Shown here piece after piece: positions 1 through 64,000 of a stretch of 64,000 bases of DNA. The position numbers were made by a program, and so were the translations under genes. This DNA comes from Oscillospiraceae bacterium (GTDB lineage Bacteria; Bacillota; Clostridia; Oscillospirales; Oscillospiraceae). The stretch covers positions 620,001-684,000 of the forward strand of contig AP025582.1 of the NCBI GenBank assembly GCA_022846075.1, read 5' to 3'. How positions within the stretch are numbered: the first letter of the stretch is position 1; each line of letters begins with the position of its first letter. The notes under the pieces were generated by a model that was not told the DNA's origin, made no database searches, and saw nothing but the letters and a program-made list of their open reading frames with translations.

Positions 1-759
1 CTTTTCTTGATGTAAAAGGCATCACCAAGGTCTTCGGCGGCCTGGTGGCCGTGGACAACGTCACCTTCCACGTGGAGAAGGGGGAGATCGTCTCCATCAT
101 CGGCCCCAACGGCGCGGGCAAGACCACCGTGTTCAATATGCTCACCGGCGTCTATGAGATCGACAAGGGCGAGATCCTCTTCGAGGGCGAGCCTATCCAC
201 AACCACACCCCCCAGGAGATTGTGAAGGCGGGCATCTCCCGCACCTTCCAGAACATCCGGCTCTTTCCCAACCTGCGGGTCATTGAGAACGTGCTGGTGG
301 GCACCCATATCCACACCAAGTACAACTTCTTCGCCTCCCTCTTCCGCACCCCTCAATATAAGGAGGAAGAGGCCCGGCTCACCGTCAAGGCCATCCACAT
401 CCTGGAGTCCATCGGCCTGGGGGACCAAATCAACAACTACGCCCGCAACCTGGCCTACGGCGACCAGCGTAAGATCGAGATCGCCCGGGCCATTGCCACC
501 GACGCCAAGATCATCCTCCTGGACGAGCCGGCGGCGGGCATGAACCCCCAGGAGTCGGAGGAGCTGCTGCGCTTCATCCGGGAGCTGCGGGACAAGGGGT
601 ACACCATCATCCTCATCGAGCACGACATGTCCGTGGTCATGAACATCTCCGACCGCATCTATGTCATCGACCACGGCAAGCAGATCGCCGAGGGCCTGCC
701 TGCGGAGATCGCCTCCAACGAGCAGGTCATCGAGGCCTACCTGGGAGGGGTGAAGAAAG

Positions 760-767
<8 letters not shown>
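1..767 (+). CDS. livG: Liv-type ABC importer ATPase (LivG), 5' end cut by window
   Basis: ATP-binding subunit of a branched-chain-amino-acid-type (HAAT) ABC importer, working on the cytoplasmic face of the membrane. The frame is open to the left edge (FLDVKGITKVFGG precedes the first in-window GTG at 45), so the true start lies outside. Visible motifs are Walker A GPNGAGKTT, the family-typical signature NLAYGDQRKIEIARA in place of LSGGQ, Walker B ILLDEP and the switch histidine in LIEHDMSVV. It overlaps livF by 8 nt. The permease and binding-protein genes would be expected to the left, outside the window. Because dhaK and dhaL follow in the same operon, the substrate may not be an amino acid (inference). 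Confidence 0.9.
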
Positions 768-1473
<706 letters not shown>

Positions 1474-1499
1474 GGCCCCTGAAAAGGAGGAACGGTATT

Positions 1500-2489
1500 A
1501 TGAAAAAAATCATCAACGACCCGTCCAGGGTGGTTTCCGAGACCCTGATGGGCATGGAGAAGGCCCACCCCGAGCTGAAATACACCCCTGAGCTGGAGGT
1601 CATCTCCCGCCGGGAAAAGACTCCCGGCAAGGTGGGCGTGGTCTCCGGCGGCGGCTCCGGCCACGAGCCGGCCCACGCCGGGTACGTGGGCAAGGGCATG
1701 CTGGACGCCGCCGTGGCGGGCAACATGTTCTCTTCCCCCAGCCCCGACCGCATCATCAAGGGCATCGAGGAGGCCAATGGCGGCAAGGGCGTGCTGCTGG
1801 TCATCAAAAACTACTCCGGCGACATCATGAACTTTGAGATGGCCAAGGACATGGCCGAGATGGACGACATCGAGGTGGAGGCCGTGGTGGTCCGGGACGA
1901 CGTGGCGGTGCCCGACTCCACCTACTCCACCGGCCGCCGGGGCATCGCGGGCACCGTCTTTGTCCACAAGATCGCCGGGGCCAAGGCCGAGACAGGCGCC
2001 TCCCTCCAGGAGGTGAAGGCCGCCGCCGAGAAGGCTATCGCCAACATCCGCTCCATGGGCATGGCCATGACCCCCTGCACCCTCCCCGCCGTGGGTAAGC
2101 CCGGCTTCGAGCTGGGGGAGAACGAGATCGAGATCGGCATGGGCATCCACGGCGAGCCCGGCGTGGAGCGCACCACCGTCAAGTCCGCCGCCGAGGTGGC
2201 CAAGATCCTGCTGGACAAGATTTTGGCCGACTACGACTACGCCGGCGGTGAGGTGGCCCTCCTGGTCAACGGCCTGGGGGGCACCCCCCTGGCCGAGCTC
2301 TACATCCTCAACAACGAGGTTCAAGCGCTGCTGGCCCAGGCGGGGGTCAAGGTCTACAAGACCTTCGTGGGCAACTATATGACCGCCATCGAGATGGCGG
2401 GCTGCTCCCTCACCCTGATGAAGCTGGACGACGAGCTCAAGGCCCTGCTGGACGCCCCCGCGGACACCCCGGCCCTGAAAGTGCTGTAA
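1500..2489 (+). CDS. dhaK: dihydroxyacetone kinase subunit DhaK
   Basis: Substrate-binding subunit of a two-part (DhaK/DhaL) kinase, 329 aa. In the known family the substrate is bound covalently as a hemiaminal to a histidine. Residues line up with E. coli DhaK at an offset of one: His55 in GGGSGHEPAHAGYVG, Asp108 in KNYSGD and substrate-binding His217 in GMGIHGEPG. dhaL follows after 13 nt. No dhaM (the phosphotransferase donor subunit) is visible. Other DhaK-type kinases act on four-carbon sugars, so dihydroxyacetone is only the default substrate; the adjacent ABC importer hints at an imported polyol or ketose (inference). Confidence 0.88.
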   Translation: MKKIINDPSRVVSETLMGMEKAHPELKYTPELEVISRREKTPGKVGVVSGGGSGHEPAHAGYVGKGMLDAAVAGNMFSSPSPDRIIKGIEEANGGKGVLLVIKNYSGDIMNFEMAKDMAEMDDIEVEAVVVRDDVAVPDSTYSTGRRGIAGTVFVHKIAGAKAETGASLQEVKAAAEKAIANIRSMGMAMTPCTLPAVGKPGFELGENEIEIGMGIHGEPGVERTTVKSAAEVAKILLDKILADYDYAGGEVALLVNGLGGTPLAELYILNNEVQALLAQAGVKVYKTFVGNYMTAIEMAGCSLTLMKLDDELKALLDAPADTPALKVL

Positions 2490-2502
2490 GGAGGCGGCGA
2501 AC

Positions 2503-3153
2503 ATGGGATTTCAACTGACCACCAAGGATTACGTGGACTACATCAAAAAGGCCTATGAGCGCATCCACGCCCAGGGCGACTACATTACCGAGCTGGACTC
2601 GGCCACCGGCGACGGCGACCACTGGACCAACATCAACATGGGCTTCGAGAAGCTGGTGGAGGCCGCCCCGGAGCTGGAGACCATGGACCTTTTCTCCGCC
2701 TTCAAGAAGATCAGCATGATCATGATGAGCGTCATCGGCGGCAGCGGCGGGGTTCTCTACGGCAGCGCCTACATGGAGGCGGCCAAGACCGTCAAGGGCA
2801 AGGAAGCGCTGGAAAGCGCCGACGTGTGCGCCATCCTGGAGGCCATGATGAACGGCATCATGACCCGGGGCAAGGCCCATCCCGGCGACAAGACCATGCT
2901 GGACACCCTGGCCCCCGTGGTGGAGTGCTACAAGGCGTGCCTGGCCGAGGGCGCCGACGAAAAGACCACCTGCGCCAAGGTCAAGGCGGCCGCCGAGGCG
3001 GGCTACCAGTCCACCATGGACATGGAGGCCGTCCGGGGCCGGGCCTACTACCAGGCCAACAAGGGCGTGGGCCACCTGGACCCCGGCGCCGTGACCATGT
3101 ACTACCAGGTGGATACTTTGATGGACTGTATTGCCTCCAAGCTGGAGGGCTGA
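2503..3153 (+). CDS. dhaL: dihydroxyacetone kinase subunit DhaL
   Basis: Nucleotide-binding subunit, 216 aa, with the ADP/Mg-binding aspartates of the family in DSATGDGDHWTNINMG (Asp32, Asp37, Asp39). A Trp stands where many homologues have Gly after GDGDH. In PTS-coupled systems DhaL holds ADP that DhaM rephosphorylates; in ATP-dependent enzymes the domain exchanges ATP. With no dhaM nearby, either an unlinked DhaM or direct ATP use is needed. It sits 13 nt after dhaK and 13 nt before the regulator gene, each preceded by a GGAGG-type ribosome site. Confidence 0.88.
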   Translation: MGFQLTTKDYVDYIKKAYERIHAQGDYITELDSATGDGDHWTNINMGFEKLVEAAPELETMDLFSAFKKISMIMMSVIGGSGGVLYGSAYMEAAKTVKGKEALESADVCAILEAMMNGIMTRGKAHPGDKTMLDTLAPVVECYKACLAEGADEKTTCAKVKAAAEAGYQSTMDMEAVRGRAYYQANKGVGHLDPGAVTMYYQVDTLMDCIASKLEG

Positions 3154-3166
3154 CAAAGGAGGAACC

Positions 3167-4840
3167 ATGCTGCTGGCGAGAATCAAGGGAGCCCTTTCCA
3201 AATTTGCGAACACCATCTCCAAAATGCTGGACGTGGATGTGCTCATCGTGGACAGCAACCTGAAGGTAGTGGGTTCCACCTTCCGCTACTTCGACCAGTA
3301 CGACGTGATCCGGCGGGTTTCCATCATCGGCCAGTGCATGACCACCCGGGAGGTGGTGTCCATCGAGGACCGGCGGAAGTTCAGCACATGCCAGGCCTGC
3401 CCGGAGTACGAGACCTGCGAGATGCGGGGGCTCATCGCCGTGCCCATCGTCTACAAGGATACGGTGGTGGGGGCCATCGCCCTCATCATCCCCCAGCAGA
3501 AGGTGGCGGCCATTTTCCGGGACGTGAACAACTCCATCGAGTTCCTCCAGAATATGGCCTCCCTACTCTCCAGCAAGCTTCAGGATAGCGACGACTACTC
3601 CGCTCTGGACGTGATCAAGCAGGAGCGGGAGATCCTCATGGACGAGGTGGAGTACGCCATCGTCTCCACCGACAACCTGGGGGTGGTCAACTACCATAAC
3701 AGGCGTTTTCTGGAGTATTTCCACCAGGAGAAGAGCTGCGTGGGCAAGCCCCTCTATGAGCTCATTCCCCACAAGGTCATCACCGACTTCCTGGGCCGCC
3801 AGGTCCGGGTGGAGAACAAGCTCATCTTTACGGATAACGGCGCCGAGTCCTTTTACGGCCTGGCCACCTGCAACACCATCACCATCCGGGGCCAGCGTAC
3901 CGGGGCCCTGTTCATCTTCAAGCCGGTGTCCCAGATCAACTCCGACTTCGCAGAGATCGTGCGCCCGGACAACCAGGCCGCCTTCAGCCGGTATGAGGAC
4001 CAGACCTTTCCCCGCTCGGTCACCGACGAGGCTAAGCGCCTGGCGGTGGGGGGCCAGACCGTCCTCATCGAAAGCCCTCCCGGCTCGGGGGCCAACCTGC
4101 TGGCCCGGTGCATCCACAACTATTCCGACCGCAGCCGCCTGGGCCTTGTCACCGTGGACTGCGGCTACGCCCGGGACCTGCGGGAGGAGGCCATCTTCGG
4201 GGAGCTGGGACAGCTCCACCTGGCCAACCGGGGCACGGTGTTCTTTCAGAACGTGGACTTGCTGCCCTGGTACCTGCAGGAAAAGCTGGTGGAGTTCCTC
4301 CGCAACGGGGTCCTCAGCCACGAGGGGGGCGGCAAGGTCCGGGTGGACGTGCGGGTCATCTGCTCCACCACTGCCGACCTGAAGGCCATGACCGACTCCG
4401 GGGCCTTTCTGGAGCAGCTCTACTACCGTGTCTCGGAGTACACCGTGCGCATCCCGCCCATCCGGTCCGACCCTGAGCAGCTGCGGCGGATGGTGGAGGG
4501 CGGCATCCGCTTTTACAAGGGCCGTTACCACAAGCCGGATCTGACGGTGTCCCCCCGGGCCATGGAGCGGCTGTGCCGCTGCGACTGGCCGGGGAACCTG
4601 ACCGAGCTGGACCAAGTGCTGGACCGGCTGGTCCGCCTGGCGGGGAGCGAGATCACCGCCGAGAGCCTGGAGGGCCTGCCCGGCTTCAACCCCCGCCCGG
4701 TACAGTCGGTGGAGGAGATGGAGCGGGAAAAGATCCGGGAGATGCTGGACCTGCGCTATTCCAAAGAGGAGATTGCCCGCCTGCTGGGCATCAGCAGGGC
4801 GACCCTCTACCGAAAGATCAAGCAATACCAATTCACATAA
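3167..4840 (+). CDS. DhaR/AcoR-like regulator with degenerate AAA+ domain
   Basis: Transcription regulator of 557 aa. The ATG at 3167 follows AAAGGAGG and is preferred over an in-frame TTG 36 nt upstream inside dhaL. Domain order: GAF-like sensor with a Cys cluster (TCQACPEYETC, about 74-84), PAS domain (about 150-260), sigma-54-activator-type AAA+ fold (about 290-490) and a Fis-type helix-turn-helix at the C terminus (EEIARLLGISRATLYRKIK). The AAA+ domain looks catalytically dead: the Walker A region reads PPGSGANLLARCIH, with Ala in place of Lys; the Walker B acidic pair is replaced by FFQNVD; and the GAFTGA sigma-54 contact loop is missing between EEAIFGEL and GQLHLANRGT. E. coli DhaR is a relative that acts at a sigma-70 promoter and binds DhaK and DhaL. 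The same role is likely here. Confidence 0.8.
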   Translation: MLLARIKGALSKFANTISKMLDVDVLIVDSNLKVVGSTFRYFDQYDVIRRVSIIGQCMTTREVVSIEDRRKFSTCQACPEYETCEMRGLIAVPIVYKDTVVGAIALIIPQQKVAAIFRDVNNSIEFLQNMASLLSSKLQDSDDYSALDVIKQEREILMDEVEYAIVSTDNLGVVNYHNRRFLEYFHQEKSCVGKPLYELIPHKVITDFLGRQVRVENKLIFTDNGAESFYGLATCNTITIRGQRTGALFIFKPVSQINSDFAEIVRPDNQAAFSRYEDQTFPRSVTDEAKRLAVGGQTVLIESPPGSGANLLARCIHNYSDRSRLGLVTVDCGYARDLREEAIFGELGQLHLANRGTVFFQNVDLLPWYLQEKLVEFLRNGVLSHEGGGKVRVDVRVICSTTADLKAMTDSGAFLEQLYYRVSEYTVRIPPIRSDPEQLRRMVEGGIRFYKGRYHKPDLTVSPRAMERLCRCDWPGNLTELDQVLDRLVRLAGSEITAESLEGLPGFNPRPVQSVEEMEREKIREMLDLRYSKEEIARLLGISRATLYRKIKQYQFT

Positions 4841-4873
4841 ATTGCAACGCAAAATGAAAAGGAGAGATTTATC

Positions 4874-5353
4874 ATGATCAAGAACGTTCCCGAGAAGAAG
4901 AGCGAGCACATTGAGGACATGCGGGGGGCCATCGAGCACCGGGCCAGCTGGATGTACCTGCTCATCAAGGAGGCGAAAAAGCGGGGCCTGGACTACTCCT
5001 TCGCCCATGACGCCATTAAGGCCTGCGGCTGCTTCCACGGCGACAACAAGTACACCAAGACCGACGACCTCACCGCCTTCGCCCCCGAGTTCGCCAACCA
5101 GAACGTGGTGGACATCTTCCAGATGGACGTGACCACCACCCCCGAGGAGATGGCCATCGACTTCCACTACTGCCCCCTGGTGGCGGCCTGGAAGAAGCTG
5201 GGCGCCACCGACGAGGAGTGCGCCGAGCTGTGCCAGATCGCCATGGACGGCGACCGGGGCATCGCCTCCACCTTCCCTCACTTCGACTTCCACCTGGGCA
5301 AGACCATCGCCGCCGGCGACGACATCTGCGAAGTCCGTTTCAAGAAGGTCTGA
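4874..5353 (+). CDS. L-2-amino-thiazoline-4-carboxylate (ATC) hydrolase family protein
   Basis: 159-aa soluble protein resembling the ATC_hydrolase family, recognised by DFHYCPLVAAWKKLGATDEE and the following CQIAMDGDRG with conserved Cys, His and Asp. The founding members hydrolyse a thiazoline to N-carbamoyl-cysteine, but many homologues are uncharacterised, so the reaction here is unknown. It starts 33 nt after the regulator with an AGGAGAG ribosome site and appears to be the last gene of the liv-dha operon. Its presence where dhaM would be expected is the odd point of this locus. Confidence 0.72.
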   Translation: MIKNVPEKKSEHIEDMRGAIEHRASWMYLLIKEAKKRGLDYSFAHDAIKACGCFHGDNKYTKTDDLTAFAPEFANQNVVDIFQMDVTTTPEEMAIDFHYCPLVAAWKKLGATDEECAELCQIAMDGDRGIASTFPHFDFHLGKTIAAGDDICEVRFKKV

Positions 5354-5787
5354 GCGACATAGAACCATCCAGCGGGAGAGGGGCGTTTCGCCCCTCTCCC
5401 GCTCAGCTTGTCGGGGAACCTGTATTCCAGGAATTTCTCCCTGTCTGCGGCGGGGGAGCGCGAGGGGGCGGCAGCCCGCCTCGTATGGGATCAAATGCCC
5501 CGAAAAGCCTGCGTCAGCAGGCGTTCGGCGAGCGAAGCGAGGACTTTCCCGGGGCTTTGCCCCGGAAAAGTAACGGCATTGTGAAGGCTGCCGGGAAAGT
5601 CCGAAGGACTTTTTCGACAGCCTGAGCGGGAGAGGGGCGTTTCGCCCCTCTCCCGCTTTCGGCCTCTTGGGTGGGGAACAAGTTGAACAAAGGCGGAAAA
5701 CATGTTAGAATGCATCTGATACACACGCTTCGCCCCGGTGGGAGTGCCCCGGGGGCGGAACAAAACTTGGAACGAGGAGTGGGACCC
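5354..5787. repeat. hairpin-rich intergenic region with a duplicated 33-bp inverted repeat
   Basis: No gene is seen. A perfect 33-bp palindromic unit (arms AGCGGGAGAGGGGCG, loop TTT) occurs at 5371-5403 and again, identical, at 5625-5657. Between the copies are further hairpins: CCTGC-gtca-GCAGG near 5509; CCGGGGC-ttt-GCCCCGG near 5550-5566; and a long stem around AAAGTCC-gaa-GGACTTT at 5587-5623 closed by GGCTG/CAGCC. Neither 33-bp unit is followed by a T tract, so they are not standard terminators. This resembles the hairpin arrays at 7525-7775 and 61631-61802. Confidence 0.75.
5683..5711 (+). promoter_or_regulatory. sigma-70/A promoter for the SLH-CAP gene
   Basis: TTGAAC (5683-5688), 17-bp spacer, TAGAAT (5706-5711). 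The ATG of the secreted CAP protein is 77 nt downstream; the leader contains a GC-rich hairpin (CGCCCCGG ... CCGGGGGCG). Confidence 0.6.
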
Positions 5788-7428
5788 ATGAAGAGGAGAG
5801 ACGGCGTCCGCCTGACGGCCGGCCTGCTGGCCCTGGCCCTGTGCGCGGGAGTGCCCGCCCTGGCGGAGGAGGATGGCGAGTCCAGGCGCCGGGAGGCCGA
5901 AAGCTGGACCATGGAGGTGGGGAGCGAGCCCTGGCGGCAGAAGGCCAGCGCATGGGCGGTGGAGGACATCGACCGGGCCCGGAGCCTGGGGCTGGACCCC
6001 TTCGACAACTTCGTAGACTACCAGGCCGACGCGACCCGGGAAGAGTTTGCCGCCCTGGCGGATCAGCTCTACACCGCCGTCCAGCAGGATTACAAGTACA
6101 TGAGCTGGGAGGCGCCCTTCACCGACGTGAACAACAGCTACGTGGACATGGCCTGGGGCCTGGGGCTGATGCAGGGAGTGTCGGACACCGAGTTCGCCCC
6201 CCGGCGGTCCATGACCCGGCTGGAGATCTGCGTCCTGTTGGACCGGATCCTGGGAGTGCTGGAGACGGAACTGGACGCGCCCTTCGCCGCCGAGGCCGCC
6301 GCCCTGGCCGCCGGAAGCGAGGGGACGGTGGACGGCTGGGCCACGGCGGGGGTCAAGACCGTGGTGGGCGCGGGGCTGATGCAGGGCACCGAACACGGCT
6401 ACGCCTTGGGCGAGACCACCACCCGGGAACAGGCCGTCCTCCTCTGCCTGCGGACCTACGACGCCATCCGGGAGAGCGAGCGGCAGGCCAAGGAGGCCCT
6501 TTGGCAGACGGTGTTCACCCAGGCCGAGCGGGAGCGCGCCGCCGAGCTGAAGGCCATGAAGGACGAGATAGACGCCGGGCGCTACCAGGGGGAGAGCCCC
6601 TATACCCAAGCGCCGAACCTGACCCCCGGCTCCTTCGCCCCCGGCGCGCTGGAGGAGGGCTTTGTCCAGGACGGACTGGACACCATCAACTATGTCCGGG
6701 CCGTGGCGGGCCTGCCGGCGGACGTGCGCTGTACCGATGAGCTCAACGCCAACGCCCAGGAAGGGGCCCTGCTCCTGGCCGCCAGCGAGTTCAGCCACTA
6801 CCCCCACCGGCCCGACGGGATGGAGAAGGGGCTCTACGACGCGGGCTACGCCGCCACCTCCAGCTCCAACATCGGCTACGGGCACAGGACCCTCAGCGGG
6901 TTTGTCCTGAGCTGCACGGATGACTCGGACGCCGGGAACCTGGACCGGGTAGGCCACCGCCGGTGGCTGCTCAACCCCGATCTGAAGCTGGTGGGCCTGG
7001 GCTATGTGGAGAACATGACCACCACCAAGGTCTTTGACCACAGCCGGACCCCCTCCCTCACCCCGGAGATGGTGTGCTGGCCCGCCCAGGGGGTATTCCC
7101 GGTGGAGCTGGCGGATGCCGGCCTGGGCTGGAGCTGCACTCCGAAGCCGGGGACGTATGACCTGGGGGCCTCCAAAGGGCTGACCGTCACCCTGACCCGG
7201 GAAGGGGACGGAGCGGTGTTTGAACTGGATCTGAGCATGGACGATCCCCAGGCCGGGGCCTACTGCCACGTGGACACCGTCGGCTACGGCTACGGCCCCG
7301 CCATCATTTTCCGCCCGGAGGTGGAGGGCTACGCCCACGGCGACGTGTACCGCGTCAAGATCGACAACGTCAAGCGCGCCGGCGGGGGCACGACCTCCAT
7401 CGAGTACACGGTCAAATTTTTTGAATAA
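5788..7428 (+). CDS. secreted SLH-like repeat protein with CAP/SCP domain
   Basis: 546-aa exported protein. The ATG at 5788 gives a clear signal peptide (KRR, then a hydrophobic stretch ending near AGVPALA). Residues about 45-240 hold three S-layer-homology-like repeats (for example FTDVNNSYVDMAWGLGLMQG and VVGAGLMQGTEHGYALGETTTREQ), which in the family bind cell-wall polymers. Residues about 290-430 form a CAP/SCP (allergen V5/PR-1-like) domain with paired histidines (FSHYPHRPDGM, GHRRWLLNP). The last 100 residues are a beta-rich tail. CAP domains in Bacillota are common but mostly of unknown activity. It is monocistronic, with its own promoter and terminator. Confidence 0.8.
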   Translation: MKRRDGVRLTAGLLALALCAGVPALAEEDGESRRREAESWTMEVGSEPWRQKASAWAVEDIDRARSLGLDPFDNFVDYQADATREEFAALADQLYTAVQQDYKYMSWEAPFTDVNNSYVDMAWGLGLMQGVSDTEFAPRRSMTRLEICVLLDRILGVLETELDAPFAAEAAALAAGSEGTVDGWATAGVKTVVGAGLMQGTEHGYALGETTTREQAVLLCLRTYDAIRESERQAKEALWQTVFTQAERERAAELKAMKDEIDAGRYQGESPYTQAPNLTPGSFAPGALEEGFVQDGLDTINYVRAVAGLPADVRCTDELNANAQEGALLLAASEFSHYPHRPDGMEKGLYDAGYAATSSSNIGYGHRTLSGFVLSCTDDSDAGNLDRVGHRRWLLNPDLKLVGLGYVENMTTTKVFDHSRTPSLTPEMVCWPAQGVFPVELADAGLGWSCTPKPGTYDLGASKGLTVTLTREGDGAVFELDLSMDDPQAGAYCHVDTVGYGYGPAIIFRPEVEGYAHGDVYRVKIDNVKRAGGGTTSIEYTVKFFE

Positions 7429-7434
7429 GAGCCG

Positions 7435-7470
7435 CCCCGCGCCCCATCCCCGGCGCGGGGCGCTTTTTTT
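7435..7470 (+). terminator. intrinsic terminator of the SLH-CAP gene
   Basis: Nine-bp GC stem CCCCGCGCC / GGCGCGGGG (7435-7443, 7452-7460) followed by a T7 tract at 7464-7470, directly after the stop codon. Confidence 0.85.
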
Positions 7471-7493
7471 GCCGCGTCCCGGCGGGAAGTGAG

Positions 7494-7522
7494 TTGAAAG
7501 CGGAGCCGGGATATGTTAAAAT
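7494..7522 (+). promoter_or_regulatory. promoter upstream of the hairpin array and rpoN
   Basis: TTGAAA (7494-7499), exactly 17 bp, TAAAAT (7517-7522). The -10 lies inside a 9-bp direct repeat TTAAAATAA that recurs at 7776-7784 on the far side of the hairpin array. The predicted transcript would begin around 7529 and carry the whole array as 5' leader of rpoN, or as a separate RNA. Confidence 0.6.
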
Positions 7523-7524
7523 AA

Positions 7525-7775
7525 TATCCAATGAATAAACCGCTTTGCGGTTTATTCACGCGGCGATGCCGCGCAATTCCATAAAAGCGGCTGAAAACAG
7601 CCGTTTTTATGGAATTTGGCCATTGTTTCAATGCGTACCGACAGGCGCCTTTTTAAAAGGCGCCTGTGGAGCACGAGGTTTTCCCCGCATTTGCGGGGAA
7701 AACCTCGTGCTTGAACAAAGCCAAATGGTCTCGAAAGCCTTGGCTTTCAAGACTTTCGGCTTTGTTCAGTACACA
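7525..7775. mobile_element. candidate non-coding insertion: array of seven hairpins flanked by a 9-bp direct repeat
   Basis: Consecutive hairpins fill nearly all of 7532-7768: 7532-7558 (12-bp stem, loop TTT), 7559-7573, 7575-7616 (19-bp stem with one G-U), 7621-7633, 7641-7667 (13-bp arms), 7671-7710 (perfect 18-bp stem) and 7712-7768 (long interrupted stem). TTAAAATAA flanks the block at 7516-7524 and 7776-7784, as a target-site duplication would. The ends are weakly inverted (TGAATAAACC against TGAACAAAGCC on the other strand). There is no coding potential. A MITE-like element, a structured RNA gene or both are possible. Confidence 0.55.
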
Positions 7776-7814
7776 TTAAAATAAGCACAATGTGATTCGG
7801 AAGGAGGCGTCTTT

Positions 7815-9161
7815 GTGGAACTGAGCCAGAGCCAAAAACAGAGCCAGGTGCTCTCTCCCCAGATGATGCAGTCTATGAAGATCCTCCAGATGGGCCTTCA
7901 GGAGCTGCGGGAGTACATCGAGGAGGCAATCCAGGAAAACCCGGTGCTGGAGTTGCCCGAGCCGGGGGAGGAGCCCCGGCGGGAGGAGGACTTCGCCCGC
8001 AAGCTGGAGTGGCTGGAGGCCAACGACCGCCAGAACGCCTACTATCACCTCCAGGACGCCGAAGGGGAGGACTCCGACCCCCTGGCCAACGTGGGCTGTT
8101 TCCTGGACGAGGAGGACGACCTGAACCGCTACATCCTCTCCCAGTTCATGGGCACCGACCTGGAGCCGGAGGTCATGGAGGCCCTGGAATTCCTGGTGGA
8201 GCAGCTGGATCAGAACGGTTGGCTGGACGAGGAGCTGCCCGTCCTGGCCCAGGCCGCTGGGCTCTCCCAGCGGGCCATGGCCCGGGCCCTTACCGAGCTT
8301 CAGGCCGCCGAGCCCGCGGGGGTGGGGGCCCGGAGCCTGCCCGAGTGCCTGCGGCTCCAGATCCAGCGCCGGGCGGGGGACCACCGCCTGGCCGAGGTCA
8401 TCGCCGAGCGGTACCTGGACGAGCTGGCCCGGGGCCGGTACGGGGCCATCAGCCGGGACCTGGGGGTGGCCGAGCGGGAGGTCCGGTCGGCCTGCGACCT
8501 CATCCGCACCCTGAACCCCCGCCCGGGCACCGGCTTCGCCGCCCGGGAAAATTTGGTGTACATCACCCCCGACCTGGTGGTGACCACTCTGGAGGACGGC
8601 TTTGAGATCACCGCCAATGACACCGCCATCCCCCGGCTCAAGCTCAGCTCCTATTACACCCAGCTCATGCGGGAGACCGGGGACCAGGAGGTGCGGGAGT
8701 ACCTCAGCGGCAAGGCCAATCAGGCGAAATGGGTGGTCAAGAGCATCGAGCAGCGCCGTTCCACCCTGCTCCAGTGCGCCCGGTGGGTGGTGGAGCGGCA
8801 GGAGGCCTTCTTCCGCCAGGGGCCGGGGCACCTGCGCCCCCTGACCATGGGGGAGGTGGCCAGGAGCCTTGGGGTCCACGAGTCCACCATCAGCCGGACA
8901 GTGAAGGACAAATACCTCCAGTGTGACCGGGGGGTCTATCCCCTGAGCTACTTCTTCTCCCGCCCCCTGGGCCGGGAGGACGCCTCTCCGGAGGCGGCCA
9001 AGGCCCTCCTGCGGGAGCTGGTGGAGCGGGAGAGCAAGCCGCTCTCCGACCAGAAGCTCAGCGAGGAGATGGGCCGCCGGGGCTGCGCCATCTCCCGGCG
9101 GACGGTGGCCAAGTACCGGGAAGAGCTGAACATCCCCAACGCCTCCGGGCGCAAAAAATGA
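7815..9161 (+). CDS. rpoN: RNA polymerase sigma-54 factor RpoN
   Basis: 448-aa alternative sigma factor that needs AAA+ activators to open -24/-12 promoters. The GTG start at 7815 follows AAGGAGG. Region I at the N terminus is Gln/Leu-rich (SQSQKQSQVLSPQMMQSMKI). An acidic region II follows at about 50-100, then the core-binding region. The DNA-binding part has a helix-turn-helix (MGEVARSLGVHESTISRTVK) and ends with the diagnostic RpoN box ISRRTVAKYREELNIP. Its presence means real sigma-54 activators should exist elsewhere, since the regulator at 3167-4840 lacks the required motifs. Confidence 0.95.
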   Translation: MELSQSQKQSQVLSPQMMQSMKILQMGLQELREYIEEAIQENPVLELPEPGEEPRREEDFARKLEWLEANDRQNAYYHLQDAEGEDSDPLANVGCFLDEEDDLNRYILSQFMGTDLEPEVMEALEFLVEQLDQNGWLDEELPVLAQAAGLSQRAMARALTELQAAEPAGVGARSLPECLRLQIQRRAGDHRLAEVIAERYLDELARGRYGAISRDLGVAEREVRSACDLIRTLNPRPGTGFAARENLVYITPDLVVTTLEDGFEITANDTAIPRLKLSSYYTQLMRETGDQEVREYLSGKANQAKWVVKSIEQRRSTLLQCARWVVERQEAFFRQGPGHLRPLTMGEVARSLGVHESTISRTVKDKYLQCDRGVYPLSYFFSRPLGREDASPEAAKALLRELVERESKPLSDQKLSEEMGRRGCAISRRTVAKYREELNIPNASGRKK

Positions 9162-9165
9162 AAAG

Positions 9166-9187
9166 GCCTTTCCCCTGGGGGAAAGGC
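9166..9187. repeat. hairpin directly after rpoN
   Basis: GCCTTTCCCC (9166-9175) pairs with GGGGAAAGGC (9178-9187). It lacks a T tract and resembles the CTTCCCC-type arms of the dispersed repeats seen elsewhere in the window. Confidence 0.5.
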
Positions 9188-9242
9188 GTCGGCGGATCGG
9201 GGGCCCCTCACGAGGCGCCGCCCCCGCCCGATTTCTTCAACA

Positions 9243-9270
9243 GCTTCCCCCGTCAGGGGGAAGCCTTTTT
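9243..9270 (+). terminator. intrinsic terminator after rpoN
   Basis: GCTTCCCCC (9243-9251), loop GTCA, GGGGGAAGC (9256-9264), then CTTTTT. It lies 16 bp before the start of the HAD phosphatase gene. Confidence 0.65.
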
Positions 9271-9285
9271 GAAAGGCGGCACGAT

Positions 9286-9936
9286 ATGAAATACCAAGCA
9301 ATCCTGTTCGATTTTGACTACACCCTGGGGGACGCCACGGCCTCCATCTACGAGGGCTTCTGCTACGCCTTTGAGAAAATGGGCTACCCCCGGCCCGACC
9401 GGGAGGCGGTGCGCCGCACGGTGGGCCATATGCTGGAGGACGAGTTCACCATGCTCACCGGGGTGGAGGACCCGGCCCAGCGCGCCGAGTTCCGCCGCTG
9501 GTTCCAGGAGAAGGTGGCCGACACCCAGGCGGAAAAGACCGACCTCCTCCCCGGGGCGGAGGAGCTGCTGGGGGCCCTCCACCAAAGGGGCGTCAAGCTG
9601 GGCATCGTCACCAGTAAACGCAACGACACCCTGCGGAAGATCCTCGCCCGTCACGGGGTGCTGGACCAGCTGGACTTCACCGTGGGCGGAGACCTGGTGG
9701 GCCTGCCCAAGCCCGACCCGGAGGGCCTCAACGCCGGCATCGCCGCCCTGGGGGTGGAAAAGGCGTATGTCCTCTACTGCGGCGACACCACCATCGACGC
9801 CGGCACCGCCCGGAACGCGGGGGTGGATTTTGCCGCCGTCCTGAACGGAACCACCCCGGCGGAGGACTTCGCGGGCTATCCCAGTGTCCACATCGCCCCC
9901 GACCTGCCGGAGCTGAAGAGCTGGCTGGGGGTCTGA
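9286..9936 (+). CDS. HAD-superfamily hydrolase, phosphoglycolate-phosphatase-like
   Basis: 216-aa cytoplasmic phosphatase of the HAD superfamily. Motif I is DFDYT with nucleophile Asp9 and Asp11, motif II IVTSKR, motif III Lys in GLPKPDP and motif IV the acidic pair region CGDTTIDAGTARNAG. The helical cap between motifs I and II is of subfamily-I type, as in Gph/PpaX/beta-phosphoglucomutase relatives. The substrate cannot be told from sequence. The methyltransferase gene follows after 23 nt and is probably cotranscribed. Confidence 0.85.
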   Translation: MKYQAILFDFDYTLGDATASIYEGFCYAFEKMGYPRPDREAVRRTVGHMLEDEFTMLTGVEDPAQRAEFRRWFQEKVADTQAEKTDLLPGAEELLGALHQRGVKLGIVTSKRNDTLRKILARHGVLDQLDFTVGGDLVGLPKPDPEGLNAGIAALGVEKAYVLYCGDTTIDAGTARNAGVDFAAVLNGTTPAEDFAGYPSVHIAPDLPELKSWLGV

Positions 9937-9959
9937 GCCGCCGGAGGGAGGGAGCGCAT

Positions 9960-10754
9960 ATGAGCTATATCGAAGAGAACAAAGCGGCCTGGGAAGAGGC
10001 CTTTGAGCATCGGCGCCCCGGCTGGGGCGAGAAGGACCACGAGCGGCTGCTGGGGGAGAGCCTTCCCTTTTTCTGCCCCGACGTGGCGAAGGAGCTGCGG
10101 AGGATGGACTTTACAGGCAGAGCCGTGGCCCAGTTCTGCTGCAACAACGGCCGAGAGCTGCTCTCCCTCATGGGGCTGGGCCCGGCGGAGGGCGTGGGCT
10201 TCGACATAGCGGAGAACATCATCGCCCAGGCCGTGGATACGGCGGAAAAGGCGGGGGTCCGAAACTGCCGGTTCGTCGCCTGCAATATCCTGGATATCCC
10301 CCCGGAGTACCACGGCCGGTTCGACCTCATTTTCTTCACCATCGGCGCCATCACCTGGTTTGAGGATCTGAACCCCCTGTTCCGGGTGGTCTCCGACTGT
10401 CTCAAGCCCGGCGGAGTCCTGCTCATCCACGACTTTCACCCTGTCATGAACATGCTGCCCCTGCCCGGGGAGCCGGAGTTTGACGCCGGGGATCTGAACC
10501 GGGTGGCCCACTCCTACTTTCGGACCGAGCCCTGGCTGGAGAACGAGGGGATGGGCTACCTGTCGGAGCAGTATCCCTCCAAGACCTTCACCAGCTTTTC
10601 CCACACCATGGCCGCCATCCTCAACGCCGTCAGCGGCGCGGGGCTGACCTTTGTCCGGCTGGACGAGTACGACTATGACGTGGGCCTGACCGACGCATAC
10701 GATCAAAAGGGCTTTCCCCTCTCCTATCTCCTGCGGGCCGAGAAACGGCCCTGA
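9960..10754 (+). CDS. class I SAM-dependent methyltransferase
   Basis: 264-aa protein with a Rossmann-fold methyltransferase core: motif I appears as FCCNNGRELLSLMGLG (a variant with NNGRE where GxGxG is usual), followed by GVGFDIAENII, the motif II region FDLIFFTIGAITWFEDL and LKPGGVLLIHDFHP. The substrate is unknown. The ATG at 9960 follows a GGAGGGAGGG ribosome site. It shares the transcript with the HAD phosphatase and ends at a strong hairpin terminator. Confidence 0.8.
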   Translation: MSYIEENKAAWEEAFEHRRPGWGEKDHERLLGESLPFFCPDVAKELRRMDFTGRAVAQFCCNNGRELLSLMGLGPAEGVGFDIAENIIAQAVDTAEKAGVRNCRFVACNILDIPPEYHGRFDLIFFTIGAITWFEDLNPLFRVVSDCLKPGGVLLIHDFHPVMNMLPLPGEPEFDAGDLNRVAHSYFRTEPWLENEGMGYLSEQYPSKTFTSFSHTMAAILNAVSGAGLTFVRLDEYDYDVGLTDAYDQKGFPLSYLLRAEKRP

Positions 10755-10760
10755 TGGAAG

Positions 10761-10807
10761 AAAAATGCGCCGGACTGGACGTTTTCGTCCAGTCCGGCGC
10801 ATTTTTT
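10761..10807 (+). terminator. intrinsic terminator after the methyltransferase gene
   Basis: Long stem: left arm AATGCGCCGGACTGGACG (10764-10781), loop TTTT, matching right arm 10786-10803, then a T run. Flanking A and T tracts make it bidirectional in form. Confidence 0.85.
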
Positions 10808-10824
10808 CTGCCCATAGGGGCAAA

Positions 10825-10884
10825 TGTAAAGAAAAAACAAGGGCTTTACACAGACTTTACAAAAGCCTGTGGGACAACTTTACA
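10825..10884 (+). promoter_or_regulatory. Pho box (PhoB/PhoP-type operator) before pstS
   Basis: TTTACA occurs at 10845-10850 and 10856-10861 (11-bp period, N5 spacing) and again at 10879-10884; an inverted copy TGTAAA is at 10825-10830. The N5-spaced TTTACA pair matches the Bacillus PhoP box TT(A/C/T)ACA-N5-TT(A/C/T)ACA. The response regulator encoded at 15545-16213 is the natural candidate to bind it. Confidence 0.65.
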
Positions 10885-10899
10885 ATGGGCAAGTATACT
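10871..10899 (+). promoter_or_regulatory. pstS promoter
   Basis: GGGACA (10871-10876), 17-bp spacer, TATACT (10894-10899). The weak -35 and the third TTTACA inside the spacer fit an activated promoter. Confidence 0.5.
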
Positions 10900-10957
10900 G
10901 AAAAGCGTTCCGGGGAAAGCCCCGAAGATTTGAAAGTATGATTGGAGAATGAAAAGA

Positions 10958-11830
10958 ATGAAGAAGTCTGTTTCTGTGCTTCTGTCCGCCGCCCTGTGCG
11001 TGGGCCTGCTGGCCGCCTGCGGCGGCAACGCCGCCGAGAGCGCCGCCCCCTCCGAAGCGGTTCCCTCCGCCGCCGCCCCCAGCCAGGCCGCCAGCCTCTC
11101 CGGCACCGTCTCCACCAACGGCTCCACCTCCATGGAAAAGGTGATCGGCGCCCTCATCGAGCAGTTCAAGACCGTGGAGCCCGGCGTCACCGTGACCTAT
11201 GACCCCACCGGTTCCGGCACCGGAATCGAAGCCGCCTCCAATGGCTCCGCCGACATCGGCCTGTCCTCCCGGGGCCTGAAGGAGGAGGAGAAGGCCTCCC
11301 TCACCGAGACCGTGGTGGCCAAGGACGGCATCGCCATCGTGGTGAACCCCGCCAACACCGTGGAGGACCTGACCGTAGAGCAGATTGCCCAGATTGCCAA
11401 GGGCGAGATCACCAACTGGTCCCAGGTGGGCGGCGCCGACGCCGAGATCGCCTTCATCGGCCGTGAGGCCGGCTCCGGCACCCGGGGCGCCTTCGAAGAG
11501 CTGACTGAGACCGGCGACGCCTGCAAGTACACCCAGGAGCTGACCTCCACCGGCGCCGTCATCACCGCCGTGTCCACCACCCCCGGCGCCATCGGCTATG
11601 CCTCCCTGTCCAGCGTGGAGGACTCCGTCAAGGCCGTGAAGGTGGAGGGCGTGGAGTGCACCGAGGCCACCGTCCTGGACGGCACCTACGCCATCCAGCG
11701 CCCCTTCGTCTTCGCCACCAAGACCGACGGCACCCTCAGCGAGGCCGCCCAGGCCTTCTTTGACTTCGCCATGGATCCCGCCAACGCCGAGCTCTACGTC
11801 GCCGCCGGCGTGGTGCCCGCCAACAGCTAA
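10958..11830 (+). CDS. pstS: phosphate ABC transporter substrate-binding lipoprotein PstS
   Basis: 290-aa lipoprotein that captures phosphate outside the membrane. An ATG at 10949 is only 1 nt from the GGAG ribosome site, so the ATG at 10958 (MKKSVSV) is preferred. The signal peptide ends in the lipobox LLAAC with Cys21. A Ser/Ala/Pro-rich linker precedes the PBP-like fold. Phosphate-site segments are STNGSTSMEKVIG, GSGTGIEAA and GREAGSGTRGAFEEL. It is the first gene of pstSCAB-phoU-phoBR and lies behind a Pho box, so it should be induced by phosphate starvation. Confidence 0.93.
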   Translation: MKKSVSVLLSAALCVGLLAACGGNAAESAAPSEAVPSAAAPSQAASLSGTVSTNGSTSMEKVIGALIEQFKTVEPGVTVTYDPTGSGTGIEAASNGSADIGLSSRGLKEEEKASLTETVVAKDGIAIVVNPANTVEDLTVEQIAQIAKGEITNWSQVGGADAEIAFIGREAGSGTRGAFEELTETGDACKYTQELTSTGAVITAVSTTPGAIGYASLSSVEDSVKAVKVEGVECTEATVLDGTYAIQRPFVFATKTDGTLSEAAQAFFDFAMDPANAELYVAAGVVPANS

Positions 11831-11856
11831 AACCAATTTTCCCCCTCTTTGAGATA

Positions 11857-11889
11857 CGGCGCTCCCCGGCCCCGGGCTTGGGAGCGCCG
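11857..11889. repeat. pstS-pstC intercistronic hairpin
   Basis: CGGCGCTCCC (11857-11866) pairs with GGGAGCGCCG (11880-11889), with no T tract. Such hairpins commonly protect the abundant binding-protein mRNA from decay (inference). Confidence 0.5.
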
Positions 11890-11939
11890 AACTCGAGTCA
11901 GCGAACTTTACCAAATGTTTACGAAAGGTGGAGACGCCT

Positions 11940-12866
11940 ATGGCGCGCGTGTCGGAAACGGCCGCGGAGCAAAACAGCCCCCTGGTCAAGCGGCGGGGGC
12001 TCCGGGAGCTGCTGGAAAAGGGCATGAACGGCCTCTTCTTCCTGTGCGGGCTGGTGGCGGTGGCCTTCGTGGTGTTCATCACGGTCTATCTGGTCATCTC
12101 CGGCCTGCCCGCCATCCGGGAGATCGGCCTCACCGATTTCCTCTTCGGCACCCAGTGGGCCTCTACGGCCAAGGAGAACCCCCAGTTCGGCATCCTGCCC
12201 TTTATCCTCACCTCCGTCTACGGCACCGCCGGGGCCATCCTCATCGGCGTTCCCATCGGCTTCCTCACCGCCGTATTTCTCTCCAAGCTGGCCAACCCCA
12301 GGGCGGCGGCGGTGATCCGCACGGCGGTGGACCTGCTGGCGGGCATCCCCTCGGTGGTCTACGGCCTCATCGGCATGACGGTGCTGGTCCCCGCCATCAG
12401 GGTGGCCTTCGGCCTGGCCTCGGGGGCCACCCTTCTGGCCGCCATGGTGGTGCTGGCGGTGATGATCCTCCCCTCCATCATCTCGGTGTCGGCAACCGCG
12501 CTGAACGCCGTGCCCAAGGAGTATGAGGAGGCATCCCTGGCTCTGGGGGCCACCGAGATCGAGACCTATTTCCGGGTCAGCGCCCCCGCCGCCTCCAGCG
12601 GCATCGCCGCCGCCGTGGTGCTGGGCATCGGCCGGGCCATCGGGGAGGCCATGGCCATCATGATGGTGGCGGGCAACGTGGCCAACATGCCGGGGCTTTT
12701 CAAAAGCGTGCGCTTCCTCACCACCGCCATCGCCTCGGAGATGTCCTACTCCTCGGTGGGGAGCCTTCAGCGCAACGCCCTGTTCTCCATCGCCCTGGTC
12801 CTGTTCCTCTTTATCATGCTCATCAATATCCTCTTGAACACCCTCCTCAAGAAGAACAAAAAATAA
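11940..12866 (+). CDS. pstC: phosphate ABC transporter permease PstC
   Basis: 308-aa membrane permease with six predicted helices (the first at about residues 27-50). The ATG at 11940 is chosen because AAAGGTGGA lies about 8 nt upstream; the GTG four codons earlier overlaps that site. The conserved cytoplasmic EAA-type loop appears as EEASLALGATEIETYFRVSAPAA followed by GIGRAIGEAMAIMMVAGN. It pairs with PstA to form the channel. Confidence 0.92.
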   Translation: MARVSETAAEQNSPLVKRRGLRELLEKGMNGLFFLCGLVAVAFVVFITVYLVISGLPAIREIGLTDFLFGTQWASTAKENPQFGILPFILTSVYGTAGAILIGVPIGFLTAVFLSKLANPRAAAVIRTAVDLLAGIPSVVYGLIGMTVLVPAIRVAFGLASGATLLAAMVVLAVMILPSIISVSATALNAVPKEYEEASLALGATEIETYFRVSAPAASSGIAAAVVLGIGRAIGEAMAIMMVAGNVANMPGLFKSVRFLTTAIASEMSYSSVGSLQRNALFSIALVLFLFIMLINILLNTLLKKNKK

Positions 12867-12942
12867 CGCCGCGGTGTTCTCTTGGCCCCCGCCCGCGGAG
12901 CGGGCGCACAAAATCAGATGCCGCGGCCGGAACGGCCTCGTG

Positions 12943-12973
12943 ACATGTTTTGCCCGCCGGGGATAAAACATGT
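12943..12973. repeat. inverted repeat before pstA
   Basis: ACATGTTTT (12943-12951) and AAAACATGT (12965-12973), 13-bp loop, no T tract. It overlaps a possible weak promoter (TAGGCA 12973-12978, 17 bp, TATAAT 12996-13001) for pstA. Confidence 0.4.
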
Positions 12974-13003
12974 AGGCACCGGGAGAAATGGATGGTATAA
13001 TCA

Positions 13004-13894
13004 ATGCAAATGGAACATCGATCCCCTCGGCGGGTGGCCTATGACAGGGTGCTGCGGTTCCTGCTGTACTTCTCCGCCTTCCTCACCTGCACCCTGCTGG
13101 TGGTGCTGATCGGCTATATTTTTGTCCGGGGCCTGCCGGAGGTCACCTGGGAGATGCTCACCAGTGAGCCCAGCGTCCTCCGGGATGTGATGGGCATCCT
13201 GCCCAACATCATCAACACCCTGGCCCTGATCGCCGGGACCCTCCTCATCGTCCTGCCCCTGGGAGTGGGGGCCGCCATTTACCTGACGGAGTACGCCAAG
13301 AGCCGCCGGGTGGTGGAGGTCATCGAGTTCGCCACCGAGACCCTGACCGGCATCCCCTCCATCCTCTACGGCCTGGTGGGCATGCTCTTCTTTGTCCAGA
13401 CCCTTGGCTGGGGCGGCTCTATCCGGGCGGGCATCCTCACCCTGGTCATCATGATCCTGCCCACCATCGTCCGCACCACCCAGGAGTCCCTCAAGACAGT
13501 GCCCCAGTCCTACCGGGAGGCCGCCCTGGGTTTGGGCAGCAGCAAATGGCGGATGATCCGCACGGTGGTGCTGCCCTGCTCCATCGACGGCATCGTCACC
13601 GGCTGTATCCTCTCCATCGGCCGCATCGTGGGGGAGTCCGCCGCCCTGCTCTACACCGCGGGCTCGGCCTCGGTGCTGGTCCGCCTCAGCTTTGACAGCA
13701 TCCCCGCCCTGGCCCAGAGCGTGGGGAACTACTTCGCCACCTCCGGCGGCAGCCTGACGGTGGCCCTCTATATGTACACCATGGAGCGGGGCAAGATCGA
13801 AACGGGCTTCGCCATCGCATCCATCCTCATGATATTGACCCTGCTCATCAACCTGTCCGCCAAATGGCTGGGCGGAAAACTGAAAAAACAGTAA
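13004..13894 (+). CDS. pstA: phosphate ABC transporter permease PstA
   Basis: 296-aa permease, partner of PstC, with six hydrophobic segments and the EAA-loop motif [21 protein letters not shown]. The ATGs at 13004 and 13010 are both possible; neither has a good ribosome site, which is unlike its neighbours. The perfect TATAAT at 12996-13001 is too close for a normal leader. pstB follows after 16 nt behind AAGGAGGGG. Confidence 0.9.
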
Positions 13895-13910
13895 GGAGGG
13901 GCAGAGAGAA

Positions 13911-14672
13911 ATGGATCAAACCCCTATCATCGCCACCCGGGGCCTGGACCTGTGGTACGGCGCGTCCCAGGCCCTTCACAGCGTGGATATGGACATCCCG
14001 GAAAAAAAGGTCACCGCCCTTATCGGCCCCTCCGGCTGCGGCAAGTCCACCTTTTTAAAGACCCTGGACCGAATGAACGACCTGGTCCCCGGCATCAAGA
14101 TCACCGGCTCCGTCACCTACCGGGGCCAGGAGATCTACGACCCCCAGGTGGACGTGACCTGGCTGCGCAAGCAGGTGGGCATGGTGTTCCAAAAGCCCAA
14201 CCCTTTCCCCATGTCCATCTACGACAACATCGCCTACGGCCCCCGCACCCACGGGGTGCGCAGCAAGGCCGAGCTGGACGACATCGTGGAGAAGTCCCTC
14301 CGGGGGGCCGCCATCTGGGACGAGGTGAAGGACCGGCTGAAAAAGTCCGCCCTCTCCCTCTCCGGCGGCCAGCAGCAGCGGGTGTGCATCGCCCGGGCCC
14401 TGGCGGTGGAGCCGGACGTCCTCCTCATGGACGAGGCCACCTCCGCCCTGGACCCCATCTCCACCTCCAAGATCGAGGACCTGATCTCCGATCTGAAGGA
14501 GAAATACACCATCATCATCGTCACCCACAACATGCAGCAGGCCACCCGGGTCTCCGACAAGTGCGCCTTTTTCCTGCTGGGGGAGCTCATCGAGTTTGCC
14601 GATACCACCCAGCTTTTCTCCGTTCCCAAGGACAAGCGGACCGAGGACTATATCACAGGGAGGTTTGGCTGA
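13911..14672 (+). CDS. pstB: phosphate ABC transporter ATPase PstB
   Basis: 253 aa, the standard PstB length. Walker [20 protein letters not shown] is PstB-like; the Q loop is [18 protein letters not shown], the signature [16 protein letters not shown] and Walker [14 protein letters not shown]; the switch His is in [11 protein letters not shown]. Its stop codon overlaps the phoU start (TGATG), so the two are coupled. Confidence 0.95.
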
Positions 14673-15319
14673 TGCGCAAGACCTTTGACGCCGAGCTCCA
14701 GGAGCTCAACTATGAGATGATCAATATGGCCGCCGCCGCCGAGGACGCCATCGACACGGTGACCGAGTCCCTATCCTCCGACGCTCCCGACGCCGCCCAC
14801 GAGGCCATGGAGCTGACCAAGACCATGGACGAGATGGAGCGGGACATCGAAAACCACTGCTTCCGCCTCCTCCTCCAGCAGCAGCCGGTGGCCCGGGACC
14901 TGCGCACGGTGTCGGCGGCGCTGAAGATGGTCACCGACCTCCAGCGCATCGGGGACCAGTGCGCCAACATCGCCGAGCTCTCCCTCCTCTGGCCCGGCAA
15001 CGTCCAGAAGGCCCAAGACCTGGCGGACATCCGCTCCATGAGCCAGAAGGCCGCCGTCATGGTCAAGCGCTCCATCTTCGCCTACGCCAACCGGGACGTG
15101 GACTCCGCCAAGGAGGTCATCGCCCTGGACGACGAGGTGGACGAGCTTTTCCAGCAGGTGAAAAAGGAGCTGGTGGAACTGCTTGTAGGAAACCGGGAGG
15201 AGGCCGACCGGGCCATCGATCTCATCATCATCGCCAAGTATCTGGAACGCATCGCCGACCACGCCGTGAACATCGCCCAGTGGGCCATCTACTGCGTCAC
15301 CGGCGAGCTGGTAGGCTGA
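14672..15319 (+). CDS. phoU: phosphate signalling protein PhoU
   Basis: 215-aa all-helical protein made of two PhoU repeats; metal-binding acidic motifs occur as MERDIENHC (repeat 1) and DDEVDELFQQVKKE (repeat 2), with ERIADHAVNIAQW near the end. In the family it signals the transport state of PstSCAB to the PhoR kinase and restrains uptake. It overlaps pstB by 1 nt and is followed, after a repeat-rich gap, by phoB-phoR. Confidence 0.93.
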   Translation: MRKTFDAELQELNYEMINMAAAAEDAIDTVTESLSSDAPDAAHEAMELTKTMDEMERDIENHCFRLLLQQQPVARDLRTVSAALKMVTDLQRIGDQCANIAELSLLWPGNVQKAQDLADIRSMSQKAAVMVKRSIFAYANRDVDSAKEVIALDDEVDELFQQVKKELVELLVGNREEADRAIDLIIIAKYLERIADHAVNIAQWAIYCVTGELVG

Positions 15320-15544
15320 AACAAGCGTCTAAAGAAAGCCTTCCCCCTGGGGGACACCCCAGGGTGGCCTCGCCCCCAGGGGCCCCTCTCGCCGCCTTTG
15401 GCGGCTCACCTTGTCTTGCCCCTGCGGGGCAATTCACCTCCAGGCGCCCCAGTCCTCAGACTGGGGCGGATGAGGGGAACCTCCCCAGACATACGGCGCC
15501 CCAAGAGAATCCTAAATAAGTTGACATAATAAGGAGGCGGTCCC
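15320..15544. repeat. repeat-rich gap between phoU and phoB
   Basis: No gene. It contains GC-rich inverted repeats, including GCCGCC-tttg-GCGGC and CCCCAGTC (15447-15454)/GACTGGGG (15459-15466), followed by GATGAGGGGAA (15469-15479). On the minus strand this is the core TTCCCCTCATC that recurs at 23207 and 61932. phoB may therefore be expressed partly independently of pst. Confidence 0.55.
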
Positions 15545-16213
15545 ATGGCGGACACCATCGTGGCGGTGGAGGACGACGAGAGCATCCGTGAGATGCTGCG
15601 CTATTACTTCCAGACGGTGGGCTATGCCTTCCGGGGCTACGACTCCGGGGAGGCCCTTTTCGCCGGAGAGGGGGACGCACCGCCCCCCGCCCTCTATATC
15701 CTGGACATCATGCTCCCCGGCATGGACGGGGTGGAGATCCTGCGCCGCCTCCGGGCGGGGGCGGCCACCGCCCAGACCCCCGTCATCTTCCTCACCGCCC
15801 GCACCGCCGAGATGGACCGGGTGGCCGGGCTGGAGGCGGGGGCGGACGACTATGTGGTGAAGCCCTTCGGCATCATGGAGCTCCAGGCCCGGGTCAAGGC
15901 GGTCCTCCGCCGCGCCCCCGGCCGGACCGGCCAGATCCTCCGCCGGGGGGACCTGGAGGTGGACCCCGCCGCCCACGAGGTCCGCAGGGCGGGGGAGAAG
16001 GTGGAGCTGACCTACAAGGAGTTCGAGCTCCTGCGCCTGCTGTGCTCCCGCCCCGGCGTGGCCCTGACCCGGGACGAGATTTTGCGGGCGGTTTGGGATT
16101 ACGACTACACCGGCGAGACCCGCACGGTGGATATGCACGTGAAGGCCCTCCGCCAAAAGCTGGGGGAGGACATCATCACCACCGTCCGGGGGGTCGGCTA
16201 CAAGATTTCTTAG
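15545..16213 (+). CDS. phoB: OmpR/PhoB-family response regulator
   Basis: 222-aa two-domain regulator. The receiver domain (1-120) has the acidic pair EDDES, the phospho-Asp in YILDIMLPGMDG and Lys in VVKPFG; the winged-helix DNA-binding domain (about 130-222) contains LTYKEFELLRLLCSRPG and ends with VRGVGYKIS. It lies directly downstream of pst-phoU and upstream of a PhoR-like kinase, so it probably binds the TTTACA repeats at 10845-10884. The symbol is assigned from context. Confidence 0.88.
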   Translation: MADTIVAVEDDESIREMLRYYFQTVGYAFRGYDSGEALFAGEGDAPPPALYILDIMLPGMDGVEILRRLRAGAATAQTPVIFLTARTAEMDRVAGLEAGADDYVVKPFGIMELQARVKAVLRRAPGRTGQILRRGDLEVDPAAHEVRRAGEKVELTYKEFELLRLLCSRPGVALTRDEILRAVWDYDYTGETRTVDMHVKALRQKLGEDIITTVRGVGYKIS

Positions 16214-16252
16214 GATAAGGGCCGGCCCCCGGCCCTTAGGGAAGGATTGCCC

Positions 16253-17977
16253 ATGAAAAGACGATTGACGGCGGGCACCATGCTCATCGTGGTGCTGGCC
16301 CTTCTGGTGTCCACCGCCGTGGGGGTGTGGAGCCTCCACCAGCGGGAGATGGACACCGCCCGTCAGAGCCTCCACGAGCTTTTGAATATGGTGGACGCCC
16401 AGAACCAGATCACCGATCCCCAGCGGGCTCTGGAGGTATTTGCCGCCGCCGCCCCGGCCAAGCGCCTCACCCTCATCAGCCCCGACGGCTCCGTGCTGCT
16501 GGATACGGACAGCGGCACCAGGGAGAACCACGCCAACCGCCCCGAGTTCCAGCAGGCCTTGGCCGCCGGCTGGGGGGAGGCCACCCGTCCATCCGAGACG
16601 GTGGGGGTGCCCCTCCTCTACGTGGCCAAGACCTTCACCGACGGGGTGGTGGGCCGGGCGGCCATGCCCCTGTCCTCCATTGACACCCTGGTCCGCTCCG
16701 GGCTCATCCCCCTCCTGATCGCCTCCGGGGTGGCTCTCCTGCTGGCCTTCCTCCTCTCGGGCCGGATGGCCCGGCGGCTTTTGGAGCCCCTGAACGTAGT
16801 GGGCGACGCCCTCCAGGGGGTCCTGGACGGCAGCACCACCGCCGGGGAGCTGGAGCGCTACCAGGCCGACGACGAGCTGCGGCCCATCCTGCGCTATCTG
16901 GAAAAGCTCATCGGCCGCCTGGGGGAATATCTGGACCAGGTGAAGGCCGAGCGGGACAAGGTGGGCCTCATCCTGGACTGCATGGACGAGGGCCTCATCC
17001 TCTTGGACGAGGGGGACAACATCCTGGCCATCAACCGGGCCGCGCGGGAGCTCTTCGGCCTGCCTGAGGGGGAGCGGGACGGCGGGATCCAGGTCCTTCT
17101 CCGGGGCAGGAAGATCCGCCAGGCCATGACCGAGGCCCATCAAAACCACACCCCCGCGGTGCTGGACTTTACAGACCCAGCCCTGGGGGACCGGGAGCTG
17201 CGCATCTTCCTCTCCCCGGTCTCGGGCCGCCGGTACGAGGGGGAGAACGTGGGCACCTCGGTGCTCATCTCCGACGTGACCGAGCTCAAAAAGGCCGAGG
17301 GCATCCGCAGCCAGTTCACCGCCAACGTCTCCCACGAGCTCAAGACCCCCCTCACCTCCATCAAGGGCTTCACCGACATGCTCTCCACCGGCATGGTCCA
17401 GAGCCCCGAGGACCAGAAGCGGTTCCTCACCATGATCGGGGTGGAGGTGGACCGGCTCATCGATCTCATCAACGACATCCTGGAGCTCTCCGAGCTGGAG
17501 AGCGTGGCCATCGAGCAGGCGGGGGAGACCGCCTCCCCCCTGGACACCGCCCGGGAGGTGGAAAAACTCCTGGCCCCCGAGGCCGGGAAGGCCCAGGTGA
17601 CCCTCTCCGTGTGTGGTGAACCGGGGCTGGCCCGCATCGCCTCCGGCCGCCTCAAGGAGCTTTTGATGAACCTGATGGAGAATGCCGTCAAATATTCCGA
17701 GCCCGGCGGGAAGGTGGAGGTGGCCGTGACCAAGGGGGCCGGGACCATGACCATCACCGTGGCCGACAACGGCATCGGTATTCCCACCGAGGCCCAGGAG
17801 CGGGTCTTTGAGCGCTTCTACCGGGTGGACCGGGGCCGGGCCCGAAAAAACGGCGGCACCGGCCTGGGCCTGGCTATCGTCAAGCACATCTGCCAGCTCT
17901 ACGGGGGCTCCGTCACCCTGGACAGCGCCCCCGGCCGGGGCAGCACCTTCACCGTCACTCTCCCGGCGGGGGAATAA
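16253..17977 (+). CDS. phoR: PhoR-like sensor histidine kinase
   Basis: 574-aa membrane kinase. The ATG at 16253 follows GGGAAGGA. TM1 is at about residues 5-28, an extracytoplasmic sensor spans about 30-140 and TM2 is about 150-172 (LIPLLIASGVALLLAFLLSG). A HAMP-like linker and a PAS domain (about 240-340) follow. HisKA has the phospho-His in VSHELKTPLTSIKGF; the ATPase domain carries N (NLMENAVKYS), G1 (DNGIGIP) and G2 (GGTGLGLAIVKH) boxes. It pairs with the response regulator 39 nt upstream. Confidence 0.9.
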   Translation: MKRRLTAGTMLIVVLALLVSTAVGVWSLHQREMDTARQSLHELLNMVDAQNQITDPQRALEVFAAAAPAKRLTLISPDGSVLLDTDSGTRENHANRPEFQQALAAGWGEATRPSETVGVPLLYVAKTFTDGVVGRAAMPLSSIDTLVRSGLIPLLIASGVALLLAFLLSGRMARRLLEPLNVVGDALQGVLDGSTTAGELERYQADDELRPILRYLEKLIGRLGEYLDQVKAERDKVGLILDCMDEGLILLDEGDNILAINRAARELFGLPEGERDGGIQVLLRGRKIRQAMTEAHQNHTPAVLDFTDPALGDRELRIFLSPVSGRRYEGENVGTSVLISDVTELKKAEGIRSQFTANVSHELKTPLTSIKGFTDMLSTGMVQSPEDQKRFLTMIGVEVDRLIDLINDILELSELESVAIEQAGETASPLDTAREVEKLLAPEAGKAQVTLSVCGEPGLARIASGRLKELLMNLMENAVKYSEPGGKVEVAVTKGAGTMTITVADNGIGIPTEAQERVFERFYRVDRGRARKNGGTGLGLAIVKHICQLYGGSVTLDSAPGRGSTFTVTLPAGE

Positions 17978-17985
17978 GAGAATAT

Positions 17986-18020
17986 AAAAAGGGGAGCGGC
18001 CCACGCCGTTCCCCTTTTTT
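17986..18020 (+). terminator. terminator of the pst-pho cluster
   Basis: GGGGAGCGGC (17991-18000), loop CCAC, GCCGTTCCCC (18005-18014), T6 to 18020; one G-U pair. The A5 on the left side gives some bidirectionality. Confidence 0.8.
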
Positions 18021-18133
18021 CATATTCCGCCGTCTCCGAGGGGCTGAATGTAGTCCGCCTCCCGTGCCCGGACGGCCATTCCGGGAACGGCTGTCTGGAC
18101 GCGCCCCGGTTCCGGGCGGAGAGAGCATTTGCA

Positions 18134-18517
18134 CTATTCCTTCTCAAACCGCTCCCGGAAGCCCTCCATCTGCGCCTCGTCCTTCACCTCCAGGTCCCGC
18201 ACCCCCGCGCGGCCCTCCACGTGGTGGGTCAGCTCGTGGGCCAGGGTGGTGTGGAGCTCGTCGGCCCAGTCCTCCTCGCTCCACTCCTCCAGCTTGGCCA
18301 GGGCCGTGAAGGAGCCGTAGTAGATATTGATGTGATTGCCCAGCATGTCCCGGCAGTATTCCCCCATGAAATAGAGCTCGTCGTCGGGGAAGTCCGGGTC
18401 CTTCATCGCCTGGGGCTCCAAAATAATGCCGCCGTTGAGCCCCTCGAAGAATTCCGGCGGGAACTCCTCCGCCATCTCGTCCAGCAGCCTGCCCACCCGC
18501 TCAAAGGATAAGATCAT
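18134..18517 (-). CDS. metallopeptidase-family (zincin-like) protein
   Basis: 127-aa small soluble protein, start at 18517 behind GGAGGCG (minus strand). It contains a zincin motif HELTHH (His94-Glu95-His98) in HTTLAHELTHHVEG and a region YFMGEYCRDMLGNHINIYYGSF typical of the MMP-like family (formerly DUF1025). Extending the frame upstream adds a basic stretch with no ribosome site, so the short form is preferred. The substrate is unknown. It is convergent with phoR and divergent from uraA. Confidence 0.78.
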   Translation of the reverse strand: MILSFERVGRLLDEMAEEFPPEFFEGLNGGIILEPQAMKDPDFPDDELYFMGEYCRDMLGNHINIYYGSFTALAKLEEWSEEDWADELHTTLAHELTHHVEGRAGVRDLEVKDEAQMEGFRERFEKE

Positions 18518-18544
18518 AAAAAACGCCTCCTCAAGTTTTTCCTC

Positions 18545-18573
18545 TTGCAATCTGCCCCGGCTTTTTGTATAAT
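18545..18573 (+). promoter_or_regulatory. uraA promoter
   Basis: TTGCAA (18545-18550), 17-bp spacer, TATAAT (18568-18573). The transcript should begin near 18580 with a leader of about 155 nt holding a short ORF and an intrinsic terminator. Confidence 0.7.
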
Positions 18574-18606
18574 ATTCGACAATGGAGAGAAAAGGGGGAA
18601 GGGACC

Positions 18607-18687
18607 ATGGCGGAGCGGATGCGTTGGACGGCGGCTCGGCGGGGCCTTTCTTTTCTTTTTCCCTTTTGCGTGGCGTACCGGCAGTAA
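18607..18687 (+). CDS. putative 26-aa attenuator leader peptide of uraA
   Basis: ATG at 18607 behind a purine-rich ribosome site (GGGGGAAGGG), 26 codons, TAA at 18685-18687. Codons 14-20 (LSFLFPF) are encoded by an unbroken pyrimidine-rich tract (18645-18666), which in RNA is a U-rich pause-prone stretch. The stop codon falls in the loop of the terminator hairpin 18676-18695, so a ribosome following closely behind RNA polymerase would cover the left arm. This is the logic of the E. coli pyrBI and pyrE leaders, where low UTP pauses polymerase. Translation has not been shown; the peptide itself resembles nothing known. Confidence 0.55.
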   Translation: MAERMRWTAARRGLSFLFPFCVAYRQ

Positions 18688-18703
18688 TGCCGGTATTTTT
18701 TTT
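18676..18703 (+). terminator. attenuator terminator in the uraA leader
   Basis: TACCGGCA (18676-18683), loop GTAA, TGCCGGTA (18688-18695), T8 (18696-18703). The upstream neighbour is on the other strand, so this terminator can act only on the uraA leader transcript. Confidence 0.8.
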
Positions 18704-18735
18704 GCCCATGTGTGTGAGTTGAAAGGAGAATGACG

Positions 18736-20133
18736 ATGAACGAAACCACCAAGCGCACCGCCCCCATCCGGGACGCCCGGACCCTGGGGCTGCCCAAGAT
18801 GCTGATCCTGGGTCTCCAGCATATGTTCGCCATGTTCGGCGCCACCGTGCTGGTGCCCATCCTGGTCCAGGGCTACGGCCTGCCCCTGTCCATCCAGACC
18901 ACCCTCTTTTTCGCCGGGGTGGGGACCCTCTTTTTCCACGTGTGCACCAAGCTGAAGGTGCCCGCCTTCCTGGGCTCCTCCTTCGCCTTCCTGGGCGGCT
19001 TCTCCGCTATGGCGAACATGGATACGGGCCGGTACGCCGCCATGGCCGCGGGGGAAAAGCTCCAGTACGCCTGCGGCGGCATCGTGGTGGCGGGGCTCCT
19101 CTACGTGGCACTGGCCCTCATCATCAAGGCCGTAGGGGTCCATAAGGTCATGCATTTCCTGCCCCCGGTGGTCACAGGGCCCATCATCATCCTCATCGGC
19201 CTCAACCTGGCCCCCTCCGCCGTGTCCAACGCCTCCACCTGCTGGTGGCTGGCCCTGGTGTCCATCGCCGTCATCGTGGTGGCCAATATCTGGGGCAGGG
19301 GCATGATCAAGATCATCCCCATCCTTCTGGGTGTGGTGGTGCCCTATCTGGTGGCCCTCATCGCCAACGCCATGGGAGCCACCGCCCTGGACAGCCTGGG
19401 CAACGCGGTGCCCCTGCTGGACTTCTCCGGGGTGGCCGCCGCGGATCTGGTGGGCTTCCAGCCCTTCCTCACCAACTTCTCCGGCAGCGTGGCCAAGTTT
19501 GACCTCTCCGCCATCCTGGTCATGGCCCCCATCGCCGTGGCCTCCATGATGGAGCACATCGGCGACATGTCCGCCATCTCCGCCACCGTGGGGGAGAACT
19601 TCATTGAGGAGCCGGGCCTCCACCGCACCCTGGTGGGCGACGGCATCGCCACCGCCCTGGCCGGCCTCTTCGGCGGCCCCGCCAACACCACCTACGGTGA
19701 AAACACCGGTGTGCTGGTCCTCTCCGGGGTCCACGACCCCCGTGTGGTCCGTCTGGCCGCCCTCTACGCCGTGGTGCTGTCCTTCTCCCCGGCCTTTGCC
19801 GCCCTGGTGAGCTCCATCCCCTCCGCCATCATCGGCGGGGTGAGCTTCATCCTCTACGGCATGATCTCCGCCATCGGCGTGCGGAACGTGGTGGAGAACC
19901 AGGTGGACTTCACAAACTCCCGCAACCTCATCATCGCCGCCGTCATCCTGGTGTGCGGCCTGGGCTTCACCGGGGGGCTCACCTTCACCGTGGGCGGGGC
20001 CACCATCACCCTGACCAGCCTTGCCATCGCGGCCATCGCGGGCATCGCCCTCAACGCCGTCCTCCCCGGCAACGACTTCCACTTCGGCCAGAGCGCCAAC
20101 GCCGATACGGCGGCGTCCCTGGGCCGGTATTGA
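18736..20133 (+). CDS. uraA: NCS2-family uracil permease
   Basis: 465-aa nucleobase:cation symporter with about 14 membrane segments. The ATG at 18736 is spaced better from AAAGGAGA than the ATG at 18730. UraA-type features are LGLQHMFAMFGATVLVPIL at the N terminus, the substrate-site helices AVASMMEHIGDMSAIS and the motif NTTYGENTGVLVLSGVHDP. Xanthine permeases of the same superfamily differ at these sites, so uracil is the likely substrate. The gene sits behind a leader ORF and terminator, indicating control by attenuation, plausibly by pyrimidine supply. Confidence 0.85.
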   Translation: MNETTKRTAPIRDARTLGLPKMLILGLQHMFAMFGATVLVPILVQGYGLPLSIQTTLFFAGVGTLFFHVCTKLKVPAFLGSSFAFLGGFSAMANMDTGRYAAMAAGEKLQYACGGIVVAGLLYVALALIIKAVGVHKVMHFLPPVVTGPIIILIGLNLAPSAVSNASTCWWLALVSIAVIVVANIWGRGMIKIIPILLGVVVPYLVALIANAMGATALDSLGNAVPLLDFSGVAAADLVGFQPFLTNFSGSVAKFDLSAILVMAPIAVASMMEHIGDMSAISATVGENFIEEPGLHRTLVGDGIATALAGLFGGPANTTYGENTGVLVLSGVHDPRVVRLAALYAVVLSFSPAFAALVSSIPSAIIGGVSFILYGMISAIGVRNVVENQVDFTNSRNLIIAAVILVCGLGFTGGLTFTVGGATITLTSLAIAAIAGIALNAVLPGNDFHFGQSANADTAASLGRY

Positions 20134-20153
20134 TCCGGAGCCCGTCTTTTCTG

Positions 20154-20190
20154 ACCGCGGCGGCCGCTTGAGCGGCCGCCGCGGTTTTTT
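20154..20190 (+). terminator. terminator after uraA
   Basis: Fifteen-bp perfect stem (left arm 20154-20168, right arm 20171-20185) containing two NotI-type GCGGCCGC sites, then T6. The T run overlaps the stop codon of the convergent decarboxylase gene. Confidence 0.88.
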
Positions 20191-21409
20191 ATCCGGTTAC
20201 AACGCCGTCCCGGGAGAGGAAGAGCTGGGCCGGGGGCGGCTGGGAGGAGAACTGCATGGGAGACAGCACCGCCCCGTAGCTCCCGGCGTTCTTGACCACC
20301 ACCAGGTCTCCCCGCTGGAGCCTGGGCAGGGTGACGTCCCGTGCGATCACGTCCGAAGCGGTGCACAGATTCCCCGCCAGCGTGACGGTCTCCTCCGGCC
20401 CTTCGCCGGTCAGCGCCTCACAGGGAAAGGCGTCCACGGCGGTAAAGAGGGGCTCGCTCCCGGCGGGAACGCCGTCCCCCGCGTAATTGGCCACCAGCTG
20501 GGCCAGGCAGGGGCGGAGGAAGCCATTGAGGGTATTGCTGAGGATGAGGAAGGTGGTCCCCATGGACTCCTTCCGGTCCAGCACCCTGGTGACATAGTAC
20601 CCGCTTTTGCCCACCGCGTAGCGGCCCGTCTCTAAAATAAGCCGGGCCCCGGGCAGCCGTTCCCGGAAGGCCTCCGCCAGCCGGGCGGTCCGCCGGCCCA
20701 GGTCCTTGGTGTCCAGGGGGCGGTCCCCCTCCCCGTAGGGGATGCCCAGGCCGGAGCCCAGGTTGACAAATTCCAGCTTCTCCCCCAGGGCCTTCTGAAA
20801 GGCGGCGGCCAGGGCGAGGACCCTGCGGTAATAGCCCTCCAGCACCGGGGCGTGGAGCTCCTGGCTGCGCAAATGGACATGGATGCCCGCGATCCTGACG
20901 TTGGGAAGGGCCTTCCACGCCGGGACCGCCTGAAAGGCCAGGGCCTCGTCGATCCCAAATTTGGAGGGCTGGCCGCCGTCCCCCGCGAAGGTAAAGCCGG
21001 GATTGATACGGACCCCTATTTTGGCGGTGATCCGCCGCGCCGCGGCGAGGCGCTGGATGAGGGCGATCTCCTCCAGGCTGTCGGCGATGAGGGTGGAGCG
21101 TTCCAGCGCCCCCTCCAGATCCACGGTCCGCTTTCCCGGGGCGGAGTAGTGGATCCGCTCCGGCCCCAGCCCGCTCCGATGGGCCTGCTCGACCTCGGAC
21201 AGGCTGGCGGCGTCGGCGCCCAGGCCATGGGCGAAGAGGCTCTCCGCCACCGCCGGGTGGGGGTTGGCTTTCAGCGAGTAGAGAAACTCCGCGGCCCCCA
21301 GATCCGTTTTCAGGCGGCGGACGGCGTCGTCGATGCCCCGCTCGTCATAGAGGTAAAAGCTGTCATAGCGCCGGGCCTGCTCTAAAATGACCTCTTTTAG
21401 GTCCAACAT
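20189..21409 (-). CDS. PLP-dependent (alanine-racemase-fold) decarboxylase, DAP/ornithine family
   Basis: 406-aa fold-type III PLP enzyme, start ATG at 21409 behind GGAGGCGGAC (minus strand). Schiff-base Lys is in EFLYSLKANPHP; the phosphate-binding segment is NLGSGLGIPYGEGD; LETGRYAVG and the catalytic-Cys loop GNLCTASDVIARD follow. It is shorter and more divergent than housekeeping LysA, and no lysine-pathway genes are adjacent. It could act on diaminopimelate, ornithine/lysine or a carrier-bound amino acid, as in antibiotic and siderophore pathways. It follows the MerR-RDD gene by 50 nt and may be controlled with it. Confidence 0.78.
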   Translation of the reverse strand: MLDLKEVILEQARRYDSFYLYDERGIDDAVRRLKTDLGAAEFLYSLKANPHPAVAESLFAHGLGADAASLSEVEQAHRSGLGPERIHYSAPGKRTVDLEGALERSTLIADSLEEIALIQRLAAARRITAKIGVRINPGFTFAGDGGQPSKFGIDEALAFQAVPAWKALPNVRIAGIHVHLRSQELHAPVLEGYYRRVLALAAAFQKALGEKLEFVNLGSGLGIPYGEGDRPLDTKDLGRRTARLAEAFRERLPGARLILETGRYAVGKSGYYVTRVLDRKESMGTTFLILSNTLNGFLRPCLAQLVANYAGDGVPAGSEPLFTAVDAFPCEALTGEGPEETVTLAGNLCTASDVIARDVTLPRLQRGDLVVVKNAGSYGAVLSPMQFSSQPPPAQLFLSRDGVVTG

Positions 21410-21459
21410 GTCCGCCTCCTTGGGGCTGTGGCTTCGGAGCGGCCGTCCGCATCCGGGCC

Positions 21460-22905
21460 CTATGCGTTTTGAACGGTAAATTCCAGCCGCAGCCCGACCT
21501 TTTGCCCCTCCGGGACCTCGATGAAGGCGCCGGGGGTGCCCTCGACGCCGGTAAACCGGGCCGTCTGGGTGACGCGCACGCCCCGGTAGATGAGGTCGTA
21601 GTTCCACTCTTCGCTGGGGAGCTGGGCCACCCACTCGTCCGGGTGGAAATTCAGGCAGTTCACCTGGGGCAGGGCTCCGGCATAGGACAGCAGGCCGATG
21701 GGCTGGGCAGAGCTGACGAAGGCCGCGGCCAGGAACCCGCCGGTGGAGAGCTCCAGCTCGTAGGTGAAGCCGGTGACCTCCCCGCCGGTGAGGATGGGGC
21801 TCCACCGCTTTACCTGGGCGGGGAACGGCTCAATGGCGATCGCGTTGCCCGGCAGCGCTTCCTCGGTGCCCTCCGCTGTCAGATGAACGGCGTTTTCATA
21901 GAGGTAATCCAAGTAGAAATTGTAGTTATCCGCAAATTGCTCCGGGGTCAGCGGCCCCCGGTGGGGCGGCAGCTGGCCCTGAAGGGTGATGACGAGCACC
22001 AGGGCCAGTAAGGCGCCATATGCCCCCGCAAAGGCGAAGCACCGCCAGGAGCTCTCCGGGATCTCCAGCCGTTCGGCCCGGCCGTCGTCGGCGCTCCAGG
22101 CCCAAGGGCTGCGCTCCCCGATGTTGCAGGCCTTCCAGCTTTTGTAGTAGCGCCACAGTCTGTAGAAGGGGAGGCCGTAGCCCATGCCCTGGGCGAAGAG
22201 GGTCCCCAGCCGCTTCCGGGCGGCGGCGGTGGAGAGCTTTTCGCCGTCCGCGTCCCGCAGGGTAATGCCGAAGACGAACTTCCCGGGGGTGGTGCCCCAA
22301 AAGTGGAGCAGGAGGGGTTCCAGCAAAAACATGAGGGCAAAGGCGAGATAGCTGTCGAAGAGCTGAAAGAAGAAGTTGGTGGTCAAATGGGGCGGAAAGC
22401 GGAGGATCAGGACCTCGGCCACGGTAAAGGGCAGGCTGTAAATGGCCAGATCCAGGGTCCGGGCGAAGAGCCTCCGCCAGGAGTGGCCCGGCAGGGGAGG
22501 GGCCTCGTCCTTCGGCGGGGCGAACCGCTCCGAGGCCGGGGCCTTTTCCAGCTCCCTGAGCCAGGGGGCGGCGTCCAGGGCGGCGTAGTCCGCCCCGGAG
22601 GAGCGAAGCTGGGCGCACACGTCCCGGGCCCGGTCCAGGGCCGCCTGGTCGGCCTCCAGCTGGCGCAGCTGCCGTTCCAGGGCGGCGGTGAGGGGGAGCT
22701 CTCCCCGCTGGAGGGAGCGGATGGTGTCCAGGTCCATATGGAGCTGCCGCAGGAGCTTGATCTTTTCCAAAGCTGCGGCGTCGGCCTCGCTGTAATCCCG
22801 GTAGCCGTTGGCTGCCCGGGCGGGGGAGAGCAGGCCCTCCTGCTCGTAAAAGCGGATGTTGGCCCGGGTCATCCCAACGGCCTGTTCCAGTTCTTTGATG
22901 GTCAT
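21460..22905 (-). CDS. membrane-anchored MerR-type regulator with RDD domain
   Basis: 481-aa fusion. Residues 1-70 are a MerR winged helix-turn-helix (TIKELEQAVGMTRANIRFYE, NGYRDYSEAD), followed by a coiled-coil dimerisation stretch to about 120. Residues about 143-280 are an RDD-type membrane domain (RRLFARTLDLAIYSLPF, LHFWGTTPGKFVFGI). Another transmembrane helix lies near 290-312 (AFAGAYGALLALVLVIT), and the last about 165 residues are predicted to be extracytoplasmic and match no family I recognise. This is a one-step sensor: an outside domain tied directly to a DNA-binding domain. Its promoter has the 19-bp spacer characteristic of MerR targets. Confidence 0.8.
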   Translation of the reverse strand: MTIKELEQAVGMTRANIRFYEQEGLLSPARAANGYRDYSEADAAALEKIKLLRQLHMDLDTIRSLQRGELPLTAALERQLRQLEADQAALDRARDVCAQLRSSGADYAALDAAPWLRELEKAPASERFAPPKDEAPPLPGHSWRRLFARTLDLAIYSLPFTVAEVLILRFPPHLTTNFFFQLFDSYLAFALMFLLEPLLLHFWGTTPGKFVFGITLRDADGEKLSTAAARKRLGTLFAQGMGYGLPFYRLWRYYKSWKACNIGERSPWAWSADDGRAERLEIPESSWRCFAFAGAYGALLALVLVITLQGQLPPHRGPLTPEQFADNYNFYLDYLYENAVHLTAEGTEEALPGNAIAIEPFPAQVKRWSPILTGGEVTGFTYELELSTGGFLAAAFVSSAQPIGLLSYAGALPQVNCLNFHPDEWVAQLPSEEWNYDLIYRGVRVTQTARFTGVEGTPGAFIEVPEGQKVGLRLEFTVQNA

Positions 22906-22924
22906 GAAACCACCTCCTGGGGGC

Positions 22925-22955
22925 AGTATAAGGTGTCAAGCGGCTCGACAGTCAA
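22925..22955 (-). promoter_or_regulatory. MerR-type autoregulated promoter with 19-bp spacer and operator dyad
   Basis: On the minus strand: TTGACT (22955-22950), 19-bp spacer, TATACT (22930-22925). The spacer carries the interrupted palindrome TGTCAAGCGGCTCGACA (plus strand 22934-22950). Over-long 19-bp spacers with a central dyad are the hallmark of promoters distorted by MerR-family activators. Confidence 0.75.
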
Positions 22956-23533
22956 GACTTTTCGATAAAATGGGAGCAAAAATTATGTGCGGCGGGGATG
23001 CTGGTGGAGACTCCGTCCCCCACGGATTTGCGGGGGACGGAGCGGGACGGTGGGGCTGCCTGGGCAAAAGGCTTCCCCTGGGGTCAAGTGGCCCTTAGCG
23101 ACAGCTTAGGGCCACTTGATGCATGCGAAGTCGTTGAAGCTGTCGAGCGAAGCGAGACGGATGAGGGAAACTTATCCCTCTGGCAGAGCCGTTCCCGTAT
23201 CCGCAGTTCCCCTCATCCGTCAGCCCTTCGGGCTACCACCTTCCCCCGAGGGGAAGGCTAAGGGCCTGCGCGAATACACTTATCTGTCAAGCACACGTCA
23301 GCGGCCGAGCGGCGCGAGAGAAACCACGGGTCGTACAGACGCACTCGCGCTTTTCCCCCTAGCTTCGGGCAGTAGACCTTCTATTAAAATGGGAATCTGC
23401 GAGCAGGTTTACACCAAAAGACTTTTCTTTGGGGGTCTGGGGCGGCGTTTCTTTTCCTCGGGAAAAGAAATGTCCCCCAGATTTGCACACGTCCCGACGT
23501 GCAATCAGTCAAAACAGAGAACTGCCCGGCGTC
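22956..23533. repeat. gene-free repeat region between merR-RDD and tex
   Basis: 578 bp with no credible gene. It holds several hairpins: GTGGCCCTTAGC-gaca-GCTTAGGGCCAC near 23088-23117; CCCCC-type arms around 23027; TTTCTTTTCC-tcg-GGAAAAGAAA near 23449-23471; and GATTTGCACAC/GTGCAATC near 23481-23507. At 23207-23258 is a copy of the dispersed unit (TTCCCCTCATC, small hairpin AGCCC-ttc-GGGCT, then a CTTCCCC hairpin) also found at 61932-61984. Confidence 0.6.
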
Positions 23534-25693
<2,160 letters not shown>

Positions 25694-25709
25694 AGATAAC
25701 TCCTTGCGG

Positions 25710-26585
25710 TCAGATTTTCAGCAGCAGCGCCAGGGTCCCGGCGGTGAGGAGGGCCAGACCCAGGGCGGCCTTGCGGGTCAGCTTCTCCCCCAGGAAGAGG
25801 CGGGAGAAGGCGATGGTGACGAGGATGCTCAGCTTGTCGATGGGGGCCACCACGCTGGCGGGGCCATCCTGGAGGGCCCGGTAGTAGAAGAGCCAGGAGG
25901 CGCCGGTGGCGAGGCCGGAGAGGAGGAGGAAGAGCCAGCTCCGGGGCTGGATGGCCTTGATTTCCCGGTGCTTTCCCCCCGCCAGGACGATGGCCCAGGC
26001 CAGGACCAGCACCACCAGGGTGCGCACGGCGGTGCCTAGGTTGGACTCCACCCCCTGGATGCCCACCTTGCCCAAAATGGCGGTGAGGGAGGCGAAGAGG
26101 GCGGAGAGGAGGGCCCAGAAGAGCCAGCCCTTCCCCCCGGGCTTGGCCTCGGCGGGGCCCGAGGCCTTGCGCTCCAGCATCAGGAGGGTGCCCGCCAGCA
26201 TCCCGACCATGCCCAAAACCTGGGCCGGACCCAAGGGCTCCCCCAGGAAGAGGAAGGCCAGGGCCATGGTGAGGACGGTGCTGGACTTGTCGATGGGGGC
26301 CACCTGGTTGACGCTGCCCAGCTGGAGGGCCCGGAAGTAACACAGCCAGGAGGCTCCGGTGGCAAGGCCCGAGAGGACCAGGAAGAGCCAGGTCTTGGGG
26401 GAGACGGCCCCCAGGGTGTGCTGGGAGCCCACGAGAAAGACCATCCCCCAGGCGAAGAGGGCCACCACCACCGTCCGCAGGGCGGTGGCGAGGTGGGAGT
26501 TGACGTCCCTCACGCCGATCTTGGCCAGCACGGCGGTGAGGCCGGCGAACCCGGCGGAGGCGAAGGCGCAGGCGAGCCACATCAT
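25710..26585 (-). CDS. EamA/DMT-superfamily transporter
   Basis: 291-aa membrane protein of ten hydrophobic segments made of two EamA repeats (1-140 and 150-291), each with a near-identical signature: WLFLVLSGLATGASWLCYFRAL and WLFLLLSGLATGASWLFYYRAL, followed by QVAPIDKSS and VVAPIDKLS. These transporters export metabolites or amino acids; the substrate is not predictable. Start ATG at 26585 or 26582. It lies under its own promoter and upstream of tex. Confidence 0.85.
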   Translation of the reverse strand: MMWLACAFASAGFAGLTAVLAKIGVRDVNSHLATALRTVVVALFAWGMVFLVGSQHTLGAVSPKTWLFLVLSGLATGASWLCYFRALQLGSVNQVAPIDKSSTVLTMALAFLFLGEPLGPAQVLGMVGMLAGTLLMLERKASGPAEAKPGGKGWLFWALLSALFASLTAILGKVGIQGVESNLGTAVRTLVVLVLAWAIVLAGGKHREIKAIQPRSWLFLLLSGLATGASWLFYYRALQDGPASVVAPIDKLSILVTIAFSRLFLGEKLTRKAALGLALLTAGTLALLLKI

Positions 26586-26608
26586 AAAAGGTCAGTCCTT
26601 TCCCGCAA

Positions 26609-26638
26609 ATTATACTCTATTTGGGGGCGGTCTGTCCA
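26609..26638 (-). promoter_or_regulatory. eamA-tex promoter
   Basis: Minus strand TGGACA (26638-26633), 18-bp spacer, TATAAT (26614-26609), 24 nt before the eamA start. Confidence 0.6.
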
Positions 26639-26767
26639 GAAAAAGGGGGCGGGCCTATGGTGAGGGGAAATATTGAAAGGAGTGTCAAACAGGGGGCCGC
26701 CGCATAAACTAATACCGTCCAAAGGCGGGCAAATCTGGCCGGAAAAACCGGCGAAAGGGATGGTACT

Positions 26768-28609
26768 ATGTGCGGGATCGCCGGTTTTTGCGATTTCAGC
26801 CGGGACAATACGACGCCTGTTTGGGGCGAGGTGGGGGAGCGGATGGGGGAGAAGCTCAACCACCGGGGCCCCGACGACAAGGGGCAGTGGCAGGGGGAGG
26901 CCGGGGTGCTGGTCCACCGGCGGCTGGCGGTCATCGACCCGAACAACGGCAGGCAGCCCATGGAGCGGGCCCTGGGGACGGCCCGGTTCGTGCTCACCTA
27001 CAACGGGGAGCTCTACAACACCCCCCAGCTGCGAAGGGAGCTGAAGGCCCAGGGATACCAGTTCACCACCCGGACCGACACCGAGGCGCTCCTCTACGCC
27101 TGCATGGAGTACGGCGAGGACGTGGGGCGGCATTTGGAGGGCATTTACGCCTTTGTCCTCTGGGACGGGCTCAAGCGGAAATTTTTCGCCTGCCGGGACC
27201 GGTTTGGGGTAAAGCCTTTCTTTTATGTCAACCGCGGAACGGAGTTCATTTTTGCCTCGGAGCTGAAGGCCCTTTTCCAGTACCCCGGGCTGGAGCCCAG
27301 GGCGGACGGGGACACCTGGCGGGAGGTGCTGGGCTTGGGACCCGCCCGGACGCCGGGGTCGGGGGTCTTTGCCGGAGTGGAGGCCCTGGAGCCGGGGTGC
27401 TGGCTCACCTTCGACGCCGACGGGCTGAAAAAGGGCCGGTACTGGGCCCTGGAGAGCCGCCCCCACACCGACGACTACGACACCACGGTGGAGCGGGTGC
27501 GGGAGCTGGTCACCGGGGCCATCACCCGGCAGTTGGTCAGCGACGTGCCCCTGTGCACCTTCCTCTCCGGGGGGCTGGACTCCAGCGTCATCACCGCCGT
27601 GGCGGCCAGGGATCACGCCCGCCGGGGCCTGCCGCCCCTGGAGACTTACTCCTTTGATTATACTGATAACGACAAGTATTTTACCCCCTCTTTATTCCAG
27701 CCTGACAACGATTCCCCCTGGGTGAAACGGATGGTGGAGGCCTTCCACACCCGGCACAGGGTGCTGACCTGCCCCATCCCGGAGCTGGCGGCCCTGCTGC
27801 CCGAGGCGGCCCGGTATAAGGACCTGCCGGGGATGGCGGACGTGGATTCCTCCCTCCTCTATTTCTGCCGTCAGGTGAAGAAAACCCACACCGTGGCCCT
27901 GTCCGGGGAGTGCGCCGACGAGGTATTCGGGGGTTACCCCTGGTTCGAGCGGGAGGACCTTTTGAACGCCCCCACCTTCCCCTGGTGCGTGGACCTCTCC
28001 CCCCGGTCGGAGGTGTTCGCCCCCGTATGGACCGGGCTGAACATTGAAGATTATGTCAACCAGACCTACGCCGACTGGACGGCGTCCACTCCCCGGCTGG
28101 CCGGGGAAACGGGGGAGGCCGCCCGGCGGCGGGAGGTGGGGTGGCTCAACCTCAACTGGTTCATGGCCACCCTGCTGGACCGGAAGGACCGGATGAGCAT
28201 GGCCTCCGGGCTGGAGGTGCGGGTGCCCTTCTGCGACCACCATCTGGTGGAGTACGTGTGGAACATCCCCTGGGAGATGAAGGCCATGGGGGGGCGGCGC
28301 AAGCAGGTGTTGCGGGACGCCGCCGAGGGGCTCCTCCCCGAGGACGTGCGGCTGCGGCCCAAGTCCCCCTACCCCAAGACCCACAACCCGCTTTACGAGC
28401 AGCTGGTCCGAGCGGGGGTGCTGGCCCTGCTGGACGACCCGAACGCGCCCATTCAAGCGCTGGTGGACGCCAAGGCCCTGCGGGAAGGGCTGCTGCGGGA
28501 CGCCGGGGACTACGGGAAGCCCTGGTTCGGGCAGCTGATGGCCGGGCCGCAGATGCTTGGGTATCTCATCCAGGTCAACGCCTGGATGGAGGAGTTCGGG
28601 ATCGGATAA
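26768..28609 (+). CDS. asnB: glutamine-hydrolysing asparagine synthetase
   Basis: 613-aa two-domain enzyme making asparagine from aspartate, ATP and glutamine. The N-terminal nucleophile is Cys2 (MCGIAGFCDF); glutaminase residues are NHRGPDDKG and VLTYNGELYN. The synthetase domain has the pyrophosphate loop FLSGGLDSSVI and ALSGECADEVFGGYPWF. Length is normal for the AsnB group. Start ATG at 26768, with a modest AAAGGGAT ribosome site. It stands alone and ends at a bidirectional terminator shared with the sugar-acid cluster. Confidence 0.92.
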   Translation: MCGIAGFCDFSRDNTTPVWGEVGERMGEKLNHRGPDDKGQWQGEAGVLVHRRLAVIDPNNGRQPMERALGTARFVLTYNGELYNTPQLRRELKAQGYQFTTRTDTEALLYACMEYGEDVGRHLEGIYAFVLWDGLKRKFFACRDRFGVKPFFYVNRGTEFIFASELKALFQYPGLEPRADGDTWREVLGLGPARTPGSGVFAGVEALEPGCWLTFDADGLKKGRYWALESRPHTDDYDTTVERVRELVTGAITRQLVSDVPLCTFLSGGLDSSVITAVAARDHARRGLPPLETYSFDYTDNDKYFTPSLFQPDNDSPWVKRMVEAFHTRHRVLTCPIPELAALLPEAARYKDLPGMADVDSSLLYFCRQVKKTHTVALSGECADEVFGGYPWFEREDLLNAPTFPWCVDLSPRSEVFAPVWTGLNIEDYVNQTYADWTASTPRLAGETGEAARRREVGWLNLNWFMATLLDRKDRMSMASGLEVRVPFCDHHLVEYVWNIPWEMKAMGGRRKQVLRDAAEGLLPEDVRLRPKSPYPKTHNPLYEQLVRAGVLALLDDPNAPIQALVDAKALREGLLRDAGDYGKPWFGQLMAGPQMLGYLIQVNAWMEEFGIG

Positions 28610-28623
28610 GGGCCCTGGGGGCG

Positions 28624-28657
28624 CGAAAAACCGGCGGCATTTGCCGCCGGTTTTTCG
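28624..28657. terminator. bidirectional terminator between asnB and the AEC carrier gene
   Basis: CGAAAAACCGGCGGCA (28624-28639) pairs with TGCCGCCGGTTTTTCG (28642-28657); the T5 and A5 flanks serve both strands. Confidence 0.85.
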
Positions 28658-28659
28658 TG

Positions 28660-29583
28660 TCAAAGAGTCAGGCAGAGGTAGCTCCAAACGGGCAGGGTGA
28701 GCATGGAAAAGAGGGTGGTGACCAGTACCAGCTTGCCCGCAAAGCTGGCGCCCTGGCTGTACTTGTCGGCGAAGAGGACCATGGTGGTCCCCGCCGGCAT
28801 GGCCCCCAGCAGGACGGCGGTCCCCCGCAACAGGGGGTCCGCCCCCGCGGCGGAGAAGAGGAGGAACAGCGCCGCGGGGATGAGGATCAGCCGGAGCAGG
28901 GTATATTGGACTGTCAAAAGGTCCAGCCGCATCTCCTTAGAGTAGGCGTGGATGACCGCCCCGATGGTGAGCATGGACAGGGGGGTGGAGCAGGCGGCCA
29001 GGGAGGAGATGACGCTGACGCCCCACTCCGGGGGTCTCCACCGGGTCAGCATGATGACGATGCCCACCGCCGTGGCCAGGATGGAGGGCTGGAGGAGGAC
29101 GGCCTTGAGCTGGCCCCGGAAATCCTTCCGCCCCGTGTGGAAGTAGTTCACCGCCACGCCGAAGGTGTTGATTCTGAGGGCGATGACGAAGATGGAGGCG
29201 TAGACCAGCCCGGGGTCGCCGAAGACGCTCCCCACCAGGGGCAGGCCCAGGAAGGCGGAGTTGGACACCGCCGTGCCGTACCGGAGGACGGCCCGCCGGT
29301 CCGGGGGCTGCCTGCGGTAGAGAAAGCAGTTGACCAGCAGGAGCCCACCCTGGACCAGCACCCCCGCGGCCAGGACGAAGAGCATTTCCGCCCCGTCCAG
29401 AAGCCCGATATTGTGGATGAAGCTGTTGAGCACGTAACAGGGGAAAATGAGGTCGATGACCAGGTCGGTGACACTTTTGCGGCCGCTCTCGCTCAGGATG
29501 CCCCGCCGGGCGGCCAGAAAGCCCAGGGCGATCATCAGCATCATGGTCCCGATCACCAAAAGGAGACTGCCCAGATGGTCCAA
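28660..29583 (-). CDS. AEC-family transporter (auxin-efflux-carrier-like)
   Basis: 307-aa membrane protein with about ten helices. The TTG start at 29583 follows GGGAGGTGCGAGCCG on the minus strand; any further upstream extension lacks hydrophobic or family-like sequence. Recognisable AEC features are the N-terminal GFLAARRGILSESGRKSVTDLVI and the crossover region FLGLPLVGSVFGD. Bacterial homologues move malate, malonate or other organic acids. It starts 40 nt after the UxaA gene, so it is probably the last gene of the sugar-acid operon, exporting or importing a carboxylate intermediate (inference). Confidence 0.8.
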   Translation of the reverse strand: MDHLGSLLLVIGTMMLMIALGFLAARRGILSESGRKSVTDLVIDLIFPCYVLNSFIHNIGLLDGAEMLFVLAAGVLVQGGLLLVNCFLYRRQPPDRRAVLRYGTAVSNSAFLGLPLVGSVFGDPGLVYASIFVIALRINTFGVAVNYFHTGRKDFRGQLKAVLLQPSILATAVGIVIMLTRWRPPEWGVSVISSLAACSTPLSMLTIGAVIHAYSKEMRLDLLTVQYTLLRLILIPAALFLLFSAAGADPLLRGTAVLLGAMPAGTTMVLFADKYSQGASFAGKLVLVTTLFSMLTLPVWSYLCLTL

Positions 29584-29623
29584 CGGCTCGCACCTCCCTC
29601 GCCGGACCCGTGAAGGGGCCGGG

Positions 29624-30793
29624 TCAGATGACGGGGCCCATGGTGTAGATGTCGATGGAGCTGTGGTAGCCCAGGGTCTCGTTCTTGGTCTGCCGGCCGG
29701 AGAGGAGGGCCAGGGCGGCCTGGAAGGCCTCCTCCCCAACCTCCTCGATGCTGGCCTCCCCGGTGATGATGCGCCCGGCGTTCAGGTCCATATCGTGGCG
29801 CATATTCTCGTAGGTGTTGGGGTTGCCGCAGATCTTCAGCACCGGCATGGTGGGGAAGCCCTGGGGGGCACCCCGGCCGGTGGAGAACATCATGAACTGG
29901 GCGCCGGTGGCGGCCATGCCGGTCAAAATCTCCGGCTCCCGCCCCGGGGTGTCCTTGATCCAAAGGCCCTTCCGGTCCCCCACCCGCTCGGGGTATTCCA
30001 TGACGCCCTGGATAGGGCGGGTGCCGCTCTTGACGATGGCCCCCAGGCTCTTTTCCTCAATGGAGGAGAGCCCGCCCTCGATGTTCCCGGGGGTGGGCTG
30101 GCCCCGGCGCATGTCGCAGCCCAGGCTGCGGGCCCGGGCCTCCATCTTGTCCACAATCTCGTAGATCTTCTTCCCCACCTCCGGGGTGACGGCCCGGCGG
30201 GCCAGCAGGTGCTCCCCGCCCAAAAACTCCGTGGTCTCTCCGAAGACTACGGTGGCCCCCAGATCCACCAACTTGTCGGCCACGTAGCCGATGACGCAGT
30301 TGGAGGCCATGCCGGAGGTGGTGTCCGAGCCGCCGCACTTGATGGCCATGACCAGCCGGTCGATGCCCACCGGCTGGCGCTGGAGGCCGGAAATCTCCAT
30401 GACCAGCTCCTGGGCGGCGTCGATGCCGGCCTTGATGGCCGCGCTCACGCCGCCAAGCTCCTGGATGCGGACGACCCGCACGGGCTTGCCGGTGGCCCGC
30501 AGCTCGGCAATCAGACGCTCGGTGTCGGTCCCCTCGCAGCCCAGGCTGATGACCAGGGCGGCCCCCACGTTGGGGCTGCACCCCAGGGAGATGAGGGCCT
30601 CGGTCACCCGGTCCAGGTCGGGGGGGAGCTGGCAGCAGCCCTGGTGGTGGAAGTAGCCCACGCACCCGGCCACCTGCCGGACCACGGCGGAGGCCACGTC
30701 CCCGGCGCAGGTGACGCTGGGGATGACGGCCACGTGGTTGCGGCAGCCCACCTGGCCGTCCGGGCGGACATAGCCCATAAACTCATGCCTCAT
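29624..30793 (-). CDS. UxaA-family dehydratase, large (C-terminal-type) subunit
   Basis: 389-aa protein homologous to the main domain of altronate dehydratase UxaA and galactarate dehydratase GarD. Start ATG at 30793 (RHEFMGYVRPDGQVGCRNH). Conserved Cys and Gly-rich segments include HHQGCCQ, SLGCEGTD, IKCGGSDTTSGMASN and CGNPNTYENM; in the family, cysteines and histidines hold a metal at the active site. It overlaps the SAF-domain gene by 11 nt, giving a split enzyme. Expected reaction: dehydration of a sugar acid to a 2-keto-3-deoxy acid. Confidence 0.82.
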   Translation of the reverse strand: MRHEFMGYVRPDGQVGCRNHVAVIPSVTCAGDVASAVVRQVAGCVGYFHHQGCCQLPPDLDRVTEALISLGCSPNVGAALVISLGCEGTDTERLIAELRATGKPVRVVRIQELGGVSAAIKAGIDAAQELVMEISGLQRQPVGIDRLVMAIKCGGSDTTSGMASNCVIGYVADKLVDLGATVVFGETTEFLGGEHLLARRAVTPEVGKKIYEIVDKMEARARSLGCDMRRGQPTPGNIEGGLSSIEEKSLGAIVKSGTRPIQGVMEYPERVGDRKGLWIKDTPGREPEILTGMAATGAQFMMFSTGRGAPQGFPTMPVLKICGNPNTYENMRHDMDLNAGRIITGEASIEEVGEEAFQAALALLSGRQTKNETLGYHSSIDIYTMGPVI

Positions 30794-31112
30794 GTTCCGT
30801 CTCCTCCCTCCCGGGCAGGTCGCCCCGGCCCCGCATGCTGTCCAGGTTGTGGACGTGGACATACTCGCCCTTTCGGATGGGCCGGGTGGCCACGCCGATC
30901 TCCTCGCCGTATTTGACGATGCGCTCCCCCAGGGGGATGTCCCGGACGGCGATTTTATGTCCGTAAGGGACGTCCCCGATGACCCGGAGGAGCTCCGCCG
31001 AGCCCTTTTTGTCCCGCAGCTCCACCTGGGCCCCGTCCCGGACCCCGTTGGCGAAGATGGTGGCCACGTTGTCCTTCTCGTGGACCTGAAGGGCGATCAT
31101 TTTTTCTTCCAT
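30783..31112 (-). CDS. UxaA-family dehydratase, small (SAF-domain) subunit
   Basis: 109-aa SAF-domain protein equal to the N-terminal domain of altronate dehydratase (NVATIFANGVRDGAQVEL, YGHKIAVRDIPLGERIVKYG, TRPIRKGEYVHVHNL). It is encoded just upstream of, and overlapping, the large subunit. Split UxaA pairs are a normal form of the family, not a broken gene. Start ATG at 31112 behind AGGAGGAGAC. Confidence 0.83.
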   Translation of the reverse strand: MEEKMIALQVHEKDNVATIFANGVRDGAQVELRDKKGSAELLRVIGDVPYGHKIAVRDIPLGERIVKYGEEIGVATRPIRKGEYVHVHNLDSMRGRGDLPGREETEHEA

Positions 31113-31125
31113 TGTGTCTCCTCCT

Positions 31126-32400
31126 TTATGGGACCGCCAGCACGGCCACGCCGTCCGGGATGACCACCACTCTGGCGTCCTGTCCCCTCATGCGGCGAGC
31201 CAGGGCCAGGGCCTCGTCCGGGCTGGCGGCCGGGATCATGTTGGCCTTGCGGACCAGCTGGGGGTCCAGGTGGGTGGTCACCAGGATGATGGGGTGCTTT
31301 TTCAGGATGCGGGCGTAGATCTGGGGGCACCACTGCTCGGGGATGGTCTCCTGGGGCGGGATGCGGGAGAGATAGGCCTCGATCTCCTCGGGCGTGCCCA
31401 TGGTGATGAGCTGTTCAAAATGGGTGCCCCCCATGCCGTCCACGCAGGAGCAGCACATGATGACGACCGCCCCGGGCTTGCAGCAGGCCTCGGCGGTGGC
31501 CACCGCCTTGGGGGACTGGTAGAGGTTTTGGTCCAGGGGGTAGCCGCCGTTGGAGGTGACGACGATGTCCCCCTTCACGGCGGGGCACTGGGACTGGGCC
31601 CGGATGAAGTCCACGCCGGCGGCGTGGGCCTCCTCCACGTCCCCGGCGAAGGCGGCGATGATCTCCTTGCGCTCCCCCAGGGCCACGTTGAGGATGAAGG
31701 CCGTGTTGACCCGCCGGGCCGCCACCACCATGTCCTCGTGGATGGGGTTGTGTTCCAGCACGCCGGTCTTGGCGTAGGGGCTGGAAATGGCGCGGAAGCT
31801 GTGGTTCTCGTTGACCGTCTTCTCGCCGCAGATGCCGGGGAGGATGCTCTTGCGCCCGCCGGAGAAGCCGGCGAAGAAATGGGGCTCAATGAAGCCCTCC
31901 GTAATTAGCAGGTCGCACTCCACCGCCAGGCGGTTGACCAGGAAGCCGGCCCCGGAGGGGAGCTGGCCCATGGACACGAAGTCCTCCGGCCGGAAGGCGT
32001 CGTTGACGGCGATGCGCTCGTGGTCCACGATGGCGTCGCCGAACATGCTCCGCTGCTCGGCCTCGGTGGTGGGCCGGTGGAGGCCGGTGGCGATCAGGAT
32101 GGTGATGTCGGCCCGGGGATTCCCCGCCCGGATCTCCTCCAGCAGGAGGGGGAGGGTGATCTTGCTGGGGACGGCCCGGGTGTGGTCGCTGGTGACCACC
32201 ACCACCCTGTCCTTCCCCCGGGCCAGCTCCCGCAGAGGGGGCGTGCCGATGGGGGCGGCGAGGGCCTGGCGGACCAGCTCCTCCTCCCCCGCCGGGGGCC
32301 GGTAGCTGTGGACGCGGGCGGTGAGGACCGCCTCCAGGGCGGCCTCTTCGATGTGGAGGGGCAGGGTGCCCCGCTCATAGGGGATGGCGATTTCTTTCAA
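31126..32400 (-). CDS. LarA-family nickel-pincer hydroxyacid racemase/epimerase
   Basis: 424-aa enzyme. The TTG start at 32400 (GGAG eight nt upstream) is supported because it puts every key residue at the Lactiplantibacillus LarA number: Asp72 and Arg75 (TSDHTRAVP), His108 (TGLHRPTT), His174 (EPHFFAG), cofactor-anchoring Lys184 (GGRKSILPG), His200 (NENHS), Tyr294, Gln295 and Lys298 (YQSPK); Trp357 lies near LarA Trp358. The full nickel-binding and hydride-transfer set is therefore kept. LarB, LarC and LarE, which make the cofactor, are not in this window. The sugar-acid context suggests an aldonate or related 2-hydroxyacid rather than lactate (inference). Confidence 0.85.
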   Translation of the reverse strand: MKEIAIPYERGTLPLHIEEAALEAVLTARVHSYRPPAGEEELVRQALAAPIGTPPLRELARGKDRVVVVTSDHTRAVPSKITLPLLLEEIRAGNPRADITILIATGLHRPTTEAEQRSMFGDAIVDHERIAVNDAFRPEDFVSMGQLPSGAGFLVNRLAVECDLLITEGFIEPHFFAGFSGGRKSILPGICGEKTVNENHSFRAISSPYAKTGVLEHNPIHEDMVVAARRVNTAFILNVALGERKEIIAAFAGDVEEAHAAGVDFIRAQSQCPAVKGDIVVTSNGGYPLDQNLYQSPKAVATAEACCKPGAVVIMCCSCVDGMGGTHFEQLITMGTPEEIEAYLSRIPPQETIPEQWCPQIYARILKKHPIILVTTHLDPQLVRKANMIPAASPDEALALARRMRGQDARVVVIPDGVAVLAVP

Positions 32401-32503
32401 GGTATCAGCTCCAATCCATGTCCCGGCGCAGAACGCCGCGAACCGGCCCCTTGCGGAAGGAGACCGGTTCGCGGTTGGGATCAGGCGCACGGCGGGAAAA
32501 CGC

Positions 32504-33706
32504 TTACTGCGCGGCGGGGACGTACTGATCCACGGTCTCGTGCATCAGGGCGGTCTCGATGGCGAAGTCGGACAGCTCCTGGCCCAGGCCGGGGCGGTCG
32601 GGGATGAGGTACTTGCCGTTTACCGGCTGCATCTCATACTTGCCCAGCTTGTTGATACACTCCTGGGTGGTGCGGAAGTGGTGCTCGTGGATGCCGAAGT
32701 TGGGGATGGCGGCCTCCAGCTGGATGGAGGCGGCGTTGGTGATGACGGCGCCGGCCACGTGGACCTGGACCCGGGCGTCAAAGACGTGGGCCATGTCGGC
32801 GATCTTCTTCAGCTCGGTGATGCCGCCGCAGTTGCAGGCGTCGGGCTGGATGAGCTGGAGGGAGTTGTCCTTGAAGAAGTTGTAGTAGCCCCAGCGGGCG
32901 TAGATGCGCTCTCCGGCGGCCAGGGGAGTGCGGACACGCTGGTGGAGCTCCTTCATCATATCGGGGTTGAGCATGGTGACGGGCTCCTCATAGGCCATCA
33001 TGTCGTACTTGTCGCACAGCTCACCGATGCGGATGGCGGAGTTCAGGTCGGTCTGGCAGTGGTTCTCCACGATGATATCGATGTAGGGGAACTCCTCCCG
33101 GATGGCGGCCATCCGCTCCTCGATGCGGCGGTAGAGGCTGCGGTCGGGGAAGCCCTCCTTGGCCAGGTGGGGGATCTTGTTGCCGTTTTCGTCATAGGTG
33201 GTGAAGTCGATCTTCACCGCGTCGTAGCCCTCGCTGACGGCGTGGCGGACGATGTCCACGTATTCCTTGGTGGCGCCCCAGGGGCCGATCTTGGTGGTCC
33301 AGCCGAACTGGAGCTGGCTGGCGTAGCAGCGCAGCTCGTCCCGGCACTTGCCGCCCAAAAGCTGGTAGATGGGCACCCCCAGCTTCTTGCCCTTGATGTC
33401 CATGAGGGCGATGTCGATGGCGGACATGCCGGAGAAGACCACCACGCCGCCGCCCTGGCCCCAGAAGGTGCCCTTCAAAATGGTCTCCCAGATGAGCTCG
33501 GTGTTCATGGGGTCCATGCCGATGATGTGGCGGGCCATGTCGATGACCATGCCGTAGGCGGCGGTGTAGCCGGTGCCGTAGGCGATGCCGGCCTCGCCGT
33601 CGCCGTAGATGCCCTCGTCGGTGTGGATGCGGCAGCAGATGGGGTAGCGGGCGCCGCGCTGCTCGCCGGCATCCAGCACGTATACGTCGACCTTGGTGAT
33701 TTTCAT
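32504..33706 (-). CDS. enolase-superfamily (mandelate racemase-like) sugar-acid dehydratase, copy 2
   Basis: 400-aa enzyme of the mandelate-racemase subgroup. Start ATG at 33706 behind GGAGGC. N-terminal capping domain 1-120, barrel thereafter: KIDFTTYDE on strand 2, IIVENHCQTDLN and YEEPVTM carrying acidic metal ligands, AAGERIYARWGY, and the Asp-His dyad in QPDACNCGGITE and VQVHVAGAVI. Such enzymes abstract the alpha proton of a sugar acid and usually dehydrate it. It is a clear paralogue of the next gene (same start MKITKVDV and same C-terminal layout). Confidence 0.82.
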   Translation of the reverse strand: MKITKVDVYVLDAGEQRGARYPICCRIHTDEGIYGDGEAGIAYGTGYTAAYGMVIDMARHIIGMDPMNTELIWETILKGTFWGQGGGVVVFSGMSAIDIALMDIKGKKLGVPIYQLLGGKCRDELRCYASQLQFGWTTKIGPWGATKEYVDIVRHAVSEGYDAVKIDFTTYDENGNKIPHLAKEGFPDRSLYRRIEERMAAIREEFPYIDIIVENHCQTDLNSAIRIGELCDKYDMMAYEEPVTMLNPDMMKELHQRVRTPLAAGERIYARWGYYNFFKDNSLQLIQPDACNCGGITELKKIADMAHVFDARVQVHVAGAVITNAASIQLEAAIPNFGIHEHHFRTTQECINKLGKYEMQPVNGKYLIPDRPGLGQELSDFAIETALMHETVDQYVPAAQ

Positions 33707-33732
33707 AAACAGCCTCCTAATGACCCGTCGGT

Positions 33733-34911
33733 TTATTGGATGGTGATCTTGTCGCAGCTGCGGAAGGCGATCTCGCTCAGCTCCTGGCCCAGGCCGGGCA
33801 GCTCGGGGGGGGCGTACTTGCCGTCCACGGGCTGGTAGTCGTGGACGCACAGCTCCCGGTTGTAGGGGCTGAGGGCGTAGGTGTGGTGCTCGTGGATGAC
33901 GAAGTTGGGGATGGCGCACTCCAGGTGGAGGGCGGCGGCGGTGGAGATGGGGCTGCCGCAGGCGTGGACCTGGACCCCCACGTCGAAGACGTAGGCCATA
34001 TCGCAGATCTTCTTGATCTCGGTGATGCCGCCGCAGGTGCCCACGTCGGGCTGGATGACCTGGATGGCGTTTTGCTTGAAGTACTCGATGTACTGCCAGC
34101 GGGTGTAGATGCGCTCGCCGTTGGCCACGGGCAGGCCCGTCTCGTCATGGACGAACCTGGACAGCTGGGGGGTGGGGGTGGTGGGCTCCTCGAAGTAGAA
34201 GATGCCGTACTTTTTCACCAGGTTGCCCAGCTGGGCGGAGGACTGGGCGTCGGTGAAGGAGTGGTTCTCGATGATGATGTCCACGTCCGGGCCGATGGCC
34301 TCCCGCACCGCCTTCACCCGGGCCTCGTACATCCGCAGGTACTCGGGGCTGAGCAGGCCGATGCGGTCGGTGTCGCCGAAGTTCCCCTCGTCGGGCTTGA
34401 AGGTGAAGAAGTCGATCTTGATGGCGTCGTAGCCCTCGGCCACCGCCTTCTTGGCCTCCCGGGCGTAGTCCTCCGGGGTGCGCTGGGGGATGACGTCGGG
34501 ACCCCAGCCGAACTGGAGCTGGCTGGCGTAGGTGCGCAGCTTCTCCCGGCGCTTGCCGCCCAAGAGCTGGTAGACGGGGGCGTTGTAGAACTTGCCCTTG
34601 ATATCCCACAGGGCGATGTCGATGGCGGAGATGCCGGCGAAGATGACCGGGCCACCGTTCTGGCCCCAGAAGGTGGAGCGGTAGAGCTTGTCCCAAATGA
34701 TCTCGTGGTCCAGGGGGTTCATGCCAATGATGAGCTTGGCGAAGTTCTGGACGATGCCGAAGGCGGCGGATTGGGCCTCGCCGTAGGCCAGGGCGGCCTC
34801 GCCGTCGCCGTAGATACCCTCGTCGGTGTAGATGCGGCAGACGATGGGGCGCCAGTGGCCGTTTTTCAGGTTGGTTTTCAGATGCAGGACGTCTACTTTT
34901 GTGATTTTCAT
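33733..34911 (-). CDS. enolase-superfamily (mandelate racemase-like) sugar-acid dehydratase, copy 1
   Basis: 392-aa paralogue of the gene downstream. Motifs: KIDFFTFKPDEG, IIIENHSFTDAQ, YFEEPTTPTP, ANGERIYTRWQY, QPDVGTCGGITEIKK and VQVHACGSPIS, the last two giving the Asp-His dyad. Differences from its neighbour lie mostly in the capping domain and the strand 2-3 loops, which set substrate choice in this superfamily, so the pair may act on two epimers or on successive substrates. It starts 29 nt after dctM. Confidence 0.82.
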   Translation of the reverse strand: MKITKVDVLHLKTNLKNGHWRPIVCRIYTDEGIYGDGEAALAYGEAQSAAFGIVQNFAKLIIGMNPLDHEIIWDKLYRSTFWGQNGGPVIFAGISAIDIALWDIKGKFYNAPVYQLLGGKRREKLRTYASQLQFGWGPDVIPQRTPEDYAREAKKAVAEGYDAIKIDFFTFKPDEGNFGDTDRIGLLSPEYLRMYEARVKAVREAIGPDVDIIIENHSFTDAQSSAQLGNLVKKYGIFYFEEPTTPTPQLSRFVHDETGLPVANGERIYTRWQYIEYFKQNAIQVIQPDVGTCGGITEIKKICDMAYVFDVGVQVHACGSPISTAAALHLECAIPNFVIHEHHTYALSPYNRELCVHDYQPVDGKYAPPELPGLGQELSEIAFRSCDKITIQ

Positions 34912-34939
34912 ATCAGATGCTCCTTACGTTGCTGGTTTC

Positions 34940-36214
34940 TCAGCCCCGGCCCAGGATGGCCAGGGAGATGGGGGGACAGAAGGCCACCACAAAGAAGGCG
35001 ACGATGAGGCCGATGAGGAAGGGCAGGGCCGCCTTTGTGATTTTGTCGATACTGATGCCCGTCATGGACGAGCCGACAAACAGGTTGAGGGCCACCGGCG
35101 GGGTGACGAAGGCGATGGCCAGGGCCAGGGTCATGATGATGCCGAAGTGGATGGGGTCCACGCCCACCTGCTGCACCACGGCCAGCAGCGTGGGGGCCAG
35201 GATGACGATGGCCGGGGTGGTCTGGACGAACATGCCCACGATGAAGAGGATGATGAAGATCAGGAAGAGAATGACGTAGTAGTTGGTGGAGATGCTGAAG
35301 AGGAAGTCGGAGATGATCTTGGTGATGTTCAGGTAGGCGAACACCTGGCCCGTGGCCTTGGCGGGGGCCATGACGAACATGGTGCCGGCGATGAAGGCGG
35401 TGTTGTCCCGGAAGATCTCCCACAGCTTGGGGAACTTGAGCTCTTTATACACGAACAGGCCGATGATGATGCCGTAGACGGCGGCCACCACGGCGGCCTC
35501 GGTGGCGGTGAAGTAGCCGCCGTAGATGCCGCCCAGGATGATGACGGGCATGACCAGGGCCCACTTGGCGTCCCAGAAGCTCTTACCCATGGCCTTGAGG
35601 TTGAACTTGTTGTCGCCCTTCAGCCCGTGCTTCTTGCAGTAGACATAGTTGATGACCATCAGGATGCCGCCCACCACCAGGGCGGGGCCCAGGCCGGCCA
35701 TGAACAGGTCGCCCACAGACTGGTTGACCGTCACGCCGTAGAGGACCATGGGGTAGCTGGGGGGCACGATGACGCCCAGTCCGCCGGCGCAGCAGGTCAG
35801 GCCGGTGGCGTAGTACTTGTTGTAGCCGTCCTGGACCATCATGGGGATCATGATGGCGCCGATGGCGGCCACGGTGGCGGGGGCGGAGCCGGAGACGGCC
35901 CCGAAGAACATGCAGGCGATGATGGTGACCATGCCCAGGGAGCCGGTGATGCCGCCGATCATGGATTTGGCGGCGTTGACCAGCCGCTTGGACAGGCCGC
36001 CGGTCTCCATGATGGTGCCGGCCACCATGAAGAAGGGCAGGGCCAGCATGGTGAAGTTGGCCACGCCGGAATAGAGGGTCTGGGCCAGGAAGTTGGCCGT
36101 GGTGACGGGGTTCATCCCGATCAGCACCACCAGGGCCAGGAAGATCGCCACCGCGATGGGGACGCCCAGGAACATGAGCCCGAACATCACCAGGAACATG
36201 ATACCAGTTGCCAT
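34940..36214 (-). CDS. dctM: TRAP transporter large permease (DctM)
   Basis: 424-aa membrane protein of about 12 helices, the sodium-coupled channel subunit of a tripartite ATP-independent transporter. Typical DctM stretches are FGLMFLGVPIAVAIFLALV, SGSAPATVAAIGAIMIPMM and LNLFVGSSMTGISIDKITK. It begins at the last bases of the dctQ reading frame (36214) and works with DctQ and DctP to import an organic or sugar acid. Confidence 0.9.
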   Translation of the reverse strand: MATGIMFLVMFGLMFLGVPIAVAIFLALVVLIGMNPVTTANFLAQTLYSGVANFTMLALPFFMVAGTIMETGGLSKRLVNAAKSMIGGITGSLGMVTIIACMFFGAVSGSAPATVAAIGAIMIPMMVQDGYNKYYATGLTCCAGGLGVIVPPSYPMVLYGVTVNQSVGDLFMAGLGPALVVGGILMVINYVYCKKHGLKGDNKFNLKAMGKSFWDAKWALVMPVIILGGIYGGYFTATEAAVVAAVYGIIIGLFVYKELKFPKLWEIFRDNTAFIAGTMFVMAPAKATGQVFAYLNITKIISDFLFSISTNYYVILFLIFIILFIVGMFVQTTPAIVILAPTLLAVVQQVGVDPIHFGIIMTLALAIAFVTPPVALNLFVGSSMTGISIDKITKAALPFLIGLIVAFFVVAFCPPISLAILGRG

Positions 36215-36784
36215 TACTTCTCCACTCCTTTCGCTTTGGCCGCCAGCTTCTCCTGATAGATCCGCTCACAGGCGTTCAGATCCATGGAGGGCTTGGAGGC
36301 GCCCAGGTTCTCCTCGTTTTCCTTCATCATCTTGGCGGTGTCCTGCACCAGCCGGATACAGGTGATGATGAGGGACAGGGGGATCACGGAATAGACAAGG
36401 GCCTGGGGAAGCTGGAGCATGGTGGTCTTGCTGGAGCCCAGCAGGCGGATCACGTCCGCCATAGGTGACGTAGACGTTGAAGCCGGCGAAGATCACGTTG
36501 GAGAAAATCAGCATGGCCCGCTTGACCTTGAAGGGGACCATGTTAAGTACAAAGTCGATGCGCAGGTGCTTGCGGTGGGTGACGGCGGCGGAGACGCCCA
36601 GATAGATCATCCAGACGAACATGATGGTGGCGAACTCCTCCATCCAGGTGAAGGAGTGCTTGAGAACGTACCGGCTGACCACCTGGAGCATCAGCATCAC
36701 GGTCAGGACAAAGAAGCAGATGGTGCCGATGTACAGCTCGATGTTGTCGAGAAAGGTTTTGAGGTCAAATTTGCCATCTTTCAC
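36214..36784 (-). pseudogene. dctQ: TRAP transporter small permease (DctQ) interrupted by a +1 frameshift
   Basis: The frame from 36784 encodes a normal DctQ start (KFDLKTFLDNIELYIGTICFFV, RHKHLRIDF-like segment THRKHLRIDFVLNMVPFKVK, NVIFAGFNVYVTY). It then shifts near 36460-36464, after which the +1 frame continues correctly as ADVIRLLGSSKTTMLQLPQALVYS to the stop at 36214. One extra G in TATGGCGGAC accounts for it. An ATG at the junction (36462) could restart the second part (82 aa). It may be a real inactivating mutation, phase variation or a sequencing error. Intact length would be about 190 aa with four helices. Confidence 0.75.
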
Positions 36785-36812
36785 GGGGAAAAACCTCCTT
36801 AAAAAGTGTGCA

Positions 36813-36842
36813 AAAGGCCCGCCCGCAGGCGGGCGGGCCTTT
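36813..36842. repeat. dctP-dctQ intercistronic hairpin
   Basis: AAAGGCCCGCCCG (36813-36825), loop, CGGGCGGGCCTTT (36830-36842). It lies after the binding-protein gene and before the permeases, the usual place for a partial terminator or mRNA stabiliser that raises DctP over DctQM. Confidence 0.65.
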
Positions 36843-36875
36843 CACTGGGGAGAGAAACGGTGGGAGCCGTTATTT

Positions 36876-37979
36876 CTAACCGGCCTCGTACTGCTCCACG
36901 AATTCGATCATCTGGTTGTAGGCCTCGGTGCCCATCTGCTTTTCCACCATAGGCCACACGGACTTGGCCTTGTCCTGGAACTGCTTGAGCTCGTCGGTGG
37001 TCAGGCGGATGATCTGGGTCCCGGCGTCGTCCTCCACCGTCTTGATGAAGCCCTCGGCCAGCTCGGCGGTCTTCTCCCGGCCCTTGTTCTGGGCCTCCAC
37101 CATGATGTCGCGGATGAGCTGCTGGTCCTCGGCGGACAGCTTGTTCCAGAAGATGGGGCTGGCGGCGGGGATGGTGGCGGTGAAGTTGTGGTTGGTGATG
37201 ACCATGTAGTTCTGGAGCTCATAGACCTTGGAGGAGACGATGTTGCTGGGGGGATTCTCCTGGGCGTCCACCATCTTCTGCTGAAGGGCGGTGTAGAGCT
37301 CGGAGTAGGCCACGGGGGTCACGGCGCAGCCCAGGGCCTCCCAGGTGGCGGTCTGGATGGGGTCGGGCATGACGCGGATCTTCACGCCCTTCAGGTCGTC
37401 GGGGGTGTGGACCTCGTTGTTGCAGGTCAGCTGACGGAAGCCGATGTCGAACCAGCCCAGGATGACGCAGCCGGTGTCCGCCTCGGCCTTTTCCTGCCAG
37501 CTCTTGCCCACCTCGGAATCCAGCACGGCGTAAGCCTCGTCGTAGTCCAGGTAGAGATAGGGCATGTTCAGACCGGCGAAGGCGGAGGTGTAGTCGCCCC
37601 AGGAGCCGCAGTTGAGGATGCCGATGTCGAAAGCGCCGTTCTGCAGCCCGCCGATGTACTCCTGGGTGGAGGAGGCGATCTGACCGTCCGGGAAGACCTG
37701 AGCGGTGATCCGCCCGTCGGTGCGCTTGGCGATCTCGTTGACGAAGTAGTTGGTGGAGATGCCCAGGGAGGTGGTGCCGTCGCCCTCAAACTCCACGGTG
37801 GGGGACGAGGACGCGATCCGGATCACGATGGGATCGCCGGTAGGCGCGCCCCCATTGTCCGAGTTGGCGGCGGGCGCCTCGCTGGTTTTGGGCTCCGTGC
37901 TGTTGCCGCAAGCGGACAAGGAGAAGATCATGGACAGGGAAAGGACCCCCGCTGCGATGCGCTGATAGTTCTTTTTCAC
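36876..37979 (-). CDS. dctP: TRAP transporter substrate-binding lipoprotein (DctP)
   Basis: 367-aa exported binding protein. The signal peptide ends in a lipobox SLSAC with Cys24. The DctP family signature is visible in GVKIRVMPDPIQTATWEALGCAVTPV (in parts), with the Arg that clamps the ligand carboxylate in KIRVMPD and the downstream KMVDAQENPPSNI. It binds a carboxylate ligand outside the cell. First gene of the sugar-acid operon, divergent from the LysR gene. Confidence 0.9.
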   Translation of the reverse strand: MKKNYQRIAAGVLSLSMIFSLSACGNSTEPKTSEAPAANSDNGGAPTGDPIVIRIASSSPTVEFEGDGTTSLGISTNYFVNEIAKRTDGRITAQVFPDGQIASSTQEYIGGLQNGAFDIGILNCGSWGDYTSAFAGLNMPYLYLDYDEAYAVLDSEVGKSWQEKAEADTGCVILGWFDIGFRQLTCNNEVHTPDDLKGVKIRVMPDPIQTATWEALGCAVTPVAYSELYTALQQKMVDAQENPPSNIVSSKVYELQNYMVITNHNFTATIPAASPIFWNKLSAEDQQLIRDIMVEAQNKGREKTAELAEGFIKTVEDDAGTQIIRLTTDELKQFQDKAKSVWPMVEKQMGTEAYNQMIEFVEQYEAG

Positions 37980-38285
37980 GTCGTTTTGCTCCCTTCATCT
38001 TTTCATTTCTTGCTGCGTTTCCTTTTCACGAACAGGAAAATTTCTCCATTGCTTTTTTCCAAACCATACCATATAATGAGGTTCACTGACTGGGCGGCTG
38101 TCGAAAGCGGTTGAAATCTGCCTTTTCGCTTCTGAATATCAGTATAGCCGCCTTCCGCCCCGGCGTCCAAGTCCTTTTGATGGGAAATTCATAACTTAAT
38201 TGTATAGGGTGTAAGTGGGACAGCTGTTTTTTGTGTAGAATACACAATAAAATAGGGAATATCAGGAAAATGTGAGGTGTGCTCT
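37980..38285. promoter_or_regulatory. divergent dctP / lysR control region
   Basis: 306 bp without a gene and clearly more AT-rich than its surroundings, as expected for a shared promoter region. It contains the dyad at 38231-38247 near lysR and an AT-rich block TATATGG/TATGG on the minus strand near 38070, about 90 nt before dctP, that could serve as a -10. I could not assign -35 boxes with confidence. Confidence 0.5.
38231..38247. promoter_or_regulatory. LysR-type operator (T-N11-A dyad)
   Basis: TTGTGTAGAATACACAA is a perfect 7-3-7 palindrome containing T-N11-A, the LysR-family recognition form. It lies 38 nt upstream of the LysR start, inside the divergent region. Confidence 0.6.
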
Positions 38286-39191
38286 GTGAATTTCCAATCT
38301 CTGATCTACTTCAAGACCGTGGCGGAAATGCAGCATTATACCCGCGCCGCCGACGCGCTGTACATCTCCCAGCCCGCGCTTTCCAAGGCCGTCCGCAATC
38401 TGGAATACGAGCTGGGGGCCCACCTGTTTGAAAAGGACGGCAGAAACGTCCGTCTGACGAAATTCGGCTCTTTGTTTTACGACTATGTCAAGTGCGCGGT
38501 GGAGAAGATCGACGAGGGGGTGGCGGCGGTCCACCATCTGGTGGATCTGGAGTGCAACACCGTCTTTATCTCGGTCCTCTACTCCATGTACGCCCTCTAT
38601 CTGCCCGAGCGGGTGCTCCGCTTCCGGCACCAGAACCCGGAGTCCCGGTTTTCCATCGCCTATAAGTACACAACGGCCATCCTCCAGGACGTTCTGGAAC
38701 GGCGCAGCGAGCTGGGGATCTGCAGCAATTTCACCAAAGAGGATGAATACAGCCCGCTGGACAGCGCGGTCTTGTACAAGGAGCCCATCGGCCTCATCGT
38801 CAGTCGGGAACACCGCTTCGCCCAGCGGAAGACGGTCAGCCTGGAGGAGCTGCGGGATGAAAAGATGATTGTATACATCCGCAGCAAGCTTGGCACCAAC
38901 AAGATCCTGGAGGATCTCTGCGCGCCTTACGGCTTCCGCCCCAACGTGGTGGCGGAGGGGTACAGCGACTACGGCGTGGTGGGCATGGTGGCCGCGGGGG
39001 ATGGGATCGCCATCATCCCCACGAAGGCCTTCCTGAATATCGACAGCGTGGTCCCTGTGGGGATCGAGAGCGACGTGCCCCTCACCCGGGAGATCCACCT
39101 GGTCTGGCGGGCGGGGGAGCGGCTCCCGCCCCTGGCCGACGCGTTCCGCGCGATGCTGGTGGCCGAGTCCAGGGAGCATCCGTACGAATAA
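38286..39191 (+). CDS. LysR-family transcriptional regulator of the sugar-acid cluster
   Basis: 301-aa regulator. The GTG at 38286 is preferred because GAGG lies 8 nt upstream; an in-frame GTG at 38277 is too close to it. N-terminal winged helix (FQSLIYFKTVAEMQHYTRAADALYISQPALSKAVRNLE, quoted in part) and a two-lobed effector domain from about residue 90. It diverges from the TRAP-dehydratase operon, so its inducer is probably the imported acid or an intermediate. Terminator immediately downstream. Confidence 0.88.
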   Translation: MNFQSLIYFKTVAEMQHYTRAADALYISQPALSKAVRNLEYELGAHLFEKDGRNVRLTKFGSLFYDYVKCAVEKIDEGVAAVHHLVDLECNTVFISVLYSMYALYLPERVLRFRHQNPESRFSIAYKYTTAILQDVLERRSELGICSNFTKEDEYSPLDSAVLYKEPIGLIVSREHRFAQRKTVSLEELRDEKMIVYIRSKLGTNKILEDLCAPYGFRPNVVAEGYSDYGVVGMVAAGDGIAIIPTKAFLNIDSVVPVGIESDVPLTREIHLVWRAGERLPPLADAFRAMLVAESREHPYE

Positions 39192-39196
39192 AGAGC

Positions 39197-39229
39197 GCCG
39201 CCCCATCCTTTCGGATGGGGCGGCTTTTT
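39197..39229. terminator. terminator between lysR and the DUF401 gene
   Basis: GCCGCCCCATCC (39197-39208), loop TTTC, GGATGGGGCGGC (39213-39224), T5. Convergent genes share it, but the T tract serves the plus strand. Confidence 0.82.
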
Positions 39230-39233
39230 ATAT

Positions 39234-40469
39234 TTACAGCAGAATGAGCTTGTAGAGGAAATAGAGTGCCACCACGAGGATGGGCAGAACGACCATCAGT
39301 GGGAGATAGGTCTTGTACCGCTCGCCCACGGTGCACCCCGTCTCCTTGTCACTGAGGAGCTGGCACAGGTGCAGGGGGGAGAACAGATAGCCGATGAAGC
39401 ACCAGATGAAGGCGTAAAAGAGGTCCACCAGAAGGGCCATCTCGCTGGCGTGGGGGGCGGCCACCACGATGGGGATCAGCACCCCGAGCGGCAGGTACAT
39501 CAGCCCCGTGGCCAGGCCGAAGCAGATGCCCACCACCGCCACCATGGTCAGGAACATGAGGCTGGACTGGCCGTTGATGAGGGCGGCGAACAGGGCCAGC
39601 AGGTCATCCATGCGCTCCACGATGTGCTGGAAGAAGTAGACCCCCACGATGAGCACCGCCAGGGAGGGGCTGAAGCTCTTCACCAGCCGGAGCGGGAACT
39701 CCTTCTTCTCCCGCCCCAGCAGGAACACCAGGAGGAAGGAGACCAGAAGGGCCAGTTCATAGGGCGTGCCGAACAGGGCGTTGATGAGGATGATGGAAAA
39801 GACGGGGGACATGGCGATGAGGAATTCCCCCAGGGCTCCCCACCACGCCCGAACGCTGACCTTTTCCAGCGGCAGGGGCTTGGCCTTCCTAAGGAAGATA
39901 AAATAGCCCGCCGCCTGCATGAGGAGGACAAAGGGGAAGTTCAGCAGGCCCAGCCGGATAATGTCCACCTGGGGGGCCACGCTCTGGACCACGATCATGT
40001 TGACGGAGAAGGAGGCAAAGACCACCAGGAAGTGGCGGCAGACCACGTTGATGTTGGACCGCTGGGCCCGGGTCAGGCCCATCTCCTCCCCCAGCCGGTT
40101 CACCGGCGGGGCGGAGACTGCCGCTCCGCCGGGGGCCTGGAGGATGCCCACCATGGCGGGGATGAGCATGATGTTGATCCGGGCGCTGGGGATCAGCTTC
40201 CGCATGGCCCGCTCCATCCGCTCCAGCAGGCCGTACTGGGCCATCAGCACGCTGAGCATGCCGATCTCCACCACGATGAGGACGGAGGACAGGCTGGAGG
40301 CCTGGGTAAAGACATCGGTAAAGGCGGTCAAAACGGCCTGGGGGCCCAGACCACCCAAAAAGCCGGCGGCCACGCCCAGGATCAGCAGGACCGGGCCGAT
40401 GGTCAGCCCGCACTTGAGCAGGATGGGGATACAAAGAATGGCGGCGGCCACGGATAAAAGCTGTCTCAT
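39234..40469 (-). CDS. DUF401-family integral membrane protein
   Basis: 411-aa protein with about ten to twelve hydrophobic segments, resembling the DUF401 permease-like family (VVEIGMLSVLMAQYGLLERM, PAMVGILQAPGGAAVSAPPV, INVVCRHFLVVFASFSVNM). The ATG at 40469 is chosen because GAGG lies 8 nt upstream; a GTG three codons earlier is too close. Function is not established; the fold suggests an anion or organic-acid transporter related to the ion-transporter superfamily. Monocistronic. Confidence 0.72.
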   Translation of the reverse strand: MRQLLSVAAAILCIPILLKCGLTIGPVLLILGVAAGFLGGLGPQAVLTAFTDVFTQASSLSSVLIVVEIGMLSVLMAQYGLLERMERAMRKLIPSARINIMLIPAMVGILQAPGGAAVSAPPVNRLGEEMGLTRAQRSNINVVCRHFLVVFASFSVNMIVVQSVAPQVDIIRLGLLNFPFVLLMQAAGYFIFLRKAKPLPLEKVSVRAWWGALGEFLIAMSPVFSIILINALFGTPYELALLVSFLLVFLLGREKKEFPLRLVKSFSPSLAVLIVGVYFFQHIVERMDDLLALFAALINGQSSLMFLTMVAVVGICFGLATGLMYLPLGVLIPIVVAAPHASEMALLVDLFYAFIWCFIGYLFSPLHLCQLLSDKETGCTVGERYKTYLPLMVVLPILVVALYFLYKLILL

Positions 40470-40478
40470 CTTTCTCAC

Positions 40479-40818
40479 CTCGTCAAAATGGACAATGCCC
40501 GGGGCGTTCCCGGAAATGGATTTTCCTCATTATACAAGGCCGCTCCGCCGCTTGGCAAGGGACACGCCCTCCTGCCCGCCCTTTCGTCCGTGGCCGGAAA
40601 GGGTTGAAAATACTGGCTTTTTTGAGTCCCGTTATGGGTCCGAGACCAAAAGATATCAATTAAAACGACATATTTTTCCATTTATTAAGAATAAAAGGGG
40701 ACGCCGCACCCGGAAACGGAGGAAGTCAGAAAAGCTTTATGATTTCTTCACTTGCCCGAAAAGAATGGTTTAGGGTTCTCTGGTAGACTGGCCTCAATGA
40801 GATAAAGGAGGACGAATC
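40479..40818. other. AT-rich intergenic region before the BceAB-like genes
   Basis: 340 bp, no gene. The AT-rich core (40640-40700) is unlike the rest of the window. A possible minus-strand promoter for the DUF401 gene is TTGATA (40659-40654), 17 bp, CATAAC (40636-40631). A 14-codon open frame starting ATG 40739 has no well-placed ribosome site, and I do not call it. The plus-strand promoter for the ABC genes is not obvious. Confidence 0.4.
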
Positions 40819-41589
40819 ATGGAACCCATCCTGACAGTGGAAAAACTGCAAAAGACCTACGGCGGCAAGGGAAACCACACCAACGCCCTGCGGGGGCTGG
40901 ACTTTCAGGTCTGGCCGGGGGAGTTTGTGGGCATCATGGGCCCCTCGGGCAGCGGTAAGACCACCCTGCTGAATTGCGTCTCCACCATCGACACCCCCTC
41001 CGCCGGGGCCATCACCGTGGACGGCGCCCGGCTGGACAAGCTCCGGGGCAAGGCTCTGGCCCGGTTCCGCCGGGAGCGGCTGGGCTTCATCTTCCAGGAC
41101 TGCAACCTGCTGGACACCCTGACGGGGCTGGAAAACATTGCCCTGGCCCTCACCATCACCGGCGCCCCCGCCGGGAAGGTGGAGGCCCAGGCCCGGGAGG
41201 CCGCCCGGCTGCTGGGTGTGGAGGACGTACTGGAGAAGTTCCCCTACCAGATGTCCGGCGGCCAGCAGCAGCGGGTGGCCGCCGCCCGGGCCATGGTGAC
41301 CCGCCCGGCCCTCATCCTGGCCGACGAGCCCACCGGGGCCTTGGACTCCAAGTCCACCCGGATGCTGCTGGGACAGCTGGAGGAGCTCAACGAGGCCGAG
41401 GGGGCCACCATCCTGCTGGTGACCCACGACGCCTTCACCGCCTCCTGGTGCCGGCGCATCCTCTTCCTCCGGGACGGCGAACTCTACAAGGAGCTGCGCC
41501 GGGGGGAGGGGGAGGACCGGCGGAGCTTCTTCCGGGACATCTTGTCGGTGGTGAGCGAGCTGGGAGGTGACGGGACCGATGTTCTCTAA
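40819..41589 (+). CDS. ABC transporter ATPase, BceA/MacB-like
   Basis: 256-aa ATPase of the type-VII (mechanotransmission) ABC class. Walker A GPSGSGKTT, Q loop FIFQDCNLL, signature [15 protein letters not shown], Walker B LILADEPTGALDSKS, His switch VTHDAFT. In Bacillota such ATPases pair with a ten-helix FtsX-type permease to resist or sense cell-wall-active peptides. Ribosome site AAAGGAGG. It overlaps the permease gene by 11 nt. Confidence 0.88.
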   Translation: MEPILTVEKLQKTYGGKGNHTNALRGLDFQVWPGEFVGIMGPSGSGKTTLLNCVSTIDTPSAGAITVDGARLDKLRGKALARFRRERLGFIFQDCNLLDTLTGLENIALALTITGAPAGKVEAQAREAARLLGVEDVLEKFPYQMSGGQQQRVAAARAMVTRPALILADEPTGALDSKSTRMLLGQLEELNEAEGATILLVTHDAFTASWCRRILFLRDGELYKELRRGEGEDRRSFFRDILSVVSELGGDGTDVL

Positions 41590-43438
41590 GCTGGCCCTGC
41601 GCAACGTCCGGCGCAGCCTGAAGGATTACGCCGTCTACTTCCTCACCCTCACCTTCGGGGTGTGCCTGTTCTACGTCTTTTCCGCCCTGGACGGCCAGAG
41701 CGTCATGACCTTTTTGTCCAATAAGGACAACCCCAACGTGGAGAGCATCTTCACCCTCGTGGGGGTGTTCTCCGGCTTTGTGGCGGTGGTGCTGGCGGGG
41801 CTCATCCTCTACGCCAACCAGTTTTTGATGAAGCGGCGCAAGCGGGAGCTAGGCACCTACTATCTGCTGGGGATGCCCGCGGGGCAGGTGGCCCGGATGC
41901 TGGTGGAGGAGACCCTGGTCATTGGTCTGGCCGCCCTGGTCTCCGGCGTGGCCCTGGGCATCCTGGGCTCCTGGGCCCTTGACAAGCTGACGGTGGCCAT
42001 GTTCCTGGCCACGCCGCCGGAGGTGTTCACCTTCCAGATCTCCTGGGCGGCGGCGGGGAAGACCGCCCTCTATTTCGGGGCTATCTTCCTGGTGGTGATG
42101 GCCTTCACCGGCCTGTCGGTCTCCCGGGCCAAGGTCATCGACCTGGTGCGGGGGGAGCGGAAGAACGAGGAGGTGGCCCAGCGGCCCCTGGGGGTGTCGG
42201 CGGCCCTCTTCCTCCTGGGCTGCGCCCTGCTGGGGGCGGCCTACGCCATCCTCCTCATCCGGGGCCTCCTGCGCATCGACCCGCTGTGGTTCGGGATGCT
42301 GGCCCTGGGGAGCGTAGGCACCTTCCTCATCTTCCGCTCCCTGTCCGGCTTCCTGCTGCGGCTGACCAAGGGCCACGCCGGGTACTACAAGGGCCTCAAC
42401 ATGTTCGTCCTGCGGCAGTGGAGCGGCAAAGTCCACACCAACTGCGTGTCCAACACCCTCATTTGCCTCCTCCTGCTGCTGGCCATCGGGGTCACCGCCT
42501 GCTCGGTGGGCCTCAACGACACCATCACCACCGCCGTTACCGACCAGGCCCCCTACGACCTGACGGTGCTCAACTACGGCCGGGAGAGTGCCTACGAGGC
42601 GGCCGATGTGGCCGGCCTCTTCCGCTCCGCCGGGCTGGACCCGGAGGAGACCTTCGAGCGGATGGAGGATGTCACCGTCTATTATAACGACCCGGCGGTG
42701 ACCGGCATCAGCGAGCGGGACGCCTACGCCGTCATGGGCCTTACCGCCTACAACCAGTTGATGGCGAATCGGGGCCTGCCCGGGCTGGAGGCGCTCGCGG
42801 CGCCGGCGCGGGCGCCCCAGGCCGTGGTCAACGGCCCCGCCGCCAACGGTATCGCCGTGGCGCCGGACGAAATGCTTGCCCAGCTTGAGCCCCGGCGGCA
42901 GATGGTGAACATTACCTACCGGGGGGACAAGACCGCGACGGACGACGCCGTCCGGGCCGCCATGGCGGTCCCCGGCTTCAACGACGGGCTGGACCTCCAG
43001 GGCAACTTCAAGCTGGACAACTATTACGACCTGATGGGGGCCAAGATTCTGGTGCTCTATATCGGCCTCTACCTGGGGCTGGTGTTCCTCCTCACCGCCG
43101 CGGCGGTGCTGGCCCTCCAGCAGCTCTCCCTGGCCGCCGACAACGTCCGGCGCTATCAGCTTTTGGAGAAACTGGGGGCCCCGGAGCGGATGCGCCGGGG
43201 GGCGGTGGTGAGCCAGGTGGCCCTGGCCTTCCTCTTGCCCCTGGTCCTGGGCGTGGTCCACGCCGTGGTGGGCATGACGGCGGCCAACCAGGTCATCGCG
43301 GAGCTAGGCAAGGTGGACACGGTGCGCTCCAGCCTCCTCACCGCCGGGTTCCTGCTGCTGATCTACGGCGGCTACTTCCTGGCCACCTGCCTGGGCGCCT
43401 GGCGGGCGGTGAAAAGCGGCGTCGGAAGAGAAGAATAA
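41579..43438 (+). CDS. ABC transporter permease, BceB/FtsX-like
   Basis: 619-aa permease. ATG 41579 is taken as the start (GGAGG 12 nt upstream; the GTG at 41567 abuts that site). Layout follows BceB: a first helix (about 17-40), a group of helices to about 300, then a large extracytoplasmic domain (about 330-490, beginning near TTAVTDQAPYDLTVLNYG) and three C-terminal helices with the FtsX motif AADNVRRYQLLEKLGAPERM. The usual BceRS two-component genes are not adjacent, so the peptide or lipid target is unknown. Confidence 0.85.
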   Translation: MFSKLALRNVRRSLKDYAVYFLTLTFGVCLFYVFSALDGQSVMTFLSNKDNPNVESIFTLVGVFSGFVAVVLAGLILYANQFLMKRRKRELGTYYLLGMPAGQVARMLVEETLVIGLAALVSGVALGILGSWALDKLTVAMFLATPPEVFTFQISWAAAGKTALYFGAIFLVVMAFTGLSVSRAKVIDLVRGERKNEEVAQRPLGVSAALFLLGCALLGAAYAILLIRGLLRIDPLWFGMLALGSVGTFLIFRSLSGFLLRLTKGHAGYYKGLNMFVLRQWSGKVHTNCVSNTLICLLLLLAIGVTACSVGLNDTITTAVTDQAPYDLTVLNYGRESAYEAADVAGLFRSAGLDPEETFERMEDVTVYYNDPAVTGISERDAYAVMGLTAYNQLMANRGLPGLEALAAPARAPQAVVNGPAANGIAVAPDEMLAQLEPRRQMVNITYRGDKTATDDAVRAAMAVPGFNDGLDLQGNFKLDNYYDLMGAKILVLYIGLYLGLVFLLTAAAVLALQQLSLAADNVRRYQLLEKLGAPERMRRGAVVSQVALAFLLPLVLGVVHAVVGMTAANQVIAELGKVDTVRSSLLTAGFLLLIYGGYFLATCLGAWRAVKSGVGREE

Positions 43439-43442
43439 CGCT

Positions 43443-43471
43443 TTGACATTCCCCGCCGCTCCGGCTACAAT
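43443..43471 (+). promoter_or_regulatory. promoter of the glycerate kinase gene
   Basis: Consensus TTGACA (43443-43448), 17-bp spacer, TACAAT (43466-43471), 39 nt before the ATG. Confidence 0.75.
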
Positions 43472-43509
43472 GGACACCATAGAGAAACCGGAGCGAGGGA
43501 GCGGTGGGG

Positions 43510-44745
43510 ATGAAAGACCTGCGTGGAGACTGCGATATTATCGTACGGGAGGCCATCCGCCGGGTGATGCCCGGGGAGGCGGTCCGCCGTGCCCTGGCGG
43601 GCCGGGACTTCGGCTCCGGCCGCCTGGTGCTGGTCAGCGTGGGCAAGGCGGGCTGGTCCATGGCCCGGGCGGCCTGGGACTGCCTGGGGGAGCGGGTGAG
43701 CGGCGGCATCGTCATCACCAAGCACGGCCACGCCCGGGGCCCCATCGGCCCCCTCCTCGTCCGGGAGGCGGGCCACCCGGTGCCCGACGCCGCCACCCTC
43801 TCCGCCACGGCGGAGGCTTTGACGCTCACGGAGGGCCTGACGGCGGAGGACACCGTCCTCTTCCTTCTCTCCGGCGGCGGCTCCGCCCTCTTCGAGTCGC
43901 CCCTGGTGCCGGAGGAGGAGCTCCGGGACGTGACGGAACAGCTTTTGGCCAGCAGGGCGGATATCGTGGAGATGAACACCATCCGCAAGCGCCTCTCCGG
44001 TGTGAAGGGCGGGCGTTTCGCCCAGCACTGCGCCCCGGCCCGGGTCTTTGCCGTGGTCCTCTCCGACATCATCGGGGACCCCCTGGACATGATCGCCTCC
44101 GGCCCCGCCTGCCCGGACTCCTCCACCTGCGGCGAGGCCCTTGCCGCCGCCCGGCGGTACGGCCTGCGGCTCTCTCAGGAGGCTTTTGCCCTGCTGGAAC
44201 GGGAGACCCCCAAGGCCCTGGACAACGTGGAGAGCGTGGTCACCGGCTCCGTGCGGGAGCTGTGCCGGGCCGCCGCCGACGCCTGCCGGGACCTGGGCTA
44301 CGAGCCGGTGCTCCTCACCGACTGCCTGGACTGCGAGGCGAGGGAGGCGGGGGCTTTCCTGGCCGCCGTGGCCCGGTCCCATCAGGAGGCGGACAAGTCC
44401 CTGGCCTTCCTGGCCGGCGGGGAGACGGTGGTCCACCTGACGGGCAAGGGCCTGGGGGGCCGCAATCAGGAGTTGGCCCTCTCGGCCGCCCGGGGCATCG
44501 CGGGGCTCCGGGACACCGCCGTGTTCTCCGTGGGGAGCGACGGCACCGACGGTCCCACGGACGCCGCCGGGGGCTATGTGGACGGGGGGACCGCCGGAGC
44601 CCTGGCCGGCCAGGGCGTGGATCTTTTTGAGGTCTTGGGCCGGAACGATGCCTATCACGCCCTCGCCAAGTGTGGTGGGCTTATCATGACCGGCGGCACA
44701 GGCACCAACGTCAACGATGTGGCGGTGGTCCTCATCCGCCGCTGA
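43510..44745 (+). CDS. glycerate 2-kinase (GckA/MOFRL family)
   Basis: 411-aa kinase converting D-glycerate to 2-phosphoglycerate, joining glycerate from sugar-acid breakdown to glycolysis. The N-terminal DUF4147-type domain has VGKAGWSMARAAWD, FLLSGGGSALFE and NTIRKRLSGVKGGR; the C-terminal MOFRL domain has GGRNQELALSAA and SVGSDGTDGPTDAAGG. Start ATG 43510 after a purine-rich site. It has its own strong promoter. It could complete use of acids taken up by the TRAP cluster 5 kb away (inference). Confidence 0.87.
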   Translation: MKDLRGDCDIIVREAIRRVMPGEAVRRALAGRDFGSGRLVLVSVGKAGWSMARAAWDCLGERVSGGIVITKHGHARGPIGPLLVREAGHPVPDAATLSATAEALTLTEGLTAEDTVLFLLSGGGSALFESPLVPEEELRDVTEQLLASRADIVEMNTIRKRLSGVKGGRFAQHCAPARVFAVVLSDIIGDPLDMIASGPACPDSSTCGEALAAARRYGLRLSQEAFALLERETPKALDNVESVVTGSVRELCRAAADACRDLGYEPVLLTDCLDCEAREAGAFLAAVARSHQEADKSLAFLAGGETVVHLTGKGLGGRNQELALSAARGIAGLRDTAVFSVGSDGTDGPTDAAGGYVDGGTAGALAGQGVDLFEVLGRNDAYHALAKCGGLIMTGGTGTNVNDVAVVLIRR

Positions 44746-44756
44746 GACGGCGGCCA

Positions 44757-44792
44757 AAAGGCCGGAAGATCCTTGGTGATCTTCCGGCCTTT
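44757..44792 (+). terminator. hairpin after glycerate kinase
   Basis: AAAGGCCGGAAGATC (44757-44771), loop CTTGGT, GATCTTCCGGCCTTT (44778-44792). The T run is short, so termination may be partial. Confidence 0.6.
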
Positions 44793-44818
44793 CCCTGCGG
44801 CGGGCGGCCAGCTCTCTC

Positions 44819-44847
44819 TTGACAAGGGGGCGGGGAGCCTTTATCAT
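44819..44847 (+). promoter_or_regulatory. promoter of the RNHCP gene
   Basis: TTGACA (44819-44824), 17-bp spacer, TATCAT (44842-44847). The leader to the RNHCP start is about 190 nt and contains a short ORF with an excellent ribosome site. Confidence 0.7.
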
Positions 44848-44919
44848 GGAATCACGGCGGCGGGCGCCAGATGCCGGGGGCCCGCCGGGCCGCATATTAT
44901 TTGAAGGAGGAACTGCTTT

Positions 44920-44991
44920 TTGAAGCGTTTCCAAATGAGCTGCTCTGATTCGGAGATTGACGAAAGCCGGGAGGTTTGCGTCAATCTGTAA
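44920..44991 (+). CDS. putative 23-aa upstream ORF in the RNHCP leader
   Basis: AAGGAGG (44904-44910), then a TTG start at 44920 and 23 codons to TAA at 44989-44991; the peptide begins MKRFQMSCSDSEIDE and has two cysteines. An in-frame ATG at 44935 is an alternative start. The stop lies inside a hairpin: GGGAGG (44969-44974) with CCTCCC (45001-45006), and GTCA (44980-44983) with TGAC (44993-44996). Translation would open this stem, so the ORF could control the next gene 53 nt downstream. No homologue is recognised. Confidence 0.45.
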   Translation: MKRFQMSCSDSEIDESREVCVNL

Positions 44992-45044
44992 CTGACCCAG
45001 CCTCCCTGAATGAAACAATCACTTCATTTTAGGAGAGGTCATAA

Positions 45045-45443
45045 ATGAAAAAGCACCGTATCGACTATCGCGTCAACCCCTGCCACGAAACCTTCACCTG
45101 CAAGGTCTGCGGCCATCTGGTCACCCCCGAGGGTGCGGGGAGCCGGCACAGAAACCACTGCCCCAACTGCTTGTCCAGCCTCCACGTGGACGACACCCCC
45201 GGCGACCGGGCCGCTGACTGCGGCGGGGTCATGGAGCCGGTGGCCGTCTGGGTCCGCAAGGGTGGCGAGTGGGCCGTTATCCACCGCTGCCGCCGCTGTG
45301 GAGCCCTCAGCTCCAACCGGGTGGCGGGGGACGACAACCCCGTGCAGCTCCTGTCCCTGGCCGCCCGGCCCCTGGCCCAGCCCCCCTTCCCCCTGGAACT
45401 GCTGGAGCGGATGGCGGATGCCATGGGCTACTCCCTGCCCTGA
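45045..45443 (+). CDS. RNHCP-domain protein
   Basis: 132-aa protein built around a zinc-ribbon-like RNHCP domain: FTCKVCGHLVTPEG, then RHRNHCPNCLSSLHVD (the name-giving motif), and a second Cys pair HRCRRCGALSSNRVAGDDN. Four CxxC-type pairs should bind metal. The family is widespread but uncharacterised; an RNA- or ribosome-related role is often guessed from its ribbon folds. Good AGGAGAGG ribosome site. It sits alone behind a long leader. Confidence 0.8.
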   Translation: MKKHRIDYRVNPCHETFTCKVCGHLVTPEGAGSRHRNHCPNCLSSLHVDDTPGDRAADCGGVMEPVAVWVRKGGEWAVIHRCRRCGALSSNRVAGDDNPVQLLSLAARPLAQPPFPLELLERMADAMGYSLP

Positions 45444-45475
45444 GCCCGGCGGCGTGCCGCCGGGATGGAAGAAAT

Positions 45476-45514
45476 AAAGAGCGGCCCCTGTCTTTTTGAC
45501 AGGGGCCGCTCTTT
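45476..45514 (+). terminator. bidirectional terminator between RNHCP and mgsA genes
   Basis: Seventeen-bp stem: left arm AAAGAGCGGCCCCTGTC (45476-45492), loop T5, right arm 45498-45514. A second hairpin, CCCGGCGGC/GCCGCCGGG, lies at 45445-45464. Confidence 0.85.
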
Positions 45515-45519
45515 GGTAT

Positions 45520-45993
45520 TTACAGCGTATCCGCCCGGTCCCGGACGGCCTTTTTGAAGTCGATGATGTAGTGGGTGTACTCGGTGTTCAGGAAGGGGGA
45601 GGTAATAAGGAAATCCGCCGTGGCCCGGTTGTTGGCGATGGGGATATCGTAGACCTGGGCGATGCGGAGGAGGGCCTTCACGTCCGGGTCGTGGGGCTGG
45701 GCGGTGAGGGGGTCGGAGAAGAAGATGACCATGTCAATCTTCCCCTGGACAATCTGGGCCCCCACCTCCTGGTCGCCCCCCAGAGGGCCGGAGTTGTATC
45801 CAAAGACAGGCAGGCCGGTGCGCTGGGCGATCATCCGGGCGGTGGTGCCGGTGCCGCAGAGGAAGTGGCCGGCCAGGATCTCCTTGTTGTCCTGGCACCA
45901 GTCGATGATCTCGTCCTTCATGTTGTCATGGGCGATGAGGGCGATGCGCTTTTGGGGGTTGAGCACCTGCTTGACCTTTTCTTTGTTTGTCAT
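45520..45993 (-). CDS. mgsA: methylglyoxal synthase
   Basis: 157-aa enzyme converting dihydroxyacetone phosphate to methylglyoxal and phosphate. Start ATG 45993 (MTNKEKVK) behind GGAGAGATG. Family motifs: RIALIAHDNMKDEIIDW, the phosphate-binding GTGTTARMI and SGPLGGDQEVGAQI, with the catalytic Asp in the last, and FFSDPLTAQPHDPDV. Slightly longer than E. coli MgsA. It relates in substrate to the DhaK/DhaL kinase, whose product is dihydroxyacetone phosphate, although the genes are 40 kb apart. Confidence 0.9.
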   Translation of the reverse strand: MTNKEKVKQVLNPQKRIALIAHDNMKDEIIDWCQDNKEILAGHFLCGTGTTARMIAQRTGLPVFGYNSGPLGGDQEVGAQIVQGKIDMVIFFSDPLTAQPHDPDVKALLRIAQVYDIPIANNRATADFLITSPFLNTEYTHYIIDFKKAVRDRADTL

Positions 45994-46021
45994 GGGGTCA
46001 TCTCTCCTGTCTGTTTCGGTA

Positions 46022-47170
46022 TCAGCTCCGGGTGAGCAGTTCGTAGACCGCCCCCTGGACGTAGTCCAATTCCTCAAAGGTGGTAAAGGGTCCCACGGAA
46101 AAGCGGACCAGTCCGCCGGGGAGGGTGCCCAGCGTCCTGTGGGCGGCGGGGGCGCAGTGGAGGCCGCAGCGGGTCTGGACGCCGTAGTCCCGCTCCAGCA
46201 GGAAAGCGGCCTCGCCGTTGTCCCGGCCTTTGAAATCCACGCTGACCACCCCCACCCGGCCGCCCGGCTCCGGGCCGGGGACGGACAGGCCGTCCTCCTC
46301 CAGCTCCTTCATCCGGGCCCACAGGTGGCCCCCCAGCCGCCGCTGGCAGTCCATGAGGCCGTCCTGGGCCTCCAGAAAGTCCAGGGCGGCGGACAGGCCG
46401 TAGACGCCGGGCAGGTTCAGGGTCCCGGGCTCTAGCCGGTCGGGGAGGCAGGGGGGCATATCCAGAGACTCGGAAAAGCTGCCGGTGCCGCCGGAGACCA
46501 GGGGGTCCAGGGCCTCCGCCAGGACGTCGGTGACCAGGAGGGCCCCGATGCCCTGGGGGCCCAGAAGCCCCTTGTGGCCGGGGAGGGCCAGGCCGTCGAT
46601 GCCCATGGCGGCTATGTCGATGGGCACGTGTCCGGCGCTCTGGGCGGCGTCCACCAGGAAAAAGACGCCCCGGGCCTGGCAGAGGGCCCCCACCTGGGCC
46701 GCCGGCATCAGCCCGCCGGTCACGTTGGAGGCGTGGGTCAGGATCACCGCCCGGGCCCCCTCCAGCAGGGGGGGGAGGGCTTCCAGATCGAGAAGGCCCT
46801 CCCCATCGCAGGGGAGAAGCTCCACCTGGACGCCCCGGCCCTTCAGCTGCTCCAGGGGCCGCAGGACGGCGTTGTGCTCCATGGGGGAGGTGAGGACCCT
46901 GTCGCCGGGCCGCAGCAGGCCCTTGAGCAGAAAATTGAGGCCGTAAGTGGCTCCGGGCGTGAAAATCACGTTCCGGGGGGCGGGGCCGCCCAGCAGACGG
47001 CACAGCCGCTCCCGGACCTCCCACGCCATGCCCGCCGCCGCCTGGGCGGGGGCGTAGCTGCCCCGGCCGATGTTGCGGCCCACGGTGTCGATGTAGGCCG
47101 CCATGGCCTTTCCGACGCCGGGGGCCTTGGGAAAGGAGGTGGCGGCATTGTCCAGATAAACCTCACGCAC
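46022..47170 (-). CDS. cysteine desulfurase-like class V aminotransferase
   Basis: 382-aa PLP enzyme, GTG start at 47170. Schiff-base Lys in [15 protein letters not shown]-site Asp in [12 protein letters not shown], His in [12 protein letters not shown] terminus [15 protein letters not shown]. This is the subgroup of SufS/NifS relatives often annotated as cysteine desulfurase family. Its C-terminal region has the Cys in [11 protein letters not shown]. Fe-S genes are not adjacent, and it lies 12 nt after the stalk-domain gene and 28 nt before mgsA. Confidence 0.83.
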
Positions 47171-47182
47171 GCGCCCGCCCCC

Positions 47183-48304
47183 TCACAGATTGGTCTCCAG
47201 GGGTTGGCGGAGGGTGTACCGGTCGGCCCGCAGCTGGCTGAGGACCCGGGAGACGACGGAGGTGTTGGCGGGCAGAGTGACCCGGCCCACGGACTTTTTG
47301 CTCTCCAGGCCCCGCAGAAGGTCGGCGGAGGTGGAGCCGGTGACGTTTGGCGTCCAGCAGGACCAGCCGGCTCCGGTCAGGGAGGCGGTGAGCCGGTCCG
47401 GAGCCGAGACGATGCGGGTACGGATGCGGGCGATGTGGGTCAATAGCTCATTGCCCCGTTCCAGCTGTTCCAGAGCATCCTCCGCGTTGCCGTCCACGAT
47501 AAGTCCCACCGAGTGGCCCGCCGCCACCGCCTGGCGGATCAGGGCGCTCTGCGGGGCAAGGCTGTCGGGGGTGAAGAGAAACAGCGCGTGGGTGGAGGAG
47601 GGAAAGAGGGACAAAAGCCCCTCCCCCGCCTGGGAGGCGTCCACCGCCAGATAGACATGCACGTCCTCCTTGGTGGTGCTGCCGGGGGCAGGCGTGCTGC
47701 TGGGCTGGGGGGGCGCCGTGGGGGCGGGGGTGTTCACCGTGGGGGTGGCCATGGGCTCCTGACCGTTGATGATGTTGCTGTAGCGGTGGTTCATGCCGCC
47801 GCTGGCCGAGCTGAGGAACACGCTGTCGGAAAGGGTGGAGGAGCTGTTGGTGATGCGGATGAGGGTGCCCCGGTCCGTGGTGGGCAGGAAGGAGTAGGTG
47901 AGGCCGAAGAAATTGCACACGGCGGCGGCGGGGACGTAGACCACGCCGTTTCGGATGACGGCCCGGAAGTCCATCTGCGTGTCCTGGTTGTCCACGCAGA
48001 TGCCCATGTTCACCGTAAAGGTGAGATAGCCGGACAGGGAATAGAGGGTGAGGATGGTGCCCCGCTCCTGGGTCAGGCCGTAGTAGACCCCCAGGTCCAC
48101 CCCGGTGGTGGCCTTGTCAAAAACCAGGTAGGGCACGTAGATGGTTCCGCTCACCGCCACGGGGAGCAGGCCGCCGGGAAGGTCACACATCTTGTCGTTG
48201 GTGGCCAGCAGATAGACGGTGGAGGCGGCGGCCTCCGCCCGTGGAAGGGCGGCGGCACAGAGCAGGACAACGGCGCACAGCAGCGCGGCCAGACGTTTTT
48301 TCAT
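47183..48304 (-). CDS. secreted stalk-domain (copper amine oxidase N-term-like) protein
   Basis: 373-aa exported protein with signal peptide (KKRLAALLCAVVLLCAAALPRAEA). Residues about 30-155 form two stalk-type beta repeats (ISGTIYVPYLVFD-like and VIRNGVVYVPAAAVCNFFGL). A Pro/Thr/Ser linker at about 185-212 follows, and a C-terminal domain (about 215-370) shows HVYLAVDASQAGEGLLSLF and AVAAGHSVGLIVDG. The C-terminal part resembles divergent polysaccharide-deacetylase-like folds without obvious catalytic residues. Function is unknown, probably at the cell envelope. Confidence 0.7.
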   Translation of the reverse strand: MKKRLAALLCAVVLLCAAALPRAEAAASTVYLLATNDKMCDLPGGLLPVAVSGTIYVPYLVFDKATTGVDLGVYYGLTQERGTILTLYSLSGYLTFTVNMGICVDNQDTQMDFRAVIRNGVVYVPAAAVCNFFGLTYSFLPTTDRGTLIRITNSSSTLSDSVFLSSASGGMNHRYSNIINGQEPMATPTVNTPAPTAPPQPSSTPAPGSTTKEDVHVYLAVDASQAGEGLLSLFPSSTHALFLFTPDSLAPQSALIRQAVAAGHSVGLIVDGNAEDALEQLERGNELLTHIARIRTRIVSAPDRLTASLTGAGWSCWTPNVTGSTSADLLRGLESKKSVGRVTLPANTSVVSRVLSQLRADRYTLRQPLETNL

Positions 48305-48346
48305 CGGTGGGGCCTCCTTTCCGGGACGGTGGGGGGAAAAGTTCGC

Positions 48347-50197
48347 TCAGGCCTCTTCGGAGGCAAACATGGCCTCGAAGGTAGCGGCGTCCATGTTTTC
48401 GTTCTCCAGCAGGTATTGGGCCACCTTATCCAGGTAGGGCCGGTCCCGCTTCAAAATGGTCTCGCAGGTTTCGTAAGCCTGGTCCAGAAGGCGCTTGACC
48501 TCCTCGTCGATGACGGCGGCCACCTCCTCGGAGTAGCTCTTGGCCTGGGCCATGCTCCGGCCGATGAACACCTCGTCGTGGCCGGAGTCAAAGACCACGT
48601 TGCCCAGCCGGTCGGACATGCCGTAGCGCATGACCATGTTCCGGGCGATGGAGCTGGCCTGCTGCAGGTCGCTCCCCGCGCCGGTGGACACGTCCCCCAG
48701 CACCAGCTGTTCGGCGCACCGGCCGCCCAGGCACACGGCGATGCGGTCGGTGAGCTCCTTCTTGGATTGGAAGGATTTGTCCTCCTTGGGCAGGTGGATG
48801 GTCATGCCCCCGGCCATGCCCCGGGGGACGATGGTGATCTGGTGCACCGGGTCCTGGCTGTCCAGGGCGTGGATCACCAGGGCGTGGCCGGCCTCGTGGT
48901 AAGCGGTGAGCTTCCGCTCCCGCTGGATAACCACCCGGCTCTTCTTCTCCGGGCCGGCCAGCACTTTGATGACGGACTCCTGAAGGTCCTCCATGGTGAG
49001 GAAGGGGCGGCGGAGGCGGGCGGCCCGGAGGGCGGCCTCGTTCATCAGGTTTTCCAGGTCCGCCCCGGTGAAGCCTGCGGTGGACTTGGCCAAGGTCTTG
49101 AGATCCACGTCGTCGGCCAGGGGCTTATTGCGGGAGTGGACCAGGAGGATCTCCTCCCGGCCCTTCACGTCGGGGGCCCCCACGTAGACCTGCCGGTCGA
49201 ACCGGCCGGGCCGCAGTAGGGCGGGGTCCAGGATGTCCACCCGGTTGGTGGCCGCCAGGACCACCACCCCCTCGTTGGTGCCGAAGCCGTCCATCTCGAC
49301 GAGGAGCTGGTTCAGGGTCTGCTCCCGCTCGTCGTGGCCGCCGCCCAGGCCCGCGCCCCGCTGGCGGCCCACGGCGTCGATCTCGTCGATGAAGACGATG
49401 GCGGGGGAGTCCTTTTTGGCCTGGTCGAAGAGGTCCCGTACCCGGGACGCGCCCACGCCCACGTAGAGCTCCACGAAGTCGGAGCCGGAGATGGACAGGA
49501 AGTTGACCCCCGCCTCCCCGGCCACCGCCTTGGCCAGCAGGGTCTTGCCGGTGCCCGGAGGGCCCACCAGCAGGATGCCCTTGGGGATGCGGGCCCCCAG
49601 GTCCAGATAGCGCTTGGGGTCCTTAAGGAAGTCCACCACCTCCTGGAGCTCGGCCTTTTCCTCGTCGGCCCCCGCCACCTCGGCGAAGGTGACCTTTTTC
49701 CCATCGGCCTCGGCGGTCTTGGTGCGGGCGTGGCTGAATTTGCCCGGCTTCTCGCCCCCCGCGCCGCCGCCGGCTCCCGCCTGGCGGATCATCATGTTGT
49801 ACCACAAAATGGCGAAGAGTCCCAAAATCAACAGCCAGGGCAGGAAGGAGATCCACCAGGGCAACACTGTGTCGGGCGGGTAGTCGTAATCCGCCAGGAT
49901 GCCCGCGCGCTTCTGGGCCGCAAGGATCTCGTCGAAGTCCTCGTGGAACATCTGGGTGCTGTACAGCTTGGTGGTGACGGTGGTGGAGTCGTTCCAGGGC
50001 TCCTTGAGGGTCATGGTGAGGGTATTGTCCTTCACGGTGACCGTCTCCACCTGCTGGTGTTCGATGAGGGAGCGCACCTCGGCGTAGGAGGGGGTGGGAG
50101 GCGCGTCCATGCCCCGCAGGGCGAATACGGCCACCAGCAGGATCACCACGATCAGGCTCAAAAAGCCCACGTCCCTGGCGCTGATCTTCTTGTTCAA
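48347..50197 (-). CDS. ftsH: ATP-dependent zinc metalloprotease FtsH
   Basis: 616-aa membrane AAA+ protease. TM1 at about 9-27, extracytoplasmic part, TM2 at about 112-132. AAA+ domain: Walker [17 protein letters not shown], Walker [16 protein letters not shown], second-region Arg fingers RPGRFDRQ. Protease domain: zinc motif HEAGH ([13 protein letters not shown]) with the distant Asp ligand. It degrades misfolded membrane proteins and regulators. Last of the dnaB-tilS-hpt-ftsH run, an order common in Bacillota. Confidence 0.95.
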
Positions 50198-50227
50198 GGG
50201 GAAACCACGTCCTTTCGGAGAAGGGTG

Positions 50228-50785
50228 TTATTCCAGACCCAATTTGTCCTTGTAGACACTGGGCTTGAGGATGCCGATATAGGGGAGGTTGCGGTAGCGC
50301 TCGTCAAAGTCCAGGCCGTAGCCCACCACGAACTCGTCGGGAACCTCGAAGCCCACGTAGTCGGCGGTGATGGGCTTGGTGCGGCGGGAGGGCTTGTCAA
50401 GGAGGGTGGCCAGGCGGATGGAGGCCGGGTGCCGGGCCTTCAACAGCTGGAAGAGGTAGTGCAGGGTGTTGCCGCTGTCCAGGATATCTTCCACCACGAT
50501 GACGTCCCGGCCCTCGATGGAGTCGGAGAGGTCCTTGATGATGTTTACCTGGCCGGAGGAGACGGTGCCCGAGCCGTAGGAGGAGACCGCCATGAAGTCT
50601 ACCCGGCAGAAGGTGTCGATATGCCGGGTCAGATCGGCCATAAAGATGTAAGAGCCCCGCAGGACGCTGACCAGGATGGGCTCCTTTCCGGCGTAGTCGG
50701 CGCTGATCTGGGCGCCCAGCTCGGCCACCCGCCGCTCCAGCTCGGCCTGGGAGATAAGTATCCGCTCGATATCGTCTTTCATCAT
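50228..50785 (-). CDS. hpt: hypoxanthine phosphoribosyltransferase
   Basis: 185-aa purine salvage enzyme. PRPP loop VIVVEDILDSGNTLHYL; flexible loop region SSYGSGTVSSG; base-binding segment KPSRRTKPITADYVGFEVPDEFVVGYGLDF. It overlaps tilS by 4 nt; in Bacillus the corresponding pair is also adjacent and can interact with ftsH expression. Confidence 0.93.
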   Translation of the reverse strand: MMKDDIERILISQAELERRVAELGAQISADYAGKEPILVSVLRGSYIFMADLTRHIDTFCRVDFMAVSSYGSGTVSSGQVNIIKDLSDSIEGRDVIVVEDILDSGNTLHYLFQLLKARHPASIRLATLLDKPSRRTKPITADYVGFEVPDEFVVGYGLDFDERYRNLPYIGILKPSVYKDKLGLE

Positions 50786-52158
50786 GTCTCGTGATCCTTC
50801 TCTCTTTGTAATCTCTCAAAGGAAAGGGCCCAGGCCTCCTGGCCCGGCCGGGCCAGACGGGACGCCTCGGGGCCGAAGCCCGCCAGGGCGGCCACGCCGG
50901 AGGCGTCGGCCAGGACGGGGAGCTGTTCCCGTTCCCGCCGGGGGACTTTTGCCTCGATGAGCCACTTCTTTACCGTCTTGGTGCCCTCCCGGCCGGGGAG
51001 GGAGAGGGAATCCCCCACCTGGCGGGGCCGGAGGAGGGTGCCGGGGGAGAGACGGTCCCGGGCCAGATACCACACGCCGGGCTCCGGCGCGCCGGGGCAG
51101 AGGGCGGCCCGGCACCGGCATGCGTACCGGCTGTTGGGGGGGATGGTCAACCCCTCGAAGTTGAGGGGGGTGGGGGTCAGAGGGGGCAGGGGGTCCGACT
51201 GGGTGGTGAGCAGCAGCTCCCGGTATACCCGCTGGGCCAGCATGCCCCGGGGGAGAAAGAGGACGGCGGAGGGGTCCTCCCCCCGGCACAGCTCCACGAT
51301 GCCGTTAAGGTGGGCGGCGGAGCAGTCGGTGGAGCCGTCCCCCATCATCTCGATGAGCCTCCGGGCGGCCCGGGGAGCCAGGGCGGGGGGAAGTTCGGCG
51401 ATATACCGGGCCTCGATGACCAGGTCGTCCTCCGCCCACCGGGCGTTCTGGCAGACCCGGGCTGCCTGGGCGTTCAAAAAGTCGTTGTCGGCCCGCAGGG
51501 AGCGGATGGCGGCGGAGCAGCCCTCGAGGAACCGGGGGTTGAGTTCCTTCAGCACCGGCATGACCTGAGCCCTCAATTTATTGCGGGAGAAAGCCTCGTC
51601 GGCATTGGAGCTGTCCTCCCGGTGGGGGACGTGGAATTCTTCCAGGTAGGCCAAGATCTCCTCCCGGGGGGTGGTGAGCAGGGGGCGTACCAGGTCGTCC
51701 CGCCGGGGCGGGATGCCCGCCAGCCCTTGGAGCCCGGTGCCCCGGACCAGATGGAGCAAAAGGGTCTCGGCGTTGTCGTCGGCGTTGTGGGCGGTGGCGA
51801 TGACCGCCCCGCCGATGTCCTGGGCGGTCCGGCGGAGGAAGGCGTAGCGGAGGTCCCGGGCGGTCTCCTCGATGCCGCGGCCCGCCTCACCTGCCCTGGC
51901 CCTCACGTCGGCGGAGCCCAGGTGGAAGGGGATGCCGTTCTCCCGGCACCAGTCCCGGACGAAGGCGGCGTCGGCGTCGGATTCCGCACCCCGGAGCCGG
52001 TGGTCGAAGTGGGCGGCGTGGAGAGAGATACCCTCCCGGCGGGAGAGCCAGTGGAGCAGGCACATGGAGTCCGCCCCGCCGGAGACGGCGCACAGCACCG
52101 TGGAGCCGGGGGAGAGCATGGCGTATTCCCTTGTCAGAGCCAGGGCTTGTTCCAGCAT
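50782..52158 (-). CDS. tilS: tRNA(Ile)-lysidine synthase TilS
   Basis: 458-aa enzyme that modifies C34 of tRNA-Ile(CAU) to lysidine. PP-loop ATP motif SGGADSM at about residues 26-32; HFDHRLRGAESDADAAFV and TAHNADDNAETLLLHLVRGTGL are family signatures. The C-terminal TilS domain covers about 350-455 (SLPGREGTKTVKKWLIEAKVP). Start ATG at 52158. Confidence 0.92.
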   Translation of the reverse strand: MLEQALALTREYAMLSPGSTVLCAVSGGADSMCLLHWLSRREGISLHAAHFDHRLRGAESDADAAFVRDWCRENGIPFHLGSADVRARAGEAGRGIEETARDLRYAFLRRTAQDIGGAVIATAHNADDNAETLLLHLVRGTGLQGLAGIPPRRDDLVRPLLTTPREEILAYLEEFHVPHREDSSNADEAFSRNKLRAQVMPVLKELNPRFLEGCSAAIRSLRADNDFLNAQAARVCQNARWAEDDLVIEARYIAELPPALAPRAARRLIEMMGDGSTDCSAAHLNGIVELCRGEDPSAVLFLPRGMLAQRVYRELLLTTQSDPLPPLTPTPLNFEGLTIPPNSRYACRCRAALCPGAPEPGVWYLARDRLSPGTLLRPRQVGDSLSLPGREGTKTVKKWLIEAKVPRREREQLPVLADASGVAALAGFGPEASRLARPGQEAWALSFERLQREKDHET

Positions 52159-52233
52159 GTGGGGCTCCTTCTCGGGGCGGCGCCCCGATGGATGTAGTCT
52201 GGACGGAAAACCGGGCGCTCAGTCCCGGAACAC

Positions 52234-53577
52234 TCAATATTCCGAGTGCCGCCGGTCGATGGAGGCGAAGGTGGTGTACTCGGGCAGCCATTGCAGCTCC
52301 ACTGTCCCCGTCTCGCCGTGGCGGTTTTTGGCGATGATGCACTCGGCCAGGTTGTGGTCCTCGGTCTCCTCGTCGTAATAGCCCTCCCGGTAGAGGAACA
52401 TGACGATGTCGGCGTCCTGCTCGATGGCGCCCGATTCCCGCAGGTCGGAGAGCATGGGCCGCTTGTTGGCCCGGGCCTCGTTGGCGCGGGAGAGCTGGGA
52501 GAGGCACAGCACGGGGACGTTGAGCTCCTTGGCCATGATCTTCAGGCTCCGGGAGATGTCGGAGACCACCTGCTGGCGGTTGTCGCTGCCCCGGGTGGGG
52601 CCGCCGGCGGAGGTCATGAGCTGGAGATAGTCTATGACCACCAGGCCCAGGTTATCCACCCGGCGGCACTTGGCGTTCATATCGGCCACCGAGAGCATGG
52701 GGTTGTCGTCGATGAGGATCTGGGTCTGGTTGAGGGCCGCCGAGGCCGCGGCGATCTTGCCCCAGTCGTCCTCGGAGAGCTGGCCCGTCACCAGCTTCTT
52801 GTTGTCCACGAAGGACTCGCCGGAGATCAGGCGCATGGCCAGCTGCTCCCGGCTCATCTCCAGGGAGAAGAACACCACCGTCTTGCCGGAAAACTTGCCG
52901 GCGTGGAGGAGGATGTTCAGGGCCATGGAGGTCTTGCCCATGCCGGGCCGGGCGGCCAGGAGGATGAGGTCGGATTTGTTGAGGCCGGAGATGGCGGCGT
53001 CCACGTCCACAAGGCCGGTGGAGAGCCCCGGCACCGCGTCCCCGCTGGCGGCCAGCTCGTTGAGCCGGTCGTAGACCCCCAGGATGACGGAGGAGATGTG
53101 CTCCAAGCCCTGGGCGCTGCGGCCCTGGCGGATGGCGTAGATGCGCTGCTCGGCGGCCTCCAGGGCCTCCTGGGCGGTGGCGGTGCCCTCCTGGATGAGG
53201 CCGGTGATGGCCCCCGCCGTCTCGGCGATGCGCCGCAGGAGGGACTTGTCCCGGACGATGTTCACGTACTCCATCACGTTGGCCGCCGTGGGGGTGATGA
53301 CCATGAGCTGGCGGATGTAGTCATAGGAGGTGTTCTCGTCGTAGACCCCGGCCTGGCGCATCTTGTCCAGCACGGTCACCGGGTCGATGGTCTCGGAAAA
53401 ATTGAACATGGAGCAGACCGTCTCATAGATCTCCCGGTTCTGCCGGAGATAGAAATCCTCCGGCTTCAGCGCTTCGATCACCTGGGGCACGCACCGCTCG
53501 TCGATAAGGATGGAGCCCAGCACCGCCTGTTCCGCCTCCACCGAGTGGGGCATCTGGCGGGAGAGCAGTTCGTCCAT
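52234..53577 (-). CDS. dnaB: replicative DNA helicase DnaB
   Basis: 447-aa hexameric helicase. N-terminal primase-interaction domain (PHSVEAEQAVLGSILIDE), linker, RecA-like domain with Walker A AARPGMGKTS, Walker B VVIDYLQLM and the C-terminal ESGAIEQDADIVMFLYREGYY. Bacillota call this gene dnaC or dnaB. It follows rplI by 49 nt, the conserved order. Confidence 0.94.
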   Translation of the reverse strand: MDELLSRQMPHSVEAEQAVLGSILIDERCVPQVIEALKPEDFYLRQNREIYETVCSMFNFSETIDPVTVLDKMRQAGVYDENTSYDYIRQLMVITPTAANVMEYVNIVRDKSLLRRIAETAGAITGLIQEGTATAQEALEAAEQRIYAIRQGRSAQGLEHISSVILGVYDRLNELAASGDAVPGLSTGLVDVDAAISGLNKSDLILLAARPGMGKTSMALNILLHAGKFSGKTVVFFSLEMSREQLAMRLISGESFVDNKKLVTGQLSEDDWGKIAAASAALNQTQILIDDNPMLSVADMNAKCRRVDNLGLVVIDYLQLMTSAGGPTRGSDNRQQVVSDISRSLKIMAKELNVPVLCLSQLSRANEARANKRPMLSDLRESGAIEQDADIVMFLYREGYYDEETEDHNLAECIIAKNRHGETGTVELQWLPEYTTFASIDRRHSEY

Positions 53578-53626
53578 GTCCGGTCACCTCTTTCGTCTCT
53601 TGTGGATGCCGCGGGTTCCGCGGGGC

Positions 53627-54076
53627 TTACTTCTCCTCGGTCACCACCACGTTGACGGTGCCGGTGACTTCATAGCCCAGCTTGCACTTGAGCTGATAGG
53701 TGCCGAAGGCCTTGATGGGCTCCGAAAGCACGATCTTGGCCTTGGCGATGTCGATGCCGCACTGGGCCTTCAGGTTCTCGGACACCTCCTTGGAGGTGAC
53801 GGAGCCGAAGAGCCGCCCACCGGAGCCGGCCTTGGCGGGGATCTTCACCATGCAGCCCTTGAGCTTCTCGGCGATCTCCAGGGCGGCGGCCCGCTCGGCG
53901 GCCTCCTGGGCCCGCTTGGCCTTGTCCTGCTGCTTCATGGTGTTCAGGTTCTCGGCGGTGGCGGCCACGGCCAGCTTCCGGGGGAGGAGGAAGTTGCGGG
54001 CGTAGCCGTCGGAGGCCTCGATGAGCTGGCCCTTCTTGCCCTGGCCCTTCACGTCCTGCTGTAAAATCACTTTCAT
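53627..54076 (-). CDS. rplI: 50S ribosomal protein L9
   Basis: 149-aa ribosomal protein, canonical start MKVILQQDVKGQGKKGQLIEASDGYARN, long central helix (about 40-80) and C-terminal domain. It lies between gdpP (47 nt upstream) and dnaB, as in most Bacillota. Confidence 0.96.
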   Translation of the reverse strand: MKVILQQDVKGQGKKGQLIEASDGYARNFLLPRKLAVAATAENLNTMKQQDKAKRAQEAAERAAALEIAEKLKGCMVKIPAKAGSGGRLFGSVTSKEVSENLKAQCGIDIAKAKIVLSEPIKAFGTYQLKCKLGYEVTGTVNVVVTEEK

Positions 54077-54123
54077 GACACTTGACTCCTTTGCAGTATA
54101 AAAATAGTGGATCGGTTATGGCG

Positions 54124-56118
54124 TTACTCGTCCTCGCAGTACTTGTCGATGGAGGCCATCAGCTCGTCCCGGACCTCCAGCACGGTCTTGCCGGGGATCT
54201 GGGCCCCGGCCACGGCGGCGTTGCCGCCGCCCCCCAGGGGCTCCAGGATGACCTGGACGTTGGTCTCCCCCAGGCTCCGGGCCGAGAGGATGACCCGCTC
54301 CCCGTCGGGGAAGAGGACGAAGGAGGCGTTCACCCCGGCCACGCCCAGCAGCTCGTCGGCGGCCTGGGCGGCGGTGACCCGGTCCACCGGGTGGTCCAGG
54401 GCTGCGATGGCCATGTCCCCCCGGTACATCTTGGCCTCCTTGATGATGCCGTAGCGGGAGATGGTGTGCGTGAGGTCGTTTTTGAAGAACCGGCGGACCT
54501 CGGTGGTGTCCGCCCCCGCCCGGCGCAGGTAGGCCGCCGCATCGAAGGTGCGGGAGCCGGTGCGGATGGTGAAGTTCTTGCTGTCCAGCACGATGCCCGC
54601 CATCAGGGCTTCCGCCTCCCCCCGGAGGAGGTCGGAGGGCTCCATGATGTATTGCAGCAGCTCCGTGACCAGCTCGGAGGCGGAGGAGGCGTAGGGCTCG
54701 TGGAAGTTGAGGGCGGCGCCCTCGATATAGCTGGCCGCCCGGCGGTGGTGGTCGATGACCGCCACCTTGTTGATAGACTCCAGTAAATCCTGGGACAACA
54801 CCTGCTCGGGGCGGTTGGTGTCCACCACCACAAGCAGGGAGCTGGCGTCGGCGGAGATCATGGCGTCCGGGCCGGTGAGGAACACGCCCTCATATTCCGG
54901 CAGGGAGGAGAGCTCGGCGACCATCTTGTCCGCCGGGTTGGAATCGGTGTCCCGGACGATGTGGGCGGGGACCCCCCGCTTCCGGGCGATGGCCAGGATG
55001 CCGGCTGCCGGGCCGATGCAGTCCAGGTCGGGGAACTTGTGGCCCATGACAAAGACCTGGGAGGCGTCGCCGATGAGCTCAGACAGGGCGTTGGCCATGA
55101 CCCGGCTCTTCACCTTGGTGTGCTTTTCCGTCTCCTTGGCCCGGCCGCCGTAGAAGTCGAAATTGAAGCGGTTTTTCACCACCGCCTGGTCGCCGCCCCG
55201 GGACAGGGCCATCTCCACCGCCAGGGAGGCGTACTGGAAGAGGTCCGTATAGGTGTCCGCGTCCCGGCCCACGCCGATGGAGAGGGTGGAGGGCAGGCCG
55301 TTGGGGTTGACCACCTCGTGGATCTGGTCCAGCACGTCGAACTTTTTCTCCAGGAAGGCGGGGAGGTAGCGCTCGTCAAAGACGAACAGGTAGTGGTCCC
55401 GATCGTAGCGGCACAGCAGCCCGTCGGTGGGGGCGGCCCACTCGTCCAGCCGGCGGTTGATGTCGGAGAGCATGGCGGTCTTGACGTTGTCGCTGACGCC
55501 CTTAAAGACCTCCTCGTAGTTGTCCAGAATCAGGATGGCCACCACGGGGCGGGTGGCGTAGAACTCGTCCCGGAGGTCGGAGAAGGCGGTGACGTCCACC
55601 CAGTAGGTGGTGGCCAGGTAGCGCCGCTCGTCCTTGTCGTCGGTGCGCACCAGATGGCCGAACACCAGGAAGCGCTTGTCCTCCACCCGCACCTCGGCGG
55701 GGCACTGGGTCTTGCCCTCCATGAGCCAGCGGGGGTCGAAGTCGGGCACCGCGTCGGTGATCTTCCGGTCAAAGAGATGGTCCCGCTCCCCGGTGAGCTG
55801 GAGGAAGCGGTCGTTGGACCAGATGATCTCCTCGGTGTCAGGGCGGAAGATGACCATGGGCAGTGGGGCATTGACCATGGTGTCCTTGGCGGCCACGTCC
55901 ATGTTGCAGGTGATGTTTTCGATATAGCCCAAGATCTCCTTCCGGCGCAGGCTGCTGCTGCGGCGGAAATAGAGGAAGAGCAGGAGGACCAGGACGCCCT
56001 CCACGATGGCCAGGCCCCAGTCGCCGGTGACGGCGGTGGCCAGAGTAAAAGCGGCCAGAAAGATAAAATAGAGCCGGAAGCTGGGCTCCAGGATATGAGA
56101 CAGGCTTTTTCTGTGCAT
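54124..56118 (-). CDS. gdpP: cyclic-di-AMP phosphodiesterase GdpP
   Basis: 664-aa membrane protein. The ATG at 56118 is spaced 8 nt from GGAGG, better than the GTG at 56127. Two N-terminal helices (about 12-50), PAS-like domain (about 70-150), degenerate GGDEF domain (about 170-300), DHH domain with FVMGHKFPDLDCIG, VVDTNRPEQ and VIDHHRRA, and a C-terminal DHHA1 domain. The DHHA1 motif reads GGGGNAAVAGAQ, with Asn where GGGH is usual. It hydrolyses the osmolyte-control messenger c-di-AMP. Confidence 0.9.
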   Translation of the reverse strand: MHRKSLSHILEPSFRLYFIFLAAFTLATAVTGDWGLAIVEGVLVLLLFLYFRRSSSLRRKEILGYIENITCNMDVAAKDTMVNAPLPMVIFRPDTEEIIWSNDRFLQLTGERDHLFDRKITDAVPDFDPRWLMEGKTQCPAEVRVEDKRFLVFGHLVRTDDKDERRYLATTYWVDVTAFSDLRDEFYATRPVVAILILDNYEEVFKGVSDNVKTAMLSDINRRLDEWAAPTDGLLCRYDRDHYLFVFDERYLPAFLEKKFDVLDQIHEVVNPNGLPSTLSIGVGRDADTYTDLFQYASLAVEMALSRGGDQAVVKNRFNFDFYGGRAKETEKHTKVKSRVMANALSELIGDASQVFVMGHKFPDLDCIGPAAGILAIARKRGVPAHIVRDTDSNPADKMVAELSSLPEYEGVFLTGPDAMISADASSLLVVVDTNRPEQVLSQDLLESINKVAVIDHHRRAASYIEGAALNFHEPYASSASELVTELLQYIMEPSDLLRGEAEALMAGIVLDSKNFTIRTGSRTFDAAAYLRRAGADTTEVRRFFKNDLTHTISRYGIIKEAKMYRGDMAIAALDHPVDRVTAAQAADELLGVAGVNASFVLFPDGERVILSARSLGETNVQVILEPLGGGGNAAVAGAQIPGKTVLEVRDELMASIDKYCEDE

Positions 56119-56236
56119 GGCGGACACCTCCCCGGTGAAAAATAGAGATCCGTAGAGAAATTATTATATCAGAAGCAGGGGGGAAAAACAAGCCGCCAAG
56201 GGGCATGTTTGTCAGGCCGGAGCGGAGGCGGAGGAC

Positions 56237-56280
56237 AAAATACAGGGTGGATATTCCCTGACGGGATATCCACCCTGTAT
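56237..56280 (-). terminator. terminator after the SPFH gene
   Basis: ATACAGGGTGGATAT (56240-56254) plus CCC pairs with GGG-ATATCCACCCTGTAT (56263-56280); read on the minus strand it is followed by TTTT. It separates nfeD-SPFH from gdpP. Confidence 0.75.
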
Positions 56281-56292
56281 ATCGGTCCTGGC

Positions 56293-57246
56293 TTATTTCT
56301 GCTCGGGCTGGGTCTTGTCGTCCACGAAGATCTCCTTGGCGCTGGCGGCCAGGCCGGCCAGCCCTTGGATCTCGGAGGGGATGATGAGCTTGGTGGCCTT
56401 GCCGTCGGCGGCCTTGGTAAAGGCCTCCAGGGCCTTGAGCTTCACCACCTGGTCGCTGGGGGCGGCCTGGTTGAGGAGCTTGAGGGACTCGGCGGTGGCC
56501 TGCTGGACCTGGAGGATGGCGGTGGCCTCGGCCTCGGCGGCCATGATGCGGGCCTCCTTGTCGCCCTCGGCCTTCTTGATGGCGGCCTCCTTGGCGGCCT
56601 CGGCCTTCAGGATGACGGACTGCTTCTCGCCCTCGGCCACCAGGATTTGGCTGGCCTTCTGGCCCTCGGCCTGGAGGATGGACTCCCGGCGCTCCCGCTC
56701 GGCCTTCATCTGCCGCTCCATGGCGTCCTGGATCTCTCTGGGCGGGAGGATGTTTTTCAGCTCCACCCGGTTGACCTTGATGCCCCAGGGGTCGGTGGCC
56801 TCATCCAGGAGGGAGCGCATCTTGGAGTTGATGATGTCCCGGCTGGTGAGGGTCTGGTCCAGTTCCAGATCGCCGATGATGTTACGAAGGGTGGTGGCGG
56901 TCAGGTTCTCGATGGCGGACATGGGCTGCTCCACGCCATAGGTATAGAGCTTGGGGTCGGTGATGGAGAAGTAGAGCACCGTGTCGATCTGCATGGTGAC
57001 GTTATCCTTGGTGATGACGGGCTGGGGGGCAAAGTCCACCACCTGCTCCTTGAGGGAGACGGCCTTGGCCACCCGCTCGATGAAGGGGATCTTAAAGTGG
57101 ACGCCCACGCCCCAAACGGAGTGGAAGGCGCCCAGGCGCTCGATGACGTAGGCGCGGGACTGCTGGACCACCTTGATGTTGAGAGCCAGCACCAGGAGGA
57201 TCAGGATGACCAGTACGATGAGCATAATGGAAGAAATGGACGGCAT
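56293..57246 (-). CDS. SPFH/stomatin-family membrane protein (QmcA-like)
   Basis: 317-aa protein with one N-terminal helix (about 8-24), SPFH domain (about 25-190, KVVQQSRAYVIERLGAFHS, FYFSITDP-like) and a long coiled coil rich in AEGEK/AEAAKEAAIKK repeats (about 200-270). Such proteins form ring scaffolds in membrane microdomains. Start ATG at 57246 with GGAGTC upstream. It pairs with the NfeD gene 47 nt upstream, the standard partnership. Confidence 0.9.
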   Translation of the reverse strand: MPSISSIMLIVLVILILLVLALNIKVVQQSRAYVIERLGAFHSVWGVGVHFKIPFIERVAKAVSLKEQVVDFAPQPVITKDNVTMQIDTVLYFSITDPKLYTYGVEQPMSAIENLTATTLRNIIGDLELDQTLTSRDIINSKMRSLLDEATDPWGIKVNRVELKNILPPREIQDAMERQMKAERERRESILQAEGQKASQILVAEGEKQSVILKAEAAKEAAIKKAEGDKEARIMAAEAEATAILQVQQATAESLKLLNQAAPSDQVVKLKALEAFTKAADGKATKLIIPSEIQGLAGLAASAKEIFVDDKTQPEQK

Positions 57247-57293
57247 GTTGACGACTCCTTTCCAACTTTGGGCCGCGATATGGGGCGCGGCCC

Positions 57294-57734
57294 TCATTTC
57301 TGCACAGGGGCAACGAAGAGTTTGACCCCTTCGATGCGCAGGACGGTGACGGTTTCGCCGGCGGGGATGACGTGGTCGTCATCGCTGCGGGCGGTCCAGG
57401 TGACACCGCACACGGCCACGGCGCCCTGCCCCTTCAAATTGTCGATCTCCTCGGTGACCACGGCCTCTTTACCGATGGCCCGGTCGGCGTTGGTGGCCAC
57501 GTTCTTGGGGGTCATGTATTTGCCGGCCAAGGGCCGCATCAGCGCCAGGGCAACGGCGGACACCACCAGGAAAATACCGATCTGGATCCACACGCTGTCC
57601 GTGAAGAAAGTGGACAGCAGAGCCACCAAAGCTCCAGCGGCAAACCAGATGGAGATCAATCCCACGGTGGCGGCCTCTACCAAAGCAAAGAGGATGAGGA
57701 GGCCCAACCAGACCACGCTGGGAAGCCAGGGCAT
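57294..57734 (-). CDS. NfeD-family membrane protein
   Basis: 146-aa protein: two to three helices (about 5-75) and a C-terminal OB-fold domain (about 90-146, AIGKEAVVTEEIDNLKGQGAV). The ATG at 57734 has AAAGGAG 9 nt upstream; the TTG three codons earlier does not fit. NfeD proteins partner SPFH proteins, here the next gene, in membrane-domain organisation or quality control. Confidence 0.88.
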   Translation of the reverse strand: MPWLPSVVWLGLLILFALVEAATVGLISIWFAAGALVALLSTFFTDSVWIQIGIFLVVSAVALALMRPLAGKYMTPKNVATNADRAIGKEAVVTEEIDNLKGQGAVAVCGVTWTARSDDDHVIPAGETVTVLRIEGVKLFVAPVQK

Positions 57735-57798
57735 GCTGATCAACTCCTTTCATAGTTGATAGTCTAGCATAAAGGTTCGGAAAAGGAAAGTAAAATGT

Positions 57799-57827
57799 TT
57801 GCCAAACCGGGCCAAAACCAGTATAAT
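57799..57827 (+). promoter_or_regulatory. promoter of the THUMP methyltransferase operon
   Basis: TTGCCA (57799-57804), 17-bp spacer, TATAAT (57822-57827); about 80 nt before the TTG start. Confidence 0.65.
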
Positions 57828-57907
57828 GATAGGAAATCATGTTTGGCGTGGATTTTTGGGAACATTATCACCGTTCCTTTCGTCTAAACAAAAAGGAGGA
57901 AGTCCCC

Positions 57908-59041
57908 TTGGAACATCTCACCCTGGCCGTCCCCACCCTTTTCGGGCTGGAGGGACTGTGCGCCGACGAGCTGCGCCGTCTGAATTTTGAACAGGTCCAG
58001 GCGGAAAACGGCCGGGTGCTGTGCGCCGCCCAGGCCGGGGACATCGCCCGGGCCAACCTGAACCTGCGCACCGGCGAGCGGGTGCTCATCCGACTGGGCC
58101 GCTTCCCGGCCGACAGCTTCGACGCCCTCTTCGAGGGGACCAGGGCCCTGCCCTGGGAGCGGTTCATCCCCCAGGAGGGTGCCTTCCCGGTGAAGGGCCA
58201 CTGCCTGGACTCCGCCCTCCACGCCGTCCCCGCCTGCCAGTCCATCGTGAAGAAGGCGGTGGCCGCCCGGCTGGGCGGGAAGTACGGGCTGGAGACCCTG
58301 CCCGAGACGGGGGCAGTGTATCAAATCCAGTTCTCCATCATGAAGGACGTGGCGGAGCTCTTCTTGGACACCACCGGTCCCGGCCTCCACAAGCGGGGCT
58401 ACCGGGCGGTGGGGGTGGCCGCTCCCCTCAGGGAGACTTTGGCCGCCGGGATGGTGCTCCTCTCCCGCTACCGGGGGAAGGACCCCTTCCGGGACCCCTT
58501 CTGCGGCTCGGGCACCATCGCCATTGAGGCCGCCCTCATCGCCCGGAACCGGGCCCCGGGGCTGGAGCGCTCCTTCTCCGCCCAGCGGTGGAAGTGGCTG
58601 CCCTCCCAGACCTGGCTGGACGCCGCCGGAGAGGCCATGGACAAGGAGTATGACGGGGTGTATGATATCTGGGGCGGGGACATCGATCCCCAGGCCGTGG
58701 CCATCGCCCGGAGCAACGCCGAGAAGGCGGGGGTGGAGGGGGACGTCCGCTTCGAAGTGGCGGACGCCGGACAGTTTCACCCGGCGGAGCCCTCCGGCCG
58801 GGTGGTGACCAACCCGCCTTACGGCGAGCGCATCATGGAGCACAGGGAGGCGGAAGGGCTTTACGCCGCCTTCGGCCTGGCCTGGCGGGAGGTGCCCGCT
58901 GGGTGGAGCCTCTACCTGCTGTCCTCCCACACGGAGTTCGAGCGGACCTTCGGCAGGCAGGCGGACAAAAAACGGAAACTTTACAACGGGATGCTTAAAT
59001 GCGACCTGTTTCAATATTTGGGAGAGAAAAAGGGGAGATAG
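57908..59041 (+). CDS. THUMP-domain class I rRNA methyltransferase (RlmL/YpsC-like)
   Basis: 377-aa RNA N2-guanine methyltransferase. The TTG at 57908 is chosen: AAAAGGAGG lies 8 nt upstream and homologues begin at this point (EHLTLAVPTLFGLEGL); an ATG at 57839 has no ribosome site. THUMP domain at about 45-155, catalytic domain with DPFCGSGTIAIEAAL (motif I) and TNPPYGERI (motif IV). It targets 23S rRNA in known homologues. The WG/SLH gene starts 2 nt after its stop. Confidence 0.87.
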   Translation: MEHLTLAVPTLFGLEGLCADELRRLNFEQVQAENGRVLCAAQAGDIARANLNLRTGERVLIRLGRFPADSFDALFEGTRALPWERFIPQEGAFPVKGHCLDSALHAVPACQSIVKKAVAARLGGKYGLETLPETGAVYQIQFSIMKDVAELFLDTTGPGLHKRGYRAVGVAAPLRETLAAGMVLLSRYRGKDPFRDPFCGSGTIAIEAALIARNRAPGLERSFSAQRWKWLPSQTWLDAAGEAMDKEYDGVYDIWGGDIDPQAVAIARSNAEKAGVEGDVRFEVADAGQFHPAEPSGRVVTNPPYGERIMEHREAEGLYAAFGLAWREVPAGWSLYLLSSHTEFERTFGRQADKKRKLYNGMLKCDLFQYLGEKKGR

Positions 59042-59043
59042 TG

Positions 59044-60171
59044 ATGAAGCGGACGAGACCTCTGGCGGCGCTGGCGCTGTGCGTGTGCCTGCTCCTCTCC
59101 TGCCTGCCGGGCGCTTCGGCCCTCCAGATCCACGGATACAGCGAGGGCTTCGCCCAGGCGGAGGAGGACGGGAAGTGGGGCTTCGCCGGTCCGGACGGGA
59201 CCGTGGCCATCCCCCTCCAGTATAATTCCGTGGTCTCCTTCTCCCTGGGGATGGCCGCGGTGAACCTGAACGGCCGTCTGGGGGTCATTCGCCCCGACGG
59301 AAAGTATCTCATCGAGCCGGAGTACGACACCCTGATGCCCGCGGGCTATGGGCTGTACATCGCCCAGAAGGGGGGCGGCTGGGGGGTGGTCAGCGTCCTG
59401 CCCTACCAGAGCGCCGCCGGAAAAAAGACCAACCAGATCTACCCTCTGATCTACGACAGCGTGGAGGTGGGCAAGAGCGGCGGGCTGGACGCCCTGATCC
59501 TCACCGCCCAGGGCGGCGGCAAGACCGTGGTCCCCCTGTATCAGCTCCCGGGCCAGCTGGCGGCCCTGGGGGTGGAGGGGAGCCAGTTCCCCCTTACCCG
59601 GGGCAAGCTGCCCTCCTTCTCCGACGTGAAGGGGAAGGACTGGTTCTCTCTGTGGGTGGATATCGCCTACAACACCGGCATCATGGCGGGTACGGGCGGC
59701 ACCTCCTTTGAGCCGAGCCGGGCCGTCACCGTGGCCGAGGCCATCCAGATGGCGGCCAATATGGAGAGCCGCTACCGGGGGGACGACTTCCACACTACCT
59801 CCCACGTCAGCAACCCCTGGTACAACTCGGCGGTGAGCTACTGCCAGGCCAGCGGCATCATCACGGCGGACCAGTTTGACAGCTACACCCGGCAGATCAC
59901 CCGCCGGGAGCTGGCTCAGGTCTTTGCCGCCACCAGCCTGGCCAAGAGCCTGACCGAGCGCAACAGCCTGACCAGAGTAAAGGCCGCCGTAGGGGATGTG
60001 TCCGCCGCGGACCCCGCCGCCCCGGCCATCTGGGGGCTCTACGCCAAGGGGATCCTCACCGGCGTGGACGGCTCCCTCTCCTACCGCCCCGACGACGCCG
60101 TCACCCGTTCCGAGGCCGCCGCCCTGGCCTCCCGTCTGGCCCGCCCGGAACAGCGGGTGGACCTCTTCTGA
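59044..60171 (+). CDS. secreted WG-repeat / SLH-domain protein
   Basis: 375-aa exported protein; the ATG at 59044 gives a signal peptide (KRTRPLAALALCVCLLLSCLPGASA). Residues about 30-130 contain KWGFAGPDG-type WG repeats (KWGFAGPDGTVAIPLQYN, RLGVIRPDGKYLIEPEYD, GWGVVSVLP). From about 190 come SLH-type repeats (FSDVKGKDWFSLWVDIAYN, GIMAGTGGTSFEPSRAVTVAEA, GILTGVDGSLSYRPDDAVTR) for cell-wall attachment. WG repeats occur in surface and signalling proteins of unknown ligand. It is tightly coupled to its neighbours (2 nt and 4 nt gaps). Confidence 0.78.
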   Translation: MKRTRPLAALALCVCLLLSCLPGASALQIHGYSEGFAQAEEDGKWGFAGPDGTVAIPLQYNSVVSFSLGMAAVNLNGRLGVIRPDGKYLIEPEYDTLMPAGYGLYIAQKGGGWGVVSVLPYQSAAGKKTNQIYPLIYDSVEVGKSGGLDALILTAQGGGKTVVPLYQLPGQLAALGVEGSQFPLTRGKLPSFSDVKGKDWFSLWVDIAYNTGIMAGTGGTSFEPSRAVTVAEAIQMAANMESRYRGDDFHTTSHVSNPWYNSAVSYCQASGIITADQFDSYTRQITRRELAQVFAATSLAKSLTERNSLTRVKAAVGDVSAADPAAPAIWGLYAKGILTGVDGSLSYRPDDAVTRSEAAALASRLARPEQRVDLF

Positions 60172-60175
60172 GCGG

Positions 60176-61135
60176 ATGAGGCATATCTTTATCATCAATC
60201 CCTCCGCAGGCCGGAAAAACAGCGCCCACAAGCTCTTGGAGCGTGTGGACGCCGTTTTTTCGCCGGGGGAGTACGAGGCCGCCTATACCGCCGGGGAGGG
60301 GGACGCCCGGGCCCTGGCGGAGCGGGCCGTGGCCCTGGGGGAGCCCGTCCGCCTTTACGCCGGCGGCGGGGACGGGACGCTGAACGAAGTGGTGAACGCC
60401 GCTGCGGGGCGGGACTGGGCGGCGGTGACCAACGTGCCCATGGGCACTGGCAATGATTTTTTGCGTGTGTTCGGCCCGGAGGGGCGTGGGCGGTTCACCG
60501 ACCTGGCCGCCCTCCGGGACGGGCCCCAGGCCGGGGTGGACCTGATGGACTGCAACGGCCTTCTGGGGCTGGACGTGGTGTGCGCGGGCGTGGACGCACG
60601 GGTGGCCGCCGAGGTCCACCGCTTTAAGCGCCTGCCCGTGGTGGGCGGGTCGCTGGCCTACATCCTCTCCCTGGTGGCCGAGGTGGCAAAGGGCATCACC
60701 CGGCCCATGACGGTGGATATGGGCCCCATCCATTACAGCGGCCCCGTGGCCATCCTCTGCGTCTGCAACGGCAGGTACTACGGTGGCGGCTTCTGCCCGG
60801 TGCCCGAGGCCCAGCCCGACGACGGGGTGCTGGACATGCTCCTGGTGGGGGACATCGGGCGGCTGGCCTTCGGCCGGTATGTGGGCAGGTATGCCGCGGG
60901 CCGCTACCGGGAGTGTCCCGAGCTCATTCAGGCCTGGCACGGGGATGCCGTCACCTTTTCGGCTGGGGAGAAAATCACCGTGGTGGTGGACGGGGAAGTC
61001 CTGCGGGACACCTCTTTCACCCTGCGGCTGTCGGAGAAGAAGGTGAACTTCTTCTACCCCCGGGACGTCTTTTGGCGTGAAAGTTCACAGACTGCTAACA
61101 ATTTGGTCGGGGCTGTTTCTGAAAACGGGAGATAA
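60176..61135 (+). CDS. diacylglycerol/lipid kinase family protein (DagK/YegS-like)
   Basis: 319-aa cytoplasmic or peripheral kinase. The ATG at 60176 (MRHIFIINPSAG) matches the family start. Nucleotide site GGGDGTLNEVVN, VPMGTGNDFLRVFG, and C-terminal beta domain with QPDDGVLDMLLVGDI. Likely phosphorylates a membrane lipid such as diacylglycerol for lipoteichoic-acid recycling. Last gene of the 57908-61135 unit. Confidence 0.86.
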   Translation: MRHIFIINPSAGRKNSAHKLLERVDAVFSPGEYEAAYTAGEGDARALAERAVALGEPVRLYAGGGDGTLNEVVNAAAGRDWAAVTNVPMGTGNDFLRVFGPEGRGRFTDLAALRDGPQAGVDLMDCNGLLGLDVVCAGVDARVAAEVHRFKRLPVVGGSLAYILSLVAEVAKGITRPMTVDMGPIHYSGPVAILCVCNGRYYGGGFCPVPEAQPDDGVLDMLLVGDIGRLAFGRYVGRYAAGRYRECPELIQAWHGDAVTFSAGEKITVVVDGEVLRDTSFTLRLSEKKVNFFYPRDVFWRESSQTANNLVGAVSENGR

Positions 61136-61229
61136 AGCAAGAAATTAAAAGTGAGAAATAGATTGGCGGATATCCTTTTGAACAAATCCTGTTTTTGAGC
61201 TATTTTTTTCGAAAACAGGGAAAATAAGA

Positions 61230-61247
61230 CTTGCCAAATTTGGCAAG
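61230..61247. promoter_or_regulatory. perfect 18-bp palindrome over the groES -35 box
   Basis: CTTGCCAAATTTGGCAAG is self-complementary without a mismatch and includes the proposed -35 box. It differs from CIRCE and from the CtsR heptad repeat, so it may bind another regulator. Confidence 0.55.
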
Positions 61248-61259
61248 CGAGGCTATTAT
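61231..61259 (+). promoter_or_regulatory. groES-groEL promoter
   Basis: TTGCCA (61231-61236), 17-bp spacer, TATTAT (61254-61259); a TATAAT also reads at 61257-61262 but with a 20-bp spacer. The CIRCE element begins immediately downstream. Confidence 0.65.
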
Positions 61260-61264
61260 AATAA

Positions 61265-61301
61265 GCGTGTTAGCACTCCGGTGAAATGAGTGCTAACACG
61301 C
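61265..61301. promoter_or_regulatory. CIRCE operator for HrcA
   Basis: TTAGCACTC-N9-GAGTGCTAA at 61270-61296 is an exact CIRCE element; the arms extend to 14 bp (61265-61301). HrcA repression of groESL is expected. No hrcA gene is in the window. Confidence 0.95.
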
Positions 61302-61327
61302 TGACTTCGTTAAATAAGAAAAAATGA

Positions 61328-61630
<303 letters not shown>

Positions 61631-61802
61631 AGGTGTTGAACGTGGGACTGTCCACCTGGGCCCCGTCGCAGACGGGGCGGCGCGATAAGCGCCGTAAATC
61701 CGCAGCCGCGGGACGCGGCGGAGGATTTGCGCAGGGAGGATTCATTCCGACCGAGCATTGAAAAGCAAAGGGGTCCCCGTGAAACCGAAGGTTTCATGGG
61801 GA
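61631..61802. repeat. 172-bp hairpin array between the groES repeat copies
   Basis: No gene. Successive hairpins: CCCCGTC-gca-GACGGGG (61661-61677), CGGCGC-gataa-GCGCCG (61678-61694), a nested stem AAATCC/GGATTT with GCCGCG/CGCGGC inside (61696-61728), and CCCCGTGAAACC-gaa-GGTTTCATGGGG (61775-61801). Its style matches the arrays at 5371-5657 and 7525-7775, and it ends exactly where repeat copy B begins, so it probably arrived together with the duplication. Confidence 0.6.
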
Positions 61803-61860
61803 GGACGGCGAGGAGTACACCATCGTGCGCCAGGGCGACATTCTGGCGGTTGTGGAGTAA
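61803..61860. repeat. 58-bp direct repeat, copy B (displaced groES 3' fragment)
   Basis: Exact copy of 61573-61630, including the last 18 codons and stop of groES, now untranslated between groES and groEL. The following DNA (61861-62014) differs from what follows copy A. Confidence 0.95.
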
Positions 61861-61931
61861 GCCGCACCCAGTAAAGCTTCCGCAGGGTGAGCGGGGCCGG
61901 CCGGTTGTGCCGGACAGGATTTTGCGCCGCG

Positions 61932-61984
61932 TTCCCCTCATCAGTCTGGCCGTTGGCCAGCCAGCTTCCCCCCCAGGGGAAGCC
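61932..61984. repeat. dispersed TTCCCCTCATC repeat unit before groEL
   Basis: TTCCCCTCATC, then hairpin CTGGCC-gtt-GGCCAG, then a CTTCCCC/GGGGAAG hairpin. The same three-part layout is at 23207-23258, and the core plus one hairpin is at 15447-15479 on the other strand. It ends 30 nt before the groEL start. Confidence 0.6.
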
Positions 61985-61993
61985 AAACGATAA

Positions 61994-63640
<1,647 letters not shown>

Positions 63641-63654
63641 GCGAAAACATTTTG

Positions 63655-63686
63655 AAGGCCCGCCGGGAAACCGGCGGGCCTTTTTT
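63655..63686 (+). terminator. terminator of groES-groEL
   Basis: AAGGCCCGCCGG (63655-63666), loop GAAA, CCGGCGGGCCTT (63671-63682), then T to 63686. Confidence 0.9.
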
Positions 63687-63772
63687 GCGCGTATTGTCAG
63701 CCCGGGGGTGGGGAGGAAGGCGGCAAATTTGAAGCGGCAGGGACGTGGCGGCCCCCTAGCCCGGACTTCTCG

Positions 63773-63801
63773 TAGACAGATCGGCGCCGAGGCGGTATGA
63801 T
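63773..63801 (+). promoter_or_regulatory. promoter of the last gene
   Basis: TAGACA (63773-63778), 17-bp spacer, TATGAT (63796-63801), 44 nt before the ATG at 63846. Confidence 0.6.
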
Positions 63802-63845
63802 AGGGCAGAACCCTATGAATGAAGAAGGGCACGGAGGCAGTACAT

Positions 63846-64000
63846 ATGAAAGAATTTTTGCTGAACACGATGCTGCGGAAACTGGAGAAGAGTGACGCCA
63901 AAGAGGGACAGAAGCGGGTTTCTCTTATGACGGAAGAGGAGTTTAAAACGGAAGCCGCGGGGATACCGCATAAGAAGACGCTCCTGCATAATATGACCCA
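63846..64000 (+). CDS. 5' part of an unidentified gene, cut by window edge
   Basis: ATG at 63846 behind GGAGG (63834-63838) and a good promoter; open for 51 codons to the window end. It begins MKEFLLNTMLRKLEKSD and contains LMTEEEFKTEAAGIPHKK. No signal peptide, no membrane segment and no recognised domain so far. Real by its start signals; identity cannot be given from this fragment. Confidence 0.65.
   Translation, partial: MKEFLLNTMLRKLEKSDAKEGQKRVSLMTEEEFKTEAAGIPHKKTLLHNMT

Follow-up and report, generated by a model that had tools for sequence, protein, structure and literature searches.

A probable translation-coupled attenuator in the leader of a uracil permease gene of Oscillospiraceae

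How might a member of the Bacillota adjust uracil uptake to its supply of pyrimidine nucleotides when PyrR, the usual solution in this phylum, is not found in its genus? The question is raised by a short leader that precedes a permease gene within a stretch of 64,000 nucleotides of Oscillospiraceae DNA (the window). The leader combines a promoter, a small open reading frame (ORF) containing a pyrimidine tract, and an intrinsic terminator, and it is probably a transcription attenuator that is coupled to translation in the manner of E. coli pyrBI and responds to nucleotides. Such a device is notable because the Bacillota have been classed, at the level of the phylum, as carrying out runaway transcription that is uncoupled from translation (PMC13323073, PMC10953045).

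Anatomy of the leader and the gene behind it

All of the leader elements lie on the plus strand. The predicted σ70-type promoter (18545-18573) is composed of a -35 element, TTGCAA (18545-18550), and a -10 element, TATAAT (18568-18573), which are separated by a 17 nt spacer and match the consensus at 10 of 12 positions. It is the sole promoter-like site between 18000 and 20500, a region in which shuffled sequences would be expected to yield 0.5. The Shine-Dalgarno sequence GGGGGAAGGG, which can be read directly at 18594-18603, precedes a leader ORF of 26 codons plus TAA (18607-18687). This ORF begins with the ATG at 18607, ends with the TAA at 18685-18687, would encode the peptide MAERMRWTAARRGLSFLFPFCVAYRQ, and has a frame that is kept in relatives (discussed later). 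Within it is a purine-free tract of 23 nt (18645-18667), the putative pause region. An intrinsic terminator, recognized by its sequence, follows at 18675-18703; its arms, TACCGGC (18676-18682) and GCCGGTA (18689-18695), enclose the loop AGTAAT and lead into a run of eight T residues (18696-18703). The loop contains the TAA of the ORF, and the distance from the stop codon to the end of the U-run is 19 nt. A preliminary description of this DNA had listed the promoter, the 26-codon ORF, the tract, and the terminator with the stop codon in its loop, and all of them are indeed present at these positions.

The downstream gene (18730-20133, plus strand) encodes a uraA-like NCS2 nucleobase permease. 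The protein scores over the cut-off of TIGR00801 and below that of the uracil-permease equivalog model, and it is assigned to uracil because of its neighbours in relatives, where pyrR and uraA are adjacent. Translation of the permease could start at ATG 18730 or at ATG 18736, the latter being better spaced from its AAAGGAG. Among 250 family genomes, 88 have a uraA match, 40 have a PyrR match, and 15 have both; the match coordinates place pyrR immediately ahead of uraA in 12 of the 15. Relatives of the permease at 70-72% identity are also present in faecal records titled 'Bacteriophage sp.' (MT835472.1, MT837892.1, and MT836315.1), which could represent bacterial DNA inside the records. Elsewhere in the window, at 21460-22905 on the minus strand, a single protein is a fusion of a MerR helix-turn-helix domain and an RDD membrane domain.

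The background for this arrangement was taken from 99 kb of DNA of the same genome, read on both strands and made up of the window and two further stretches (L207 and L208). Of 212 terminator-like sites in this DNA, 9 have a loosely defined, Shine-Dalgarno-led short ORF that ends in the stem, and among these 9 the uraA leader alone has a C/T tract of at least 13 nt, the next longest tract being 12 nt. Judged against this sequence background, the joint occurrence of ORF, terminator, and tract is not a matter of chance.

Conservation of the reading frame and the tract

The comparison with relatives is based on the sequences preceding 97 uraA orthologues from the genus and the family, the present one included. 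With G231 left out (its match begins at a contig end) and G114 having no usable upstream sequence, there are 96 leaders. A strict class, defined by a terminator, a Shine-Dalgarno-led ORF whose stop lies in the stem, and a C/T tract of at least 12 nt, contains 46 of them and is represented in 19 of 44 genera; 3 of the 46 are doubtful, their tracts lying more than 50 nt ahead of the stem. In 12 other leaders there is a terminator and an ORF without such a tract (4 of these leaders belong to genera that have strict leaders), 11 have only a terminator, and 27 have none. The tract, which the preliminary description had expected to be conserved, is therefore widespread without being universal.

Conservation of the frame, also part of that description, is borne out. 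In a fairer version of the frame test, the start codon is chosen by its Shine-Dalgarno match alone, and the position of the stop codon is scored afterwards. With starts chosen in this way, 47 of 53 leaders (22 genera, own included) have their frame 0 stop codon inside the terminator stem window, versus 5 and 6 of the 53 for the other two frames; 16 more terminator-bearing leaders had no start that passed the Shine-Dalgarno filter. When one leader is drawn per genus (22 genera), the mean is 19.0 in frame 0 versus 3.0 and 2.0. A set of 80 named genomes, which in part represent the same organisms, gives 12, 1, and 1 of 22, with 14 more leaders lacking a start. Grouped by record title, the strict class is found in 10 of 15 Oscillospiraceae-like cases, 1 of 40 from Lachnospiraceae or similar (a doubtful one), and 4 of 25 others. 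For other families of the order, 21 loci were sampled, 5 further matches lying outside the sample, and 2 of the 21 are cut by contig ends. Of the 19 evaluable loci, 6 look alike by eye, 4 of these having a tract of at least 12 nt; 3 loci pass the Shine-Dalgarno filter, and 2 of them are in frame 0. Within the genus, differences among 7 leaders at the three codon positions are 0.25, 0.21, and 0.37 before the tract, a modest lean toward the third position, and no such lean is seen within the tract.

The finer anatomy was examined in 45 strict leaders, the strict case G011 having been dropped by a second parser. Their tracts average 61% U and 34% C, and the C+T content of the ORF rises from 47% in its first half to 72% in its second half. 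Leader peptides vary by genus, as judged by eye, with the C/T content being kept; therefore, it is the nucleotide content rather than the peptide that looks selected. The C-terminal ends of the peptides likewise appear dissimilar by eye, and no shared motif was seen. The tract starts a median of 42 nt after the AUG, and the median distance from the stop codon to the end of the U-run is 29 nt. A distance of about 30 nt is roughly the spacing expected when the ribosome touches the polymerase. The stop codon is in the loop in the window, as the preliminary description had it, but this detail does not hold for relatives, in which the stop is located mostly at the 5' edge of the stem and otherwise deeper in the stem. 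In the predicted ensemble, the terminator pairs with a probability of at least 0.8 in 43 of the 45 leaders. No antiterminator is predicted in 44 of the 45, the 5' arm of the terminator pairing upstream at a probability above 0.3 in only 1.

The sequences around the terminator have some additional regularities. GC[CG], often as TTTTTTTTGCCC, directly follows the U-run in 34 of 43 leaders that have a run of six or more T residues. Among background terminators it does so in 7 of 21, the uraA leader being one of the 7. In the window, the sequence in question is at 18696-18708, and E. coli pyrBI shares T8GCCC. In several leaders of the genus (L004-L015), ATGGGCAA right after the tract could pair around the terminator with TTGCCCAT after the U-run, and in G004 (TTGGG/CCCAA) and G012 (CGGGC/GCCCG) this pairing looks compensatory by eye.

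Other pyrimidine genes of the relatives were searched for a similar leader. At pyrB, none of 14 loci from 11 genomes (L108-L118 and L120-L122) has a terminator together with a Shine-Dalgarno-led ORF. This sample includes L122, which scores under the pyrB cut-off, and leaves out L119, L123, and weaker matches; 5 of its loci (L108-L111 and L117) lie behind a pyrE-like coding region and so are uninformative on a leader. No uraA-like leader was seen at two paralogous permeases (L016 and L017) or at 15 upp loci. In two of the latter, a terminator-like site is present at a distance of over 160 nt upstream; one of the two also has an 11-codon frame beginning with TTG but lacks a tract. Of two pyrC operon starts inspected, that of G005 has a terminator but no ORF, and the terminator in G015 ends the preceding gene. 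The G005 pyrC leader (L204, about 9820-9950, minus strand) contains, by eye, a possible antiterminator (AATCTGC/GCAGATC) and gives no Rfam match at gathering score; on the opposite strand nearby is a sub-threshold match to the L10 leader. A blunt search of 16 genomes for a tract plus T7 detected the uraA leader in just two of them (G000 and G003), yielded fewer matches than the reversed control, and revealed no second gene that could be recognized by eye. Since the examined pyrB and upp loci have no such leader, the attenuator may be confined to uptake.

A proposed mechanism and its rivals

The proposed sequence of events resembles that of pyrBI. Transcription would begin just past the -10 box, and a ribosome would load on the putatively translated leader ORF. 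When UTP, and perhaps also CTP, is scarce, RNA polymerase would linger at the U/C tract, some 50 nt beyond the AUG, and so give the ribosome time to load and to close up. By the time polymerase is at the U-run, the ribosome would have reached the stop codon within the terminator stem; the hairpin would thereby be blocked and the uracil permease would be made. When pyrimidine nucleotides are plentiful, polymerase would pass the tract quickly, the ribosome would lag, the hairpin would form, and transcription would end. We infer that UTP is the signal because of the tract and the gene that is controlled; the dependence of the pause on nucleotides and the direction of the regulation are suggested by the arrangement of the leader. 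The preliminary description had favored this pyrBI-style reading, and it is supported by the conserved frame and by the finding of no competing PyrR or riboswitch.

Work with E. coli indicates how position and pausing matter for such a device. A terminator located a few bp behind a stop codon is repressed almost completely. One placed in the first 100 bp of a coding region is active, the ribosome lagging, unless pausing couples the two, and pausing is what couples the ribosome in the pyrBI leader (PMC4824070). Prevention of termination there needs tight coupling across pyrL (PMC5021804). Under the runaway transcription ascribed to the Bacillota, the device should fail unless polymerase pauses, and this counts against it. 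The 50 of 96 leaders outside the strict class, which include the 12 that have an ORF and no long tract, and the modest codon-position lean also count against it.

The most familiar alternative would be that PyrR or a metabolite-binding RNA acts on the terminator and that the ORF is incidental. PyrR control is what a Bacillota pyrimidine gene would usually have, and the 12 relatives with pyrR directly upstream of uraA fit this idea. However, this competitor, which the preliminary description had set against its own proposal, was not found. No Rfam family reaches its gathering threshold over the window. At E values up to 10, the region 18500-18760 gives eight matches, none of them PyrR; the best, rseX, scores 30 bits versus a gathering score of 50, and it and similar weak matches, being far under the gathering score, are taken as chance. 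With stricter filters and 50 candidates scored for each genome, none of the 16 genus genomes yields the PyrR RNA (RF00515), compared with 12 of the 60 genomes searched (stricter filters), 2 of which are above the family cut-off. A PyrR-level protein match is also found in 0 of the 16, of which 15 show only matches of 1e-7 to 3e-5; the query used was validated by its score over the NF003549 cut-off. At 20 uraA loci of the Lachnospiraceae type, no PyrR element is present at Rfam gathering score. Among the 46 strict leaders, 45 are without PyrR and 1 is with it, and among the 50 of 96 leaders outside the strict class, 37 have no detected PyrR and 13 have it, which gives a Fisher p of 0.0009 for related genomes that are not independent and without correction for phylogeny. 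At the level of genera, strict leaders are present in 19, PyrR in 9, and both in 2, one of the two by way of a doubtful leader (G259). Control by PyrR or a riboswitch also leaves the frame-specific position of the stop codon unexplained, and it appears extremely improbable. Very unlikely as well is amino acid attenuation or a Rho-loading function of the C/T tract. The codons of the tract read F, L, S, and P, so that Phe, Leu, Ser, or Pro might be sensed, but the antiterminator that this would employ is not predicted, and the codons vary by genus (by eye). As for Rho, pyrimidine-rich RNA serves as a target for it in B. subtilis (PMC13323073). Yet no genus genome (0 of 16) has Rho over the cut-off, the best match (9.6e-12) probably being an ATPase relative, and just 4 of 250 genomes of the family have a Rho match at an E value of 1e-60, none of these 4 belonging to the uraA genomes; as a control, the search found Rho in 8 of 14 named genomes, among them B. 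subtilis. The near absence of Rho, and its absence from leader-bearing genomes, speaks against a Rho utilization site, and this role of the tract was rejected.

Two other explanations keep the translated leader and give the tract a different task. The tract might be mainly an anti-Shine-Dalgarno that pairs with the Shine-Dalgarno of its own leader once it is out of polymerase and shuts leader translation, so that it would serve as a timer of ribosome loading rather than as one side of a race; the signal would be pyrimidine nucleotides or general translation capacity. Such pairing is predicted at a probability of at least 0.5 in 38 of 45 leaders and amounts to -18.1 kcal/mol in the window leader. 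However, it is stronger than pairing with shuffled tracts in 27 of 43 leaders (p 0.11) and stronger than pairing with tracts swapped between genomes in 27 of 43 (p 0.07), the fold of the window leader has a z of -1.2, and E. coli pyrBI has the pairing as well (-10.6 kcal/mol). Since it is not clearly above these controls, the pairing may merely reflect a purine Shine-Dalgarno facing a pyrimidine tract; a selected helix was rejected on this ground, and the timer is an unlikely main function. TTNTTT is a pause motif, and the tract could be a NusG-dependent pause site, recognized as T-rich non-template strand, that synchronizes ribosome and polymerase independently of nucleotides and senses ribosome availability or an inhibitor, as at tlrB. 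The pause-like pattern TT.TTT is found in 33 of 45 leaders versus 24.5 in shuffles. At B. subtilis tlrB, a leader peptide does go together with pausing that depends on NusG and takes place at T-rich DNA (PMC6851288). Against this explanation, the excess of the motif is mild, the peptides share no C-terminal motif (by eye), and the gene controlled is a uracil permease and no resistance gene; all told, it seems quite improbable. Of all these readings, the pyrBI-like attenuator is the most probable.

Coupling, and comparison with known systems

Whether transcription and translation are coupled in this organism can be approached through its own genome. Purines make up 49.3% over 73 predicted genes, a small sample that is ambiguous between coupled and runaway transcription because loss of Rho itself relaxes purine bias, and the distance from stop codon to terminator stem has a median of 15 nt, again in a small sample (15 distances). 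As a tentative and somewhat doubtful extension, ribosome-polymerase coupling may be kept in the Oscillospirales as a whole or, failing that, in those members of this nearly Rho-less family that are without PyrR, with PyrR replaced by a ribosome-based sensor of pyrimidine nucleotides in which the tract is both pause site and anti-Shine-Dalgarno timer. If so, the retained coupling would be an exception within a phylum classed as runaway. If the pyrBI-like reading is correct, a UTP-sensing coupled attenuator would have arisen, or been kept, outside the Proteobacteria, in gut Clostridia. The leader would then offer a natural, sequence-defined test of coupling in the Bacillota, an instance of PyrR replacement in a large gut family, and a tie between uracil uptake and nucleotide level that needs no regulator protein.

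Measured in the identical way, the E. coli pyrBI leader (pyrL) has a Shine-Dalgarno-led ORF, an intrinsic terminator within that ORF, and T8 followed by GCCC; its tract, CCGTTTTTCTTCCC, lies 57 nt beyond the AUG and 17 nt ahead of the stem. The peptides resemble each other (GLSFLFPF in the uraA leader, GLPFFFPL in pyrL), a likeness that may stem from the tract alone. There are also differences. The uraA leader controls uptake whereas pyrBI encodes aspartate transcarbamylase, and the phyla differ. The uraA leader ORF is shorter and stops inside the terminator, whereas pyrL reads through the terminator, as does the G008 leader. The inferred transcript start of uraA, CAATGG, is without the repeated T of UTP-slippage starts, and the family of the uraA leader is nearly Rho-less. 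Attenuation by PyrR (RF00515) is similar in that pyr genes, and the pyrR-uraA unit of relatives, answer to the supply of pyrimidines. It is, however, a protein-RNA switch, and in the genus both its protein and its RNA were searched for without success.

Leader-peptide attenuators have been reported from the Firmicutes, and the preliminary description therefore went a little too far in calling such a mechanism not expected in this phylum. At B. subtilis tlrB (yxjB), a Bacillota leader peptide and a polymerase pause control a terminator (PMC6851288); there, a drug-stalled ribosome and a hairpin that sequesters the Shine-Dalgarno are used, whereas the uraA leader serves a pyrimidine transport gene and shows no arrest motif by eye. 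Among the matches listed in a search of open-access literature, in which subscription journals are mostly outside, no title or opening of an abstract describes such an element in Clostridia. Ribosome-mediated attenuation has been predicted for Firmicutes hisZ and hisS in a 2010 survey, where these leader peptides are presented as new outside the Proteobacteria and Actinobacteria, ermC apart (PMC2965389). What stands of the preliminary claim is the signal: the hisZ/hisS leaders sense histidine through codon runs (PMC2965389) and tlrB answers a drug (PMC6851288), unlike the uraA leader, which would answer nucleotides.
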